The translations under genes and the position numbers were made by a program. 64,000 nt of DNA from Niameybacter massiliensis (GTDB lineage: Bacteria > Bacillota > Clostridia > Lachnospirales > Cellulosilyticaceae): assembly GCF_001282685.1 (NCBI RefSeq), contig NZ_LN875035.1, forward strand, positions 1,319,572 to 1,383,571. Direction: 5' to 3'. Below the pieces are notes generated by a model, which did not search any database, had not been told where the DNA came from, and saw nothing but the letters and a program-made list of their open reading frames with translations. This document shows, in pieces, positions 1 through 64,000 of this stretch (position 1 is the stretch's first letter; each line of letters begins with the position of its first letter).

Positions 1-1354
1 CATTTCTTTGTTCAACTAAAACTTGTCTTACAAACTCAGTTGCACCCATATCTAAACCTCTTGTAGGCTGATTAGCAATAATAAGCTTTGCATCTTTAGA
101 GGCTTCTCTTGAAATAATAATTTTTTGCTGATTCCCACCAGACATCAATCTTACTGGCGTTTTTTCTTTTGTATTCCCTGATGTTTTAATACGGTACTTT
201 TCTATTTGTTCTATGGCATTTTGCTGAATCTGTTTACTTTGTAAGAAGCCACGTATAGAAAATGGACGCTTTCCATAATCACGTAGGATTAAGTTTTCTT
301 CCACACTCATCGGCAAAACTAAGCCATCACTATGTCTATCATCTGAAATATAAGAAATCCCTTTAGCAAACTTCTTCTTCACATTGAATTTAGTAATATC
401 CTCACCATAGAAGCTCACCTGCCCCTCAGTTGGCTTTTGAATTCCTGCAATCACTTCAGCTAAATCTGTTTGTCCATTGCCATCTACACCTGCAATGCCT
501 AGTATTTCTCCTTGATTAAGAGTCAAAGAAATATGATCTAACCTTGCTGCTTTATGATGCTTTTTAATAGATACATTGGATAAAACAAGGGCTTCTTCCT
601 TTTGAGTGTGAGACCTTACGTCAAAGTGCTCATTTAAAGTCCTTCCTATCATATAGTGTGAAAGTTCTGTAGGATTGGTCTCTTGTGTGTTTAAGTCGAT
701 AATCTTTTTCCCATCTCTTAAAATACTGACTTTATCACTAATGCTCATAATCTCGCTCATACGATGGGTGATAATGATAATGGCATAGCCTTCTTCTTTT
801 AACTTGCGCAGCACATCAAAGAACTGCGCTGTCTCTTTTGGTGTTAAGACGCCTGTTGGCTCATCTAATATTAATAAATCCACATTACGGTATAGGGCTT
901 TTAAGATTTCTACACGTTGCTGTTGTCCTACTGATAAGTTGGCAACTATAGCTTTAGGATCCACTGCAAGTCCATACTTTTGTGCCAATGCCTCAATACG
1001 CGCTTTTGCACTTTTTCTATCTAGCATCATCCCTTCATTTTTCAATCCAAGAATGATATTATCCATAACACTTAAACGTTTTACTAATGAGAAATGCTGA
1101 TGAACCATGCCAATACCACTTTCAATGGCCTGTTTTGGAGAAGAAAAATCAACTTTTTCTCCCTTCCAGAAGATTTCTCCAGAGTCTGGTTTGTAAATAC
1201 CAAATAAAATGTTCATTAAAGTAGTCTTGCCTGCACCATTCTCTCCAAGTAGTGCATGAATTTCACCTTTTTCTATGGAAAGGTTAATATTTTCATTGGC
1301 ATATACACCCAAGAAGCTTTTGCTGATCTGTTTCATTTCCAAAATGCCCATCAT
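1..1354 (-). CDS. ABC transporter ATP-binding protein of a BMP-type (nucleoside/simple sugar) importer, partial
   Basis: Cytoplasmic ATPase energising uptake of the ligand bound by the neighbouring BMP lipoprotein. About 451 residues are visible and the C-terminus runs off the left edge; this family is usually about 510 residues. Two ABC domains are present: the first Walker A reads GENGAGKT near the N-terminus, and the second domain shows the LMSGGNQQK signature and an NQPTRGLDMGA Walker B/D-loop near the edge, typical of YufO-like ATPases. The start is one of two adjacent ATG codons (1354 or 1351) behind AAAAGGAG. It lies 160 bp downstream of the BMP gene on the same strand with a terminator-like hairpin between. 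Permeases should follow outside the window. Confidence 0.9.
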   Translation of the reverse strand, partial: MMGILEMKQISKSFLGVYANENINLSIEKGEIHALLGENGAGKTTLMNILFGIYKPDSGEIFWKGEKVDFSSPKQAIESGIGMVHQHFSLVKRLSVMDNIILGLKNEGMMLDRKSAKARIEALAQKYGLAVDPKAIVANLSVGQQQRVEILKALYRNVDLLILDEPTGVLTPKETAQFFDVLRKLKEEGYAIIIITHRMSEIMSISDKVSILRDGKKIIDLNTQETNPTELSHYMIGRTLNEHFDVRSHTQKEEALVLSNVSIKKHHKAARLDHISLTLNQGEILGIAGVDGNGQTDLAEVIAGIQKPTEGQVSFYGEDITKFNVKKKFAKGISYISDDRHSDGLVLPMSVEENLILRDYGKRPFSIRGFLQSKQIQQNAIEQIEKYRIKTSGNTKEKTPVRLMSGGNQQKIIISREASKDAKLIIANQPTRGLDMGATEFVRQVLVEQRN

Positions 1355-1455
1355 TCATTCTCCTTTTAACCCTATATATCGATGTGAAAGTAACGCTCGC
1401 CACATTTCTTCCATTGCATGCCTTTTAATAGGAACATAACCTTTTATATTAGATA

Positions 1456-1492
1456 AAAATAGGGACGATAAGTTATCCTTTATCCTCCCTAT
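1456..1492 (-). terminator. Intra-operon terminator/attenuator after the BMP gene
   Basis: On the minus strand ATAGGGAGGATAA and TTATCGTCCCTAT form a stem followed by TTTTATC. It sits between the binding-protein and ATPase genes, so it would allow higher expression of the binding protein with partial readthrough. Confidence 0.6.
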
Positions 1493-1513
1493 CTGCCTTC
1501 CTCTATGTAAAGT

Positions 1514-2548
1514 CTATCTTGCGTTTGTATCACAGATAACTGTAAATTCACCTGATTTAATTGCTTCTACTTTATCTGCAATAAGTTGTTTAACATCATC
1601 AGGAATACTATCTTCCATTTCATGATAAGGTGCAAGTTCAACAATACCATCTGCCATACCTAACTCTTTTACTACACCTTCAAAAGAACCCTCTTGAATA
1701 TCAGTAATCGCTGTTTTAATTAACTCAGGTACGTTATAGATTGCAGAAGTTAAAATAGTTTGTGGTGCTAATGCATATTGATCGTATGAATCCCCAATTG
1801 CAAAAATACCTGCTTCTGCTGCTGCATTTAATGCGCCTGTACCACATTCATTCGCACAATGTCCAATCACATCTACATTATTTTCAATCATTGCTGTTGC
1901 TGACTCTTTTGCAAGAGCTGTATCTGTGAATGAACCTGTCCAAGTTGTTTGTACTTCTATATCTGGATTAATCGCTTTTGCACCATCTTCAAAAGCATTC
2001 ATAATTTTTACAAGAGAAGCACCTTGCACTGGTCCAATAAATCCAACTTTATTACTTTTTGACATGCTTGCTGCTAACATCCCATTTAAATAACCTGTTT
2101 CTTCACATTTCATAACATAAGATGCTACGTTCTCTGCTGATGCACCTGCTTCAATACAAATGAATTTTGTATCTGGGTAAAGCTCACCAACTTCTAATGC
2201 AGGATCGCCAAATTGGAAACCATGGCCGATTACGACATCATAACCGTTTGCTGCATAATCTGTAAATGTTGCAGCCATATCTGCCGCAGCTACATTTTCT
2301 GTATAAGCAATCTCACAACCTAGTGCCTCTTCTACTAATAAAAGACCTTCATATGCTGACTGATTCCATCCCATATCATTTACCGCACCTGTTACACAAA
2401 GAGCTACTTTTAATGCACCTTGTTCTTGTACAATACCTGTCTCTGTCCCTTGCTGAATCCCTTTAGCATCTGGAGTAGAAGCACATCCTGTAAGTAAAGA
2501 AACACCTAATATTCCACCAAGTAGTAATGACATCCATGATTTTTTCAT
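1514..2548 (-). CDS. BMP family ABC transporter substrate-binding lipoprotein
   Basis: Extracellular lipid-anchored receptor, 344 residues, with a lipoprotein signal peptide whose lipobox LLTGC places the lipidated cysteine at residue 22. The mature part has features of the Bmp/PnrA family: an N-terminal LKVALCVTGAVNDMGWNQSAYEGL segment (shown in part), VIGHGFQFGDPALEV, and KVGFIGPVQGASL. Family members bind purine nucleosides or related small ligands; the exact ligand cannot be told here. First gene of an operon with the ATPase to its left. Its promoter is excellent (2604-2632) and it is divergent from an XRE-cupin regulator that shares an octamer in the promoter region. Confidence 0.9.
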   Translation of the reverse strand: MKKSWMSLLLGGILGVSLLTGCASTPDAKGIQQGTETGIVQEQGALKVALCVTGAVNDMGWNQSAYEGLLLVEEALGCEIAYTENVAAADMAATFTDYAANGYDVVIGHGFQFGDPALEVGELYPDTKFICIEAGASAENVASYVMKCEETGYLNGMLAASMSKSNKVGFIGPVQGASLVKIMNAFEDGAKAINPDIEVQTTWTGSFTDTALAKESATAMIENNVDVIGHCANECGTGALNAAAEAGIFAIGDSYDQYALAPQTILTSAIYNVPELIKTAITDIQEGSFEGVVKELGMADGIVELAPYHEMEDSIPDDVKQLIADKVEAIKSGEFTVICDTNAR

Positions 2549-2603
2549 ATTTTCTCTCCCTTTTAATCTATTTTAAAATTATGTAACATCTCTTTTCACG
2601 TTC

Positions 2604-2632
2604 ATTATAATGAACACCACTTGTCTTGTCAA
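2604..2632 (-). promoter_or_regulatory. Promoter of the BMP operon with candidate operator
   Basis: Minus strand: TTGACA (2627-2632), a 17-bp spacer, and TATAAT (2604-2609), both consensus. The spacer contains GACAAGTG (2618-2625), the same octamer that overlaps the -35 box of the divergent regulator promoter. Confidence 0.8.
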
Positions 2633-2651
2633 TTACATTTTTTCAATTTAT

Positions 2652-2680
2652 TTGACAAGTGTATAAATGATTATTATAAT
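2652..2680 (+). promoter_or_regulatory. Promoter of the XRE-cupin regulator with candidate operator
   Basis: Plus strand: TTGACA (2652-2657), a 17-bp spacer and TATAAT (2675-2680). GACAAGTG (2654-2661) overlaps the -35 box, which suggests autoregulation. This promoter also rules out the ATG at 2667 as a start codon. Confidence 0.8.
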
Positions 2681-2708
2681 GGGTACAAGTATTATAGAGG
2701 AGGTTTTT

Positions 2709-3299
2709 ATGACATCTCTTAATTTAGTCCGAATTGGAAATATCTTAAAGAGTCAAAGGCTTATGCTAGGGCTTTCTATTAGAGATCTATCTGCAAAATG
2801 CGGGGTTTCAGCAGGTACTATTAGCCAAATAGAAACAGGAAAAACAGCACCTAATCTTGTAAGTGTGTACACACTTTGTGAAACATTAGGCTTTCCTATA
2901 TCCGCTCTTTTTGTCGAAGACTGTGACGAACGCATCTCACTTGTTCGAAAAAATGAACGTAATTCATTTACTCGAAATACAAGTAATGGTCAATCTATAG
3001 ATGAAGCACTTATTATCAAAGGTGAACATCAAATGTGGGGTGGGGTTATCACTATGCCACCACACACTTCTTCTGGGGCATTTTACTATCACGAAGGTGA
3101 AGAATTTATATTTATTTTGCAAGGTAACTTAACATTTGAACTAGAAAATTATCCACCTTACGAACTGTATGAAGGCGACACTTTGTATTATCCTAATGAA
3201 ATAGGCCATAGATGGGAAAACAAATCAGATCAAGAAACCAAGCTTTTAATTGTTTCTACTTCTGAATTTGAACAAGGTCCCTCAATAACTTTAGATTAA
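2709..3299 (+). CDS. XRE-family regulator with C-terminal cupin
   Basis: DNA-binding transcriptional regulator, 196 residues. An N-terminal helix-turn-helix (about residues 8-62, with GVSAGTISQIETGKTAPN) is followed by a cupin_2 sensor domain (about 115-180, with HEGEEFIFILQG and YYPNEIGHRW). The ATG at 2709 was chosen because AGAGGAGG lies just upstream; an in-frame ATG at 2667 lies inside the promoter -10 region. It is divergent from the BMP transporter operon and probably senses the imported ligand or a metabolite, controlling both promoters through GACAAGTG. The role is inferred from layout. PuuR-type regulators share the architecture. Confidence 0.88.
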   Translation: MTSLNLVRIGNILKSQRLMLGLSIRDLSAKCGVSAGTISQIETGKTAPNLVSVYTLCETLGFPISALFVEDCDERISLVRKNERNSFTRNTSNGQSIDEALIIKGEHQMWGGVITMPPHTSSGAFYYHEGEEFIFILQGNLTFELENYPPYELYEGDTLYYPNEIGHRWENKSDQETKLLIVSTSEFEQGPSITLD

Positions 3300-3300
3300 A

Positions 3301-3338
3301 AAAGGCGGTATGAGTTTTCATAACTCATACCGCCTTTT
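3301..3338. terminator. Bidirectional terminator between convergent genes
   Basis: AAAGGCGGTATGAGTT and AACTCATACCGCCTTTT form a 16-bp perfect stem with a 5-nt loop, with A-run and T-run on either side, directly after the regulator stop and before the convergent oxidoreductase stop. Confidence 0.92.
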
Positions 3339-3355
3339 GTGTATTTATTTACTTA

Positions 3356-4504
3356 CTATACACGCACACCAAACTGTTCCCATATAGGTCTCATGTCTAA
3401 CATTTGCCCTTCTTCTCTTGCTTGGTAGATTCCAAGTGCTACAATTGCACTACGTATACCCTCTTCTCCACTACATACTGGTGCTTTACCATCTACCATA
3501 GATTCCATAAGCTCTTTAATAATGTAGTAGTCTCCATCACCATGACCCCCGCCTACTAAGTCTACTTCTGTAATCTCTTCATCACCTAATCTCTTATAAA
3601 CCAATTTTCCACTATAAAGTTCTACAATAAGTGTTCCCTCTGTACATGAGAAGTAAAGGCGTCTTTCTGGAATTGCATTAGAGGTTGTTGCTTGGAACTG
3701 AACTTGAACATCGTTTGCAAAGCGCATAATGGCTACCACATTGTCTTCGATTGTCTTATCGGATAGGAATGGATTATCATTACCTTGTTCATAGTCATCC
3801 ACAAGACCTGTATCCCATCCATTAAACAAGTTTGGATGTTTATCATAGAGATGGCTGTTTGCTGGTACAAACATTTTATTACCACCAAATGCACTAATAT
3901 GAGTTGGAACAGAGTCAATAAGCCAGTTCAATAAATCCATATCATGAACGCATTTTTCTAAAATATGTGGCCCGGAAAGTTCCTTCAGCCTACGCCAGTT
4001 TTTCATAATATAGCTTCCATGGTCAGGTAAAATATTTTCTGAACCATTTACTGAGACAATATCACCTAAAACTTTGCTTTCTAGAACTTTTTTAGTTTCA
4101 CGGTAAATTGTTGCATATCTTAATGTAAAGCCTGTTGCAAATAATTTATTTGATACTTTATGAGCCTCTTTAATAGCTAATAGCTCTTCTATTGATAGGG
4201 CAATAGGCTTTTCTGAGAAAACATGTTTCCCTGCTTTAAAAGAAGCAATGATTTGCTCTGCATGAAAAGCGTTTGGTGATCCAATCATTACCCACTCAAT
4301 TTCATCATCATTTAAAATATCCTCATAAGAGTTATAAATAATACCTTCGCCATCTTTATTACAATGTTTTAATAATTGTTCCGCATTCCCATGACTAGGA
4401 TCCCATACCCCTTTTAACGTAACCTCTTCATATTCATTAAGTGCTGCTGCAAGACTTCTAAGTCTTCCTCCACATCCAATAACACCAAATTTTATATTTT
4501 TCAT
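3356..4504 (-). CDS. Gfo/Idh/MocA family oxidoreductase
   Basis: NAD(P)-dependent sugar or inositol-type oxidoreductase, 382 residues, cytoplasmic. The N-terminal Rossmann fold begins KFGVIGCGGR; EKPIAL (about residue 101) carries the conserved lysine of the family; the C-terminal alpha/beta domain contains CVHDMDLLNW with the expected active-site histidine region. Length is typical. It stands alone between a convergent regulator and the two-component pair and is probably part of glycan locus A, but the substrate cannot be read from sequence. The start is ATG 4504, 16 bases downstream of a GGGGGAAGG ribosome site. Confidence 0.88.
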   Translation of the reverse strand: MKNIKFGVIGCGGRLRSLAAALNEYEEVTLKGVWDPSHGNAEQLLKHCNKDGEGIIYNSYEDILNDDEIEWVMIGSPNAFHAEQIIASFKAGKHVFSEKPIALSIEELLAIKEAHKVSNKLFATGFTLRYATIYRETKKVLESKVLGDIVSVNGSENILPDHGSYIMKNWRRLKELSGPHILEKCVHDMDLLNWLIDSVPTHISAFGGNKMFVPANSHLYDKHPNLFNGWDTGLVDDYEQGNDNPFLSDKTIEDNVVAIMRFANDVQVQFQATTSNAIPERRLYFSCTEGTLIVELYSGKLVYKRLGDEEITEVDLVGGGHGDGDYYIIKELMESMVDGKAPVCSGEEGIRSAIVALGIYQAREEGQMLDMRPIWEQFGVRV

Positions 4505-4686
4505 TGTAATTCCTTCCCCCTATATATCTATATATTTTAGTAAATAATATCATATTTTACTAATCCAAAAAAGTATTTTTATATATTTTATCAAAATTTT
4601 TATATTAAATATTCTTTATTATATACAAAACACATTTCACTCTACTCCCTCTCATCTGATCCCAAAAAGAATTTATATCTAAACGT

Positions 4687-4762
4687 AAAAAAGCCACTCT
4701 AAAAATCGTCTTTGTACAACATACAAGTAAAAAAGACTATTCTTAGAGTGACTCATTGTGCT
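4687..4762 (-). repeat. Long-stem hairpin repeat, copy 1
   Basis: First of five copies of an approximately 85-bp hairpin (others near 25.8, 29.1, 42.3 and 48.8 kb). Outer arms AAGCCACTCTAAAAAT / ATTCTTAGAGTGACT and inner GTCTTT / AAAGAC enclose a loop. This is the most divergent copy. It starts 2 bp after the response-regulator stop codon and ends in a T-run on the minus strand, so it can act as that gene's terminator. Confidence 0.75.
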
Positions 4763-4763
4763 T

Positions 4764-5492
4764 TTAAAGTATATTTTGTTGCTTTTCTCTATATTCAGTA
4801 GGGTAGCATCCTTCATATTTTTTAAAGATACGAGAAAATATACTTGGATCCTCATATCCTATTTTTTTAGCTAAATCAACAATTTTAATACTAGGGTCCA
4901 TTAAATAAAGTTTTGATATTTCAATACGTCTTTTGTGTATATAAGCTGGAAAAGTTGAGTTTGTATGTTCTTTAAACAACTTGCTAAAATAACTGTAGCT
5001 TAAAGACACATTCTTCGCTACCTCTCCCATGGTAATGTTTCTATGTAGGTTTAAATCAATGTATTCAATAGCCAAAGCTATAATATGCTTATCTGCCCCC
5101 TTTAGCTTATCTATAGGTTTTCCCAACGATAAAGTATCCCCACCCAATTTTGCCTCTAACTCTTTTATATCAACAGGCTTTAGCATATAATCCGTAGCCC
5201 CTAATAAAAAAGCTTTCCTTACATACTCGTAATCATCATATCCACTTAATACAAAAATCTTAGGTAGATTCTCTTTTTTTCTCAGCCTTTCAATAAGTGT
5301 TAATCCACTAAATCCTGGCATTTGAATATCTGTAATTACAATTTCTGGTTGATATTGGTCATATAAGTCTTCTGCTTCTGGTACACTATGGGCTGTTAAA
5401 AACTGATAGTATTGATCATAATGAATTCTTTTTAATTTGCCTATAATGCCTTGGCAAATAACTTTATCGTCATCTACAATTAATAAATACAT
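4764..5492 (-). CDS. Response regulator, AraC-type output (YesN-like)
   Basis: Cytoplasmic transcription factor, 242 residues. Receiver domain about 1-115 with acidic DDD at 7-9, phospho-acceptor Asp55 in VITDIQMPG and conserved Lys105 in MLKPVD; the AraC DNA-binding domain (two helix-turn-helices) covers about 138-240. It is about 10% shorter than usual YesN proteins. It is divergent from its presumed partner kinase with only 50 bp between them. Likely target: the LplABC-like importer and hydrolases of locus A. Pairing and target are inferred from position. Confidence 0.9.
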   Translation of the reverse strand: MYLLIVDDDKVICQGIIGKLKRIHYDQYYQFLTAHSVPEAEDLYDQYQPEIVITDIQMPGFSGLTLIERLRKKENLPKIFVLSGYDDYEYVRKAFLLGATDYMLKPVDIKELEAKLGGDTLSLGKPIDKLKGADKHIIALAIEYIDLNLHRNITMGEVAKNVSLSYSYFSKLFKEHTNSTFPAYIHKRRIEISKLYLMDPSIKIVDLAKKIGYEDPSIFSRIFKKYEGCYPTEYREKQQNIL

Positions 5493-5542
5493 TTACTTCC
5501 CCCCTCTTATAAAATATCTTATAATATATTTGAGGTGATTGC

Positions 5543-7261
5543 ATGAAATATTCAAAAAATAATTTAACACGTAGTTTTACAACGCACTTTATTTTTCTTA
5601 TTCTGCTTCCTTTCCTTGTCATAGCGAGTTTCTTACTTCATATTTCTTATATTTCATCTAGAGATGATAACAAAAGACTTCATATGGATTTTACTTCTCA
5701 AGTTGCCTATAATATTAATCAACAATTTACCTTTGCTCAAAATATTCCTCGCTTAGTCCTTCTTAATGATTCCATTATTGATTTCTTTTCAAAACCTTAC
5801 CAAGATAAAATTGATTTAGAATACTATCGCACTCAAATTTATAACTACTCTAAAATTACTAGCGGTATTTCTTCCGATATGAAACTACGTATGTATATTG
5901 AAAATGAAACCATTCCTTCTGGCTTTGGTATGTTTTATCATTTATCTAACATTCTACATATTCCATCTATCCAGTCTTTTTATGAAGATGAGGCTCAAGA
6001 TTCCTGCTGGCTAGATGCTTCCTCCATCACTTCTGAAAACTTCTATGCCGATGCACTCTCCTTATACAATATAGACTCCTTTTGCTTTATGACCAAAATT
6101 TATAATGACGCTGAACCCATTGGTATCGTTTTAAGTTATCTTCCTAAACATCTTTTAAACCTCTCTGCTACAGGATCTTTCAACTCCAATGTTCAATGTG
6201 TTATAGATAATTTTAAGCTTTATTATAATTTCACTTCTAAAACGCTTTCTTCCGATGAATTAGATACTATTTATCAACGAACCGATACTTTTTATACTAA
6301 TAAGCATTATGTTGCCTCAAAACACACTTACCCTACTCACCCTTTTGAAATCATTATTATTACATCTCCATTTTCTAATCAACCTTTTAATATTCTATTA
6401 TTATTAATCTTTATAATATTTATATTTATACTCTTTCTTTTCTTCATTCTATATAATTGTAAGCTTATTCATGATATTCATTACTGCTTAGATGCATTAG
6501 ATGAATCTATTCAAAATAACTTTACTACAACACTCCATCTCAATCGTAGTGATGAAATCTTTCATATTTCTTCACGTATTAACTACCTTATTGAAAAAAT
6601 CCGTAACTTAATCTCTGTAACCATTAAACAAGAAGTCTCTGCAAAAGAAAATCAACTGATTGCCCTCCAGCATCAAATCAATCCACATTTTTTGTATAAT
6701 ACAATGGATATTTTTTCAGCTCGTATGGAAATCAATGAACTTTATGAAGAAAGTGATGCCATGACCTGCTTTTGTTCTATGCTACGCTACAATATTAATA
6801 GTAATCAAATGCTAGCAACCATTGCTGATGAGCTTGCTCAAGTTACTCATTATATTACAATCCAAAAATTACGAGAGATTGATATCGTACTTATTACTAA
6901 TATTTCTGAAGAACTTGTTCATATTCCTATTATTAAATTCATCTTACAACCTATTGTTGAAAATAGCTTTAAATATCGCAAACTTGATAGTACACTTGTT
7001 ATTTCCATTAAAATTTTTGAAGATAATCGCCTTATTTACTTCAAAATTCAAGATAATGGTACAGGATTGTCAGAAGATAAACTCGCAGAGCTTAATCAAT
7101 CATTTAGTTCTTCCTATAGCGCACTTTCAAAGTCTTATCATCATATTGGCTTATCTAACATTAATGACAGACTTAAATTATTTTATGGCCCCTCTCATCA
7201 TATTGTTGCATCCATGGAAGATGGTCAAACAACTTTTACTTTCTCCATTCCAATAAAATAA
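5543..7261 (+). CDS. Sensor histidine kinase, YesM-like
   Basis: Membrane-bound kinase, 572 residues. Transmembrane segments lie near residues 11-31 and 283-305 and flank a roughly 250-residue extracellular sensor. A HAMP-like region follows; the His_kinase motif QINPHFLYN puts the phosphorylated residue at His382. The C-terminal HATPase_c domain has IVENSFKY (N box) and DNGTGL (G1 box). Start ATG 5543 follows GAGGTGATTGC. Divergent from the AraC-type response regulator, as is common for systems that sense oligosaccharides and switch on Lpl-type importers. Confidence 0.92.
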   Translation: MKYSKNNLTRSFTTHFIFLILLPFLVIASFLLHISYISSRDDNKRLHMDFTSQVAYNINQQFTFAQNIPRLVLLNDSIIDFFSKPYQDKIDLEYYRTQIYNYSKITSGISSDMKLRMYIENETIPSGFGMFYHLSNILHIPSIQSFYEDEAQDSCWLDASSITSENFYADALSLYNIDSFCFMTKIYNDAEPIGIVLSYLPKHLLNLSATGSFNSNVQCVIDNFKLYYNFTSKTLSSDELDTIYQRTDTFYTNKHYVASKHTYPTHPFEIIIITSPFSNQPFNILLLLIFIIFIFILFLFFILYNCKLIHDIHYCLDALDESIQNNFTTTLHLNRSDEIFHISSRINYLIEKIRNLISVTIKQEVSAKENQLIALQHQINPHFLYNTMDIFSARMEINELYEESDAMTCFCSMLRYNINSNQMLATIADELAQVTHYITIQKLREIDIVLITNISEELVHIPIIKFILQPIVENSFKYRKLDSTLVISIKIFEDNRLIYFKIQDNGTGLSEDKLAELNQSFSSSYSALSKSYHHIGLSNINDRLKLFYGPSHHIVASMEDGQTTFTFSIPIK

Positions 7262-7282
7262 AGGCAGGTTTCCCTGCCTTTG
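7259..7282. terminator. Bidirectional terminator
   Basis: AAAGGCAGG TTT CCTGCCTTT hairpin with T-run, between the convergent kinase and solute-binding-protein genes. Confidence 0.85.
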
Positions 7283-7284
7283 TT

Positions 7285-8973
7285 TTATTGATTAAATGGA
7301 TGTGCAAATTCTAATCCTAATTTTACTTTATTTGCTTGGAATAAAGTATTTTGATACTCTTCAAGTTGCTTCAATCCTAATTTATCCATTTCAGCTAGTG
7401 CTTCTTTATATAAAGCTTCACATTGTTCTGCTGAAGAAGCTGTAATTACCCTACCTAATGCCTGTGTTTTGTATTCATTAATACGTGCAAATATAGCGCC
7501 TTCTTCACTTCCTGCTGCTGGTGCAACATCTGTAAAACATTTATCGTCATAGATGAGTACTTGTGGGTCTCTTGTACGTGCATTAATATCTTCACCCCAA
7601 ACTTTGTCATCATCGAAATCAAAGCCACCTTGTATGAAAGTATAATCTGTTAACCAGCCTATACCATCTCCATATTTCGCATTATATTCCGTTGGGTTTT
7701 CTGCTTGAAGCTTAACCATTTCTGGGTTAAGTATGATTTTTCCATTTTCAATCGTATAGCCACCCATACCATAGTTTGCATTATAAAGCGCTTCTTTTTG
7801 CGTTAAGAATGATAAAAGCTGTATCGCACGGTCTGGCCTCTTAGTATTTGCATTAATGAGCGTTGCAGTCCATCCTGCATTACTCTTTGCTGGTACAGCA
7901 ACATAGTCATGGTTATCCCCTTTCATAAGTCCAGCATAGAGATACTTAGCAGCTGGGTCTTGTGCATAGAGGCTATCTCTTGTACTAGATACATTGGTCC
8001 ATCTTGTGGTTGCAAAAAATTGACCTGATGCTGCTTTTTGTTTAATTTGATCTGCACTCATTGTAAAGCTCTCATCAGTCATAAGCCCTTCTCTATACAT
8101 TTGATTTAAGAAAAGTACTGACTCTAAAAATTCTGGTGTACGATAAATAGATTGGAAATTTCCCTCTTTATCTTCTTGAGATGAACCAAATTGCTCTGCT
8201 AACTGCTCAGCAAGAAAATCTGTCATAAGTCCCATATATGGAACCACTTTATTACCATTATAAGTAATATTTGCTTCCTTCACTTTTCTAAGTGCATCCA
8301 AGAAACCTTCTTTGGTTCTTAAGTCTTCATAATTTGCACCTATTTGTTTCATAATATCATCTCTAACAAAGTTTTGGTTATGTGTCTCAAAGAAGCCATT
8401 ATTCTCTGATACATTATCCTCTCCGTAATAGAAATTACATATTGAATACCAGTTCCCATCTTCTGCTGTATACCATTCTTTTTGAGACTCTGGCACCAAA
8501 AGTTCTGGTGCATACTCTTCTACTAATTGATTAAGTGGAAGTACAGTACCATTTTGCTCTAACATTTTTCTTTGGGTTGAGTTGGCTTCAACAGTAATGA
8601 TATCTGGCAATTGCCCTGTCTTAATCAGTACATTTAATTTATCAATATCACCTGTTTGGAACTCAATTTTAGTACCTGTTTGTTCATAAATCCATTTATC
8701 CGTTAAATTTACTTCTGGGTTAAATTTTTTCCCATACCAATCATAAGCAACAAACCATTTAATCGTGTAATCTGATGTATCTGTTTTCCAACTAGGTGAT
8801 GCAAGTTTTGCCTCTTCTTCTTTTTTATCTTCTACTTTACTTGTTTCTTCTTTTTTCACTGTGTCTGTTTGTTTAGGTTCTTCTACTTTTGTTGTACTAC
8901 ACCCTGCCAAACTACCAACTGCCATTAAACTTACTAATAACAAACTCTGCCATTTTCTTGTTTTCATTTTCAT
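7285..8973 (-). CDS. Carbohydrate ABC transporter solute-binding lipoprotein (LplA-like)
   Basis: Extracellular receptor, 562 residues. Signal peptide with lipobox SLAGC, lipidated Cys25, then a charged lysine/glutamate-rich linker (about 30-58). The mature protein has the family-1/LplA fold signature, including a tryptophan-rich N-terminus and the long C-terminal lobe. Length fits oligosaccharide binders paired with LplB/LplC permeases. Last gene of a three-gene operon (permease, permease, binder) whose first gene is divergent from the DUF4838 gene. Ligand unknown; the neighbouring GH30 suggests a plant or host glycan fragment. Confidence 0.92.
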   Translation of the reverse strand: MKMKTRKWQSLLLVSLMAVGSLAGCSTTKVEEPKQTDTVKKEETSKVEDKKEEEAKLASPSWKTDTSDYTIKWFVAYDWYGKKFNPEVNLTDKWIYEQTGTKIEFQTGDIDKLNVLIKTGQLPDIITVEANSTQRKMLEQNGTVLPLNQLVEEYAPELLVPESQKEWYTAEDGNWYSICNFYYGEDNVSENNGFFETHNQNFVRDDIMKQIGANYEDLRTKEGFLDALRKVKEANITYNGNKVVPYMGLMTDFLAEQLAEQFGSSQEDKEGNFQSIYRTPEFLESVLFLNQMYREGLMTDESFTMSADQIKQKAASGQFFATTRWTNVSSTRDSLYAQDPAAKYLYAGLMKGDNHDYVAVPAKSNAGWTATLINANTKRPDRAIQLLSFLTQKEALYNANYGMGGYTIENGKIILNPEMVKLQAENPTEYNAKYGDGIGWLTDYTFIQGGFDFDDDKVWGEDINARTRDPQVLIYDDKCFTDVAPAAGSEEGAIFARINEYKTQALGRVITASSAEQCEALYKEALAEMDKLGLKQLEEYQNTLFQANKVKLGLEFAHPFNQ

Positions 8974-8984
8974 TCCCCCTATAA

Positions 8985-9878
8985 TTATTCTTTGACTGCT
9001 CCCATCGTAAAGCCTTTCGCAAAATACTTTTGCAAGAATGGATAAACTGTTATGATAGGCAAGGCTGTTACAATCATTGTTGCTAGTTTAATAACTTGTG
9101 GTGTCAACTTAGTTGCCTGTTCTGGAATAGTTGTTGCTGCAGCACTTCCCAATCTACTCGCAACAGCGGGGTCCGTGATAACTTTTTTAAGAAATAATTG
9201 TATAGTCTGTAATTCTTGTGAATTAGTGTACATCATTGAATCAAAATAGGAGTTCCAATGCCCTACTAAAGTAAATAGTGCAATAGTTGCTAAAACGGGT
9301 TTAGAAAGCGGAAGAATAATAGATAAAAAAATACGATACTCTGATGCACCATCTATCTTTGCAGACTCTACTAACGATTGTGAAATTTCCCTCATAAACG
9401 ATTGAATAATAATCATATTATAAGCACTAAATAATCCTGGAATAATATATACCCAGAAACTATCAAAAAGCCCCAAACCGTTAATAAGAATAAAGTATGG
9501 AATAAGTCCTCCACTAAAGAACATGGTAACCATAATAAATGGAATGTAAAATTTCTTAAATTTTAATTCCGGCCTTGTAATTGCATAAGCTGTCATCGCT
9601 GTACAAAACAAACTCGTAACTGTTCCAACTATACATTTTAAGATCGTTATCCAAAAAGCTTGTAAAATAGTCTGATCACTAAAAACAGCTTGATAGTTAC
9701 TAAGAGTAAATGCTCTAGGCCAAAAGTATACGCCCCCTCTTAGATAATCCTGCCCTTCATTCAATGAACCGACCAGCACATACCATAATGGATAGATCAT
9801 AATAAACATCATCACTACGGTCAAAAATATATTAAGATAGTCAAAAGCATTTTTTTTGGTTACACTTACTTTCTTCAC
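8985..9878 (-). CDS. Carbohydrate ABC transporter permease (LplC/MalG type)
   Basis: Integral membrane permease, 297 residues, six predicted transmembrane segments. The EAA loop ESAKIDGASEYRIFLSIILP, which contacts the ATPase, is at about residue 168-187, and the C-terminus PFLQKYFAKGFTMGAVKE (ending in GAVKE) is characteristic of LplC-like proteins. It lies 11 bp upstream of the binding-protein gene and 12 bp after the partner permease, so all three are co-transcribed. No ATPase gene is in the operon; such systems usually share an MsmK-like ATPase encoded elsewhere. Confidence 0.93.
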   Translation of the reverse strand: MKKVSVTKKNAFDYLNIFLTVVMMFIMIYPLWYVLVGSLNEGQDYLRGGVYFWPRAFTLSNYQAVFSDQTILQAFWITILKCIVGTVTSLFCTAMTAYAITRPELKFKKFYIPFIMVTMFFSGGLIPYFILINGLGLFDSFWVYIIPGLFSAYNMIIIQSFMREISQSLVESAKIDGASEYRIFLSIILPLSKPVLATIALFTLVGHWNSYFDSMMYTNSQELQTIQLFLKKVITDPAVASRLGSAAATTIPEQATKLTPQVIKLATMIVTALPIITVYPFLQKYFAKGFTMGAVKE

Positions 9879-9890
9879 ATTATCCCCCCC

Positions 9891-10796
9891 CTAGAATAAG
9901 CCCTTTCCTACACATTTTTTTGAAAGCTTATTAGCAATTAGCATAAGGCCTACTGATACTACGGATTTTAAAATACCAACAGCAGTCGCATAAGATAATC
10001 TAGACTGCTTAATCCCCACTTTATAAACGTACGTATCAATGGTTTCACTAAAAGACAAATTCAGAGGGTTTTGCAATAAGATAATTTGTTCATACCCTGT
10101 ATTTAATATAGCACTTATCTGAAAAATAAACATGATAACGATTGTGCCCATAATACATGGTAAAGTAATATACCAAATCTTTTGAAGTCTATTACATCCG
10201 TCTACCGTAGCCGCTTCATAAAGTTGCTGGTCAACACCCGATATGGCCGCTACATAAATGATAGAACCAAATCCTACATTTTTAACAATACTTGAGATAG
10301 TAAAAATTCCATAAAAGTAACTTCCCTTAGCCATAAAGTTAATAGGTTCACTACTCATTCCAAGCCATTCAGCTAGATCACTAAAAAGGCCTCCTGGTGC
10401 TAATATTTCTAATAGAATTCCCCCAAAGATTACCCATGATAAAAAGTGCGGTAAGTAGGAAATTGTTTGTGCTACCTTCTTTAGCCTATTGCTATAAAGT
10501 TCATTTAACATAAGCGCTAATATTATGGGAGCTGGAAAAGCAAATAATAACCCTAATCCATTAATGCTAATGGTGTTTTTTAAAATCCCCCATAATGCTG
10601 GATCATTAAAAAATTCTTTAAAATACTTCAGCCCCACCCATTCAGCCGATGCCATTGTTGAGAAAATGTTATACTCTTTAAAAGCTATAATTACTCCATA
10701 CATAGGTAGATAGGCAAAAACTACTAAAAAGATAATACTCGGAATAATCATACTCTGGATCTGCCACTGATCTTTATTCCATGTTCTCCTCTTCAC
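9891..10796 (-). CDS. Carbohydrate ABC transporter permease (LplB type)
   Basis: Integral membrane permease, about 301 residues, six transmembrane segments, with the EAA loop YEAATVDGCNRLQKIWYITL. The frame stays open to an ATG at 10841, but that ATG has no ribosome site, while GGGGGGA lies 6 bp before a GTG at 10796, so the GTG is preferred. The C-terminus is the normal LplB type. First gene of the locus A importer operon; the roughly 200-bp AT-rich gap to the divergent DUF4838 gene holds the promoters. Confidence 0.9.
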   Translation of the reverse strand: MKRRTWNKDQWQIQSMIIPSIIFLVVFAYLPMYGVIIAFKEYNIFSTMASAEWVGLKYFKEFFNDPALWGILKNTISINGLGLLFAFPAPIILALMLNELYSNRLKKVAQTISYLPHFLSWVIFGGILLEILAPGGLFSDLAEWLGMSSEPINFMAKGSYFYGIFTISSIVKNVGFGSIIYVAAISGVDQQLYEAATVDGCNRLQKIWYITLPCIMGTIVIMFIFQISAILNTGYEQIILLQNPLNLSFSETIDTYVYKVGIKQSRLSYATAVGILKSVVSVGLMLIANKLSKKCVGKGLF

Positions 10797-11036
10797 AACC
10801 ACTCCCCCCTTTTCCCTAGCTTTTATTGATTTATTCTTCATTTGTTTATATTATATATTTATGTATATATATTTTGAATATCATTTTTTATCTTTACATG
10901 ATTATTTTTATGCAATTTATATATTACCTCTACTTTTCACCTAATTCCCATTGTTCAATCATACGCTATACTATTAATCTTATTTTTCTCTTTTCCCATC
11001 ATTCAAATAGATTAGATAACTTAAGGAGGATTATTT

Positions 11037-12788
11037 ATGTTGATTAGTAACGAAACACCACTTATTGTCCACGATTTCTTTAATGAGCCAACAACTCAGT
11101 TTGCACACCAAGAACTTACTTCTTATTGGTCTAAAATATTTGCCAATGCTTCATCTAATGTGTCATCCCCCCTATCCATTAATTTCTCAAGGAATGAGCA
11201 CTTACCCTTTGATAGTTATAGCCTTCATATTTTAGAGGATTCAATTACTATTAGTTCCCCTCTAGGTCGTGGCATTCTCTACGGTGTCTATGAACTTCTT
11301 AAACTAATAGGATGTACTTTTATCTTCCCCTCACCAGCACACCAATATATTCCAACACTAACAACATTTGAGCTTGCTCCTCAAACCATCACAAAGATCT
11401 CTTCTTTAGAGTTTCGTGGCCTGTGTCTCTATCAAGTTTCCACTCACACCCTTACTGAATCAATCAATATGATTGATTATATGGGAAAAAACAATTATAA
11501 CTTTTTACTTACTTCTATCAATAAAGATGATGAGGCTGTGGGAGATTTTCAAGATATCCACTGGGAAGATGTAGGAGAAACGCTTTATCCCGAACTTATT
11601 AAAAGAGGCATTGTTATTGATATGAGTGAGCATTCTACAGATTACTTTTTTCCTCGTAAAAAATGGTTTTTAGAACATCCAGAATGGTTTGCTCTGATTA
11701 ATGGTAGTCGTCACCCTCTCCAGATTTGCTATTCTAATGCTGATGCGGTAAATGAATACATTAAAAGCTATTGCAATTTTGTTAAAATCCATCATGACTT
11801 TAAATTTATTGGCATATGGCCATTAGATGGTGGTGGTTATTGTGAATGTGAACAGTGTAAAGATCCTCTAACCATCTTAAAAGCTAATAAAAAAATAACT
11901 CATGCTATTGGCAAGGTACGTCCAGATCTTACAGTTGAACATCTAGCTTACACCCCTCAGAGCCTTTCTTGCCCTAATGATGATATTCCAGATAACCTTT
12001 CCGTCTTAGTCTGTAGTATTCAAGATACTCTAGCTTATAAATGGGGCCTAAAAGCAAAAAATAAAGGAGGTGCTTTTTACTTTGACTATGACACAGGAGA
12101 CCATTACCGTTATCGTACCCACGTTTGGCTAAATCCTATTGCTTGCAAAGATATGGTTAATACATTTATGCACTATCATTATCGAGGCATCATCTCCCTC
12201 TATCTCCCCATAACAAGTTGGTGGCAATCTAGCCTTAATTATTATTACTTATCTATCGCCTACTATAATCCTTGTTTTGATTTAGAGGCCGAAACCCTTA
12301 AGCTCTCCAATATGCTTTTTGGCATACTCAATGGCACTATACTTGCCGAAGCCTTACTCACTACCATTACGAAACTTCAAGACAAAATCCTTTGGAGCCG
12401 TTTTCCGCACAAATTTTCACATCAACCAGAGCATATCTGTCATCGCCATACTTCTTGCGATGCACTTCACCTAGAATCCTATAAGCAGACTTATGCTCAT
12501 ATTCAACAACTTATTAAGTCTGTAAACTTAGATCTTATGACAGATGCCCAGCGCTATCAGCTAGAGCTCTTTAAATCTTACTTAGAGTTACAAAAACTAT
12601 TTTTTGAGTGTATTGATCAATTTAATTTTGATACAGATAGCCCTGACAAAGTAACTCCTTATTTTGAGATGCTAGAAAAACTTCAAAATAAATACGGAAA
12701 GGTCTTTATCTCACCTGAATATGCAAAATGGCGCATTATAGGTAGAGATAATATCTTAGACCCTAAAAACACAGATACTTTATTTTAA
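11037..12788 (+). CDS. DUF4838-type putative glycoside-active protein
   Basis: 583 residues, no signal peptide, so cytoplasmic. An N-terminal domain with ISSPLGRGILYGVYELLK resembles the glycosidase N-terminal domain found before GH20 and GH67 catalytic domains. The central TIM-barrel-like part contains GGGYCECEQC, a cysteine cluster typical of DUF4838 proteins, and WPLDGG. The C-terminal third is helical. Start ATG 11037 has AAGGAGGA 7 bp upstream. Position next to an oligosaccharide importer suggests it processes the imported sugar. No member of this family that I can name has a settled reaction, so function is left open. Confidence 0.75.
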   Translation: MLISNETPLIVHDFFNEPTTQFAHQELTSYWSKIFANASSNVSSPLSINFSRNEHLPFDSYSLHILEDSITISSPLGRGILYGVYELLKLIGCTFIFPSPAHQYIPTLTTFELAPQTITKISSLEFRGLCLYQVSTHTLTESINMIDYMGKNNYNFLLTSINKDDEAVGDFQDIHWEDVGETLYPELIKRGIVIDMSEHSTDYFFPRKKWFLEHPEWFALINGSRHPLQICYSNADAVNEYIKSYCNFVKIHHDFKFIGIWPLDGGGYCECEQCKDPLTILKANKKITHAIGKVRPDLTVEHLAYTPQSLSCPNDDIPDNLSVLVCSIQDTLAYKWGLKAKNKGGAFYFDYDTGDHYRYRTHVWLNPIACKDMVNTFMHYHYRGIISLYLPITSWWQSSLNYYYLSIAYYNPCFDLEAETLKLSNMLFGILNGTILAEALLTTITKLQDKILWSRFPHKFSHQPEHICHRHTSCDALHLESYKQTYAHIQQLIKSVNLDLMTDAQRYQLELFKSYLELQKLFFECIDQFNFDTDSPDKVTPYFEMLEKLQNKYGKVFISPEYAKWRIIGRDNILDPKNTDTLF

Positions 12789-12807
12789 AATCCATTTTAT
12801 ACACCTT

Positions 12808-12851
12808 AAAAATAGTCATTATTAAATAAAAATTGTAATGGCTATTTTTAT
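12808..12851 (+). terminator. Terminator after DUF4838 gene
   Basis: AAAAATAGTCATTA and TAATGGCTATTTTTA form an approximately 13-bp stem ending in a T-run, 20 bp after the stop codon. Confidence 0.85.
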
Positions 12852-12912
12852 TTATTTTGTCTATGTTTAAATTAGGTTTCATCATAATTTTAAGTGGGGG
12901 AAGGGTGATTTA

Positions 12913-15150
12913 ATGAGTCGATTCAAAAAGCTATTGGTAGGTTGTCTGGTTAGTAGCATCATACTAGGTGGGATGAATGGTAGCGCTGTCTATGCAGCCT
13001 CTAATCCTCAAGTTACTGTAGAATGGAATAATGTACGTCAACAAATTGATGGGTTTGGCATTACACAAGAAGAAGAATGCACCTATGTTATGAACGAACC
13101 TTATCGTTCAGAAGTCATGGATTTGTTATTTTCTCAAGAAAAAGGCATCGGCCTATCTTTACTCCGTACAGAAATTGGTTGCGGGGAGAGCAAACCTACT
13201 ATAGAACCTGAAAATAATGTTTGGTACACAGATGGGGATCCTCGTGAATTATGGTACTTTAATGAAGCTCTCCAACGAGGTGTAAAAAAAATCTATGGTA
13301 CAGTATGGTCTCCACCAAAATGGATGAAAACAAATAACAGTTGGTATTATGGGGGATTTTTAAAAAAGGAATGCTACCAAGAATATGCTGATTATTTAGC
13401 AGCTTATGTGAAAATCTATAAACAATATCATAACATTGATATTTATGGTGTCTCCATTGCTAACGAGCCTGAATATCCTGCATCTTGGAAATCTTGCCTT
13501 TGGACCCCAAATAGCTTTTATGATTTTATCGTTAATTATTTAAAACCTACTTTTGAACGTGAAAACTTAGATACTAAAATCATCGCAGGTGAAAGTGGGT
13601 TTTGGAATGAACATTTTGTAGAAAAATTACTTACTACTCCCGAGGGACGCGAAGCATTAGATATCGTAACTTCTCATCAATATCAAGGGTTTATTCAAGA
13701 CTTCCCACTTTCTGACCAGGCACAAAAGAAAATATGGCTCACTGAACTTTGTGATACATCTAATGGTTTAAAAACAGATATCAATGACGGTGTAGATTGG
13801 GCTATGAAAGTTCATAAATTTATGACCATTCCTGAGGTCAGTGCTTTCTTCTATTGGCGCGGAGCTCACACCACATCAACCAATCAAGCACTTATTCAGA
13901 TAAACAATAATACAGATTACACCACCACAAAAAGATTGTATGCTATAGGTCAATACAGTAAATTTATTCGCCCAGGCTATCAACGAATTGTTGCTACAGA
14001 AAATCCTGCTTCTGATGTTTACGCTACAGCGTATAAAAATCCTATTACAGGTGAATTCTGCATTGTTTTAGTAAATAACAACAAAAATAATAATTACGTA
14101 TTAGATGTCAACCTCCAAGGTGTCTCATCTGGTTACTTAACTCCTTATGTAACAGACTTAAATTATAATATAGAACCTTTAGAAGATATCCCTGTTACAA
14201 ATGGTATTGCTACTGTCTCTATTGGCTCAAAAAGTATTATAACTTTAGTTGGTACACAAAATTCTACACCACTCACAACCAAGTCCTATGATACAGTTGA
14301 TACTCTAGACCATATGGGTAATCTTTATGACTCCTCCCCTAAATGGACCATCGAAAAGGGTAATGATTATGGACGCTATGATAATGATTCAAGCTGCCTA
14401 AGAAGGATCGAATTATCCAAACAACATGCCATTTATAAATATCCTGGAATAAACGATTTCTTAGCCACTCTATATTATTGTGACAATCTAAATAACATCC
14501 AATTCTCCATATCTAGGGATGGTATAGATTACACCCCTTTACAAGTAGAACATACTAAGCCGATTCATACCACAAAAGATTGGAATAGAGTAAAATACTT
14601 CCCTAGTTATGATATCCCTCAAGGGACAAATTACTTAAAAATTGAGTTTGATGGTGGTACGAATGAATGGAATAAACATCTAGCAGAAATTGCTTTTTCC
14701 TATGATTCAAGTGCCATTGCATTAATGGACGATTTATCTGACTTATTCCAAGTTACAACAAGTTCCAACCTGGTGATTGGTGGCCAAGATGGTAACCAAA
14801 AAGAAAAGTTTGATAACGACACAACAAGAGCTCTACGTACAACAACAGATGCTGGAGAACTTATCTATACTTTAGGTGACCGTCAAATTAATGATTTTGA
14901 CGTATACTTATATTTCTATGACAATACAGATGACCCCTTCCAAGATATATCCTTCTCTACTTCTAATGATGGGATCAACTGGTACCCACTTGAAACTAAA
15001 TCCTCCGGAACTTTTTATACCAAGGATCATTGGTACCGTAAAACCTATTCACCTCTCAATAATACCAAGGTAGGTAATTACTTAAAAATTACACTTAGTG
15101 GTGGTAAATATGAATGGAATAAGCAAATTTCCAAAGTAATTCTGTATTAA
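12913..15150 (+). CDS. Secreted GH30-family glycoside hydrolase with two C-terminal beta-modules
   Basis: Exported hydrolase, 745 residues, signal peptide 1-28 (cleavage after VYA). GH30 catalytic barrel about 33-370 with QQIDGFGI at the start, acid/base Glu185 in SIANEPE and nucleophile Glu278 in IWLTELC; the GH30 side beta-domain follows to about 452. The last 290 residues hold two related modules of about 140 residues, each with an S.DGI.(Y/W).PL motif and ending GG..EWNK, probably carbohydrate-binding. Specificity (glucuronoxylan, glucosylceramide or beta-1,6-glucan type) cannot be fixed by eye. No cell-wall anchor is visible. It is monocistronic, behind GGGGGAAGGGTG. Confidence 0.9.
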   Translation: MSRFKKLLVGCLVSSIILGGMNGSAVYAASNPQVTVEWNNVRQQIDGFGITQEEECTYVMNEPYRSEVMDLLFSQEKGIGLSLLRTEIGCGESKPTIEPENNVWYTDGDPRELWYFNEALQRGVKKIYGTVWSPPKWMKTNNSWYYGGFLKKECYQEYADYLAAYVKIYKQYHNIDIYGVSIANEPEYPASWKSCLWTPNSFYDFIVNYLKPTFERENLDTKIIAGESGFWNEHFVEKLLTTPEGREALDIVTSHQYQGFIQDFPLSDQAQKKIWLTELCDTSNGLKTDINDGVDWAMKVHKFMTIPEVSAFFYWRGAHTTSTNQALIQINNNTDYTTTKRLYAIGQYSKFIRPGYQRIVATENPASDVYATAYKNPITGEFCIVLVNNNKNNNYVLDVNLQGVSSGYLTPYVTDLNYNIEPLEDIPVTNGIATVSIGSKSIITLVGTQNSTPLTTKSYDTVDTLDHMGNLYDSSPKWTIEKGNDYGRYDNDSSCLRRIELSKQHAIYKYPGINDFLATLYYCDNLNNIQFSISRDGIDYTPLQVEHTKPIHTTKDWNRVKYFPSYDIPQGTNYLKIEFDGGTNEWNKHLAEIAFSYDSSAIALMDDLSDLFQVTTSSNLVIGGQDGNQKEKFDNDTTRALRTTTDAGELIYTLGDRQINDFDVYLYFYDNTDDPFQDISFSTSNDGINWYPLETKSSGTFYTKDHWYRKTYSPLNNTKVGNYLKITLSGGKYEWNKQISKVILY

Positions 15151-15177
15151 AACCTATTAACTTAAATAAAATTAACA

Positions 15178-15216
15178 AAAGTGCACAATTTTTAATTTAT
15201 AATTTGTGCACTTTTA
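15178..15216. terminator. Bidirectional terminator
   Basis: AAAAGTGCACAA and TTGTGCACTTTT are perfect 12-bp arms around an AT-only loop, between the convergent GH30 and SDR genes. Confidence 0.92.
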
Positions 15217-15225
15217 CATTTTATA

Positions 15226-16023
15226 TTATCTTCTATTTTTCATTTCAATCATATCACCATACACAGGGGTTGGCATACCAAATCCACCAGATACATCCAC
15301 AATTTGTCCTGTTGTGTACGCTGCATCATCACTTGCAAAGTAAGCAACTGTTCCAGCTACTTCCTCTGGTTCTCCCATACGCTTAATTGGTGTATGTTTT
15401 AAGAAGAATTCTTTAAATGCCTCTGATAAATTATTATTTACCGCATCTGTTGCTGTCATACCTGGAAGGACTGCATTGCAACGGATATTATCTCTTGCAC
15501 ATTGAGTAGCAATCAGTTTTGTTAAATAATTAATTGCTGACTTACTTGTTCCATATCCAATTTGTGAAATATCTGGGCGAATTCCTGCAACTGAAGAAAT
15601 ATTAATAATACTTCCTCCTCCATTTGCAGCCATATGTGGAATAGCAGCTTGTGCAGTTAAAAAGACACTGGCTAAATTCATATCTACTGTACCAATAAAA
15701 TCTTCATAATCTGTATTTTTAATATCTAAATCTGTTTTTGGATTAGAACCACCAAAGTTATTGACCAACACATCAATTCTACCTTCTTGTTTGGCAACTT
15801 CATCGATCATCATCTTATAACTTTCTTTAACTGTAGCATCATTGTAAACAACCTTTACATTGTAGCCCGCTGTACCTAATTCTGTAGCAATTTCTTGTGC
15901 ACGCTCTACATTTCTAGCTGCCATATAGACAGTTGCGCCTTCTTGTGCCAAACGTTTGACACAAGCAAGTCCTATTCCTCTTGTTGATGCTGTAACTACT
16001 GCTACTTTATTTTGTAATCTCAT
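15226..16023 (-). CDS. SDR family oxidoreductase
   Basis: Classical short-chain dehydrogenase/reductase, 265 residues. Cofactor motif TASTRGIG at 11-18, a NNFGG variant of the NNAG motif at 88-92, catalytic Ser143/144 and Tyr157-x3-Lys161 (YGTSK), and the C-terminal VDVSGGFGMPTPVYG. This length and C-terminus resemble hydroxysteroid or sugar-alcohol dehydrogenases, but the substrate is not determined. Monocistronic on the minus strand; 170 bp separates it from the next regulator gene. A 28-bp near-copy of its 3' end lies downstream of fliB at 27838-27865. Confidence 0.9.
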   Translation of the reverse strand: MRLQNKVAVVTASTRGIGLACVKRLAQEGATVYMAARNVERAQEIATELGTAGYNVKVVYNDATVKESYKMMIDEVAKQEGRIDVLVNNFGGSNPKTDLDIKNTDYEDFIGTVDMNLASVFLTAQAAIPHMAANGGGSIINISSVAGIRPDISQIGYGTSKSAINYLTKLIATQCARDNIRCNAVLPGMTATDAVNNNLSEAFKEFFLKHTPIKRMGEPEEVAGTVAYFASDDAAYTTGQIVDVSGGFGMPTPVYGDMIEMKNRR

Positions 16024-16192
16024 ATTGTTCTCCTTATTTCTAAGTTATATTCTTTATTAATAAATATTCTTATATAATTTCTTATTCTATAACAATATAT
16101 CACTTTGTCAACTCTAAATTTTTCTATAAAATTTTTAAATTTTTCAAAAAAAATCTTAGACCTTTATTTGTTATGTCTAGGATTTTCTCTGC

Positions 16193-16747
16193 TTAATTAC
16201 CGTAAATAATAATATTTTGAAATACTGCTTTATTATCTGTAATATTTTTGTATTCATGTCCTTTATCAGCTATGAATTTTATTGATTTTCCTTTATCTAA
16301 TATATAATCTTTACCTTTTATAGTTATCACTATTTGTCCTTTGGTAACGATTATATACTCTTCAACACCGTCTGCATGAGGCATTGAAATGTGATGACAT
16401 CCCGCTTCCAATTCTATCGTAAATATTTCAAATCCCTTATTTGCATCAAATGGAAATATAGGATACAATCTCATTTTTTCCTTACTTTCAATTATAGGTA
16501 CAACCCCCTCTTGATCAACAATTATTAGCTCATCTTGATTTTCTTCAATAAATACTGAAAAGGACACTTTTAACCCCGTAGCAATCTTCCATAATGTAGA
16601 TACTGTTGGATTAGACTGTCCTCTTTCTATCTGTCCTAGCATAGCTTTGCTAACATTGGTTACTTTGCTAACCTCCTCTAAACTTAAATTTCTACTGCTT
16701 CTTATCTCTTTAAGTTTTTTACCTATAAGTAAATTTAAATTTTCCAT
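16193..16747 (-). CDS. XRE-family regulator with cupin domain
   Basis: Transcriptional regulator, 184 residues: helix-turn-helix about 10-64 (NVSKAMLGQIERGQSNPTVS) and cupin about 105-182 (GVEEYIIVTKG, FIADKGHEYKN). Divergent from a DMT exporter, with two copies of the half-conserved motif (T/C)(G/A)CTATAGCATAC in between. This is the usual arrangement of a small-molecule-responsive repressor or activator controlling an efflux gene. Start ATG 16747 follows AAGGAGTGGAGAG. Confidence 0.9.
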   Translation of the reverse strand: MENLNLLIGKKLKEIRSSRNLSLEEVSKVTNVSKAMLGQIERGQSNPTVSTLWKIATGLKVSFSVFIEENQDELIIVDQEGVVPIIESKEKMRLYPIFPFDANKGFEIFTIELEAGCHHISMPHADGVEEYIIVTKGQIVITIKGKDYILDKGKSIKFIADKGHEYKNITDNKAVFQNIIIYGN

Positions 16748-16774
16748 CTCTCCACTCCTTAAACACAGCCTTTT

Positions 16775-16864
16775 GTATGCTATAGCATTTTTTTTATAAT
16801 ATAACAGTTGAAATTATTTATTCCGGTTTGTATAATATCATATATATTATACACTATAGCATAC
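16775..16864. promoter_or_regulatory. Paired operator-like sites between XRE regulator and DMT exporter
   Basis: TGCTATAGCATAC (minus strand, 16775-16787, containing the palindrome TGCTATAGCA) and CACTATAGCATAC (plus strand, 16852-16864) share 11 of 13 bases and lie in opposite orientation in the divergent promoter region. They are likely binding sites of the adjacent XRE protein, inferred from position. Confidence 0.6.
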
Positions 16865-16915
16865 ATTATATTTGTATATTTTACTTATTTCATATTTTAC
16901 ATAAGGAGAAACACA

Positions 16916-17851
16916 ATGAAAAAAGCATTTATCTTAGGTATTATATCCTCTTTCTTTTTCTCATTTACTTTTATTCTTAATAGTCAAATGAACATATCTG
17001 GAGGTAGTTGGCTTTGGAGCTCATCTCTAAGGTTTTTATTTATGTTACCTCTATTATTTGTGGGTATAGTGATTAACAAAAGCTTAGGCAAGGTCATTTC
17101 AGAAATAAAAAAAGCACCCACAAGCTGGCTACTGTGGAGTACTGTTGGATTTGGATTGTTTTATGCACCCTTAAGTTTAGCTTCTCAATACGGCTCATCC
17201 TGGCTTGTTGCAGGAACATGGCAGATAACAATCATTGCCGGGGCACTCATATCCCCTTTATTTACTACTAAAGTAAAAGCCGAACGAGGTATGACTGAAG
17301 AGCGTAATAAACTCCCTAAAAAGTTCCTTTTAATTTCTTCAATCATATTAATTGGCATTTTTTTAATGCAATTTGAAGAGGCAAAATCACTTTCCTTATC
17401 AGAATGTTTAATAGGAATGGCTCCAGTTCTTGTTGCTGCCTTTGCTTATCCTCTGGGTAATAGAAAGATGATTGAACTTTGCGACAACAAACTAAGCACT
17501 ATTGAAAGAGTCTTTGGAATGACCCTTTGTAGTCTGCCTTTTTGGTTGATCATATCAATATTCGGTACTCTTTCTGTAGGACTTCCTAGCCAAGATCAAT
17601 TAATACAATCTTTTATTGTTGCAATCTTTTCCGGTATTATTGCCACAGTACTCTTTTTCAAAGCAACAGATTTAGTAGGCGGTGATACTCATAAACTTGC
17701 CATAATAGAATCTACCCAAGCAGGTGAGGTCATCTTCACACTATTAGGCAGTATTTTATTTTTAAATGATTCCCTTCCAACTTCTATTGCAATATTAGGT
17801 TTATTTCTAGTTGTTGTTGGAATGATATTAAACAGTATGTCACAGACATAA
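16916..17851 (+). CDS. DMT-superfamily multidrug/metabolite exporter
   Basis: Integral membrane transporter of about 311 residues with ten hydrophobic segments in two EamA-like halves. The ATG at 16916 is chosen because TAAGGAGAAACACA precedes it; an upstream in-frame ATG at 16808 would add a 36-residue hydrophobic stretch overlapping the promoter and operator. It is related to the group annotated as putative multidrug-resistance efflux transporter. Divergent from its likely XRE-cupin regulator. A diverged 109-bp piece of its 3' half lies at 26941-27049. Confidence 0.85.
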   Translation: MKKAFILGIISSFFFSFTFILNSQMNISGGSWLWSSSLRFLFMLPLLFVGIVINKSLGKVISEIKKAPTSWLLWSTVGFGLFYAPLSLASQYGSSWLVAGTWQITIIAGALISPLFTTKVKAERGMTEERNKLPKKFLLISSIILIGIFLMQFEEAKSLSLSECLIGMAPVLVAAFAYPLGNRKMIELCDNKLSTIERVFGMTLCSLPFWLIISIFGTLSVGLPSQDQLIQSFIVAIFSGIIATVLFFKATDLVGGDTHKLAIIESTQAGEVIFTLLGSILFLNDSLPTSIAILGLFLVVVGMILNSMSQT

Positions 17852-17990
17852 AGTTTAGCTTAAAATTTACTCTTTACATATTCATTTACGATCTGTATTT
17901 TGTAATAGCAATATTTGTTGTTCAATAAAGCGTAGTCTTGGCATAAATGTATCCTCCTATGACTGCTAGAGATCTAGTAACATGAAAAAA

Positions 17991-18024
17991 AGATAGAGAC
18001 TATTTTATTTAGTCTCTATCTTTC
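17991..18024. terminator. Bidirectional terminator
   Basis: AAAGATAGAGACTA and TAGTCTCTATCTTT form 14-bp arms around TTTTATT, between the convergent DMT and sialidase genes. The 130 bp before it hold nothing recognisable. Confidence 0.9.
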
Positions 18025-18044
18025 AGGGTACATTTTCATTTTTA

Positions 18045-21000
18045 TTACTTCATAATGTTATGAATCATTTTTGCAACTTCTGCTCGTTTTGCAACTTGTT
18101 TTGGATTTAATTTACCGCTACTTCCGCCTAAGATATTCTTTTCTACTAAAATAGCCATACTTTCTTTAGCCCAACTACTGATGTAGTCTGTATCTTCGAA
18201 AGCTGCTAAATTATTTTGTTCTATTTCTACTTGTATATCCATTAATTGCATATATTTTACCAGCATACACGCTAGCTGCTCTCGTGTTATCTCTTGATCT
18301 GGTCCAAACAACCCTTCTCCAATACCTTGTGCAATACCCATTTCATTTGCCCAAGCAATATAAGGAGCATAGTATATATCCTCTTGTACGTCTGTAAATA
18401 AAGTATTTTTCTCTACTTCGTCTACATTTGCAAGTCTTCCTAAGACCGTCACAAACATACCTCTTGTCATAGTCATTTCCGGACTAAATGTATCTGTAGC
18501 TGTTCCTCCCATAATATCTCTTGCTACTACAAAATCAATACTTTCTTTTGCCCAGTGATCTCCAATATCTTTAAGTCTCATTTCTCTATATACCACTTCA
18601 TAACTTCCTAGCCCTTCTACTTGAGCTTGGATACTATTATCTTGATAGCTGGATGTTTTTAGTAATTTACTTGATCCAATGGAATCATAGTAATACATAA
18701 CTACATTATTAGGTGATTGACCTTTAGTTAATGTATAAGGAATTGTAATGTGTATGGTTCCTATTCCGTTTATAGCTATCTTTTCTCTCCCTTTACTTAT
18801 TCCTACTATTACTTTATTGCCTTCTAATTGCTGTATTGTAAATGTCACAACCTCTTCCCCAACTTGATCTAAAAGATTATTTATCACTTCCTTATTTAAG
18901 ATAACCTTTCCTATAGAGGTCTCTATTACAAGTTGCGCCTTATCTTTTACGAGGGATTGAAGTTGTTTTTTAGATGTTTGCCACTCAGCTTTATCTGCTT
19001 TCACCTGTGGTCTAACTATAATACTCTCTTTATCTTCTGTGATTTCTACTACCTCAATCTGTGTAGAACTATTTGATGTATTGTTTGTAGATCCACCACT
19101 ACCTGATGAACCACCTGATTCATTTTTCTGCCACTTAGCATACACTGTTACATGAGCCACTACTTCTTTATCAAAGTTATATGCCTCTGTATAACCTTCA
19201 TCTATATACCATCCTATAAATTTATAGCCTTCTCTTATTGGATCTGCCGGCTTAGTCGCCTTTTGACCTTCTAATATCTCTTGTGCTGCTACTTCACTTC
19301 CACCCTTACTATCAAATGTAATACTGTACTTTATATCTTCTCCAACTATAATCTCTTTAGTTACCACACCACTATTTTCCATTCCTTCTTTTACTGCTAT
19401 TGCTTTGATAGTTGCTGTTTTATTAAGTACAATAGCCTCTGTATAGATTAAGCTTGCTTGAGTAGGATCTGAACCATCTAATGTGTAGTAAATAGTTGCA
19501 TCTGGCGTCTGTGTTATCAGCTCAACCTTGCGATACTTATCTGTATCTATGCCACTTACAACAAAGATTGGCTCACTTACATATACTTCTTTTCCAACTA
19601 CAACTTCTTGGCTTACAATAGCACTATCATCCATACCCTCTTTAGTTGCTACTGCCTTAATAACCGTTGTTTGCTCTAATACAATACTCTCATCATACTT
19701 AAGACTTTCTTTTGTAGGCATGCTACCATCTAGTGTATAGTAAATAGTTGCATCTGGTGTCTGTGTTATCAGCTCAACCTTGCGATACTTATCTGTATCT
19801 ATGCCACTTACAACAAAGATTGGCTCACTTACATATACTTCTTTTCCAACTACAACTTCTTGGCTTACAATAGCACTATCATCCATACCCTCTTTAGTTG
19901 CTACTGCCTTAATAACCGTTGTTTGCTCTAATACAATACTCTCATCATACTTAAGACTTTCTTTTGTAGGTATACTACCATCTAGTGTATAGTAGATACT
20001 TGCTCCCTCTGTCTCTGTTTTCAATTCAACAGTTCTCACCCCATCTGTCTCTTTCCCACTTACATGAATACTTGGTGCATTTACTTCATTAGAGATGATA
20101 AATTGAGCCGAAATAGTAACATCTTTTTCTGGCATTTCAAATACTCTACCTTCAATTGCCTCATTGTTGATATAAAGAGATGCAAGTTTATACCCCTCTT
20201 CTGGTTCAACATGCACTAGGATAGATTCCCCTATTGTTGCCTCTGTCTGATCAACTGAAATACTACCATTTATAGGCTGTGTTATATAAACATCATAGGT
20301 CACAGCTTCTTGCGCTTTGAATAGAACTTCAACAGAGACATCCCTTGCTGGCATCTTAAATGTTGTTCCATCTATTTTGCTTCCATTTACCTTTATTTCC
20401 TGAAGCATGTAACCTCTATCAGGCGTAGCGCTTACAGTAATAACATCTCCTTCTTTTGCAATGATTTTAGAAGTTTTAAACGTTCCATTTGTAGCATCCA
20501 ATTTTTCTACACTATAATTATCTTGCATAAACTCCGCTGTAATCGTAACATCTTCATTAGGCATCCTAAAGGCACTACCTATTACCTGCACACCATTTAC
20601 TTTCAGCGAATCTTTTTTGTACTTAAATCCTTCAGTAGGTACTATGTTAAGTACTACCTCCTCACCATATACCTCTGTATCTCGACTTGCTAATACCTTA
20701 CCACCATTTATATCACCTACAGTGATGGTATGACTTGTATGAATTCGTGTTGTGTAAACTTCTGTAGATAATGCTTTAACAGTCCTTGCATCCATGGTTT
20801 CATTAATTGTTACTAATACTGTCGTCTCATCCAACGCTATATGCATGCCATATGGTACGCTACTTTCTGGTAATGTCACTGTATACAATAACTTATTACC
20901 TTCGTCATTAATAGATTTGTAAGTTGCAATAGTATCTGGAGCATCTATTCCCTCAAATGATACTTTTAAAGTACTATTGTTTACATCAGATAGACTCCCT

Positions 21001-24000
21001 AAAACATGTGCTTTGGTTGTTAGTGCTATATCAACAGATGTACCACCCACACACTGCTCATTAATATCAATGGCTGCATCCATTGGCTTATCTACGTTAC
21101 CAAGTATCCTATCCATTGGAATTTCTTCATAATAAGGTTTGACACCATCTGTTTCATAAAGTACGGCAATATCCCCATTGGGTAATTCTGCCAAACATGA
21201 GTATGCATAGGCTGTATTATTTACTTCATAAGTATATCTCCATTCAATATCATATTTATCATAGCCTGTTGCACCAGGATTTTCATGGACTAATCCTACA
21301 TGAATACGTCCCTTTGATCTTTGATTGCTTCCTTTTTCCCCTTCTGGCGCTGAAAGAATAATAGCAGGTTTCCCATCAATTTCTCTTGAATAATTAATAA
21401 CTGATAACTGCACATTACTCGCATACTGGAATCCTTCATCAATACGCATAGGTTCAAATGTAGCCCCACCATCTAAGCTATCTGCATACCCCACATAGTT
21501 GGTATAAGCTGCACTACGTGCATACATACGAATGGTACCATCTGGTAACTCTACAAGTTGTGCTTCACTTGACTTACCTGGACTCTTACCAGGTTCCGTT
21601 GTCATAGTTGTAATGTCACTATGCTTCCATGTCGCTCCTTTATCATCACTATAGATAACACTACTTCTCTCTCCGTAGAGGTCACTATACATTGGGAATA
21701 AAATTCTCCCTGCATATTCTCCTTTTCGAATCACATGCCCTCTTCCAGGTCCTGCAATAAAATAGCGCATCTTATCTGTCTTAAATTCATTAGCAATAAG
21801 CCGTGGCTCATTCCATGTAATACCATTATCATTGCTTGAGCTTAACCACAAGTATGCTACTGGATATAAAATAAAGTCTGCTGTATCATAAAAGATACTC
21901 ATAGGCACGCTTTCACCACTCAAGCTATTATTAGGCCTCTTTTGCTCAACCTCAAGTGGAACACCATCCTTAAATAATTCAAAATAGGCATTAAGTGTGT
22001 AAGCTGTTTTTTGATTATTTTCTATTTCAATTAGTTCATATTTAAGATTCGGATTGGTACTTACAACTGGCTTTATATAGTGCGTCATTTGCACACCACT
22101 TACAATAGGTGTCCCATTAGGGACCAGACCTACATAGTATGTTCCCTCTTCATTATCAGCTACTCTTTCACCTGCTGCATTAATTTTAACCATACCATTG
22201 CCATAAAGTCTGCTATAGTTACCAAAAAGTCCACCACCACTTGGCCATGCATCAGCAAGCATATAAATAATACCTGTCTCTGGATCTTGTACAACTGCTG
22301 GATCGATAAATGATGCACTCTTTGAAGCACTTCCGGAGGCATTCGTATACTCTCCAAAATAATTCACTAATTGAGCCTCTTCCCAAGAACCGTTACGTTT
22401 AAATCGCACACCTGTATCCAAGTTATTAGGAGAGTCAGCTGTACTACCAAAACGAACATCCATAGCTGCCATAATATCACCATTTATTAACTCTGTTAAT
22501 GCAGGTATTCTAAAGTAGTTACTACCAAACTCATCTCCTGCTACAAACGGCTGGTCTGATTCCTTTTCTTCAGCGACTTCTTTTGTTTGACTTGTATAAG
22601 CAATCAATTCTTCATCCGAAAGCGCCGTAGGTACCAAGGTAGCTTCTCCTATTAATCCAGTAAAAGGATATGAGTTACTACCATTACTTCTTGCAGTTCT
22701 CCCTAAGCTCACCGTATCAATATGCGCAAAATCTGATGCCATCTTATACTCTTCTGGTGTCATTTGTTTTTGTACCACTAACTCACCATTTACAAATATC
22801 TTATATGTATAGTCTGTCGCATCAGCTTTAAATGCAAGGGTATTTGCCCCATTAAAACGTAGTGTATTGGCAGTTCCTGAATAGTTCACACCTGCCCCTC
22901 TTAATTCATACCCTATGGTTGAACCATTTACATACACATGAAAATGGTTGTTCGCCTCTTTAGAGTTTGAAAAGCTAAACAAAGATCCAATTCCACTTTT
23001 CCCTTGACTAAATTGCATCTTTAGCGTCATACTATCCAAGAGTTTCACCGTGTCTATAACTGTTTCATCATAATCCTTATATCCGTTGTCTATCATGCCC
23101 TCATTAAATCGAAGTAATGTTTTTTCTTGAATGATTGGTGCATTTAAATCTACTTCTGAATGAATGTCAAAATTAAATGTTTCACCATCACATGTAACAA
23201 CTATTGTATACTTAGTCTGTGGTGGCAGTGCCTCCTTTGTCTTTAACACATTATCTTCAATAACAAAATGCGCATTATCGGCTACGCCCTCTTTTAAGAC
23301 AACACGCTTTCCATCTGTCCCCTGACCTGTAAGTATAAATTCGCCTACTTCTGCACCTATTTTATAAGGTTCAAAGCTTTTCCCATCTAATGTTACCTGA
23401 ATGCAATCATTTTTCCCGGCTAATGTTAATGCATTTGCTTGTTCCACTGTTAGCACTTGATCTGTAATAGTAATTTGTGCAATATCCCCAATCCAATTTT
23501 TATACGCTACACCATTACTATTTGTATCAGTGCCACTTAGCCCCCCAATCTGAATACTATTCATATCTTGATTTCTAGTGAAAAATCCCTTGAATTTTTC
23601 ATCAGCATAATGGCCATTTGCTCCATTTAAAACCGTCTCACCATCTCCACTTGCAAAAATATAACTATCATCAAAGCTAATAGCCATTACATGCCATTGC
23701 CCATCTCCATAATTAACATTCTTTGAATAAGAACTGTATAAGCCATTTGAAAATTCGTAACGTGGCATAATCTCCTTCTCATCATAATAGGCCCCTACTA
23801 ACTGTGCTTTTGTATTTTTAGTTTGGGGTGCTGTGGCTGAGCCAAACCCAATAATAGAATATACACCCTTTTCCGTAATAAGGTCTGGATTTAAACGCGC
23901 CTTAACAATAATCGTCCCTTTAGTCAGCCCCTTTATACTCTCTAAGTCCATAGTTTTATCAATAGTTTTTGTACCATCAAAAATTCGTTCTTCACCATTA

Positions 24001-24785
24001 AGCACATAATCGATAGTAGCATTCTCATACACATCTTCTACTGTTGTAAATACCTTCTCCTCAATACCCTCTTCTTCTGGATAAATTGGCAATAGTTCTG
24101 GTAAATGTTCTTCATCTGGGTAAACAGGTAGCGTTTCTAATTTATGCTCTTCTTCTGGATCAACTGGTAGTGTTTCTAATTCATTCTCTTCTTCTGGATC
24201 AACTGGTAGTGTTTCTAATTCATTTTCTTCTTCTGGATCAACTGGTAGTGTTTCTAATTCATTTTCTTCTTCTGGATCAACTGGTAATGTTTCTAATCCA
24301 TTCTCTTCTTCTGGATCAACTGGTAATGTTTCTAATTCATGCTCTTCTTCTGGATCAACTGGTAATACTTGAGTTTCACTTATAGCGCGAATCTTAAACT
24401 TGAAAACTTCCCCTTCATATACTACCTGTATTATGTAGGCTACACCATTTTCAAGTTTTTCCCTTGTTCTTAATATGTTGTCCTCTATAACAAATAGCTC
24501 ATTATCATATGCGTCTTCGTTTAAGGTAACTCTACTATCTTCCTCTCCTCTCACCTCAAATCGTCCTACTCGGGCACCTTCTTGATCACAGTAGACTGTT
24601 AGATTATCTAGGATTACTGAAGTTATTGTACTCTCTAAAGCATCTTCTTTTTGTGCCATCTCTCCTGGAAGTAATGTCTGAGCTGAATAAGGTAGTGCAT
24701 GAACTGAAATTTGCAAACTACTAGAAATAAGACATGGTACCAATCCTAGTATTGCTAGTTTTTTTGCCATTACTCTATTTTTCAC
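18045..24785 (-). CDS. SLH-anchored multidomain sialidase (GH33-type)
   Basis: Cell-surface sialidase, 2246 residues, starting at GTG behind AAGGAGG. Order: signal peptide (1-30); a cadherin-like domain (about 50-135) repeated at about 456-545; eight 13-residue acidic repeats (about 140-244); LamG/concanavalin-like domain (255-455); a second LamG domain (548-735), as in NanA/NanB-type sialidases; the propeller catalytic domain (about 755-1230) with FRIP near 761 and Asp-boxes S.ND.G.TW, S.D.G.TW and S.DGGATF; three divergent InlB-like repeats (about 1330-1535); three CHB_HEX_C-type modules with YYTLDGS.PT (about 1540-1820); a Listeria-Bacteroides repeat (GYKFIGWY); a Gly/Ser linker; and three SLH domains (about 2060-2246) binding secondary wall polymer. 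It removes terminal sialic acid from host glycans by family knowledge. No sialic acid uptake or nan genes are in the window. Confidence 0.9.
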   Translation of the reverse strand: MKNRVMAKKLAILGLVPCLISSSLQISVHALPYSAQTLLPGEMAQKEDALESTITSVILDNLTVYCDQEGARVGRFEVRGEEDSRVTLNEDAYDNELFVIEDNILRTREKLENGVAYIIQVVYEGEVFKFKIRAISETQVLPVDPEEEHELETLPVDPEEENGLETLPVDPEEENELETLPVDPEEENELETLPVDPEEENELETLPVDPEEEHKLETLPVYPDEEHLPELLPIYPEEEGIEEKVFTTVEDVYENATIDYVLNGEERIFDGTKTIDKTMDLESIKGLTKGTIIVKARLNPDLITEKGVYSIIGFGSATAPQTKNTKAQLVGAYYDEKEIMPRYEFSNGLYSSYSKNVNYGDGQWHVMAISFDDSYIFASGDGETVLNGANGHYADEKFKGFFTRNQDMNSIQIGGLSGTDTNSNGVAYKNWIGDIAQITITDQVLTVEQANALTLAGKNDCIQVTLDGKSFEPYKIGAEVGEFILTGQGTDGKRVVLKEGVADNAHFVIEDNVLKTKEALPPQTKYTIVVTCDGETFNFDIHSEVDLNAPIIQEKTLLRFNEGMIDNGYKDYDETVIDTVKLLDSMTLKMQFSQGKSGIGSLFSFSNSKEANNHFHVYVNGSTIGYELRGAGVNYSGTANTLRFNGANTLAFKADATDYTYKIFVNGELVVQKQMTPEEYKMASDFAHIDTVSLGRTARSNGSNSYPFTGLIGEATLVPTALSDEELIAYTSQTKEVAEEKESDQPFVAGDEFGSNYFRIPALTELINGDIMAAMDVRFGSTADSPNNLDTGVRFKRNGSWEEAQLVNYFGEYTNASGSASKSASFIDPAVVQDPETGIIYMLADAWPSGGGLFGNYSRLYGNGMVKINAAGERVADNEEGTYYVGLVPNGTPIVSGVQMTHYIKPVVSTNPNLKYELIEIENNQKTAYTLNAYFELFKDGVPLEVEQKRPNNSLSGESVPMSIFYDTADFILYPVAYLWLSSSNDNGITWNEPRLIANEFKTDKMRYFIAGPGRGHVIRKGEYAGRILFPMYSDLYGERSSVIYSDDKGATWKHSDITTMTTEPGKSPGKSSEAQLVELPDGTIRMYARSAAYTNYVGYADSLDGGATFEPMRIDEGFQYASNVQLSVINYSREIDGKPAIILSAPEGEKGSNQRSKGRIHVGLVHENPGATGYDKYDIEWRYTYEVNNTAYAYSCLAELPNGDIAVLYETDGVKPYYEEIPMDRILGNVDKPMDAAIDINEQCVGGTSVDIALTTKAHVLGSLSDVNNSTLKVSFEGIDAPDTIATYKSINDEGNKLLYTVTLPESSVPYGMHIALDETTVLVTINETMDARTVKALSTEVYTTRIHTSHTITVGDINGGKVLASRDTEVYGEEVVLNIVPTEGFKYKKDSLKVNGVQVIGSAFRMPNEDVTITAEFMQDNYSVEKLDATNGTFKTSKIIAKEGDVITVSATPDRGYMLQEIKVNGSKIDGTTFKMPARDVSVEVLFKAQEAVTYDVYITQPINGSISVDQTEATIGESILVHVEPEEGYKLASLYINNEAIEGRVFEMPEKDVTISAQFIISNEVNAPSIHVSGKETDGVRTVELKTETEGASIYYTLDGSIPTKESLKYDESIVLEQTTVIKAVATKEGMDDSAIVSQEVVVGKEVYVSEPIFVVSGIDTDKYRKVELITQTPDATIYYTLDGSMPTKESLKYDESIVLEQTTVIKAVATKEGMDDSAIVSQEVVVGKEVYVSEPIFVVSGIDTDKYRKVELITQTPDATIYYTLDGSDPTQASLIYTEAIVLNKTATIKAIAVKEGMENSGVVTKEIIVGEDIKYSITFDSKGGSEVAAQEILEGQKATKPADPIREGYKFIGWYIDEGYTEAYNFDKEVVAHVTVYAKWQKNESGGSSGSGGSTNNTSNSSTQIEVVEITEDKESIIVRPQVKADKAEWQTSKKQLQSLVKDKAQLVIETSIGKVILNKEVINNLLDQVGEEVVTFTIQQLEGNKVIVGISKGREKIAINGIGTIHITIPYTLTKGQSPNNVVMYYYDSIGSSKLLKTSSYQDNSIQAQVEGLGSYEVVYREMRLKDIGDHWAKESIDFVVARDIMGGTATDTFSPEMTMTRGMFVTVLGRLANVDEVEKNTLFTDVQEDIYYAPYIAWANEMGIAQGIGEGLFGPDQEITREQLACMLVKYMQLMDIQVEIEQNNLAAFEDTDYISSWAKESMAILVEKNILGGSSGKLNPKQVAKRAEVAKMIHNIMK
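19509..19995 (-). repeat. 252-bp tandem duplication inside the sialidase gene
   Basis: 19509-19760 and 19761-19995 are nearly identical at the DNA level (period 252 bp, 84 codons) with only a few differences, duplicating one CHB_HEX_C-type module. A third, diverged module lies further toward the C-terminus. The near-identity indicates a recent duplication or ongoing homogenisation. Confidence 0.92.
24054..24368 (-). repeat. 39-bp coding tandem repeats in the sialidase gene
   Basis: Eight units of 39 bp encode LPVDPEEENELET-like acidic, proline-containing repeats near residues 140-244; the central units are almost identical and the outer ones degenerate. Probably a flexible spacer between surface domains and prone to copy-number change. 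Confidence 0.92.
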
Positions 24786-25011
24786 CTAGTTTCCTCCTTA
24801 TAAATAAAAATTTTTTTTATTATATTATAAAAAAAATTTTTATTTAAATTTTCAGTTAAATTCTACCACTCTTTATAATATTTGTCAATTATTTCTATTT
24901 TTTATAATTTATAACATTATATTTTAAACAATATTTATATCAATATTCATCTTGTAATTCATTTCAATGATCATTCTAACAATTTTATACCTCTACCTGC
25001 CACTCTTATTG

Positions 25012-25083
25012 TATCAAATTCAAGTTCCTTCATCTCTCAGAGACGATACCCATCTAAAGAAGATTGCACTGCTTCCTTTCTAG
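25012..25083. repeat. 72-bp repeated module, copy 1
   Basis: Starts TATCAAATTCAAG and is about 85% identical to 26863-26934 in the same orientation. Each copy is followed at once by a fragment of a gene that exists intact elsewhere in the window (GH16 here, DMT exporter at the other). No ORF or recognised element in it. The preceding 24786-25011 is very AT-rich and shows only the sialidase ribosome site. Confidence 0.75.
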
Positions 25084-25140
25084 TCAATTATGTGTAAATT
25101 GTCATATAGATGACATCTTCGTGGAGGTACAGCCTCAACT

Positions 25141-25265
25141 TTAAATGACACGTAAAACTAAACATGTCCTAAGCTGTTGCTTCTCATCTTGTGCTTCTTC
25201 TTTCTTCTTATAAATACTAAAGTAATCAATTAAAGCTTCTTTCAGGTAAATGCCTCTATCTCTTA
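25141..25265 (-). pseudogene. Relic of the GH16 gene (3' end fused to an internal piece)
   Basis: 25141-25197 matches 29290-29346 (the 3' end of the GH16 gene) and 25193-25265 matches 29921-29993 of the same gene, both ungapped and close to 90% identical. The join lies in a shared TGCTTC, and 579 bp (exactly 193 codons) are missing between, so the fragment looks like a duplicate that lost an in-frame segment by microhomology deletion. No 5' part, start codon or ribosome site. Confidence 0.85.
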
Positions 25266-25316
25266 CCTAACTTTTTATAAATTTTTTCAACTTTTTTGCA
25301 AAGTTTGGGAGATTTT

Positions 25317-25344
25317 TTGAAAAATCCGTGTATAAGTATATATA
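25317..25344 (+). promoter_or_regulatory. Promoter-like sequence before the candidate structured RNA
   Basis: TTGAAA (25317-25322), a 16-bp spacer and TATATA (25339-25344), plus strand, lying just upstream of the G+C-richer region that ends in an intrinsic terminator 540 bp later. Confidence 0.4.
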
Positions 25345-25889
25345 AGGTAAATTAAATTACCTTATACGGTATCTAATGGGACAAGTCCTAGGCCCCTTGA
25401 ATCTAAGATCCCTCTCTAAGATGAGTAAGTAACTTAAGTCCTCCTCCTCCCTAGACTTAAATGATACTCCTCTTCTTAGAATCCAGCCCTGTAGGTGGTG
25501 GCAACCACAGAACGCTGGTTACATCTATAACTAAATAGTGACTTCCACCTTTTTAAATCCTTAGACACCCTCTAAGCATGTAAACCCTTAGGAACGTATG
25601 AGGTAAACCCAGCGTACAAGCAACTAGCCTTGGACACCTGGCATGATAAATCCAATTAGGATCCCTTTCACTGCAGGCACACCAAAGCAGTTCGCCTGTA
25701 GCCTGGTAAATCCAAGAGGACTTTGCTAATGGTATCTTTGCTTAGAATATACACTCAGGACTACTCTAGGAAGTTGCTTATAAGTTATAATCTTTGCCAC
25801 AAAATAATAAGCCACCTTAATTTCAGTCTTTGTGCTACGCATAGGGAGGAAAAGACTGTTATTAGGGTGGCTTATTGTGCTTTTTAATG
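25345..25889 (+). ncRNA. Candidate large structured RNA, about 540 nt, unidentified
   Basis: A gene-free segment clearly richer in G+C than the intergenic DNA around it, with many local complementary arms: ATAAGGTAA/TTACCTTAT (25342-25365); a long interrupted hairpin 25411-25481 (TCTAAGA/TCTTAGA, GAGTA/TACTC, TTAAGTC/GACTTAA); GGTGG/CCACC enclosing AACCA/TGGTT (25490-25550); CTTAGA/TCTAAG (25560-25580); CAGGC/GCCTG (25674-25697); and the long terminal hairpin 25798-25883 followed by CTTTTT. The apical loop at 25450-25459 (CCTCCCTA) is complementary to the loop of the terminal hairpin (TAGGGAGG). Plus strand is preferred because of the promoter-like sequence and U-run, but the other strand is possible. 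I do not recognise a known class; size is in the range of OLE, ROOL and GOLLD RNAs. Parts recur near 42.2 and 48.7 kb. Confidence 0.5.
25798..25883. repeat. Long-stem hairpin repeat, copy 2
   Basis: Outer arms AATAAGCCACCTTAAT / ATTAGGGTGGCTTATT, inner CAGTCTTT / AAAAGACTG, apical loop with ATAGGGAGGA; CACA/TGTG extends the stem and CTTTTT follows on the plus strand. It lies 90 bp 3' of the hypothetical gene on the minus strand and forms the end of the candidate structured RNA. Confidence 0.85.
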
Positions 25890-25973
25890 AATTTATTTAA
25901 TCTTTAAAACCCTCGAACTAACTGATATGATGAGATTCTATTTTGATGTTTTTATACTTCAGCCATTATTCTC

Positions 25974-26534
25974 TTATACATATAGACTGATACCACCTGG
26001 GGCTTTATTTAACTTATCTAGCATATTAATTACTACTGTATTTTCTTTTAGATTTTTAAGTTTTTCATTATCCATATCATCTGATATTGGATAATCTACT
26101 TTTTGTTTGTTTTCAAGTTTTTTTCTTTCTTCCTCTACTTCTTCTATATAATCAATCAATGTTTTTTGTGCATTTTTCATCATCGCTTTTTCTTGTTCTG
26201 AAAGTTCACATTCAAAACGTTGTCCATTCACAACAATCCATCTTTTATTTTCATCTTTACCTAGTTCTTCCCAAGTTACTTCTCCACTATAAGTTGTATA
26301 ATTTGCAATTTTATCAAACGTACTTCGATCCACTTGAATTGTAGTATGTGCTGCAGTACCCTTATCCAGACTTGATGGCATTTTTACTTTTGTGGTCATC
26401 TGTGATATATATGTATCTCTATCTTTTACTGGGAATTTTTTATCTTGATTTTGCTGTGGCATTCCCTGTCCTACCTGTTTTTTTGTCATCATAGCTGCCA
26501 TTTTATCATATGAACCTACTATTCTCATACTCAT
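25974..26534 (-). CDS. Hypothetical protein, 186 residues
   Basis: Not recognised. Good ribosome site (GGAGGTATGATAT) before ATG 26534. The protein is hydrophilic with no signal peptide or membrane segment: a methionine/glutamine-rich N-terminus (about 10-32), a central part (about 60-105) with YSGEVTWEELGKDENKRWI-like sequence, and a charged helical region (about 110-145, EEVEEERKKLENKQK) likely to form a coiled coil. It sits alone in the scrambled region between the candidate RNA and gene relics. The AT-rich codon use matches its neighbours, so I treat it as a real native gene of unknown function. Confidence 0.7.
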   Translation of the reverse strand: MSMRIVGSYDKMAAMMTKKQVGQGMPQQNQDKKFPVKDRDTYISQMTTKVKMPSSLDKGTAAHTTIQVDRSTFDKIANYTTYSGEVTWEELGKDENKRWIVVNGQRFECELSEQEKAMMKNAQKTLIDYIEEVEEERKKLENKQKVDYPISDDMDNEKLKNLKENTVVINMLDKLNKAPGGISLYV

Positions 26535-26725
26535 ATATCATACCTCCATTTTATATTGATTGACCTTATACTCTCTTTATATCGACAGCATAAATACATT
26601 AGTTAATTATATAAGTTTAATGTATTGGGACTTAAGTATTGTGTTGGTTTGTTGTAGGTGGTAGTTATGATATTTGAAATGACAGTTCTAGTAGCCAATA
26701 CTGTCTTATTTGTATTAAACAAAAA

Positions 26726-26795
26726 CAACCCATGAATTTCAACTAAATGACTTGAAATTCGTGGGTTATAATTATGGAGGTAAACCACTATGATT
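26726..26795. terminator. Hairpin with trailing ATGGAGGT, family 2 copy a
   Basis: AACCCATGAATTTCAA and TTGAAATTCGTGGGTT form a 16-bp stem (one mismatch) followed by ATAATTATGGAGGTAAACC. The same design recurs at 53868, 55168 and 57209. The surrounding 26535-27069 carries no convincing gene. Confidence 0.7.
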
Positions 26796-26862
26796 TCCTC
26801 TACTATTCTCATTCTATTATTTTCTTTCATCTATTAAAAGATTATTTAATAGGAGGAACCCT

Positions 26863-26934
26863 TATCAAATTCAAGCTCCTTCTAACATCAGAGACGACAC
26901 CCATCTACAGAGGATTGTACTGCTAGCCTTCTAC
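26863..26934. repeat. 72-bp repeated module, copy 2
   Basis: Same module as 25012-25083, here directly followed by the DMT exporter relic. TAGGAGGAACCC lies just upstream. Confidence 0.75.
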
Positions 26935-26940
26935 CCAAAA

Positions 26941-27049
26941 TCAATTAATACAATCTTTTATTGTTGCAACCTTTTCCAGTGTTATTGCTACAGTACTCTT
27001 TTTCAAAGTAATAGACTTCGTAATTGGTGATACTCATAAACTTACCATT
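26941..27049 (+). pseudogene. Relic of the DMT exporter gene
   Basis: Ungapped match of 109 bp (close to 90% identity) to 17596-17704 inside the intact exporter gene, same orientation, constant offset of 9345 bp. No start, stop or ribosome site, so it is a dead fragment. Confidence 0.85.
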
Positions 27050-27069
27050 ATCCTCTCTCCACATTACCT

Positions 27070-27510
27070 TTAACCCTTGCTATATAGAGGATAGCGGTAC
27101 TTATCTTCCTCTGCAATTTTTCTCATCACTCTACAAGGTACACCAACTGCAATTACATTGCTTGGTATAGATTTTGAAACGATACTTCCTGCTCCAATAA
27201 CTGAATTATCTCCAATAGTTACACCCGCAAGAATAGTTGCTCCTGCCCCAATCCAAACATTATTGCCGACGGTAATCGGCTTTGCAATTTTCATTCCCGC
27301 CTTACGTTGTTCCGGGTCAATGGCGTGTTCGGCAGTTGTAAAGCAACAGTTTGGAGCAATAAAAACATTGTATGCAAACCAAACGTTTGCTCCGTCTGTA
27401 ATGATTAGACTATGATTTGCATAAAAATAATCGCCAACAGAAATGTTATATCCGTAATCACACCAAAATGGTGGAGTAAATATTACATTCTCTCCTAAAT
27501 ATATTTTTAA
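27070..27510 (-). pseudogene. 5'-truncated maltose/galactoside O-acetyltransferase (LacA/Maa family)
   Basis: Acetyl-CoA-dependent sugar acetyltransferase remnant, left-handed beta-helix type. From about 27510 the frame reads LGENVIFTPPFWCDYGYN, then FIAPNCCFTTAEHAIDPEQR and KPITVGNNVWIGAGATILAG with hexapeptide repeats, to the stop at 27070: about 146 residues. Intact family members have about 185-200, with an N-terminal helical Mac domain that is missing here. Upstream DNA turns abruptly into AT-only sequence without a ribosome site. The active-site His in TAEHAID is kept. An internal ATG (27294) leaves only 74 residues and is unlikely to be used. Confidence 0.8.
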
Positions 27511-27555
27511 TATTATATAATAATATTAAATAATAGTAAAATACCATAAGCACAA

Positions 27556-27614
27556 ACAAAGCCAACCTAAGTTGCCTCCCCTCCAAAATCCTAGACAAAC
27601 TTAAGTTGGCTTTA
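27556..27614. terminator. Hairpin downstream of the fliB region
   Basis: AAAGCCAACCTAAGTT and AACTTAAGTTGGCTTT form an imperfect 16-bp stem; the loop on the minus strand contains GGAGGGGAGG, resembling the purine-rich loop inside the candidate RNA near 25450. Confidence 0.6.
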
Positions 27615-27837
27615 TTAGTAATATCTTGTTACAGGATTCTTAGTGAAACTTCATCCACTATGCTTGTGTGTAATAAGTTAATTTGTCCCTTCCTATCCGG
27701 TTCTCATCCTTACGAAAGCGCCTGGTAGCCCTGCCGTTGAAGAGGTCGCAGTGACTTTGCACCATTATTCGTCTGACCACTTGTAACACCTAAGACGTAC
27801 TATCCGTTCATTTAAAACTTCTTACATTATAAGCTTG
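27615..27837. other. G+C-rich unexplained segment, possibly structured RNA or mobile-element end
   Basis: No ORF. The core 27698-27770 is markedly richer in G+C than its flanks, with CCGGTTCTCATCC, GCGCCTGGTAGCCCTGCC and GGTCGCAGTGACTTTGCACC. In an AT-rich genome this composition usually marks a structured RNA or the non-coding end of an insertion sequence (for example IS110 or IS200/IS605 types). I cannot decide which. Confidence 0.35.
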
Positions 27838-27865
27838 TATTTTTCATTTCAATCATATCGCCATA
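27838..27865 (-). repeat. 28-bp near-copy of the SDR gene 3' end
   Basis: 27 of 28 bases match 15234-15261 (last codons of the SDR gene), same orientation, immediately 3' of the fliB stop codon. Confidence 0.7.
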
Positions 27866-27867
27866 GC

Positions 27868-29043
27868 TTAAAATGCATTCATTAAAGTCATGATGATTTT
27901 ATCAACTTCATAAACTTCCTCTGTTTCAAAAATTTCCTGTAATGCTTCTATATTCTGTTCTAAATGCTCAACATCCTTAGAATACATATGACTTATATCC
28001 ACCATATCTACCTCTGTAAATTGTCCATTTTCTATAAATCTTATTACTGCAAGCTCCTTGATCATGATCATACTCATGATCGCTATCTTTATTTTTGCAG
28101 ATACATCATAATCAAAAATAGACTTCATAAAGTATCTAAATATAAAATACACTAATATATTTTTAAACTTATACATGCTATCTTTATAATAATGATCAAA
28201 CGCCTTATGCTGATCGATATAAAATGCTCTATTCTCTTCACTTTGCCAAAACTTTTCAAACCCATTATTTAACCCTAACGGATCATTATCGTTTATATGC
28301 TCCAAATCTCTGTATGTTTTAAAATACTCATAGACATGGCTATATTTAATCACTTCATTTCCTTTATATTTATATAAATCATTTATCATTTCTTCTATAA
28401 AACTACTTTTACTGTACTTTTCTCTAATAGCTTTTATATCATCCATCTCATCAAAATCTATTGTCTCTTGTATTTCTTCAACAAATCTAAGCACAATTGC
28501 TGCCTTAGCTTCTAAAGCTATATGAGGCATTCCTAGAATATTAATGATAAGCTTTCTACAAAGGAAAAAGTCTTCAAGTGCCTTTTCATCTATACAATCA
28601 TCCGTATCTCCTACTTCATCATCTTCACTTAAATCAAATTCTGTTACTTTATCATTTCCTAATATGATTCTTGCAGCCTCTGGGCAAGATAAAGATATTC
28701 CCATTTCTCTTAAGTCAAAAAACTCCTCCATGTATCTTGGGTACTGTCTACATGTATAACAAAGACTTTTCTCTCCAAGTTCCTTGTATATTTCACAAAG
28801 ATTATTTTTATTTAAAAATGGACAGTTCTCACCGTTTAATACAAAAACATTTTCTCCATCTTCTTCTACAATCTTACTTCTTACCTTTTCTCCAAAACCA
28901 CTATCTATATTTTGATAAGCATTATAAGTTTCCTCATCAATGACAATTCCCCATCCTGCACAACAAGTATCTTCACACGCTGATGCTATACATTTAAAAT
29001 CCTTAAAATAACTTGGTACTCTTATCTTCATTTGTAGTTTCAC
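27868..29043 (-). CDS. fliB: Flagellin lysine-N-methylase FliB
   Basis: Cytoplasmic enzyme that methylates lysines of flagellin using S-adenosylmethionine through a cysteine-bound metal cluster, by family knowledge. 391 residues. Conserved cysteines: CIASACEDTCCAGWG at 18-32, then NGENCPFLNKNNLCEIY and SLCYTCRQYPR; the rest is helical. The first codon is GTG at 29043 after a weak AGAGAGAG; an ATG four codons later is an alternative. No flagellin or flagellar gene is in the window, so it is an orphan here. Its 3' flank carries the SDR-like 28-bp copy. Confidence 0.85.
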   Translation of the reverse strand: MKLQMKIRVPSYFKDFKCIASACEDTCCAGWGIVIDEETYNAYQNIDSGFGEKVRSKIVEEDGENVFVLNGENCPFLNKNNLCEIYKELGEKSLCYTCRQYPRYMEEFFDLREMGISLSCPEAARIILGNDKVTEFDLSEDDEVGDTDDCIDEKALEDFFLCRKLIINILGMPHIALEAKAAIVLRFVEEIQETIDFDEMDDIKAIREKYSKSSFIEEMINDLYKYKGNEVIKYSHVYEYFKTYRDLEHINDNDPLGLNNGFEKFWQSEENRAFYIDQHKAFDHYYKDSMYKFKNILVYFIFRYFMKSIFDYDVSAKIKIAIMSMIMIKELAVIRFIENGQFTEVDMVDISHMYSKDVEHLEQNIEALQEIFETEEVYEVDKIIMTLMNAF

Positions 29044-29132
29044 ACTCTCTCTATCAATTATTATTTTATTTTAATATTTATTGGTTGTAACATCAAGTGT
29101 GGTATCTTTAATCGTATACAGCTAGAAATTCC

Positions 29133-29218
29133 ACAAAATAATAAGCCACCTTAATTTCAGTCTTTGCATAACGCATAGGGGGAACAGACTGTTATTAGGG
29201 TGGCTTATTGTGCTTTTA
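29133..29218. repeat. Long-stem hairpin repeat, copy 3
   Basis: Almost the same as copy 2: outer arms AATAAGCCACCTTAAT / ATTAGGGTGGCTTATT, inner CAGTCTTT / AACAGACTG, loop ATGCGTTATGC-like on the minus strand. It lies 72 bp 3' of the GH16 gene stop and probably ends the locus B operon. Confidence 0.85.
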
Positions 29219-29289
29219 GATTAATTTAAATTATACTTGAATTGTTAAGTATCTGGTGTAGTAGTAAGGATGTAATCCCAACTTACTAC

Positions 29290-31083
29290 TTAAATGACAC
29301 GTAAAACTAAACATGCCCTAAGCTGTTGCTTCTCCTCTTGTGCTTCAATAAAAAGATAGGTATTAGAAGGCACATCCTTATCTACCACTAATCGATTGGT
29401 ATCTCTTAATTGTACACCTTCTATTCGACATGATTCACTTCCTACAATGTCACACATTATGGTATAACGGATTTGGCCTGGATACCTTTTACCATACTGA
29501 TCGTAAACTGTTGCATGAAGAATCCTTTCACTACCTTTTGTTATCGTGTCTTCACTTATTTCAAAACGTAAAGTTTCCCCATAAGGATCTTTCTTAGAAA
29601 GCTTCAAATGCTTCACTTCTTTTACATTTTCCTCGCAATATGCTACTAAAAATATATCTTGATTCTCTTTGGCATAGGCTTCTACTGTTACTTCACCAGT
29701 CTGCCTATGGATAGTAACCCCTTGTGCTTCTTCCTCTTTTCTACTAAGTACTCTCATACCTTGTACATCTGTCCCTAGATACCACAAGATATCAGCCTCT
29801 ATTGGTTTATCCCATTGATCCATGGCATAGGCTGTCATCCTATAACGCTTTACCTTTTCATTAGGAATTTGTAAATACGATGGTCCTTGATAATCATTAA
29901 TCACAAGGGATATAGGTTTTGCTTCTTCTTTCTTCTTATACACTCTAAAGTAATCAATCAAAGCTTCTTTCGGATAAATACCTCTATCTCTTCCCATACC
30001 ACAAGAACCGTCTTTTGCCCCAAGATAAAGACTGAACAGAGTCATCATACGATAGTTGGGTGTTCTGTCTGTCTCTTGTACCAGCTTACCATCTAAATAG
30101 AACTTAGTACCTTTTTCATTCCATTCAAAGCCATAAACATGAAATTCATGACTTGGACTATTGATAATAGGTGTTGGTTCTACCCAAAGGTAATTCAAAT
30201 CCGTACTTCCATTAGGATGAATAACAGGACGCCATATATTAGGTTCATAGTCCTTTGACTCTGTATAAGCATCAAGAGTCTGCTCTACAATATCAAATTC
30301 TGCTGTTTGATTAGTAAATACTCCAAAGGCATACTGTTCGCTTCCCTCTACCTCGGCTGTGATATGTTGATCATCTTGTACCCCTATCATCCACCAAGCA
30401 AAATGGCTTCCATCTTTTGTATCTGGCAAACGCATTCTTACCTCAAAATAGCCATATTTAGTTGCAAAGCCCTGAAAATCCGGAATTTCTCTAGAACCAG
30501 TTACTGTACCAAATCGATGCAAATGAGTACGTTCAAAACTTTGTATACTGCTAACCCTATGCCCTCCATCTTGTACACACCAAGGTTCTCTATCTGGTTT
30601 TGATGTGATTATGAACTTGCCATCCTCAAAATAGAAATCTGCTTTTGCCAGTCTATCTTCTGTCCAGCCCCTGAGATAGTACGGTGACCACTTACGCCAA
30701 TCTATCTGCCCATCTTGAAACTCTTCGTGATAAACAAGCTCCCATCCTTCTTTTTCCAATGGGCTTGGCAGTGCATCTTGTAGTGTAAAATCCTTGATAA
30801 CTTCAATTTTTAAAGTAGTCCATATATCTTGATTTAATTTGACTTTAGCGATTACGTGAAACTGAGTACTTTGTGCTACTTGATCACTTAGATAAAGCAT
30901 ATCACCATCTATCCATATACCCTCAATAGATTTCTCCATCTCATAGACAATCGCTATATTCTCTACTTCTTGCCCACTGTTATCCATCAATATGGCTTGT
31001 AGTAGTCTGCGTGTTCTGCCACTAGCAGGAATAACAATAGCTTCTCTATCTGTAAGTTCAGGTGTTTGAAATACTAACCTCAT
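29290..31083 (-). CDS. GH16-family glycoside hydrolase, intracellular, with Ig-like C-terminal domains
   Basis: Beta-1,3/1,4-type glycan hydrolase by family, 597 residues and no signal peptide. An N-terminal beta-domain (1-100) precedes the GH16 jelly roll (about 110-365) with the catalytic signature AEFDIVEQ: nucleophile Glu262, Asp264, acid/base Glu267. The substrate cleft includes WWMIGVQDD. The C-terminal 230 residues look like beta-sandwich (Big/Ig-like) domains. Last gene of the locus B operon, 11 bp after the FAD oxidoreductase. A cytoplasmic GH16 points to cleavage of imported oligosaccharides. Its 3' part is duplicated as a relic near 25.2 kb. Confidence 0.85.
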   Translation of the reverse strand: MRLVFQTPELTDREAIVIPASGRTRRLLQAILMDNSGQEVENIAIVYEMEKSIEGIWIDGDMLYLSDQVAQSTQFHVIAKVKLNQDIWTTLKIEVIKDFTLQDALPSPLEKEGWELVYHEEFQDGQIDWRKWSPYYLRGWTEDRLAKADFYFEDGKFIITSKPDREPWCVQDGGHRVSSIQSFERTHLHRFGTVTGSREIPDFQGFATKYGYFEVRMRLPDTKDGSHFAWWMIGVQDDQHITAEVEGSEQYAFGVFTNQTAEFDIVEQTLDAYTESKDYEPNIWRPVIHPNGSTDLNYLWVEPTPIINSPSHEFHVYGFEWNEKGTKFYLDGKLVQETDRTPNYRMMTLFSLYLGAKDGSCGMGRDRGIYPKEALIDYFRVYKKKEEAKPISLVINDYQGPSYLQIPNEKVKRYRMTAYAMDQWDKPIEADILWYLGTDVQGMRVLSRKEEEAQGVTIHRQTGEVTVEAYAKENQDIFLVAYCEENVKEVKHLKLSKKDPYGETLRFEISEDTITKGSERILHATVYDQYGKRYPGQIRYTIMCDIVGSESCRIEGVQLRDTNRLVVDKDVPSNTYLFIEAQEEKQQLRACLVLRVI

Positions 31084-31094
31084 GTTTGACCTCC

Positions 31095-32402
31095 CTAACC
31101 TTCCTCTGTAAAGTTAGGCAAAAAGGCACCTATAGCTTTTAAGCGTCTTTGAAGCTCTTTGATATCTATTTCTTTTACTTGCCATCCTTTATCTATGCTT
31201 AATGCAGCTGCTACACCTACCGCTTGCCCTGTTATAAAGCAGGCTGGCATAACTCTCACTGAAGATAACATCTGTCTATCTGCACTTATACATCTACCAG
31301 CTACTAAGAGATTATCCAGTTCTTTTGGAAGAAGTGCACGATAAGGTATGCCATAACTCTCACCATCTGCATAGCGAAGAGAGCTGTGCTCTTTCACAAA
31401 AGCATCATAGGCGTCCTTGGATGGATTCGCAATATGTATATCTACCGGATAGGAGAAACGACCTATCTCATCTTCAAAGCTAGCACGATTCATAAAGTCT
31501 TCAATGGTCATGACATACTCTCCTTGAATTCTACGAGATTCTCTTACGCCTAGATAAGATGCTGAAACCATAGGAAAAGCATTTTCGTAGCCCTCTTTTA
31601 CATACTTTGTAAAATAAGTTTCAAACTCTCTTAATATTTTGCGTCCTTTAATCATAGCTTGTGTTAAATCTTGTACATTGGTTGCATCTACATTGAAGAC
31701 ATGACCTATATTTGCCCCACCACTTGTCTTTCCTGCTCGACAAAAACCAGGAATGTGTCTATCCTCTTGGGTAAAAACATGATCTTTAAAGGCCTCTTCT
31801 AAAAAAGCCGTATGAGGCATCCACATTTTTTCCCATTCTATATCAGCCCATAAAGAACATAAGGATGCAGGCATGGTATTTCCTTTTTCATCACCTAAGG
31901 TATACGCAACACCTGATAAGGCACACACATCTGCATCCCCTGTTGTATCAATGAATACTTTTGCTTTTACTGCTAACAATCCACTTTTTGTACTAACAAT
32001 AAGAGCTTCTATATTCCTACCCTTTTTAATAACATCGATAACTTGTGAGAAAAAGAGAAACTCTACACCTGCTTCTACTACTAAATCATCATAGATTTTT
32101 TTTAATCTTTCTAATTGAATTCCTACTGTACGATCCATGATAACGGAAGGATCCTGTCTACTAGCTTCATAAATTTCACGTCCTATACCATCTGCCAAGA
32201 AATCTACACCATTTTCAAAAGGCATGAAAGCAGGGACAAGCCCTGCTGTTCCTGCTCCTCCGAAAAAACCTTGGGATTCAATAAGAAGTACTTTCACACC
32301 TTGTCTTGCTGCACTGACTGCTGCCGCAACACCAGCAGGTCCACCACCTGCCACACAAACATCTACATCATATGCTACTTCTATCTTTTTTGTATACTCC
32401 AT
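31095..32402 (-). CDS. FAD-dependent oxidoreductase (FAD_oxidored type)
   Basis: Flavoprotein, 435 residues, cytoplasmic. Dinucleotide-binding motif CVAGGGPAGVAAAVSAA at 16-32, the ATG-box-like DTTGDADVCALSG near residue 152, and a C-terminal FAD motif LLVAGRCISAD with RVMPACFITGQAVGVAAA. This is the usual pattern of FAD-dependent dehydrogenases that sit in glycan-use operons. It lies between a Gfo/Idh oxidoreductase (12 bp upstream) and GH16 (11 bp downstream), suggesting redox chemistry on the imported sugar. The substrate is unknown. Confidence 0.88.
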   Translation of the reverse strand: MEYTKKIEVAYDVDVCVAGGGPAGVAAAVSAARQGVKVLLIESQGFFGGAGTAGLVPAFMPFENGVDFLADGIGREIYEASRQDPSVIMDRTVGIQLERLKKIYDDLVVEAGVEFLFFSQVIDVIKKGRNIEALIVSTKSGLLAVKAKVFIDTTGDADVCALSGVAYTLGDEKGNTMPASLCSLWADIEWEKMWMPHTAFLEEAFKDHVFTQEDRHIPGFCRAGKTSGGANIGHVFNVDATNVQDLTQAMIKGRKILREFETYFTKYVKEGYENAFPMVSASYLGVRESRRIQGEYVMTIEDFMNRASFEDEIGRFSYPVDIHIANPSKDAYDAFVKEHSSLRYADGESYGIPYRALLPKELDNLLVAGRCISADRQMLSSVRVMPACFITGQAVGVAAALSIDKGWQVKEIDIKELQRRLKAIGAFLPNFTEEG

Positions 32403-32414
32403 AGGTTTATCTCC

Positions 32415-33686
32415 TTATTTAACTGTAAATACTTTGCCATCTTCTAAGCGCGATGCTTCTGCCTTAAGTGCTACAATATGACTTTCTATCGATTTTTCAA
32501 GTGAAGTCTGCAAGCTAGATATGTGTTCTGGATTTCTCATCAGTTCAATAAACTGATCCATCATCTTCTCATCACCACCACCATGTCCTTCAATACTTGT
32601 TTCATTGTCGATCATATAGTGTATAGGCTCTTCACCAAACTTAAAGACGCTTACTACATTTTTATCCATATCTGCCTCAATACAACCTTTTGTTCCCATT
32701 ACCTTGAGATAGCGATAGCATCTATCACTAAAAGCTGTCATTGTGAAGTTGATCGTTACACCATCTTCACAGAGCATATTCACTACTTGATGGTCTACTA
32801 CATCATTATCACAATGATAAACACATCTACCATATGGCCCTGTTTTTAGTGCTTCCATTACATTTTCTTCTGTAGGTACAGGCGCAACAATATTGATAGG
32901 CCAATCCTTTTTACCACCTTTGACTCCTGTTACAGGGTCTTCTAAATAATAGCGCACTGCATCATATGGACATTCTTTACGTGCTAGGCAGTTATCTGTA
33001 CATCGAAGAGTTGCTCCTTCTGGTGCTTTTTCTTGTTTAAATAAATAGTTACTTCCAAAACTACTTACTTGCTTACATGACTTGCCTACAAGCCATAGTA
33101 GGATATCCAAGTCATGACAACACTTTGCTAAGATCATTGGGCTTGACTCAGATGTTTTTCGCCAATTGCCACGTACAAAGCTGTGAGCTTGATGCCAGTA
33201 ACCTACATTTTCAATAGCCTGCACTGTCACCACTTCTCCTATATCTCCCTTTGTGATACAATCTTTAATCGTATTATAAAATGGTGTATATCTTAAGACA
33301 TGGCATACAACAACATGACGCTTATGTATCTTTGCTAATTCTACTAGCTCTTCACACGCTTCAATACTGTCTGAAACAGGTTTTTCTAAGAGTAAATGAT
33401 ACCCTTTTTCTAGAGCCATTTTTGCATGATTCACATGGTCCTTATCTTGTGTACAAATAAGTGCACAATCAGCCATCTTTGGTTGATCAAGGATTGCTTC
33501 TGCACTTGTAAAGCATGCTTCTTTTGGTAAAGAGAAATCCTTTCCTACTCTTACAAGCTTCTCTTCATCAACATCAGCAATACCTACAACTTTTATTTCT
33601 TGTGGATGCTCTAATATATATCTGCCGTAGATATCTCTTCCTCTACCACCTAGGCCTAAAATAATCGTCGTTATTTGCTTATTCAT
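32415..33686 (-). CDS. Gfo/Idh/MocA family oxidoreductase, cysteine-containing subtype
   Basis: NAD(P)-dependent oxidoreductase, 423 residues, about 50-60 longer than the other two in the window. N-terminal Rossmann motif GLGGRGRDIYG, EKPVSD near residue 100 with the conserved lysine, and KCCHDLDILLW with the active-site His. An insertion carries CTDNCLARKECPYDAVRYY, a cysteine cluster seen in a subset of glycan-locus members. Co-transcribed after GH20 (11 bp gap) and before the FAD oxidoreductase (12 bp). Confidence 0.88.
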   Translation of the reverse strand: MNKQITTIILGLGGRGRDIYGRYILEHPQEIKVVGIADVDEEKLVRVGKDFSLPKEACFTSAEAILDQPKMADCALICTQDKDHVNHAKMALEKGYHLLLEKPVSDSIEACEELVELAKIHKRHVVVCHVLRYTPFYNTIKDCITKGDIGEVVTVQAIENVGYWHQAHSFVRGNWRKTSESSPMILAKCCHDLDILLWLVGKSCKQVSSFGSNYLFKQEKAPEGATLRCTDNCLARKECPYDAVRYYLEDPVTGVKGGKKDWPINIVAPVPTEENVMEALKTGPYGRCVYHCDNDVVDHQVVNMLCEDGVTINFTMTAFSDRCYRYLKVMGTKGCIEADMDKNVVSVFKFGEEPIHYMIDNETSIEGHGGGDEKMMDQFIELMRNPEHISSLQTSLEKSIESHIVALKAEASRLEDGKVFTVK

Positions 33687-33697
33687 TATGACACCCC

Positions 33698-35572
33698 TTA
33701 AATTTTATTTGCAGTAACGATATTTGCCCAAACATAGGCACCTTCTAAACCACTCACATTTTTTCCTCTTAAAATGTTTAACCTTTCAACTTCCAATTCT
33801 TCAATTGAATCTATTTGACGGTGTATATACTGATTAAGCCTTAACTGAGTACTTTCTAGTCTAGCTAGTAAGCCTCCTAGCCTAATATCTATAACTTCAT
33901 AACCAAAGGCTTTATTGGTTGTAAACCATAGTTCTCTCCAAGTACTTCTTAATTGGTTCAGATATTGGATAGCTAGCTCTAAATCCACGGTAACAATAGA
34001 AGCTAGTTTTTCCTCATTCTCTTGCTTATAAGCATTTAAAATATCAATCCCCAGCTCTGCCTTATAGCTCAAAAATCTTGCCATCTCACTATAAAATCTA
34101 AAGAGTAAACTGTATTGTTTACTAGCTTTACTATGGTTTTCAAATACTTTTGCAAGCTTCTCATAGTGTGACCTTCTCTCTAAATCTTTTACATCTTCAT
34201 CAAAGAGACCTACAAGAGGATCTTGATAAAAGAGGAACTTACTAGGATTTGGCACATCATTTACTAAATGCTCAAGCATCGGTAATGCATCGAATTGACC
34301 AATCTCTAAGAAAGGATCTATATCTTCTCCAATACACTGTTTAAATCTCTCTTTGACGCAATCTAAGTTAAATTTTCCATTGTAACAGAACTCTGCATAC
34401 ACTTGAAGTGCCGGTAAAAAGCCTTGGATATTAGCTTCAGCACCATTATCTCCCCATGCTGTTAGCAATACTTCTTTGATACCTTTAGTAACACAAGACT
34501 CTAAAGCTGGAATTGAGGTCTTAAAGAACAAAGGATAATTCACTGCTGCACCAACCCAAGTCCACATACCTCCTGCAAAGATAGTGTTAGCTTTAAATTG
34601 TTTATGTTTCTCAATATAGTCATTATAAAAACTATGCGTTTTATGGTAGTAATCCCAATAAACTAGTTCAATATCTTCACTTGCATGATCAATAACTTCT
34701 TGTGGAATACTACAAGCTTCATCATAATAAAAGTGTTCTTCTGAACCTAATCTAAAGTACATATCACTCCAAATCATTGGCCTTAGTCCATATCGTTTTA
34801 CAATCTCTTCCACGCGATCTAAGTGCCCTTTAATAATCTCAAAACCATTAGTATAGCCATGCTTTTGTAAGTATCTTCCCAGTCCTAAATCCATAGCCTC
34901 ATCCATACCTAGATGTATACGACGGCTTCTATAAACATCTGATGTACTAGCTATCATTCTCTCGATAAGGTCATACACCGCTTCATCTCCCGCAAGAAGT
35001 ACACTAGAGGTATCCTTGTACTTAGCCAAATCTCCCCACTTTAGTGCATTCTCTAAATGTCCCAATGTCTGTATACATGGCACTAACTCAATACCTAACT
35101 CATAAGCATAATCATCAATGCTTTTTAACTCCTCTTTCGTATACCTTCCACGCATATACCCAAAGAAAGGTTCATTCTCTATTTCATACACATCTTCTGT
35201 GTACATCATACACATATTAAATCCCATGACAGCCATCTTAAATAATAAGTCTTTTATGGCAGTTACAGTCAGAACTGCATTTCTTGATACATCAATCATA
35301 TAGCCTAATGTATCAAAGCAAGGTTTTTGTTCTAGCAATAGGGGTACCTGCTCTTCTTTTAAAAAAGAAAGCGCACGATAAATTTCCACTTGCTTTTGTA
35401 TATGTATCTCTATATTTTCAGCCTTTGTGTAGATACCTAAGTGATTACCTTTTTTAACAATTACTTGTTTGCCCTGTGTATCTATTTCAAGACCTAATTT
35501 ATCAATCTCTGACTCTAAACGTAGCTGAGCTACTTCTCCAAAAAGATCTCTTATATCTATATTAATCTTCAT
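33698..35572 (-). CDS. GH20-family beta-N-acetylhexosaminidase-like protein
   Basis: Cytoplasmic glycosidase, 624 residues, no signal peptide. A short N-terminal domain (1-85) is followed by a TIM barrel starting GYMIDVSRNAVLT; the family's catalytic Asp-Glu pair is in IHLGMDEAMDLG near residue 223-224; AGGMWTWVGA supplies the expected tryptophans. A long helical C-terminal region (about 430-610) is like that of GH20 proteins in Gram-positive gut bacteria. It would release terminal N-acetylhexosamine or galactosamine from imported oligosaccharides. Lies 4 bp after the permease gene. Confidence 0.85.
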   Translation of the reverse strand: MKINIDIRDLFGEVAQLRLESEIDKLGLEIDTQGKQVIVKKGNHLGIYTKAENIEIHIQKQVEIYRALSFLKEEQVPLLLEQKPCFDTLGYMIDVSRNAVLTVTAIKDLLFKMAVMGFNMCMMYTEDVYEIENEPFFGYMRGRYTKEELKSIDDYAYELGIELVPCIQTLGHLENALKWGDLAKYKDTSSVLLAGDEAVYDLIERMIASTSDVYRSRRIHLGMDEAMDLGLGRYLQKHGYTNGFEIIKGHLDRVEEIVKRYGLRPMIWSDMYFRLGSEEHFYYDEACSIPQEVIDHASEDIELVYWDYYHKTHSFYNDYIEKHKQFKANTIFAGGMWTWVGAAVNYPLFFKTSIPALESCVTKGIKEVLLTAWGDNGAEANIQGFLPALQVYAEFCYNGKFNLDCVKERFKQCIGEDIDPFLEIGQFDALPMLEHLVNDVPNPSKFLFYQDPLVGLFDEDVKDLERRSHYEKLAKVFENHSKASKQYSLLFRFYSEMARFLSYKAELGIDILNAYKQENEEKLASIVTVDLELAIQYLNQLRSTWRELWFTTNKAFGYEVIDIRLGGLLARLESTQLRLNQYIHRQIDSIEELEVERLNILRGKNVSGLEGAYVWANIVTANKI

Positions 35573-35576
35573 CTAC

Positions 35577-36464
35577 TTACTCCTTTACACTTCCAAGAAC
35601 AATACCTTTTACAAAGTACTTCTGTAAAAATGGATAAACTAACATAATAGGCAATGTTCCTAAGAATATCTGTGCTGATTTAAGTGTTTCATCGCTTACA
35701 TTTTTCATAATCGCTAACTCTTCACTTGTCATAAGACTCGTATTAATATTCACATTTAATGTGGATAGATAAGATTGAAGTGGATAGTTTGCTGGAGAAT
35801 TCATGTATAATATCCCATCAAACCATGCATTCCAGTGTCCTACTATTGTAAAGAGTAAAATGGTTGCTAATGCTGGCTTTGAAACAGGTAAAAATACCTT
35901 AAACAAAATAGTAAACTGACTAGCTCCATCAATCATAGCTGCTTCTTCCAAACTTTTTGGTATACTTCTAAAGAAGTTAAGAAGTAAAACTACATTTCCA
36001 ACTGCTACTGCTCCTGGTAAAACAAGTGCCCATATGCTATCAAATAATTGTAGGTTACGTATTAAAATAAAGTTTGGAATCGTTCCTCCACTAAAGAAGT
36101 TTGTAAATACAAAGAACCATGCCAAAGCTGTTCGGTATTTGAGTTGTGAGCTACTCTTAGACAGTGGATATGCTGTCAATACAACTAAGGTCATATTAAT
36201 GATTGTTCCTAAAAATACACGCTTTAAGGTTACGCCCAGTGATACGATAAAATCACTTTTCTCTAGTAAAAATTCATAGGATTTCAAAGTAAAATCCACC
36301 GGCCAGAGGCCTACTTTACCAGCAGAAGCTGCCGCACTACCACTTAAAGATAGTGCGAACAAATGTATAAATGGCAAAATACAAAGCAAAGTAATACATA
36401 CTAACACTAAGATATTAAAAACGTTAAATATTTTTCGTGATATACCGTCTCTTACTACCATCAT
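35577..36464 (-). CDS. Carbohydrate ABC transporter permease (LplC type), locus B
   Basis: Integral membrane permease, 295 residues, six transmembrane segments, EAA loop EEAAMIDGASQFTILFKVFL (about 174-193), C-terminal PFLQKYFVKGIVLGSVKE (ending GSVKE). Nine bp after the partner permease and 4 bp before GH20. The ATPase is not in the operon. Confidence 0.93.
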   Translation of the reverse strand: MMVVRDGISRKIFNVFNILVLVCITLLCILPFIHLFALSLSGSAAASAGKVGLWPVDFTLKSYEFLLEKSDFIVSLGVTLKRVFLGTIINMTLVVLTAYPLSKSSSQLKYRTALAWFFVFTNFFSGGTIPNFILIRNLQLFDSIWALVLPGAVAVGNVVLLLNFFRSIPKSLEEAAMIDGASQFTILFKVFLPVSKPALATILLFTIVGHWNAWFDGILYMNSPANYPLQSYLSTLNVNINTSLMTSEELAIMKNVSDETLKSAQIFLGTLPIMLVYPFLQKYFVKGIVLGSVKE

Positions 36465-36473
36465 GAACCTCCT

Positions 36474-37376
36474 TTAGAAAATCTTATACCCTGCAAAACG
36501 ATAGGCTAAATAATATGAAATCCCTGTTAATCCACAAGTTATAAGAGATTTAATAAATCCTAATGCCGCTGCAGGTGAATATAACTTTTGACCTATACCA
36601 AGTCTAAAAACAAAGGTATCTAAAATATCTGCACTTTCATAAACAAGAGGATTATAAAGTAAGTAGATTTGATCAAATCCTGCATTGAGTACACAACCAA
36701 GTGCCAATGTAATCGTTAAAATAACTATTGGTAATATAGATGGAAAGGTAATGTATCTTACTTGTTGCAAACGATTAGCTCCATCTACAACTGCTGCTTC
36801 ATACTGGCTTTGATCAATATTAGTAATTGCAGCAAGATAAATAACAATATTCATCCCCATTCCTTTCCACGTATCACTAAATATGATAAGCCATGGAAAG
36901 GCAGCATTATCTGTAAAAAATGACACTTTATCAGCTCCTACCATTTCAAGTAGTGAGTTGATAGGACCATTTAAACTAAACACTTGGAAAATAACACTTG
37001 CTATAATTGCCCAAGATAAGAAATAAGGTAAGAAAAAACTGGTCTGTACAATTTTCTTTAACCTTGTTCCTGCTAATTCGTTAATAAGTAGTGCTAACAA
37101 AAGAGGAACCAAAATACCTAGTACCATCTTTGAGCATGCTATAAATAGCGTATTTTGTGTGACACGCCAAATATTAGGTTGATTAAGGATAAACTTAAAA
37201 TTTTGTAGCCCTACAAAATCTGAACCCAAGAATCCCTTTCCTGGATTAAAGTTTTGAAATGCCATCACAAGTCCAAACATAGGTATGTAAGAGAAGATCA
37301 AAGTTAAGATCATTCCTGGTGCTAACATGATATAAAATGGTGCTTCTCTTTTTAATCGTGCTTTTCTTTTCGACAT
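36474..37376 (-). CDS. Carbohydrate ABC transporter permease (LplB type), locus B
   Basis: Integral membrane permease, 300 residues, six transmembrane segments, EAA loop YEAAVVDGANRLQQVRYITF. First gene of the six-gene operon permease-permease-GH20-Gfo/Idh-FAD oxidoreductase-GH16. Start ATG 37376 follows AGAGGAGGTATATTG. Its promoter carries the same 28-bp motif as the locus B lipoprotein promoter. Confidence 0.93.
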   Translation of the reverse strand: MSKRKARLKREAPFYIMLAPGMILTLIFSYIPMFGLVMAFQNFNPGKGFLGSDFVGLQNFKFILNQPNIWRVTQNTLFIACSKMVLGILVPLLLALLINELAGTRLKKIVQTSFFLPYFLSWAIIASVIFQVFSLNGPINSLLEMVGADKVSFFTDNAAFPWLIIFSDTWKGMGMNIVIYLAAITNIDQSQYEAAVVDGANRLQQVRYITFPSILPIVILTITLALGCVLNAGFDQIYLLYNPLVYESADILDTFVFRLGIGQKLYSPAAALGFIKSLITCGLTGISYYLAYRFAGYKIF

Positions 37377-37406
37377 ACAATATACCTCCTCTTCATTCTT
37401 ACTAAC

Positions 37407-37473
37407 ATTATATTTTCTTTGTGTATTGTTTTCTATTTCTAATACTTTACTTACTTTTATTTTGTTTACTTTT
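37407..37473 (-). promoter_or_regulatory. Promoter and activator-type site of the locus B operon
   Basis: Minus strand: TATAAT (37407-37412), 17-bp spacer and a poor -35 TAGAAA (37430-37435). Exactly 10 bp upstream starts a 28-bp element (37446-37473) that matches 41893-41920 at 24 of 28 positions; on the minus strand it begins AAAAGTAAACAAAATAAAAG. A weak -35 with an adjacent conserved element suggests activation by the YesN-like regulator encoded just upstream. Confidence 0.7.
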
Positions 37474-37484
37474 GGGCAAATAAA

Positions 37485-37517
37485 ATAGCATATCCATGTT
37501 TTAAAACATGAATATGC
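37485..37517 (-). terminator. Terminator after the locus B response regulator
   Basis: AGCATATcCATGTTTT and AAAACATGaATATGCCT form an almost perfect stem, directly 3' of the response-regulator stop codon. Confidence 0.8.
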
Positions 37518-37526
37518 CTAACTAAA

Positions 37527-38288
37527 TTACTCTTTTTTATAAATATTTTTATCAATACATGCATCACGATAATGCTGAGGTGTATACCCTGTAACCCTCT
37601 TAAAATACGTTGTAAAATATGTAGGTGAATAAAATCCTAATTTCACACTAATATCCGTCATCTTTAATTTACCTTTTTCAATAAGTTCTTTTGCTTTCTT
37701 AATTTTTATTTGCTGAATATAATGAGATAGATTTTCACCGCATTCTTTCTTAAATAATCTAGAAAGATAAGACGGATTCATATTAACTCTTTCAGCAATA
37801 GTCTGTAAGCTTAAATCTTTATCAATATTTTCCTCAATATATTGCTTACACGCTTCAATAATACGTAGTGTATTCTCTGTTTGCTCAATGCTATCTATTA
37901 GTCTTTCTGCCGGCATCTCATCTAGAACTTTCTCGATGAACTCAATAATGACTTCATCTTCTTCATTTTTTAAAATAAATTTTGCTTGGCCACTTTTAGC
38001 AATATCATATAGGCAATCAAAGTCACTATAGCCAGTCAAAAAAATGACTTTTGCATTTTTATTTTCTTCTCTAGACGTAATCTCTTTAACCATTTCAATA
38101 CCTGTCAGCCCTGGCATACGCATATCTGATAAAATAACATCAACGCGCTGTTTATATGCCAGTCGAATAGCCTCTTTAGGCATATAGGCTTTATCTATTT
38201 TTACATGGTATTTACATTTTTCTTTAATCAGATTTTCTAAGCTATCTACAATTTCTGGCTCATCATCTACTATCAATAACCTAAACAT
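37527..38288 (-). CDS. Response regulator, AraC-type output (YesN-like), locus B
   Basis: Transcription factor, 253 residues. Receiver about 1-118 with acidic DDE at 8-10, phospho-acceptor Asp55 in VILSDMRMPG, and ILKNEE where the conserved lysine is expected; AraC domain about 145-248 with two helix-turn-helices (LQTIAERVNMNPSYLSRLFK; MTDISVKLGFYSPTYFTTYF). One base separates it from the upstream kinase stop, so they are translated together. Likely binds the 28-bp element before the locus B lipoprotein and permease genes (inference). Confidence 0.92.
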   Translation of the reverse strand: MFRLLIVDDEPEIVDSLENLIKEKCKYHVKIDKAYMPKEAIRLAYKQRVDVILSDMRMPGLTGIEMVKEITSREENKNAKVIFLTGYSDFDCLYDIAKSGQAKFILKNEEDEVIIEFIEKVLDEMPAERLIDSIEQTENTLRIIEACKQYIEENIDKDLSLQTIAERVNMNPSYLSRLFKKECGENLSHYIQQIKIKKAKELIEKGKLKMTDISVKLGFYSPTYFTTYFKRVTGYTPQHYRDACIDKNIYKKE

Positions 38289-38289
38289 A

Positions 38290-39987
38290 TTATTCCTCTC
38301 CCCCTAATAATTTCATTTCCAAGTCAATTTTCATCTCAATTCGAACACCTTGCCCATGCTCACCTTTTTTATATACTAATCCACTTTGCTTACCATAGTG
38401 TAGCTTTAGACGTTTATTTACATTTAATATACCTGTGCACTCTACATAGCCACTATCTGCTTCAAGCTGACTATTTAAAACATCTATTTGCTCATCCTCC
38501 ATACCCGTTCCACTATCTTCAATACTACATTTCAACCACTCTTCGTCTAAGCAAAGAAAAATATCTATATTCCCTTGGTCTTCTAAATTCTGAAAAGCAT
38601 GCTCATATATATTTTCAAGTAATGGTTGAAAAATAAGTCTCGGTACTTTTATATCCTCTAAATCCTGAAGCGTATATAGACGATTGATTTTGATACGGTC
38701 TTGAAAACGTATGGTCTGAATATCTATATAATCCTCCATATGTTTAATTTCTTCTTTAATAGGTACAAAATAAATACCGTTTCGTGTAATATAACGATAG
38801 TATGAAGCAAGTCGTTTACTTAAGAGAATAGCTTTCTCATATTGTTGATTGGTACACATTCGCTGAATGTTATAAAATCCATTGTATAAAAAATGCGGGT
38901 TAATCTGTAGTTGATATTGTTTAATCTCTGATTGCTGAAGAGCTAGTTTTTGTTCATACTGTGCCTTAATACTTGTATCTAATCTAGCAATCATCTTGCC
39001 AATAGCCTCATATAAATATGTAAATTCTTCTGTTTCGTGACCTGTTAGTTCCACATTGTAACATCCTGCTTCTACATTTTTAAAAGCCTTAATAATTTTT
39101 TTGATAGGTTTATGCATCAATTTATTCATACATGTTACATAATAGATAATACCAATCCCTGCAAATATAAAGCAAACACCTATCAAGACACTTAAGAAAA
39201 TAAAATTATACCCATATACTTCTAACTCGAACTCAAACACCAACATTTGATTAGTAGGTTCAAGCCGCTTAGTAATAACCTCTATATTTTTCTTCTTAAT
39301 ATCTTTTTCCTTCTCTTTACCAAATAATTTACTAGCTAGTATATTCTCATCATTTAAAAAACTTATAGACACTAAGTTCTGATTTAAATAATTAGAAATA
39401 TAGCTTAGGAAATACTCTGGTTCAAATTCGATACACAAAACTATATCCAGTTGACTAAGTGCCTTACTTCTTTCATAAAGAGGGTCAAAATCAAATAGAT
39501 AGAGTTTATCATTTATCAACTTAAAATCTAAGCGGCTTACTTCGAGTTCACTCTCAAATAATTTCTGATAGTCACTATCTTCTAGATGAATAATCCCACT
39601 ATCTGCTGACAAAACCATATTTTTATTTCTTATAAAAAGCATACTATCATTAATAAAATGATTAGCTACCTTAATGCTATTTAATTTATATCTTAAGTCA
39701 TTGATCTCCGCATAATACTCCCATGGCCTCACATAGGGATCACTATAGCTAATCACTTTTAATTCTGGCCTATTTAAAATCTCTCTACAGTATTGATTCA
39801 CATAAGACATTTGTAATTCCAACTGTTGAATAGCAAAGTCTGTACTCTGCTCTATTTGTTGCTTCATATTTTCTTCTACATGCTTTAAGTTGTACCAATA
39901 AAAAAAGATATTTGTTGTAAATACAAGGACTATTATTGTTACAAATAAAATAACAGCCTGTCTATAAACCTTCAACGTTCCCTTCAA
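38290..39987 (-). CDS. Sensor histidine kinase, YesM-like, locus B
   Basis: Membrane kinase, 565 residues. Transmembrane segments about 11-31 and 254-280 bracket an extracellular sensor; a HAMP domain follows (about 281-335); phosphorylated His365 lies in LQINPHFLYNGFYNIQ; HATPase_c at the C-terminus with QPLLENIYEHAF and DSGTGM. Co-transcribed with the response regulator (1-bp gap). The lipoprotein gene lies upstream on the same strand, separated by a terminator, which is typical for systems where the kinase senses the glycan taken up by that importer. Confidence 0.92.
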   Translation of the reverse strand: MKGTLKVYRQAVILFVTIIVLVFTTNIFFYWYNLKHVEENMKQQIEQSTDFAIQQLELQMSYVNQYCREILNRPELKVISYSDPYVRPWEYYAEINDLRYKLNSIKVANHFINDSMLFIRNKNMVLSADSGIIHLEDSDYQKLFESELEVSRLDFKLINDKLYLFDFDPLYERSKALSQLDIVLCIEFEPEYFLSYISNYLNQNLVSISFLNDENILASKLFGKEKEKDIKKKNIEVITKRLEPTNQMLVFEFELEVYGYNFIFLSVLIGVCFIFAGIGIIYYVTCMNKLMHKPIKKIIKAFKNVEAGCYNVELTGHETEEFTYLYEAIGKMIARLDTSIKAQYEQKLALQQSEIKQYQLQINPHFLYNGFYNIQRMCTNQQYEKAILLSKRLASYYRYITRNGIYFVPIKEEIKHMEDYIDIQTIRFQDRIKINRLYTLQDLEDIKVPRLIFQPLLENIYEHAFQNLEDQGNIDIFLCLDEEWLKCSIEDSGTGMEDEQIDVLNSQLEADSGYVECTGILNVNKRLKLHYGKQSGLVYKKGEHGQGVRIEMKIDLEMKLLGGEE

Positions 39988-40066
39988 ATGATCACCCCAT
40001 TATCCCGTCATACATCCTGTCCCACTATCTATTTACTAGTATAACATTCTAAATATAGATATGAAA

Positions 40067-40097
40067 AGAAGACAGAAGCGTATCGCTACTGTCTATC
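40067..40097 (-). terminator. Terminator after the locus B lipoprotein gene
   Basis: Minus strand: AGACAGTAGCG ATA CGCTTCTGTCT with one mismatch, followed by TCTTTTC. It separates the abundant lipoprotein transcript from the kinase-regulator genes. Confidence 0.8.
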
Positions 40098-40108
40098 TTT
40101 TTTCTTTA

Positions 40109-41800
40109 TTATTGTTTTGCATACCAATCATTAACTTCGTTTGTAATCTGATCTCCACCCATCTTATGCCAATCATTTACGAATTTATCAAATTCTTCGA
40201 TAGGTGCACCTGTGATAATGCGATGATAAACCTCATCACGAAGTGTATCTAAGATACCTTGTGAAGTGATCATCGTTGGTGTGTATGAACCATAGAACTC
40301 ATTCATAGTATATAGTTTTTCATTACGCACTTTTTCTGTTAGTCCAAAACCACCATCTTCTGCAATGCGGCTATAATATAGTCCCCAGTCTGTACCATTT
40401 AATTCTGTCTCTAAACGTTTTGCTGCCTCAAAAAGATCTTTAAATTTTTGTGGTTTAAGGAGTGTAATATCATCTTTTTTAAGTGCTTCATTGAGTTCTT
40501 TGTACTGACGTGAGTTCTCAAATGTATCATCCATTCTTACTGGGCACCAGTTGTATACATAACCATTTTCTGGCTTCCATAATTCACGGTCATACTCTTC
40601 TTCTCTTTCACTTACAACTGTACTTAGCGTATCATAATAAATATTAATCATCTTCGCTAATGCTTCAGGATTCTTCATATCTTTACTAATAACATGATAT
40701 GAACCTATAAATGCTTGGTTGAGTCCTGTTTTTGCAATTCCACCTTCTGCACTTACTAAATTAATAGCTTTCCAACGTGCATCAGGATTATTATCAATAG
40801 AAAGGTTAAGTGGCCAAGCTGGTACCCACCATTCACCAAGTACAATACCTGCTTTTCCTCCAACGACGGCTTCTGTCATCTTATTACTATCCATTGCCAC
40901 ATACTCTGGATCTAAGATACCCTCTTTATACATCTTTTGTAACATCTCTAGTGCATCTCTCATTTCTGGTTGCACATCACCACACACTAATTTACCACTT
41001 TCATCTTTAATCCACATCTTTGGATAAGCATTATAACCATTCATTAGGCCCGCTGCACCACCAAATCCAGCATAAAGTTCTTTGTATAATGCAATACCAA
41101 TGGTATCATCTTTTCCATTTTTATCTGGATCTTGTTCATTGAAAGCTTTTGCCACTTCAAATAATTCATCCATGCTCGTTGGCACTTGTAAGCCCAATGC
41201 TTCTAACCAATCTTCACGTATGTAAATTAACTGTGTTTGTTGGAAATTATCTAAATTTCTTGGAATAGCTACTAATTCACCCTTTTCATTGGTACATTTC
41301 TTAAGTAGTGTTGGGTCTGCTTCTAAGTTCTTCTTAATAGGTTCCATTAAGTAATCATAAGCTCCTGTTAAATCCCCAATCATATCAGATTGCTTAAGAA
41401 GTTCAAATTGCCCTTCATCTACTTGAAGAATATTTGGGATTTTTCCTGAAGCAATTGTAACATCCATCTTCTGTGCGCCTTGACTTGCAGGTACTACCCA
41501 GTCATATTTAAGCTTAATACCTAAATATTTTTCCATGATTTCTACCCATTTTTGATTCTCTGGTGTGGTATCTTTAGGTACAATCCCATCTTCTGGCACA
41601 TTATAAGATGCTACTACAGACACCTCTATAGGTGGGTCATATTTTTGCCAAATATCAATATTTTGTACTTCTCCTGTTTCTTCACCTTTGGCAACACTTT
41701 CAGTAGTATTAGTTACATTATCAGGTTCTTTACTTGAGCATCCTGTGAACATTGCCATTAGCATCGTTCCTGCAAGCATTATACTTAGTGATTTTTTCAT
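40109..41800 (-). CDS. Carbohydrate ABC transporter solute-binding lipoprotein (LplA-like), locus B
   Basis: Extracellular receptor, 563 residues. Signal peptide with lipobox MFTGC, lipidated Cys21, then an acidic linker. The mature part has the family-1 fold (long N-lobe with tryptophans, C-lobe ending in ...NEVNDWYAKQ). It has its own promoter and terminator, unlike the locus A binder, so it can be expressed above the permeases. Partner permeases are 2.7 kb downstream in the same direction and share the promoter motif. Confidence 0.92.
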   Translation of the reverse strand: MKKSLSIMLAGTMLMAMFTGCSSKEPDNVTNTTESVAKGEETGEVQNIDIWQKYDPPIEVSVVASYNVPEDGIVPKDTTPENQKWVEIMEKYLGIKLKYDWVVPASQGAQKMDVTIASGKIPNILQVDEGQFELLKQSDMIGDLTGAYDYLMEPIKKNLEADPTLLKKCTNEKGELVAIPRNLDNFQQTQLIYIREDWLEALGLQVPTSMDELFEVAKAFNEQDPDKNGKDDTIGIALYKELYAGFGGAAGLMNGYNAYPKMWIKDESGKLVCGDVQPEMRDALEMLQKMYKEGILDPEYVAMDSNKMTEAVVGGKAGIVLGEWWVPAWPLNLSIDNNPDARWKAINLVSAEGGIAKTGLNQAFIGSYHVISKDMKNPEALAKMINIYYDTLSTVVSEREEEYDRELWKPENGYVYNWCPVRMDDTFENSRQYKELNEALKKDDITLLKPQKFKDLFEAAKRLETELNGTDWGLYYSRIAEDGGFGLTEKVRNEKLYTMNEFYGSYTPTMITSQGILDTLRDEVYHRIITGAPIEEFDKFVNDWHKMGGDQITNEVNDWYAKQ

Positions 41801-41853
41801 AAAACGCCTCCATTTTAGATAAATTTTTATACAAAATATCCATTTCTAATCTG

Positions 41854-41920
41854 AGTATAATGCATTTATTTTCACATAACAATTTAGATTAATTTACTTT
41901 ATTCTATTTTATTTACTTTT
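41854..41920 (-). promoter_or_regulatory. Promoter and activator-type site of the locus B lipoprotein
   Basis: Minus strand: TATACT (41854-41859), 17-bp spacer, TTGTTA (41877-41882), and exactly 10 bp further upstream the 28-bp element 41893-41920, 24 of 28 identical to 37446-37473. Identical spacing in both promoters argues for one regulator acting on both. Confidence 0.75.
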
Positions 41921-42194
41921 TTATTCTAAATATCTCTTTATAAATATCTTTTTTCAATATACTCCACCTCGCTCAAAACACACTATACATTACTCTTATT
42001 TTTCTTACTTATTAAATAAATATTTTCTTCCTATACTTTATTGCATTCATTAAACATACTATCATCCCTAAGCCTAGTATGTCCAATCAACTAGAAGGCA
42101 AAAGCATATACATCCAAAACCTTTAACAAACTCTTTTAACTTTTTTCTTTATTTTTAAGTATTTAGAAAAATTTAAGAAGAATTCACTAATAAC

Positions 42195-42346
42195 AACTTG
42201 GCTTAGAACATAGATAGGGTACTACTCTAGGAAGCGGCTTATAAGTTATATCCTTGTCACAAAATAATAAGCCACTCTAATAACAGTCTTTGTGCAATGC
42301 ACAAGGGGAAAAGACTGCTATTAGAATGGCTTATTATACTTTTAGA
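42195..42346. repeat. Long-stem hairpin repeat, copy 4, with left extension
   Basis: Hairpin 42265-42339 has arms AATAAGCCACTCTAATAACAGTCTTT / AAAGACTGCTATTAG... with coordinated changes relative to copy 2 (each arm shown in part). The left extension 42195-42264 (CTTAGAA, ACTACTCTAGGAAG, GCTTATAAGTTATA) matches 25741-25798. It lies 6 bp 3' of the Gfo/Idh stop codon. The rest of the 41940-42195 gap is AT-rich with nothing recognised. Confidence 0.85.
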
Positions 42347-42351
42347 TAAAT

Positions 42352-43452
42352 TTATATGACTTCGCTCAACTTAACACTACGACTTTCTTTTGCTGATAAA
42401 GTACATGCGTCTGCTGTTGCAATAGCTGCTCTTGCTGCATCACCTGTTAAGAGTGGTCTAAATTCTTCATCTGCCTCCATACCATGCATAATGTTATTAA
42501 AATACTTCATCTCATTAAACATAATAGAATGTAACCACATTGGAGGGATTTTGCCTGGCTTACCATATTGGATTGCCCCATCTAGCTCTGTACCTTTGTA
42601 AATGCGTGTACGATCATCATCTTCTTCTTGTGTTTCATGTAGTAAGAAATGTGTATCTTCTCCATTAAGTCGTAGAGTACCACCAGCCTCAAACATATCT
42701 AGCTTAATAGCCCCTTTTGTTCCTTGTATCAATACATAGTGCTCTGCCCAGTGGAATGCTGAGCCCCATTCAAGTACAGCAAATTTATTGCCTGCAAATT
42801 TCATATTGATAAAGATCATATCATCTTCATCTCCAAAGTTCTCTCCGCTATGAGCTACATTGCCTGCATTCATGTAAACTTCATCTGGCATACTCCCCAT
42901 AATAAACTGTACACAGTCTAACTCATGTATATGATGGTATAAGTGTCCACCTGATTTTGAACGGATTTTTTTCCATGAGACAGATTCTTGTATGTCTTCC
43001 CAACCATTTCTTGCAGAATGGCAATAAAGTATGTCTCCAATCACACCTTCATTAATCATCTTTTTCGCATGTCTTACCCCATTGAAGAAGTTCATAACAT
43101 GCCCTGCCATGAATATTACATTATTCTCCTTACAGGCCTTTACCATTTCATCACAATCTTTATAACTTAAAGCAATTGGTTTTTCACAGAAAACATGCTT
43201 GCCATGTTGGGCTGCCTTAATAACAGGTTCTTTATGTAAGTAGTTTGGTGTCGCAACGATTACAGCATCTACATCTTCTCTTGTAACTAACTCATCTAAA
43301 GAACTACATGCATTACAATCTATTTCCTCAGCAACTTCAGTGCCATGATAAGGGTCATATACTGCTGTAACCTTGGCATCTTCCTGCATATTCATAATGC
43401 GGCATAACTCCGCCCCAAAATATCCTACTCCTACAACTCCATATCTCATCAT
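42352..43452 (-). CDS. Gfo/Idh/MocA family oxidoreductase, locus C
   Basis: NAD(P)-dependent oxidoreductase, about 366 residues. N-terminal Rossmann YGVVGVGYFG, EKPIALS with the conserved lysine near residue 90, and HHIHELDCVQFIMG with the active-site region. The frame opens at an ATG at 43470, but AAAGGTGAGG lies just before ATG-ATG at 43452, which is preferred. Last gene of the locus C operon, 35 bp after the MalG-like permease. The hairpin repeat copy 4 follows the stop immediately. Confidence 0.88.
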   Translation of the reverse strand: MMRYGVVGVGYFGAELCRIMNMQEDAKVTAVYDPYHGTEVAEEIDCNACSSLDELVTREDVDAVIVATPNYLHKEPVIKAAQHGKHVFCEKPIALSYKDCDEMVKACKENNVIFMAGHVMNFFNGVRHAKKMINEGVIGDILYCHSARNGWEDIQESVSWKKIRSKSGGHLYHHIHELDCVQFIMGSMPDEVYMNAGNVAHSGENFGDEDDMIFINMKFAGNKFAVLEWGSAFHWAEHYVLIQGTKGAIKLDMFEAGGTLRLNGEDTHFLLHETQEEDDDRTRIYKGTELDGAIQYGKPGKIPPMWLHSIMFNEMKYFNNIMHGMEADEEFRPLLTGDAARAAIATADACTLSAKESRSVKLSEVI

Positions 43453-43486
43453 ATTATCCTCACCTTTCATCTATTAAAATATTTAT

Positions 43487-44320
43487 TTACTTTTCTGCTC
43501 CATCATACAGTCCACCAGCAATCTTCTTCTGGATAAAACAGAAGAACACAATAGATGGAACAACCACAAGTACTGAAGCTGCCATCATATCACCCCAGTC
43601 TAGTATTTCTGCTCCGTTCAACGAACGTAGGGCTACTGCAACAGTCATTTTTTCTGTATTGTTAATTAATATCAAGGCGTATAAGAATTCATTCCATGCA
43701 TTGATAAATGTATAGATGGCTGTTGCCACAATCCCAGGAGCTGCAAGTGGCAGTGCAATCTTTGTAAATACTGTAAGCTTACTTGCACCATCTACCTGGG
43801 CGGCCTCTTCTATACCAATAGGTATAGCCTTAAAGAATCCAACTAGAAGCCATACCGCATAGGGTACACTAAAAGATAGATAGACAAGAATAAGTCCTGT
43901 ACCTGTATTTGTCAGTCCAATCTTAGCCATAACAATTGAATAGGGAATCGCTAAAAGGATAGGAGGGAAAACATAAGATACTACAATCAATTTCGACATA
44001 AGCGTTCCCACCTTTGGGAAGAACCTGCAAATGCCATAAGCAGCTAAAGATGCAATAGTAATTGCAATAAGGGTGGTTACGAGTGAAATAATGATACTAT
44101 TTTTTATGTTGTTCATAAATCCTAATTCAGTAATAACGTGCTTATAATAATCTAACGTAAATGTCGAAGGCCAAAACTTGGTTGGATTGCCTGTTAACTC
44201 TCCTCTTTCCTTCACAGAAGAAAGGATAATCCATACAAGCGGAAATACCGAAATAACTGTAAGCAAGATCAAATACACATGGGATATGGAATCCCAAAAC
44301 CATTTACTTTTATTACGCAT
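43487..44320 (-). CDS. Carbohydrate ABC transporter permease (MalG type), locus C
   Basis: Integral membrane permease, 277 residues, six transmembrane segments, EAA loop EEAAQVDGASKLTVFTKIAL, C-terminus FIQKKIAGGLYDGAEK. It abuts the partner permease gene without a gap, so the two are translationally coupled. Belongs to the CUT1 family (MalG/UgpE-like), different from the Lpl-type permeases of loci A and B. Confidence 0.93.
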   Translation of the reverse strand: MRNKSKWFWDSISHVYLILLTVISVFPLVWIILSSVKERGELTGNPTKFWPSTFTLDYYKHVITELGFMNNIKNSIIISLVTTLIAITIASLAAYGICRFFPKVGTLMSKLIVVSYVFPPILLAIPYSIVMAKIGLTNTGTGLILVYLSFSVPYAVWLLVGFFKAIPIGIEEAAQVDGASKLTVFTKIALPLAAPGIVATAIYTFINAWNEFLYALILINNTEKMTVAVALRSLNGAEILDWGDMMAASVLVVVPSIVFFCFIQKKIAGGLYDGAEK

Positions 44321-45202
44321 CTAGTTTTCCTCCTTTTCCCAGTGTCTAAGCTTTATAAAGTAAGCAGCAAGTACAAGGATTAAGAAAATAAATAGGAGTA
44401 CCGTAACAGCTGATGATCTACCTATTAACTTTGTTCCCCAACCCATGTTATAGGCTAAGATTGGTATGGTTTCTGTAACACCTGCTGGCCCACCACCCGT
44501 AATAAGATAAATGATATCAAAACTATTAAATATCCATACCGTACGTAAAGCTATCAAAAGACCCATAACCAATTTGATATGTGGCATCGTAATATGGTAA
44601 AAAGATTGCCATGTTGTTGCACCATCTATCTTGGCAGCTTCATATTGATCCATTGGCACAGTTTGTAATGCGGATAAAACATTCACCATAATAAGCGGTG
44701 CCCCAAACCATATATTAATAAGTACCAAACAAATAAATGCACCTGTTTTATGAATCAAAAACTGTGGAACTGTTTCACAAATGCCTAACTCGACTAACAT
44801 ATTCGGTATGTAACCGTATACACCATTTAAAATCCATTGCCAGGAGAAAGCAATAACTATGGATGGGAACGCCCATGGAATAATGAGCAATGTACGGTAA
44901 GTTGATTTGAATAGTCGCACTCTATTTAATGCAAGGGCTCCTGTAAAACCTACAAGAATCTGCCCACCTAAAGAAAGAACTGTCCACTTAATTGTATTGA
45001 AAAAAGCATTCCAAAAATCTTTACTCATTAAAACGATTTTATAATTTTCTAACCCCACAAAATCATAGCTCGCTTTGATTAGGTTTTTGTTCGTAAAACT
45101 ATAGTAAATACTTGAGCATATTGGGTAAAAAAGTAATACCCCTATTACTAGTAAAGCTGGAAGTACAAAGAACCACCTTGTATAATTCTTTCGCGTCACC
45201 AT
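44321..45202 (-). CDS. Carbohydrate ABC transporter permease (MalF type), locus C
   Basis: Integral membrane permease, about 293 residues, six transmembrane segments, EAA loop YEAAKIDGATTWQSFYHITM. The frame opens with GTG-GTG at 45211, but these overlap the ribosome site AAAAGGTGG, so ATG 45202 is the better start. Follows the binding-protein gene after a terminator-like hairpin that would reduce permease expression relative to the binder. Confidence 0.92.
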   Translation of the reverse strand: MVTRKNYTRWFFVLPALLVIGVLLFYPICSSIYYSFTNKNLIKASYDFVGLENYKIVLMSKDFWNAFFNTIKWTVLSLGGQILVGFTGALALNRVRLFKSTYRTLLIIPWAFPSIVIAFSWQWILNGVYGYIPNMLVELGICETVPQFLIHKTGAFICLVLINIWFGAPLIMVNVLSALQTVPMDQYEAAKIDGATTWQSFYHITMPHIKLVMGLLIALRTVWIFNSFDIIYLITGGGPAGVTETIPILAYNMGWGTKLIGRSSAVTVLLFIFLILVLAAYFIKLRHWEKEEN

Positions 45203-45220
45203 AATCACCACCTTTTAAAA

Positions 45221-45251
45221 AAGCAAGATAATTTATTATCATTATCTTGCT
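45221..45251 (-). terminator. Intra-operon attenuating terminator, locus C
   Basis: Minus strand: AGCAAGATAAT and ATTATCTTGCT are perfect 11-bp arms, followed by TTTTTT, between the binding-protein stop and the permease ribosome site. Confidence 0.88.
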
Positions 45252-45277
45252 CTAATGTAATTTACTACTGAGTAAGC

Positions 45278-46621
45278 TTAGCGTGCTGCATTAAATAAGT
45301 CATTTAATCCATCTTCAGTTGCTTTAGCCGCTGTCATTACATCCGTACCATTTGTAATAATATCTTGGAACATGCCTTCAATAAGATGTTGACTTGTCAT
45401 GATACCTGCTTCTATGTTTGGTCCATGTTCAAATCCAATTGCTGTCCCGCTATCCACTGCATTACTAATAACTTCTTCTGCATGTGCAAATTGCTTAACT
45501 ATTTCATTGCTCTTGTATGCTTCTGTATCTGCAATACCACTAATAGCTGGTAGCATACCAACAGGTGTCGCATGTAAGAAATTAATATAAGCATCCTCTT
45601 CATATAATGTTTTCATAAATTCTTTACAAATTTCTGGGTACTTTGTATTCTTCCAGATCACCATAGGTTGGTTAGCGGTTGTAATACCGTAATCTGGGTC
45701 ATTTTCATTAATTTTTGGAATTGGATAAGCATCTACATATTGAAGTAAATCAGGTGAGTTTGTCGCCACCCCAGAGATTTGGAAGCCACTATTAAAGTCA
45801 AATGCTGTTTTCCCTTGATAATATAATGTTGCTTGTTTAAGGACATCATAACTAATAGAGTCTTTAGGTGAGCAATCTCTATAAACTTTTAACCAAAAAT
45901 TGATACCATCAATGGCTAATGGACTTGTAAGATCTGCTTGCAGTTTGCCATCTACTGATTTTAGTAAGCTACCCCCACCACTCTTTACATAGAAGTTAAG
46001 GAAATTAGTTGCTTGGAAGTCTGTAGAACCACTTGGGAAAGAACATCCATAGATACCATCTTTTGTAAGGGCTTTTGCTGTATTGTAAAATTCATCCCAT
46101 GTCTTTGGAACACTTAAGTTATTTTCTTCAAGTAAATCTTTACGAATCCACATTACCTGTGCATGTGAATAAAGTGGAATAGAATATTCGTTGCCATCAA
46201 CCGTTCCCTCTTCTAAAGCTTTTGCACTAAATTTATCTCTTCCAATATCATCAATCAAATCATTAATAGGAAGAAGCGCCTCTGCATTAATCATTTCTGC
46301 AACTTGCCCTGGTAATCCCGTACTCATATCAGGTACATTTCCTGAAGCAAGTCCTGTTGTCCATTTAAGATAAAAGTCATTCCACGAAAAGGTTTCGATC
46401 TTGATATTTACTTTTTCATGTTCTTCCATAAATTTATCCGCTGCTTTTTGAATGTTTTCAAGACGAGGTCCTTGTGTGAATGAATGCCAAAAAGTAATTT
46501 CTCCCTCTAACTGTCCATCTGCATTCCTGCCCGTTGTCTCCACCGCTTTATTTCCGCATCCAGAGATCATTGTCGTGATCATCGCTACAGCTAATAGACT
46601 ACTTATTATTCTTTTCTTCAT
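45278..46621 (-). CDS. Sugar ABC transporter solute-binding lipoprotein (family 1), locus C
   Basis: Extracellular receptor, 447 residues. Signal peptide with lipobox MISGC, lipidated Cys22. The mature protein shows GEITFWHSFTQGPRLENIQK and the family SBP_bac_1 pattern, including VPKTWDEFY. First gene of the operon binder-MalF-MalG-Gfo/Idh. The 186 bp upstream hold its promoter region; a terminator (46808-46849) separates it from the AraC regulator gene transcribed in the same direction. Confidence 0.93.
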   Translation of the reverse strand: MKKRIISSLLAVAMITTMISGCGNKAVETTGRNADGQLEGEITFWHSFTQGPRLENIQKAADKFMEEHEKVNIKIETFSWNDFYLKWTTGLASGNVPDMSTGLPGQVAEMINAEALLPINDLIDDIGRDKFSAKALEEGTVDGNEYSIPLYSHAQVMWIRKDLLEENNLSVPKTWDEFYNTAKALTKDGIYGCSFPSGSTDFQATNFLNFYVKSGGGSLLKSVDGKLQADLTSPLAIDGINFWLKVYRDCSPKDSISYDVLKQATLYYQGKTAFDFNSGFQISGVATNSPDLLQYVDAYPIPKINENDPDYGITTANQPMVIWKNTKYPEICKEFMKTLYEEDAYINFLHATPVGMLPAISGIADTEAYKSNEIVKQFAHAEEVISNAVDSGTAIGFEHGPNIEAGIMTSQHLIEGMFQDIITNGTDVMTAAKATEDGLNDLFNAAR

Positions 46622-46807
46622 TTCAAAACTCCCCCTCTTGTTATCTGTTTTTTGTGCATAACGCTATCTATAGTCTAATTATATTGTTTTTATATGTGCA
46701 ATTCTACACACAAAAACACTATTACTAGCATAAAACAACTACGTTATAATCTTTTTTACCTATTCATTTATAAATTAATTCAAAGTTTATAGTAACGTTT
46801 TACATAA

Positions 46808-46849
46808 AAAGAAAAAGGTATCTGCAATATTACAGATACCTTTTTCTTT
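46808..46849 (-). terminator. Terminator after the AraC regulator
   Basis: AAAAAGAAAAAGGTATCTG and CAGATACCTTTTTCTTTTT are perfect 19-bp arms around CAATATTA; works in either direction. Confidence 0.92.
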
Positions 46850-46889
46850 TTATGTATTGACTTAATCTTATATAGCCAGCCTTTTAAAG

Positions 46890-47762
46890 TTAATACTTTG
46901 CATTATCACGATATTGCTTAGGTGTCATACAAAAATACTTTTTAAAGATACGACTAAAATAGTTGGGATCTTCAAATCCAATCTCATAGGCTATATCACT
47001 AATATTATCTCCTGATATAAGAAGTTTTCTCGCTGCGGTCATCATTCTAATTTCATTGAGATATTCTAGTGGTTTCTTCCCTACTTGCTTTTTAAATAAC
47101 GTTCTAAACCTAGATTCACTTAGCTCTGCCATCCTACTCATCTCCAAAATAGTATACTGTTCCGAGGGATGAAGAATAATATAATCAATAACAACTTGTA
47201 TTCTAGAATCTAATTGAACATCTGATTGTTGTATACGGGTTTTGATGCGCTCCAATGTAAAGTCCTGTTCAAAAAAAGGCGCACTCATCTTTTGAGAAGC
47301 ATCTTTTTTTCCCTGCTCAATCATATATCCTATTAACAAATCCAAATAGCCTCTTACTCTAAACATCTTAGTTTCACTCTCTGACTTAACCCATTGATAA
47401 ATATGATCAAAATATTGCCGTCCTAATTCACCTTGATCTTTTATAATAGTAGGAACATAAAAATAATCTGTTAATAAATCGCCATTATTATAGTTCACTG
47501 ATGTGGCAAATCGCATGCTATAAAACTGAAAGTCTTCATTGAGTGCATGGCAAGATAACCTACAACCCACAGGTAGATAGACTATATCTCCTACAGTGAC
47601 CTTAAATTCCTTGCCATCTACAAAGAAGCTTGCACTTCCACTTAGTATATATCTCACAATGCAGTAAGGTAAGTAATCTTCAGGATATACCCATGTCCTT
47701 CCAAAAGAATAAATATCAATATACAAAAAGTTAAATCTTATGGCATTAATGTATGAATTCAT
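46890..47762 (-). CDS. AraC-family transcriptional regulator with cupin sensor, locus C
   Basis: Transcription factor, 290 residues. N-terminal AraC-binding cupin (about 10-100, with VGDIVYLPVGCRLSCHALN), linker, and C-terminal AraC DNA-binding domain (about 190-288) with ILEMSRMAELSESRFRTLFK and ISDIAYEIGFEDPNYFSRIF. It lies directly upstream of the locus C importer operon and is divergent from the SGNH hydrolase gene; it likely controls both in response to the imported sugar (inference). Confidence 0.92.
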   Translation of the reverse strand: MNSYINAIRFNFLYIDIYSFGRTWVYPEDYLPYCIVRYILSGSASFFVDGKEFKVTVGDIVYLPVGCRLSCHALNEDFQFYSMRFATSVNYNNGDLLTDYFYVPTIIKDQGELGRQYFDHIYQWVKSESETKMFRVRGYLDLLIGYMIEQGKKDASQKMSAPFFEQDFTLERIKTRIQQSDVQLDSRIQVVIDYIILHPSEQYTILEMSRMAELSESRFRTLFKKQVGKKPLEYLNEIRMMTAARKLLISGDNISDIAYEIGFEDPNYFSRIFKKYFCMTPKQYRDNAKY

Positions 47763-47948
47763 GAGCCTCCTTCATTAATCACTATATTCTGTTATATTTT
47801 TTTAATCTTAATATACTATACTTATCCGTCTATTTCAATTACAATCTAGTCATTTAATGCTATCATTAATCATTTTTCCTATTTATTCACACACTTCATA
47901 GGTACTATACTTATGTTATTAAACTCATTATGGAGAGGAGTCTATTAG

Positions 47949-48659
47949 ATGATAAAAACAAAAGAAGGCTATGATCGGTTAGAATATTTCTCAGAAAATG
48001 TAGCCTCCGACCAAAGGAGAAAAGAATTTGATATCAAGAATCACACTATAATAGAAAATAAACTCACTCCAACCTTTCTATTTATTGGTGATTCTATTAC
48101 ACATTTTTGGGAACTTAATGCATACTTTAATCATCCTGACCATTTAATCATTAATCGAGGCATAGCAGGAGACACAACAACCTATTTACAAAAACGCCTA
48201 TGGGTAGATGCCCTTCAGCTCCATCCCACCTATTGTATTGTAGGTATCGGTATTAATGATTCCATTGATCTGGAGGGAGACTATTGGAAGTTAATACCTG
48301 GCCTCTCCTACGAAACAGTCCTCAATCGTGCAAAGAATAATATTATAGATATAGCCTCACAATTTCGAGCATCAGATACTACCCCCATCTTCACTTCTTT
48401 ACTGCCTATCAATATTCCTATATCTCTTTGTGAATATTTACGCAAAAAATACATCTGTGAGATGAACCATTTTCTTTATGAATATTGCAAAGCTGAAAAT
48501 ATTATTTTTGTAAACTATTATCCCTCAACAACACTCCCAGGCACAAATACCCAACTCTATGGAATCACCTATGATGGGCTACATCCCAATGCAAAAGGTT
48601 ATAATATTATGGCTACCGTACTACGTAATACTTTAGAAAATCATAGTATTGTTATTTAA
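47949..48659 (+). CDS. SGNH/GDSL-family hydrolase
   Basis: Esterase-like hydrolase, 236 residues, no signal peptide. Block I FIGDSITHFWE holds the nucleophilic serine, block II glycine is in NRGIAGDTT, block III asparagine is in GIGINDS, and block V has DGLHPNAKG with the catalytic Asp-His. Probably deacetylates an imported sugar, as in other glycan loci. Start ATG 47949 follows GGAGAGGAG. Divergent from the AraC regulator of locus C. Confidence 0.9.
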   Translation: MIKTKEGYDRLEYFSENVASDQRRKEFDIKNHTIIENKLTPTFLFIGDSITHFWELNAYFNHPDHLIINRGIAGDTTTYLQKRLWVDALQLHPTYCIVGIGINDSIDLEGDYWKLIPGLSYETVLNRAKNNIIDIASQFRASDTTPIFTSLLPINIPISLCEYLRKKYICEMNHFLYEYCKAENIIFVNYYPSTTLPGTNTQLYGITYDGLHPNAKGYNIMATVLRNTLENHSIVI

Positions 48660-48714
48660 AATTTATGTTTTAATTATACTTATTGTAAGTAGTACCTCAT
48701 TATTGAAAAAACAC

Positions 48715-48878
48715 TACAGGAACACCAAAGTAGCTCGTCTGTAACTTGGTAACTCCACTAGGACTTCACTTATCAGTTATAATTTTTATCATAAAATAAT
48801 AAGCCACCTTAATAATGGTCTTTCCGAAAACGTATAGGGAGGAAAGGACCATCGTTAAGGTGACTTGTTGTGTTTTTT
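48715..48878. repeat. Long-stem hairpin repeat, copy 5, with left extension
   Basis: Hairpin 48797-48873: outer AATAAGCCACCTTAATAATGG / CCATCGTTAAGGTGACTTGTT and inner GTCTTTCC / GGAAAGGAC. The C-A to T-G changes on both arms relative to copy 2 preserve pairing. The left extension 48718-48770 (CACCAAAGTAGCTCGTCTGTAACTTGGTAA-type, shown in part) matches 25677-25725 of the candidate RNA. It fills the gap between the SGNH and MATE genes and lies about 100 bp 3' of the MATE stop. Confidence 0.85.
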
Positions 48879-48978
48879 ATCTACAGATTAAATTGTGTTT
48901 AAATTGTTAAGTACCTGGTATATTAGTAAAGGCACAGCCTTGACTTGTTACGAATAGCAATCTTATTACCTATTTCTT

Positions 48979-50310
48979 TTATGCCGTTTTAACACTATAT
49001 TTTTTGTTTGAAATAGTTAGGAAAATGATTGCAATAATCGCTGTTATAAACTCTGCACAAGGCACACTTATCCATAATCCCTTTGCTCCAAATAGCCCAG
49101 TTATTGCAAAAGCTCCTGCGACAGGTAAAATAATCCCTCTTGAAACCATGATGATAAGTGATTCAAAAGATAATTCAATGGCTTGAAAATACATACCGAT
49201 TGAGATGCTAATCCCCATCAATGCATATGCCGGCATATAAAGGCGAATACTCTCAACAGATTTTTCAATTAACTCTGTACTGTCTGATGCGAATACTGAA
49301 ACCAATTGTTCTGTAAAACCATATCCAATAAGTAGAAAAAGTCCCCCTGCAATCAAACTTGATACAATGGCATATTTTCGATACACTTTAACCTTATCTT
49401 GCTCATTTGCCCCATAGCTAACGCTAATCAATGGCTGAACTGACTGGGCGATCCCCATCGTCAAATTAAAGCAAATCAATGTCCAATTCATAATGATCGT
49501 ATAGATGGATGAACCGACCGTTCCATAGAGGTTTGTTGCCTGCATAATAAAAACAAAGGTAACGATACCCGAAGAACATTCCAGTACAAAGACACTAAAT
49601 CCATTTTTTATGATCCGAAACATTAGCCTAGGATTAAAATTCTTTATGATTGGTACAATATTCAACTTTTTAACCAAGCTATAGATAATATTAATAAGGA
49701 TTGAAACTGCCGATCCAATGCAAGTTGCAATCGCTGCACCAAACATCCCCCATCCAAACACCATAACAAATAGCAAGTCAAGAACCACATTAAGTCCAGT
49801 ACCTACGATTGTTGCTGTCATTGCTACATTGGGATGACCGTCATTTTTCATATAGCACATTATAAAAATATCCAGCATAAAACCTGGAATATAAATAAGA
49901 ATACAACGAAGATACGGCATAACAAATGCTATATTTACATCGTCTGCTCCTAGTAGATATGCTAATGGATGAATAAAAACATTGCCTAGTACAGCAATCA
50001 AAACACCTACACACAACAACATAAAGAGTGATGTCGTAAATACTTTATTCGCACCTTCTTTATCCTTCTTACCCATACAAATAGAATATAAGGCGCCACC
50101 ACCTACTCCAAATAAAAATCCTAGCGCAAAGGTGATGGTGATAACAGGCGTACAGATCCCCATTGCCCCTAACGCGATAGCTCCAAGTTTTTGTCCTACA
50201 ACAAAAGTGTCAGTAAACGTATAGATTGCCACTAACACCATACCTAGCATACTAGGTATCAAGTACTTTAGAAAAATCTTTAATGTAGTATTTTCCTTTG
50301 ATGTAATCAT
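48979..50310 (-). CDS. MATE family efflux pump (MepA-like), under a leader RNA
   Basis: Cation-coupled multidrug exporter, about 443 residues with twelve hydrophobic segments; FTDTFVVGQKLGAIALGAMG near residue 30 is the conserved MATE N-terminal motif. The frame opens at 50364, but that start lies inside the terminator hairpin; GGGGAGGAATTAAT precedes ATG 50310, which is chosen. A long leader with a candidate guanidine-IV riboswitch and terminator sits upstream, which predicts induction by guanidinium and export of guanidinium or similar cations. Confidence 0.88.
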   Translation of the reverse strand: MITSKENTTLKIFLKYLIPSMLGMVLVAIYTFTDTFVVGQKLGAIALGAMGICTPVITITFALGFLFGVGGGALYSICMGKKDKEGANKVFTTSLFMLLCVGVLIAVLGNVFIHPLAYLLGADDVNIAFVMPYLRCILIYIPGFMLDIFIMCYMKNDGHPNVAMTATIVGTGLNVVLDLLFVMVFGWGMFGAAIATCIGSAVSILINIIYSLVKKLNIVPIIKNFNPRLMFRIIKNGFSVFVLECSSGIVTFVFIMQATNLYGTVGSSIYTIIMNWTLICFNLTMGIAQSVQPLISVSYGANEQDKVKVYRKYAIVSSLIAGGLFLLIGYGFTEQLVSVFASDSTELIEKSVESIRLYMPAYALMGISISIGMYFQAIELSFESLIIMVSRGIILPVAGAFAITGLFGAKGLWISVPCAEFITAIIAIIFLTISNKKYSVKTA

Positions 50311-50333
50311 ATTAATTCCTCCCCAAAAAAATA

Positions 50334-50376
50334 GAGCCAGACAAGATAATTGTAAAACAATCATCTTGTCTGGCTC
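50334..50376 (-). terminator. Leader terminator of the MATE gene
   Basis: Minus strand: GAGCCAGACAAGATGATTG TTTTA CAATTATCTTGTCTGGCTC (19-bp arms, one mismatch) followed by TATTTTTTT, 10 bp before the ribosome site of the MATE gene; the expression platform of the leader. Confidence 0.9.
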
Positions 50377-50384
50377 ATTACGTT

Positions 50385-50455
50385 TTGTAATTACCCTCCG
50401 ACAGTATCCAAATACTACTGCCTTGTCCAGTGTATAAATACACCCTCCGATGGAA
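50385..50455 (-). promoter_or_regulatory. Candidate guanidine-IV (mepA-motif) riboswitch aptamer
   Basis: Minus strand: TCGGAGG, then hairpin GTGTATTTATACAC, TGGACAAGG, hairpin CAGTA...TACTG and a second TCGGAGGGTAATT. Position (between a promoter and a leader terminator of a MATE gene in a clostridial genome) and the twin CGGAGGG segments match what I recall of the mepA/guanidine-IV motif. The identification is from memory and needs a covariance-model check. Confidence 0.65.
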
Positions 50456-50463
50456 TATTTGAT

Positions 50464-50492
50464 ATGTTAACACTTTCGCCTATCAAAGTCAA
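50464..50492 (-). promoter_or_regulatory. Promoter of the MATE leader
   Basis: Minus strand: TTGACT (50487-50492), 17-bp spacer, TAACAT (50464-50469). The rest of 50493-50658 has no recognised feature. Confidence 0.65.
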
Positions 50493-50658
50493 GTTGTAAT
50501 GGTAATTGAATATCCCATATCACCCTACCTTTCTTTGTAACTCTTTAGGCTTATCCTATTTCTATATATATTCTTTAGCCTATTCATCCCTTACATACGT
50601 TTCTCTTACTTACGTTACTATATGTCTTGTTTTATATACTCCTCTAAGGACATTCATT

Positions 50659-53600
50659 CTACAACGCCTTCTCAGCCTGGCTAATTAGTCTTGCTGGTAG
50701 CGCCTCTTTAAGTTTCCATATAATATTTACTGGCTTTTGTCCATTATGTCTGACATAATATGCTGTACCTAGATATACAAAAGGACTTGTAAGCCCATTT
50801 TCTTGCTTATGTTCTCTTACAAAGAGTAAGATATGATGTTTCTTATCTTTATGTTGGATATAACGTTGACAGGTTGGTGAATCTGGGCTTATCTTACTCT
50901 GTGTTTGCCAGTGAAAAAGCGTTTCATTGATCGCATAATCCTTGTACATCGTAGAGGGTGAATAATGTTTCTCGACCTTATTTAGTGTTATAAATAGGGC
51001 ATCAAGGTTTTTCTCCTTTACGTGTAATACGCCTTCTTGGAAATGGTATTTCTTATCTGCCGTATGCTTTCCAAGTGCCACAAGGATTTGATCTGTCGTA
51101 TATTCCCCATGACATTCGAGTGGATTGTTTGCAAAGGTATGGTCCAAGGTTGTTACGCTATCAATACGTTCATAATTGTAGGTTAATATGCTTAGGATTT
51201 CTTCATAAATAGGCCTATTTTCATAAAGCCTTAAAAGACTATCATTAAGAGAATGCATCTCTACTGTATTCAAAGCTTCTCCCCACACTGTATAGTGGAA
51301 CATCAGCATATAAGCCGCTTCTCTTCCCTCAAAGTTGTAGTCCTTATAGGTCTCTATGTTTTTCAACACTTCTATTATAAACCTCAAGAAATGCACACTT
51401 CGCATAAAGCTTAGTCTGCCTAAGGCATTGGCAAGCTTCAGTTCATCTGGATAATCACTTGCTTTCAACACGCCTGCTTCGATGCACAGTCTATAATAAC
51501 TACCATTGATTGTCTTACCGTGAAGCTTTATTTTAATCTTATAGATTTCAGACAAACTCAGTCCATATACCTCAACAAATTCAGCTACTGAGCCTATTTT
51601 ACCTTGGCTGTAATGGTAATCCTTAATTTTTTCTATAATCCCTTTTTTATTATTAATATACCCATCAATGTTTCGCAAGATATATTCCTTTGCCACCTTT
51701 TCCATATAAATATGGCAACCTTTAGGTAGTAAAAAAGATCCTTTTTCGATGCCGTCTTTTAGTTCTTTGCCACGTGCATGGCTTAGTGCTTGAAACTTTT
51801 CATAGTAATTATAGCTTTTATGAGCATGTCCTACATAGTCAAGTACAGTTAAGCACTCTTTTTCCGGTGACAAACGTAGCCCTCTCCCTAATTGTTGTAT
51901 AAATACAGTCAAACTCTCTGTCGGACGAAGGAAAAGTACAGTATTAACATCTGGAATATCTACCCCTTCATTAAAGAGATCAACGGTAAAAATGAAGCTA
52001 ATCTTTCCGTTGTTAAGCTCTGCAATCGCACGCTGTCTTTCTTCTTCTGAATGATTCCCTTGTAAGAATACGGATGAAATCCCTTTTCTATTAAAGTATT
52101 CCTCCATAAACTCACCATGTGCAATGGATGCGCAAAATCCTAGGCCTGTCACACGGTTTATATCTGTTAAATACGTCTGCATACTGCTAATCACAAGCTC
52201 TGCACGCTGGGTATCACCCGACACTAGTTTTCCTAAATCTTCTTTATTATAGCCCCCTCTTCCCCATTCAAGATTTGAATAATCTACACTATCTGTTATA
52301 CAAAAATAATGAAAAGGCGAAAGAAGCCCATAATCAATTGCCTCTCCCAGTCGCATCTCAGCGGCAATTCTATCATCAAAATACTCTAATACATTCTTAC
52401 CATCCATACGCTCCGGTGTAGCTGTTAAACCGAGCAATAGCTTAGGCTGGAAGTATTCAAGCAAGGCTTGATAAGATGCCGCAGCTGCATGATGAAACTC
52501 ATCGATAACAATAAAATCGTAATAGTCAGGTTCTAAGTTTTCATAGAACTTCTTAGAATTAAAAGTCTGTACAGTCACAAATAAATGAGATAACTCCTTA
52601 GCATTTCTACCATTGTAATACAACTCCCCAAAGTTCCAATCCATCAGCACACGCCTAAAGGTATTGATACTCTGTGTTAAAATCTCTTGCTTATGTGCAA
52701 CAAAAAGCAGGCGACATGCTTCACCCCTATGTTCTCTTCTAAAGCGTTTATAATCTAAAGCTGAAATAACGGTTTTCCCTACACCAGTTGCTGCAACTAC
52801 CAGATTCTTGGTACGTCCATACACCGTTCTTTCTACCTTTAGCTTCTCTAAGATTTCCTTTTGAAAATAGTTAGGTGTAATGGTCGATTGTATTTCAATA
52901 CCCGACTCACCCTTGTATCTCTCACCTTCTAATGCCTTTTTAAGTTTCTCTCCTTGTTGCTCTGTAAAAGTAATGAACTCATCATCATGCCAATAGGAAT
53001 CAAAGATCGCCTCAAACTTGTCCATCACATCTTTAGAGTCTCTTTCGGTTACCTTTACATTCCACTCCAAACCATTGACTAGGGCCGAATGAGAGAGATT
53101 GGAAGAACCTATGTACGCTGTTGAAAAGCCTGTATCTCTATGAAACATATAAGCCTTGGCATGGTGCTTTGTTCGCTTGGTATCATAGGAAATCTTAACC
53201 TCTGTATTGGGTAGCTTGGACAAGAATTCAATGGCATGATAATCTGATGCCCCCATATAAGATGTTGTAATCACTCTTAGCTTCCTATCTTTCGTGTAGG
53301 TTTCAAGTGCTTCCTTCAGACATCGGATACCAGACCACTTGATAAAGGATACCAATAGGTCTACACGATCACTACTTAACATCTCAAGTCTAAGCTCATC
53401 ATATAAGTTAGGCTCATTCTTCGCATTAGTAAATAGCATGGTCTGTGAAAGAGGTGTAACGGGCCTATTCTCCTTCGCAGGTCCATTAATGGCATAAAGC
53501 ATTTTTGCCTTGTCGACAACATTTTCCCTTTGGAACTCTTCTCCCCTATCTTCTTCTATTAAGTTAATCATCTGATTAACAAGCCTTACCTGTCTTGCAA

Positions 53601-53796
53601 CCTTGTCCTCTTTTTTTATATTACGATCTTCCTCAATTTGCCTTAATGCTAATTGTGTCACCTCTGTCAAATGAGCCGTTAATACCACATCAGCCTCCGC
53701 CTCTTGCACAAATGCAGTCTCTACTTCATCTGTAATCTGCTGTAAATTTTCCTCTATCTCATTGGTAACAATCTTCTCATATAGTCCCCGCTTCAC
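50659..53796 (-). CDS. PLD-nuclease/superfamily 2 helicase fusion with C-terminal DUF3427
   Basis: 1045 residues, cytoplasmic, nucleic-acid acting. An N-terminal helical region (1-110) is followed by a phospholipase-D-like nuclease domain (about 130-270; HHAKAYMFHRD and GSSNLSHSAL), a helicase ATPase domain with AATGVGKT near 335 and DEFHH near 432, helicase C-domain with QLGRGLRL near 640, and a C-terminal DUF3427 region (about 690-1040). This architecture is often found in defence islands and DNA-processing loci; its exact role is not settled. Monocistronic. The nearby OLD nuclease supports a defence context (inference). Confidence 0.88.
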   Translation of the reverse strand: MKRGLYEKIVTNEIEENLQQITDEVETAFVQEAEADVVLTAHLTEVTQLALRQIEEDRNIKKEDKVARQVRLVNQMINLIEEDRGEEFQRENVVDKAKMLYAINGPAKENRPVTPLSQTMLFTNAKNEPNLYDELRLEMLSSDRVDLLVSFIKWSGIRCLKEALETYTKDRKLRVITTSYMGASDYHAIEFLSKLPNTEVKISYDTKRTKHHAKAYMFHRDTGFSTAYIGSSNLSHSALVNGLEWNVKVTERDSKDVMDKFEAIFDSYWHDDEFITFTEQQGEKLKKALEGERYKGESGIEIQSTITPNYFQKEILEKLKVERTVYGRTKNLVVAATGVGKTVISALDYKRFRREHRGEACRLLFVAHKQEILTQSINTFRRVLMDWNFGELYYNGRNAKELSHLFVTVQTFNSKKFYENLEPDYYDFIVIDEFHHAAAASYQALLEYFQPKLLLGLTATPERMDGKNVLEYFDDRIAAEMRLGEAIDYGLLSPFHYFCITDSVDYSNLEWGRGGYNKEDLGKLVSGDTQRAELVISSMQTYLTDINRVTGLGFCASIAHGEFMEEYFNRKGISSVFLQGNHSEEERQRAIAELNNGKISFIFTVDLFNEGVDIPDVNTVLFLRPTESLTVFIQQLGRGLRLSPEKECLTVLDYVGHAHKSYNYYEKFQALSHARGKELKDGIEKGSFLLPKGCHIYMEKVAKEYILRNIDGYINNKKGIIEKIKDYHYSQGKIGSVAEFVEVYGLSLSEIYKIKIKLHGKTINGSYYRLCIEAGVLKASDYPDELKLANALGRLSFMRSVHFLRFIIEVLKNIETYKDYNFEGREAAYMLMFHYTVWGEALNTVEMHSLNDSLLRLYENRPIYEEILSILTYNYERIDSVTTLDHTFANNPLECHGEYTTDQILVALGKHTADKKYHFQEGVLHVKEKNLDALFITLNKVEKHYSPSTMYKDYAINETLFHWQTQSKISPDSPTCQRYIQHKDKKHHILLFVREHKQENGLTSPFVYLGTAYYVRHNGQKPVNIIWKLKEALPARLISQAEKAL

Positions 53797-53867
53797 TGCA
53801 TTCCCTCCATGTCCTAAACCATTTTTCTTATAGTTTCTATTCTACTATATTTTTACAACTAAAATAA

Positions 53868-53925
53868 CCCACGAATTTCTAACTACATTGTCAGAAATTC
53901 GTGGGTTATAACCATGGAGGTGATT
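53868..53925. terminator. Hairpin with trailing ATGGAGGT, family 2 copy b
   Basis: AACCCACGAATTTCT and AGAAATTCGTGGGTT are perfect 15-bp arms, followed by ATAACCATGGAGGTGATT. On the minus strand TCACCTCCAT precedes the hairpin, as at the tmRNA 3' end. It can terminate TraX transcription. The remainder of 53797-54118 has no supported gene. Confidence 0.75.
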
Positions 53926-54118
53926 TGTCGCAAGAACAACTCACGAACTTACTATTGAATTGTGTGGTTCTTGACACAGTTATGGTAAACTTGTTTACCA
54001 TTTACTCATTAGTCAAGAGTTCTATTAGGCTCATATTGGAAGTTCTCCACACATTAAAAAGCATAACGAAGATAAACCTCATTTTTTAAATATCGTGTTT
54101 ATTTTCAGCTCCCTACCC

Positions 54119-54868
54119 TTAACTTACGAAAAATGCTATGGTTGCAATAATCCATAAGTGAGCTGGATAAAAAGTATAGAAGAAATACTTACTCAACACA
54201 CTCTTTGGCCCTCTTTCCCCATTATATAAATAAAGGAATGGAATCACAGAGATAAAAAACCAGTCACTATTAAACATAAGCATCCGCACTGTATCCTGCC
54301 ATATGCCCATATCTTGGTAAGACATCAAAAATAATAAGATACTAAAAATACTCAATACAAGGTTTCTCACCTTTATTTTATTTCTAAACCCATAACAGAT
54401 GAGCATAAATGGAATAACCACTATTCCACCCTCTGTAAAGAACATTCCTACCCCAGTAACAACAATCCCTATGATGATTTTTATACCTAGTAGAAACTTA
54501 GCGTTTAATTTGTTTCCATTCGTAACAAAATACCAAATATTTAATGCCAATATACCCATAGCTAAGGTGAGGAAAATATTATTACTCACATAAATCCCCT
54601 TTGATGTATAAAGATCAGTGAACAAATTATTCCCTAGTGACATAATCCCTGCCCATAAAAACAATCTACCATTGTACTTGAGACGGCTTCTTGTATACAC
54701 AAACCCTTCAATAGCCATATAGGCAAAAAATACAGAAACGCACCGCGTCAGAATGTGAAATACCCCTGCCAAATCTGCTGAAATTAATCTTGGAACATGG
54801 TTTAAATGGTCAAAAACCATGAGGATTGACATAAATAACTTTAATTGTAATGCATTATATCTTTTCAC
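54119..54868 (-). CDS. TraX-family membrane protein
   Basis: Integral membrane protein, about 249 residues with eight or so hydrophobic segments; begins with LQLKLFMSILMVFDHL and contains RCVSVFFAYMAIEGFVYTRS, both typical of TraX, a family named after pilin acetylation in F-type plasmids but widespread on firmicute chromosomes. The C-terminal FYTFYPAHLWII motif is conserved. The open frame reaches 54937, but AGAAGGAGAATTT precedes GTG 54868, which is chosen. It sits alone between the two family-2 hairpins; function in this organism is unknown. Confidence 0.82.
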   Translation of the reverse strand: MKRYNALQLKLFMSILMVFDHLNHVPRLISADLAGVFHILTRCVSVFFAYMAIEGFVYTRSRLKYNGRLFLWAGIMSLGNNLFTDLYTSKGIYVSNNIFLTLAMGILALNIWYFVTNGNKLNAKFLLGIKIIIGIVVTGVGMFFTEGGIVVIPFMLICYGFRNKIKVRNLVLSIFSILLFLMSYQDMGIWQDTVRMLMFNSDWFFISVIPFLYLYNGERGPKSVLSKYFFYTFYPAHLWIIATIAFFVS

Positions 54869-55161
54869 AAATTCTCCTTCTATTTCTTTATTCTTACCAC
54901 CTCTACTAACATACCTAAATTTTTGATAACATGCCATTTCATTAGCTTACATCTATCGAACAATTTTGTAAGATTTCTTTTCCCTACTGGTCACTGGTAA
55001 TACAATATTGTGTATCCCTTGTTGTGAGATAAACTGTAGTAAGGTTCAAGGCTACGCCTATCCTAAAGCTACCTGCCACCTGACATTTTATCACAGCCTT
55101 ACTTATTTTCTTTATTATTCACATTATATTCTATTTGCCCTAAGTTATAAACCATTCTTTT

Positions 55162-55225
55162 CTTAAAACTCCAAAACCCCCGAACCTAGTTTCCTAAGTT
55201 CGAGGGTTTAGTTCATGGAGGTGAG
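55162..55225. repeat. Near-copy of the tmRNA terminator region, family 2 copy c
   Basis: CTTAAAACTCCAAAA, a hairpin (CCCCCGAAC...GTTCGAGGG), then TTTAGTTCATGGAGGTGAG. Matches 57202-57271 at both ends (15/15 and 19/19 bases) with a different hairpin loop. It lies 3' of the OLD nuclease gene, whose own gene starts 5' beside the tmRNA copy. The other sequence in 54869-55281 is unremarkable. Confidence 0.88.
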
Positions 55226-55281
55226 TCGCATCTCCTGATTTTCTCAAAATCAGAATAATTTATCTTAACTTAACAAATCCC

Positions 55282-57102
55282 TCATTTGTTAGCAAGCTCC
55301 ACAAGTTCTTCTATTATTAGTACAATCTCATCAAAGCCTTGTATTTGTTCTTTAGTCATTTTTTTAGATATCTCATTACCATGTTTATTCTCATTATATT
55401 TTCTTGCTTGTAACCCTTGTTCAATAGCTTTTTGTTTTGCAAATTCTAGTTCTTTTTTGGGGTCTATTTTATAATTCTCTATGTTTATTAAATCTACTGG
55501 AATCTTTAATATATCTCCTACTAGTTCTAAAGAAAAGTAGTTTTCTAATTCACCATTCAATACTTTTATTCTATTTTTATTTTTAAGGAAAGTATGTTTT
55601 TGTTCTAAGTATGTTTTTATCTTTGCTACATTATCTTTCGAATGATTATCAGTATCTAGCACAACTAGAAAATCAACTTTAAAGTCACTCAATATATTTG
55701 CATTCGCATACCATTCAATATTCTTACATCCACTCATCTCTATAAAATAAATTCCTAGTTGTCTATAATTATATCCTAAAGTTTGCATCCAGTTCTGAAA
55801 TGCATATTTGTCAGAAATACCTTCTACAAGACAGCAGACTTTTCCTGTTATCACTTCACTAATTTTCATATTCTCCCCTAATTCTGACTCAATATCAGCT
55901 TCAGGAATATGTTGTAATGATATAGTTCCATTAATACCTTTAATGAGTACTATAATATCTTCTTTATCACTTTCATCTATAAATAATGTAGAGTGTGATG
56001 TAAGAATAATTTGATTCCCTTTACTCGTTAATTCTTTTAATGCATAAAACAGTTCTCGTTGCGCACTCAAATGTAAAAATGCTTCTGGCTCCTCAAACAA
56101 GTATAGTACATTTTGATTTGCTAGATGTTTTTCATCTACATTGCCCTTGCTCATTTTTTCTAGAACTACTTGAATTTGATTTTGCGCTCTTAATGCTGCT
56201 ATTAGTACAGACCTTTGAATTCCACTCCCCCTATTTTGCAATTCAGTTTGTACTCCTTCTGCATTTTCCATAAACATAGTAAAAGAAAATCCTTTAGATA
56301 TATCTAACGGCTCTATCTGCTGACACAATTTATCCTCAAAGGCTGCTTGTTCTTTCAAGTTAGTTTGTACTATCTCTAATATTTTATTATTAATATCTTC
56401 TACTTTAGTTGAAATTATATCCAATGCTGCTTCACTTTCTTTATCAACTTTTAACCACTTTTTAACTGTGCTTCTAAATATTTTTCCAAACACTGTAGAT
56501 TCTGAAGTAAGCTTTTGCTCATTAGTATGATCTTGAGAAGCTGGAATAAATATAACTTCTGGAAATCTTATTTTCATTTGCTTCCAAATCTCTACTTCTT
56601 CTATCCATTCTTTTTTTCCTTTTAAACCTTCTAAAGATACTTTCACCTTTCCCCTTAGCTCTTCTATTACGTCTACTTTACTTGGCTTTTTTACAGGGAA
56701 CTCTATCCCTATTTGTGAACCTATCTTTTTTAATCCTGTATAATTTTCTAACTCATCTTCAGTTGGCAATGCTAGCTCTTTCCATATATATACGTTGCTT
56801 TTAATTTTTGCTTTTTCATCTAATTGATAAATTTGTTTTACCTTTATTACTCCTTCATCTTTAAGATGTTCAAAACCTTCTTCTTCAAAATATAATTCTA
56901 TTTCCACTAAACCTTGAGAATCATTCTTACTGAAATCGTCTACTCCAAAGTTTTCATCTCCAAAAAAAATTCTTATTGCTCTAAGCACACTTGATTTGCC
57001 TATATCATTTTTACCAACTATAGTTAACATATTATTTACCATAACTGCTTCGAATACATCTATTCCTCTAAACCCTTTAACTTTTAAATATCTTATATTC
57101 AT
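55282..57102 (-). CDS. OLD-family ATP-dependent endonuclease (AAA-TOPRIM)
   Basis: DNA endonuclease, 606 residues. N-terminal ABC-type ATPase with Walker A IVGKNDIGKSS at about 26-36, signature and Walker B region VLYLFEEPEAFLHL near 330, and LTSHSTLFID; C-terminal TOPRIM domain with CLVEGISDKYAF near 422 and VVLDTDNHSKD near 478 supplying metal-binding acidic residues. No UvrD-like GajB partner is adjacent, so this is a stand-alone (class 1-like) OLD rather than Gabija. Such proteins act in phage defence. It is the only gene between two near-identical terminator-type repeats next to tmRNA. Confidence 0.9.
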   Translation of the reverse strand: MNIRYLKVKGFRGIDVFEAVMVNNMLTIVGKNDIGKSSVLRAIRIFFGDENFGVDDFSKNDSQGLVEIELYFEEEGFEHLKDEGVIKVKQIYQLDEKAKIKSNVYIWKELALPTEDELENYTGLKKIGSQIGIEFPVKKPSKVDVIEELRGKVKVSLEGLKGKKEWIEEVEIWKQMKIRFPEVIFIPASQDHTNEQKLTSESTVFGKIFRSTVKKWLKVDKESEAALDIISTKVEDINNKILEIVQTNLKEQAAFEDKLCQQIEPLDISKGFSFTMFMENAEGVQTELQNRGSGIQRSVLIAALRAQNQIQVVLEKMSKGNVDEKHLANQNVLYLFEEPEAFLHLSAQRELFYALKELTSKGNQIILTSHSTLFIDESDKEDIIVLIKGINGTISLQHIPEADIESELGENMKISEVITGKVCCLVEGISDKYAFQNWMQTLGYNYRQLGIYFIEMSGCKNIEWYANANILSDFKVDFLVVLDTDNHSKDNVAKIKTYLEQKHTFLKNKNRIKVLNGELENYFSLELVGDILKIPVDLINIENYKIDPKKELEFAKQKAIEQGLQARKYNENKHGNEISKKMTKEQIQGFDEIVLIIEELVELANK

Positions 57103-57201
57103 GTTTTCCCCCTAATAATAAAAAAACTTGCCAGCATATCATATCTTCACTGTACAAGGATTAGTCAATTTATCTCTAGTTTTCCAATTTAAGTAATTCT
57201 C

Positions 57202-57261
57202 CTTAAAACTCCAAAATCCTCGAAACACTCTTTTATCAGAGTATTTCGAGGATTTAGTTCA
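57202..57261 (-). terminator. tmRNA terminator, family 2 copy d
   Basis: Minus strand: AATCCTCGAAATACTC and the arm ending GTGTTTCGAGGATTTT form a long stem, starting 9 nt after the tmRNA 3' end. Its sequence ends are repeated at 55162-55225. Confidence 0.85.
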
Positions 57262-57608
57262 TGGAGGTGAGGGGAATCGAACCCCTGTCCGAAAGCCCGT
57301 ATATTGTGGTCTCTACCATCATAGTCACTGTTTTAACATTCCCTCCATGAACCGCCCAGAGACAGGCTGTTCACTTCAGTAGCTTCATGGTTACGGCATT
57401 GTGGGCAAAGCTTAGCACAAGTCGTTCCCCGCTGAGTCGGAGTCTCGTTCTAGGCTGCGGGTGACCTAGAGGAGACTAGCAGCATTAAGCTGCTAATGCA
57501 AAATTATTATCTGCGTTTAATTTAAATGCCAGCTTTTAACGTAGACTCCGGCGTTCTACGGATGGCTGCCCCGACATACGTGACCCCCGTCGAAACCAGT
57601 GCACCCCC
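57262..57608 (-). ncRNA. ssrA: tmRNA (transfer-messenger RNA)
   Basis: Frees stalled ribosomes by trans-translation, with SmpB. The 5' end GGGGGTG pairs with the 3' end CACCTCC-A to form the acceptor stem; the T-arm is GGTTCGATTCC and the D-like part is CTGGTTTCGACGGGGG. The tag reading frame (57485-57529) encodes AFKLNADNNFALAA and a stop, ending in the expected ALAA. About 347 nt. smpB lies directly upstream on the same strand. The single-stranded CCA end is not fully encoded beyond CCA as read (the gene ends TCCA). Confidence 0.96.
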
Positions 57609-57665
57609 TTATTAGATAAGGGTATTCGCTGGGGAATACACATACATGTAGGCAAAGCTTAAGTC

Positions 57666-58136
57666 TTAAATGTTCTTGATCTTGAACTCACGCTCGTTAG
57701 CACGGCGCATGTCTTTCTTAGCAATATCGTCACGTTTATCGTGAAGCTTCTTACCACGTGCAAGACCAATTTCTACTTTGACTAAACTTCCTTTGATGTA
57801 TACTTTAAGTGGTACGATAGTCATACCTTTTGTGGAAACCTCACCGACTAGTTTGTTGATTTCCTTTTTGTGAAGGAGGAGTTTACGTGTACGAAGGGGT
57901 TCTTTGTTAAAGATATTCCCTTTGTCATAAGGATTGATATGCATATTGTAGATGAAGGCTTCTCCATCTTTAATACGGATAAAACTTTCCTTAACTGAGC
58001 CACTGCCTTGGCGGATGGACTTTACTTCTGTTCCAACCAGTACAATGCCTGCTTCAAACGTTTCTTCTATAAAATAATCGTGATAAGCTTTTTTGTTTTG
58101 TGCAATAAGCTTATAGGCATTTGGATTCTTCGCCAT
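57666..58136 (-). CDS. smpB: SsrA-binding protein SmpB
   Basis: RNA-binding partner of tmRNA, 156 residues, cytoplasmic, with an OB-fold and conserved [30 protein letters not shown], and the C-terminal tail [18 protein letters not shown] that enters the mRNA channel. The open frame reaches an ATG at 58169, but AAGAAGGAG precedes ATG 58136, giving the usual MAKNPNAYK start. It lies 57 bp upstream of the tmRNA gene in the same direction. Confidence 0.96.
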
Positions 58137-58244
58137 GACTGTTTCTCCTTCTTCTAAAATGTAGTGCATATGTTATTATAACATATCCTACTCATTTTTC
58201 AAGTAGGTGCCGTATACTATTTCTTCCTATTATAGAAGTGTTTG

Positions 58245-58496
58245 CTATAGAAGTATTTGGAGTCCTTTCTCTTCTTCACTATAAGCATTGATCGCTTCAC
58301 CTTCATCTTCTACTCCTATAAGTGTTTTGAGTACTTCAACATTTTCTTCCCATACGTCTTGAAGTTGTTCAATCACGTTTTCTTGCTCACGAGTAGATGT
58401 AGGCTCTACTGTATATTTACTTAAAATTGCTCCTCCTATTACAAGTAGGCCTATGGCATAAGCTATCTTTCTATTCCTTTTAGTTTTCGACTCCAT
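58245..58496 (-). CDS. Small membrane-anchored hypothetical protein
   Basis: About 83 residues. A basic N-terminus (ESKTKRNRK) followed by one hydrophobic segment (about 11-30, IAYAIGLLVIGGAILSKY) suggests an inner-membrane anchor or uncleaved signal, then an acidic extracellular tail. AAAGGAG precedes ATG 58496, preferred over 58514. The family is not recognised; placement between MerR and smpB does not suggest a role. Confidence 0.65.
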   Translation of the reverse strand: MESKTKRNRKIAYAIGLLVIGGAILSKYTVEPTSTREQENVIEQLQDVWEENVEVLKTLIGVEDEGEAINAYSEEEKGLQILL

Positions 58497-58551
58497 GTAG
58501 AGTACTCCTTTCATAATCTGGTTCTATTTATTAGTCCTTATATACACAAAG

Positions 58552-58594
58552 ACCAACTGCCAAACTTTCCTATACAAGTTTGATGCAGTTGGCC
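58552..58594 (-). terminator. Terminator after the MerR regulator
   Basis: CCAACTGCcAAACTT and AAGTTTGatGCAGTTGG form an imperfect 15-bp stem between the MerR stop codon and the small protein gene. Confidence 0.75.
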
Positions 58595-58599
58595 ATATT

Positions 58600-59472
58600 T
58601 TATACCTTTTTATTTAATTTTTCTTCTACATCTTTATTCCATTCAACTGGAATGGAGAGCATAGTAATCGTGTGTTCTTCTTGTCCATTGAGTAAAAAGC
58701 CTGCTACATCATAGGCATAGGTATCTCCTATAACTTGAATTTCATGGGCCTTAATATACTCTACCAACTTCTTATAGAAAGGTTGTACATCCCACTCCCC
58801 CCGTACCCGTAGTGCCACATAGTAGCCTGCTGGCTTCTCATGATAATATTGATTGTCACTTCGTCGATCAATACATGTGTAAATGTGACTAATAGCCTCC
58901 ATCCCTTGTAATGTATGATTTTGTGGAATAATAGCCCCCAACTGATAATCTGAATTCACATCATACTTTTGGCAGATGTCATGTTGTTTTTGAAGCATGG
59001 CTACAAAAGTCATATCTTCATCCTCATTGGATTCAAACTCTCTTGCTGGGATAGCTAGTAAATGTTCTTTTTCAAAATAGCAAATGGTAGGCTCGCCATC
59101 TACAAATTCATTAGAGTTGCCTATTTCTATATTGGCGATGGACTTTCTTATGACCTGTTCCATCTGCTCAATTTCTTTTTTCTTTTCTTCTAAAATTTCT
59201 TGTTGCTTCTTCAGAACTTCTAATACTTTATCAGGATGTTGCTTAGCTAAGTACGCTTTAATTTCCGCTAATGGTGTACCCGTCTTCTTCAAAATATGAA
59301 TCATATGATAGTCATAAAACTGTTCTACATCATAATATAAGTAGCCTTTTTCACTTTCATATAATGGCACCAAAACCCCTAAATTTCTATAATGGCGTAA
59401 CGTCTCTTTGGAAGTCCGACAGAGTTTTGCAAACTCACCTGAAGACAGCTTGGTTCTATTCGTTGATTGCAT
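58600..59472 (-). CDS. MerR-family regulator with GyrI-like effector domain
   Basis: Transcription activator, 290 residues. N-terminal winged helix (about 8-75: SSGEFAKLCRTSKETLRHYR, LGVLVPLY), a coiled-coil dimerisation helix (about 85-125), and a C-terminal effector domain (about 135-290) of the BmrR/GyrI type, which binds hydrophobic or cationic drugs. Divergent from a MATE pump whose promoter has the 19-bp spacer and central dyad that MerR proteins require, so the regulator-target pair is strongly supported. Confidence 0.92.
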   Translation of the reverse strand: MQSTNRTKLSSGEFAKLCRTSKETLRHYRNLGVLVPLYESEKGYLYYDVEQFYDYHMIHILKKTGTPLAEIKAYLAKQHPDKVLEVLKKQQEILEEKKKEIEQMEQVIRKSIANIEIGNSNEFVDGEPTICYFEKEHLLAIPAREFESNEDEDMTFVAMLQKQHDICQKYDVNSDYQLGAIIPQNHTLQGMEAISHIYTCIDRRSDNQYYHEKPAGYYVALRVRGEWDVQPFYKKLVEYIKAHEIQVIGDTYAYDVAGFLLNGQEEHTITMLSIPVEWNKDVEEKLNKKV

Positions 59473-59497
59473 CTTTCTATCTCCTTTAATTTTTCAC

Positions 59498-59528
59498 TTG
59501 ACCGTGTGGTTACCACACACTTTATTAT
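59498..59528 (+). promoter_or_regulatory. MerR-type promoter of the MATE gene
   Basis: TTGACC (59498-59503), a 19-bp spacer containing the dyad GTGTGGT-T-ACCACAC, and TATTAT (59523-59528). The over-long spacer with a centred dyad is the hallmark of MerR-activated promoters. Confidence 0.9.
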
Positions 59529-59568
59529 AACCTTGTTACAAAAATAAACTATAAAGGAGACACATATT

Positions 59569-60894
59569 ATGACTTCATCTTATCAACGCCCTGTTACCTT
59601 TAAAAATATTATGCGTTTTGCCATTCCTACTATTATCATGTCTGTATTTACTTCCTTATACACCATGATTGATGGCTTATTTGTATCTAACTTGATTGGT
59701 ACTCAGGCACTTTCTTCTATTAATTTAGTTGCCCCTATTCTTTCTTTGATTACTGCTATCTCAGCCATGCTTGCTACCGGTGGTAGTGCGGTCATTATGC
59801 GAAAGATGGGCGAACAAAAAGCATCCGAAGCTAAGCAAGACTTCACCATGCTCATCTTGACTAACGTGGTCATTGGAGTGGTAATGATGATTTTAGGCTA
59901 CCTCTTTATGGATACCATCTTTACATCGATGAACATCTCACCTAATGTGCTTAACTACTGCAAAACTTACTTATCACATTATTTACTTTTCACTATTCCA
60001 GTTTTACTTATGTATAACTTTTCTCTCTACATGATTGCAGCAGACAAATCTAAGCTTTCTCTTATTTGCTCTATTGCTGGGGGTGTTACAAACATTGTCT
60101 TAGACTACTTATTAATTGCTGTCTTGGATATGGGGATTGGTGGCGCTGCCATTGCTACAGGTACAGGTTACTCCATTACAGCCATTGCTGGTCTTATTAT
60201 CTTCTCCAACAAGAAAAACCTTTTACACTTTGTAAAGCCTGTTTTCAGATGGCGTACCCTTGTTAAAACCTCCACCAATGGGATTTCTGAGATGGCCACC
60301 TCCCTTGTAACAGGTGTTGTGACCCTCATGTTCAATGCTGCTATGCTGAAATATGTAGGCGAAGACGGCGTTGCTGCCATTACCATTATCATGTATGTAT
60401 TAATGTTTGCCTGCTCCTTCTACACTGGTTATGCCTATGGTGTTGCACCTATGATTAGTTATTATTACGGAGAAGATAACCACGACAAGCTACGTCGTCT
60501 TATTAAACTCAGCTTCACCTTCATTGGAAGTGTTTCTATCCTCTCAGCTATTGGTTCTTTTATTGCCACACCACAGATGGTCAGTATCTTTACACGACCA
60601 GATAATCCTGTTTATGATATTGCCATTACAGGGAATAAAATTTGCTCACTAGCTTTACTCTTTGTAGGGTTTAACATCTTTGCAAGTGGTATGTTTACAG
60701 CCTTATCTAATGGGATTGTCTCCGCAGCACTAGCCCTTTCACGTTCCTTTGTCTTTATGGTAATTGCCATTAGTATCCTTCCCCTTGTATTTGGCATTAC
60801 TGGACTTTGGTTTGCAACACCATTTGCTGAATGCTTAGGTCTCCTTATGGCTGCCTTCTTTTTTAAAAGATATCAAAAACAGTATCGCTATTAA
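59569..60894 (+). CDS. MATE family efflux pump
   Basis: Multidrug exporter, 441 residues with twelve hydrophobic segments; LYTMIDGLFVSNLIGTQALSSIN carries the family N-terminal pattern (shown in part). Start ATG follows AAAGGAGACACAT. Controlled by the divergent MerR regulator through the 19-bp-spacer promoter. Distinct from the first MATE gene at 49-50 kb, which is controlled by a leader RNA. Confidence 0.92.
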   Translation: MTSSYQRPVTFKNIMRFAIPTIIMSVFTSLYTMIDGLFVSNLIGTQALSSINLVAPILSLITAISAMLATGGSAVIMRKMGEQKASEAKQDFTMLILTNVVIGVVMMILGYLFMDTIFTSMNISPNVLNYCKTYLSHYLLFTIPVLLMYNFSLYMIAADKSKLSLICSIAGGVTNIVLDYLLIAVLDMGIGGAAIATGTGYSITAIAGLIIFSNKKNLLHFVKPVFRWRTLVKTSTNGISEMATSLVTGVVTLMFNAAMLKYVGEDGVAAITIIMYVLMFACSFYTGYAYGVAPMISYYYGEDNHDKLRRLIKLSFTFIGSVSILSAIGSFIATPQMVSIFTRPDNPVYDIAITGNKICSLALLFVGFNIFASGMFTALSNGIVSAALALSRSFVFMVIAISILPLVFGITGLWFATPFAECLGLLMAAFFFKRYQKQYRY

Positions 60895-60897
60895 TCA

Positions 60898-60930
60898 AAA
60901 AGCTGTTGCCTAATGAGGCAACAGCTTTTG
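60898..60930. terminator. Bidirectional terminator
   Basis: AAAAGCTGTTGCC TAATGA GGCAACAGCTTTT, perfect 13-bp arms between the convergent MATE and recQ genes. Confidence 0.93.
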
Positions 60931-60933
60931 TAT

Positions 60934-63126
60934 TTAAATTTTATTTTCAATTTTTAGCTTTTCAATCATAAGCTTAATAGCTGTATAGGATACTTCTTCT
61001 GGAAGCAACTCTTTAATCGGTTTAAGTAACGTAATACCTACTTGTCCTATAGCCGCTTCAATAAGAGGTTCTTGTTCTGGTGTCATAAACTGATAGAAGT
61101 CTATCTCTAAGCCTTCTTCCACACATTTGACAAGATGATTATCTACAGTAAAACGTGAGAGACCTCTTTCTTTTGCAATCTCATCTAGAGATATGCCTTC
61201 TTTGTACATCTGATAAGTCGTTAAGTGGCTATCTTTCTTACTTTCTTTCTTAGCTGTCTTACTTGTTGTACTTCCCTTTTCCTTTTTGGCTTCTCTTACT
61301 TCTGGCTTAATGATTTGATTTTCTTGCACGTAATTATTGATAAGAAGTTCAAAGACTTTTCCGTACTTCTCATACTTGGCTACCCCAATCCCATTAATGG
61401 CAAGCATCTCTTCTTGTGTGGTTGGGTAGTACTTGCACATCTCACTTAAAGTTGCATCTGAAAAGACAATGAATGGTGGAATATGATTTTGCTCTGCCAC
61501 TTGCATACGTAAATGTTTTAATTGTTCTAGAAGTTGTAGATCTACTGGTAAGCTCTCCACTTCTGGGACTCTTTCTTTTTCAGATACACGAAGGGCAATA
61601 CGCATATTCACTTGTTTTTGTCCTTTTAAAACCTCATAGCTAAGGGGTGCTAACCTTAATATGGGGAACTTATCTCCATCTAAGGCAATATACTTTTCTG
61701 CAATTAAGAAAGACATCATTTCCTTAATCATCTCTTTACTATATTCACGCATAATGCCATAAGTAGATAAAGTCTGGAATCCAAACTGGCGAATCTTCTC
61801 CGTATTGCCTCCTTTAAGTACATCAATCACAAGAGTCATCCCAAAACGTTCACCCATACGTTTGATACAAGATAAAATCTTTTGTGCTTCTATGGTGATG
61901 TCTTCTTGAGCAATCTCACTGTTACAGTTGCCACAGTGGTCACATAGCTTAGTTGGTGATTCACCAAAGTAACGTAAGATGGCATTTCTTAGGCACCCCT
62001 CTGTGTTACAGTAATCCACCATCTGATTAAGCTTTTCATATTCTAAAGATAAATCTACCCCTAAGCCCGCATTTTCGATTAGCAAACGGTTGGTCATAAT
62101 ATCTGAAGAAGCATACATTAATGTACATGTAGACTCTAGACCATCACGGCCTGCACGCCCTGCTTCTTGGTAGTAACTTTCCATATTTTTTGGCATGTTA
62201 TAGTGAAGGACGTAGCGAATATTAGATTTATCAATCCCCATACCAAAGGCATTAGTTGCAATCATAACACTAGCACGGTCATATAAGAAGTACTCTTGGT
62301 TCATATTACGCTCGCTTTCACTAAGCCCTGCATGGTATCTTACCACTGTCATGCCTTTTGAAAGGAGTTTTTCATATAGAGCATCTACACTCTTTCTTGT
62401 GGAACAATAAATAATTCCACTTTCTCCTTCATGCTTTTTAAGATAATCCAGTGTCCATTCTAGCTTACGCTTCGGTCTTTCTACTTCAAAGTATAAGTTA
62501 GGGCGGTCAAAACCTGTGGTAATGCAATATGGGCCCTGAAGCTCTAATAATGCCAGCATATCTTCCTTAACTTTAGGTGTGGCAGTTGCTGTAAATGCAC
62601 CAACTACTGGGCGATGTGGTAGACTTCTAATAAAGTTACCAACACCTCTATAACTTGGTCTAAAGTCATGTCCCCATTGACTCACACAGTGGGCCTCATC
62701 AATAATGACATAGTCTATAGGCAGTTCTCTACATAAGCTGACAAAGTCATAAGACTCTAGTCGTTCTGGTGCCACATAGATCAGCTTATATCTTCCTTCT
62801 CTTGCATCCTCCATTACCTCTCTATAGGCATGGGCACTGAGTGTACTATTAAGAACAGCAGCTTCTACCCCCATCTCTCTTAAGGCATCCACTTGGTCTT
62901 TCATTAAAGAAATTAAAGGCGAAATGACCAAACTTACACCGCTCCCGCATAAAGCTGGTACTTGATAACAAATAGACTTCCCTGCACCTGTTGGCATAAT
63001 GCCTAGTACATCTTGTCCATTTACCAATGCCCCTATAATTTCTTCTTGTCCTACTCTAAAACTACTATATCCAAAATATTGTTTTAAAATCTCTAATGGT
63101 CTCATATGTTCTATCCTTTGCATCAT
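60934..63126 (-). CDS. recQ: ATP-dependent DNA helicase RecQ
   Basis: 3'-5' DNA helicase in recombination and repair, 730 residues. Helicase core with Walker A MPTGAGKS (44-51), DEAH near 147, TATATP, and motif [15 protein letters not shown] domain with zinc cysteines CDHCGNC; HRDC domain (about 525-600, with [24 protein letters not shown]); and a C-terminal HTH_40-like helix-turn-helix (about 645-725). The first ATG (63126) has a weak ribosome site; ATG 63105 has AAAGGA upstream and gives MRPLEILK, an equally likely start. Confidence 0.95.
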
Positions 63127-63228
63127 TACTCTTATCTCTTACTATAGCTCATTTTGCCCTACTTCTTCAACCTCTCTTCTTATAGAGAAGCTTCTTTATA
63201 TAAGAAAATATAAAAATATAAGAACATC

Positions 63229-63268
63229 TAAAAAGGTGCTGCATCTACTTCTCATGCAACACCCCCAT
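63229..63268 (-). terminator. Terminator after the chemotaxis receptor
   Basis: Minus strand: GGTGTTGCAT and ATGCAGCACC followed by TTTTT, 85 bp after the stop codon. Confidence 0.85.
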
Positions 63269-63353
63269 TTGCTTTATCATTTTAAGCTCTATTTCTACTC
63301 TATTATATCCCTATTACTCTGTATATACCTACTACTTATACCTTTTCATTTTT

Positions 63354-64000
63354 TTAACCTACTTTGAAATAATTAATCTTCTCTTGAAGTACTCTCGCGC
63401 TGGTCTCAAGTTCTTCACTACTTGCAGAGCTTTCTTGAGCATTACCGGATGTTGTCTGTACCAACCCAGAAATCTCTTCTACAACTGTGGTAATCTCATT
63501 AACGGCTTCGGATTGAATCTCTGCTGCCTCAGCAGTCTTTTTAACACTCACAATAACTGTATCAATACTTTCAACAATTTTGTTAAAGGAAGCTGTCGTG
63601 TTAGTGATAATCTGCGCACTACCTTCTACTGTGTGAAGTGTTGCCCCTACCAACTCTGCAGTTTGCTTTGCCGCTTCCATGCTACGTTCTGCCAGAGACT
63701 TCACTTCATTGGCAACTACTGCAAAGCCGCGCCCTGCTTCTCCTGCACGAGCTGCTTCTATAGATGCATTAAGAGCCAGTAAATTGGTCTGCGCTGCAAT
63801 CTGGTCAATCACTTGGATGATCTCTGAGATTTGTCCTGCTGATACTTGTATATTGACAATAGCTTGTTCCATATTATGCATTTGGGTTGTACCTTGCTCG
63901 ATCTCTTCTATCACATCTTGAGCAATCTCATCCATCTTCTTGGCATGTCTACTACTACGTCTAATCTGTTTAGCCATATCCCCTATGTTCGTGTTAATTT
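63354..64000 (-). CDS. Methyl-accepting chemotaxis protein, C-terminal part
   Basis: The last 215 residues of a chemoreceptor signalling domain; the N-terminus runs off the right edge, and the frame remains open with no start in context at 63977. It forms a long antiparallel coiled coil with the conserved hairpin tip [30 protein letters not shown] (in two parts), which contacts CheA and CheW, and methylation-type helices on both sides. Ligand domain and membrane segments are not visible. Confidence 0.93.

Follow-up and report, generated by a model that had tools for sequence, protein, structure and literature searches.

A large structured RNA family with at least 26 diverged copies in Niameybacter massiliensis, partly associated with a putative alternative sigma factor regulon

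Positions 25317-25889 of the window analysed here, a stretch of 64,000 nt from the genome of Niameybacter massiliensis, form a compactly folding block between two genes, and the question is what this block encodes. The first-pass annotation had proposed a large unidentified structured RNA forming its own unit. This was right but understated: the proposal is supported by the absence of an Rfam match and by covarying homologues, transcript data being absent, and the block turned out to be one copy of a family of at least 26. The neighbouring genes both lie on the reverse strand, a sialidase-like S-layer gene starting at 24785 on the left and a short gene ending at 25974 on the right. These limits and a longest forward-strand ORF of only 54 aa confirm that the block is gene-free. 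The sialidase-like S-layer protein (18045-24785) carries a tandem LPVDPEEENELET repeat near its N terminus (window 24086-24385). Upon comparison with dinucleotide shuffles, the two strands of the block gave z values of -5.3 and -5.4. Both strands thus fold far better than shuffled sequence, which leaves the strand undecided on folding alone; it had been no more than an inference and was now set as forward by comparison of the homologues.

No family of Rfam 15 matched the block at gathering thresholds, and a cmscan run with permissive E-values (up to E = 10 for the window block) on 25250-25950 and on six of the other copies gave chance matches only. The Rfam models of OLE, ROOL and GOLLD did not reach their gathering threshold in the window copy or the other copies tested. 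The sole gathering match of the window is a tmRNA gene (57259-57608, reverse strand), and further copies searched at this threshold gave no match for the RNA, only neighbouring tmRNA and RNase P genes. Group I and II introns, HEARO, tmRNA, RNase P and other Rfam ribozymes were rejected as identities for lack of a model match. Circularly permuted group II introns were also rejected, there being no Rfam intron match and no mention of related taxa in PMC8637638.

BLASTN against the own genome (4.57 Mb, 11 contigs) retrieved seven full-length copies, the window copy and six others at 73-87% identity, plus several fragments. When correctly oriented, these copies (C1-C7) can be aligned along their full length. 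Two highly diverged copies were detected with a covariance model of the core (R1), and the count was raised to at least 26 full-length members by BLASTN with one diverged copy, a promoter-motif search and a second covariance model built on the 3' end (R2). One member, D8, was detected through the promoter motif alone. The members have a length of about 490-560 nt and, like some eight truncated remnants, all reside in one genome. They were divided into five subfamilies, which share the same architecture at an average identity to one another of 40-47% (about 45%):

Subfamily C: C1, C2, C3, C4, C5, C6, C7
Subfamily D: D3, D3b, D4, D5, D8, N4, N8
Subfamily A: D1, D2
Subfamily N: N1, N2, N3, N5, N6, N9
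Subfamily T: D7, N7, N10, N12

Candidates N14-N18 of the same genome were rejected as members, being plain terminators. Two sets of neighbours were recorded by the way. An MNT/HEPN-like gene pair, identified by eye, directly adjoins copy C3 (L014:10374-11127), and another genome, G008, has one like it close to a replication-like gene (L093). A gene with collagen-like GQDGQN repeats (L027:1880-2678) is located just downstream of copy D1 at a contig end.

The features of the window copy, all on the forward strand, are as follows.

25317-25889, +: full-length RNA element, family copy C1 (BLASTN, alignment, covariance model hits)
25308-25336, +: promoter region (GGAGATTTT ... GTGTATAAG), diverged C-type form common to C1 and C2 (alignment)
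25341-25366, +: P1, 5' hairpin (AUAAGGUAA...UUACCUUAU) (RNAalifold)
25368-25411, +: P2 stem-loop with the palindrome CCUAGG in its loop, 25387-25392 (RNAalifold)
25416-25479, +: P3 stem-loop with a C-rich loop (alignment, RNAalifold)
25445-25453, +: 5' strand of PK1 (UCCUCCCUA), partner 25842-25850 (covariation)
25483-25518, +: P4 stem-loop, its loop GUGGCAA (25498-25504) being the 5' strand of PK2 (RNAalifold, covariation)
25526-25532, +: 5' strand of the long-range stem P5, partner 25783-25789 (RNAalifold)
25540-25546, +: 5' strand of P6, partner 25769-25775 (RNAalifold)
25637-25677, +: core hairpin with a conserved internal loop (GUGAUAA-type / CCCUUUCA), stem sequence varying by subfamily
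25794-25800, +: 3' strand of PK2 (UUGCCAC), partner 25498-25504 (covariation)
25804-25878, +: P9, long 3' hairpin (covariation)
25842-25850, +: 3' strand of PK1 (UAGGGAGGA), within the P9 loop (covariation)

RNAalifold predicted 145 pairs in the alignment of C1-C7, 34 of which change on both sides. In the fold, a multi-branched domain closed by long-range pairing includes the hairpin with the conserved internal loop, and two long-range pseudoknots lock the structure, PK1 between the P3 and P9 loops and PK2 between the P4 loop and the joining strand before P9. Covariation was assessed by comparing the pairing energy of strands from the same RNA with that of strands swapped between RNAs (26 members, 20,000 permutations). 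The arms of P4 (z -11.9; 0/20,000) and P9 (z -11.3; 0/20,000) gave the strongest values, with PK1 at z -7.0 (0/20,000) and PK2 at z -3.9 (2/20,000). For 20 representatives, the corresponding counts for P4, P9, PK1 and PK2 were 0, 0, 0 and 7 of 20,000. The loops were hand-picked in this test and shared ancestry inflates its significance; that both strands differ from one subfamily to another is plainly visible in the sequences themselves. PK1 comprises about 7-15 bp, as illustrated by UCCUCCCUA/UAGGGAGGA in C1 and CCUCCCUUAU/AUAAGGGAGG in D2. The support for PK2 is weaker because this pairing varies little, GUGGCAA/UUGCCAC being replaced by GGUGACA/UGUCACC in the T subfamily. In the Infernal alignment of P9, 97.1% of the cells were paired; column shuffles reached 83% and slid controls 25-58%, and 12 of the 17 pairs changed on both sides. 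This alignment was fitted to the model's own structure, which favours high pairing. The many compensatory changes sought among homologues are therefore present, among paralogues of the same genome, and there is hardly any room for doubt that the block belongs to a family of large structured non-coding RNAs encoded on the forward strand.

The C-rich loop of P3 suggests what is the main rival to the reading developed below, a family of trans-acting regulatory sRNAs. The loop (UCCUCCC) would leave PK1 and pair with the Shine-Dalgarno sequence of targets specific to each paralogue. C-rich loops are an established feature of sRNAs in Gram-positive bacteria, the loop is complementary to GGAGG in all members, the P9 loop resembles a Shine-Dalgarno sequence (GGGAGGA), and many copies are solitary units with subfamily-specific promoters. 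Against this, covariation ties the C-rich loop to the P9 loop within each RNA, so that its conserved role lies inside the molecule (or between copies of one RNA), and a length of 500 nt with two pseudoknots goes far beyond what an sRNA needs. Regulation through Shine-Dalgarno binding is considered unlikely, without being excluded.

At the 3' end, the hairpin noticed in the first-pass annotation is real and highly conserved, whereas the CTTTTT that follows it is unique to the window copy; other copies carry TTTTA, TTATA, CTCTA and the like in the alignment. Given this variation, conservation within the family does not extend to a classical U-run terminator. P9 by itself also persists as a hairpin near gene ends. 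All of the approximately eight truncated remnants retain the 3' hairpin, and five are located in the window:

4688-4768, +: decayed remnant, 3' hairpin only (BLASTN)
27553-27860, -: T-subfamily remnant (N11) lacking the 5' part, with its hairpin at 27553-27631 and an approximate upper limit (covariance model R2)
29131-29217, +: remnant, 3' hairpin only (BLASTN)
42169-42343, +: 5'-truncated remnant (BLASTN)
48752-48879, +: remnant with an internal deletion and a 5' truncation (BLASTN)

The remnants found by BLASTN always kept the 3' end, and none consisted of the 5' end only. In another remnant (p8, L014 11230-11373), about 170 nt are missing between two CTAGCT repeats. This pattern, together with the dispersed copies, the tandem pairs and the confinement to one lineage, would suit a mobile or selfish element, retroelement- or MITE-like, of which the RNA is the transposition intermediate. 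No target-site duplications were found, however (own flanks 7.08 versus 6.90 for swapped flanks, sd 0.19), and the copies were not seen to be accompanied by terminal inverted repeats, a reverse transcriptase or a transposase. At an identity of about 45%, i.e. 55% divergence, the subfamilies have moreover retained a covarying structure and promoters of their own, and the preserved 3' hairpin can be explained by its capacity to act as a terminator for adjoining convergent genes. A mobile element is thus an improbable explanation, more so than a regulatory sRNA.

A conserved element marks the 5' end of every RNA of the family. In the window copy this is not the TTGAAA/TATATA pair previously read as a promoter, in which the spacing is about 14 and which a consensus scan missed; a simple scan of the window for promoters and terminators detected neither of the two signals named in the first-pass annotation. 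The promoter of C3-C7 reads GACGAATT-N15-YGTATGTATA. Across the genome, GACKAAW-N16-GTATGTAT has seven exact sites, five of them before RNAs, one before a replication-like gene and one before the DUF1659 operon of the module beside C4. One mismatch added a single match, and a reversed control gave five in total at no more than one mismatch. C1 and C2 lack the exact C-type motif, and since their version has diverged, both the activity of the window copy's promoter and its use by the sigma factor beside C4 are inferred only. Four exact matches to the D-type motif GGAAW-N14-TGTATATAT were found, before the RNAs D3 and D4, the replication-like gene adjacent to D3 and a polysaccharide-deacetylase-like gene. 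One mismatch adds the RNAs D3b and D8 and the DUF1659 operon beside D3; as the control then matches equally often, only such sites in a fitting place were counted. The polysaccharide-deacetylase-like gene, named from its sequence (L116; G000:C9:34795, reverse strand), is a possible further member of the regulon. A sigma-A-like box, TTGACW-N17-TATAWT, is common to D1 and D2, and subfamilies A, N and T in general have other promoters, those of A and T being partly sigma-A-like.

The C- and D-type promoters recur in gene modules beside some of the copies. The earlier statement that no phage gene accompanies the RNA holds for the window copy and fails for the family, as the RNA at four sibling loci (C4, D3, D3b and D4) is part of, or adjoins, a module that comprises an alternative sigma factor, a replication-initiation-like gene or an endolysin, or several of these. 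It counts against a general link that the module association is limited to these four of the 26 loci, most copies being solitary. On one side of C4 (L015), D3 (L050) and D3b (L051), an alternative sigma factor (Sigma70 region 2; TIGR02937), DUF1659 and DUF2922 are encoded, with YvrJ added at L015 and L050. On the other side of these three RNAs is a protein with PHROG replication-initiation/DnaD-like matches. The replication-like gene precedes the RNA, and an Amidase_2 endolysin follows it in C4, D3 and D4. The sigma module is duplicated in the genome (L050 and L051), with 87% identity between the replication-like proteins and 71% between the sigma factors, and an Rrf2-like regulator takes the place of the L050 endolysin at L051. 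The replication-like protein has only weak matches, to a Marinitoga virus, and no viral matches were found for the sigma factor. There are thus two modules and two promoter variants, each variant common to the matching RNA subfamily. On these motif matches, without data on binding of sigma factors to the promoters, subfamilies C and D are very probably members of an alternative-sigma regulon.

A related motif, GGGAW-N13-RACATATRT, has 13 matches in five genomes of other genera of the same family and none in the reversed control. It is found in front of replication-like genes, DUF1659-DUF2922-YvrJ operons and a phage holin gene, and in one of these genomes, G019, in front of a non-coding stretch. 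The regulon is therefore probably older than the species, and the RNA family was not recognised outside it; no RNA was seen beside the replication-like genes of the relatives. The G019 stretch (L103:1501-1845; C57:44218) is about 310 nt long, folds with a z of -7.2, ends in a terminator-like hairpin of 22 bp and is possibly an analogous or very distant RNA. In the same genome (L111:1501-2997), the regulon-type promoter stands before a Phage_holin_4_1 gene and an unidentified second gene, an arrangement that resembles a lysis pair.

The amidase gene of C4, D3 and D4 starts 25-65 nt downstream of the RNA and has the same orientation. The RNA could for this reason be a cis-acting leader (attenuator) of the endolysin gene, with the solitary copies as decoys. 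An amidase follows only three of the 26 copies, though, and the next gene is convergent for some 16 of them, which makes a leader very unlikely. A coding relic, an IS relic or a simple convergent-terminator repeat, to which the lone P9 hairpins near gene ends might point, can practically be dismissed, and is ruled out for the full-length members by covariation spanning the whole element, while the search for relics yielded no ORF conserved across members (one common to C4 and C5 is broken elsewhere by 1-nt indels), no transposase and no target-site duplication.

Outside the genome no member was found. BLASTN in relatives gave no match to the RNA, nor did R1 and a core pattern in 391 other genomes of the order. 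R2 found only plain terminator hairpins among the inspected matches in 390 other genomes of the class; these samples partly overlap, so that fewer than 781 different genomes were covered. The best-scoring R2 matches, in relatives and in genome G588, were rejected as plain terminator hairpins without the pseudoknot loops. Phage, plasmid and viral collections contained no DNA match, and a phage or plasmid origin was set aside as far as sequence can tell. In 84,980 species genomes, the exact C-type core pattern met nine chance stretches, none of which the covariance model accepted. These searches would miss members much more diverged than subfamilies A, D, N and T, and the large sets were strictly filtered. 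A literature search found no description of the regulon or of the RNA.

The loop of P2 contains a palindrome in 24 of the 26 members, CCUAGG in most, UCUAGA in five and GGUGGCCACC in two; it is imperfect in D4 and N4. Since 19% of shuffled loops also reach six palindromic bases, and the loops were located by these motifs, weight is given to the switching from one palindrome to another rather than to any single one. Palindrome switching served to identify loops L9.3 of OLE and L21a of GOLLD as sites where two RNA chains meet symmetrically (PMC12286853). The palindromic loop, the size, the pseudoknots and the phage-type gene setting together suggest a self-associating RNA resembling GOLLD and OLE, without membership of either. 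With GOLLD it shares the multiple pseudoknots of a large bacterial RNA, the phage-type setting and, with less certainty, a palindromic loop of a type for which kissing between chains has been shown (PMC12286853). It differs in having no covariance model match and a length of 490-560 nt where GOLLD often exceeds 800 nt, in its at least 26 diverged paralogues within a single genome, in its sigma-module promoters and in having no noticeable tRNA island. OLE is similar in size (about 600 nt) and in its occurrence in Bacillota, and the P2 loop may correspond to the symmetric palindromic kissing loop of its dimer, but the new RNA has no match to its model, no recognisable OLE-associated gene beside it, many paralogues, and different stems and loops. 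ROOL is likewise a large ornate RNA with a phage-type association and conserved kissing loops; here again there is no model match, the motifs differ, and the new RNA is multicopy and chromosomal. The sRNAs of Gram-positive bacteria share the UCCUCCC loop, which in the new RNA covaries with a G-rich loop of the same, far larger and more complex molecule.

The block would accordingly be described as the gene for a trans-acting structured RNA of about 490-560 nt on the forward strand, one of at least 26 paralogues. Two of the five subfamilies would be transcribed by dedicated alternative sigma factors, alongside a replication-initiation-like protein and DUF1659-DUF2922-YvrJ operons, and the endolysin would be joined to the same programme by its position. 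Through the P2 loop the RNA may form homodimers or larger assemblies, and it may act as a structural RNA in a domesticated phage-like replication and lysis programme, comparable to GOLLD. The parts of this reading differ in strength. The criterion for a large ornate RNA, a long RNA with covarying stems and pseudoknots, is met, and a new, previously undescribed family is as good as shown as far as a structured RNA family is concerned. Self-association through P2, homo-oligomers included, is inferred by analogy and has slightly less than an even chance. A role in a lysis-type programme is tentative, the function being unmeasured. Taken as a whole, a new class of self-associating ornate RNA, partly within a phage-like sigma/lysis regulon, is still the best explanation and somewhat probable, with the function inferred and no transcript measured. 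The boldest version, doubtful at present, is that a cell holds about 26 self-assembling RNA species which recognise their own kind through palindromic and matched pseudoknot loops, with separate sigma factors per subfamily, in a domesticated phage replication and lysis programme.

To our knowledge, no agreed biochemical function exists for the large ornate RNAs OLE, GOLLD and ROOL. We know of no such RNA present at dozens of diverged copies per genome, and of no described RNA class that combines this number of paralogues with coupling to sigma factors. The unexplained DUF1659-DUF2922-YvrJ proteins become linked to a putative sigma regulon that includes a phage holin in relatives. The family offers natural variation within a single cell and two candidate handles for sigma-controlled induction, and the adjacent genes, for the replication-like protein, the endolysin and DUF1659/DUF2922/YvrJ, point to a process, by which the purpose of giant RNAs becomes testable by genetics.
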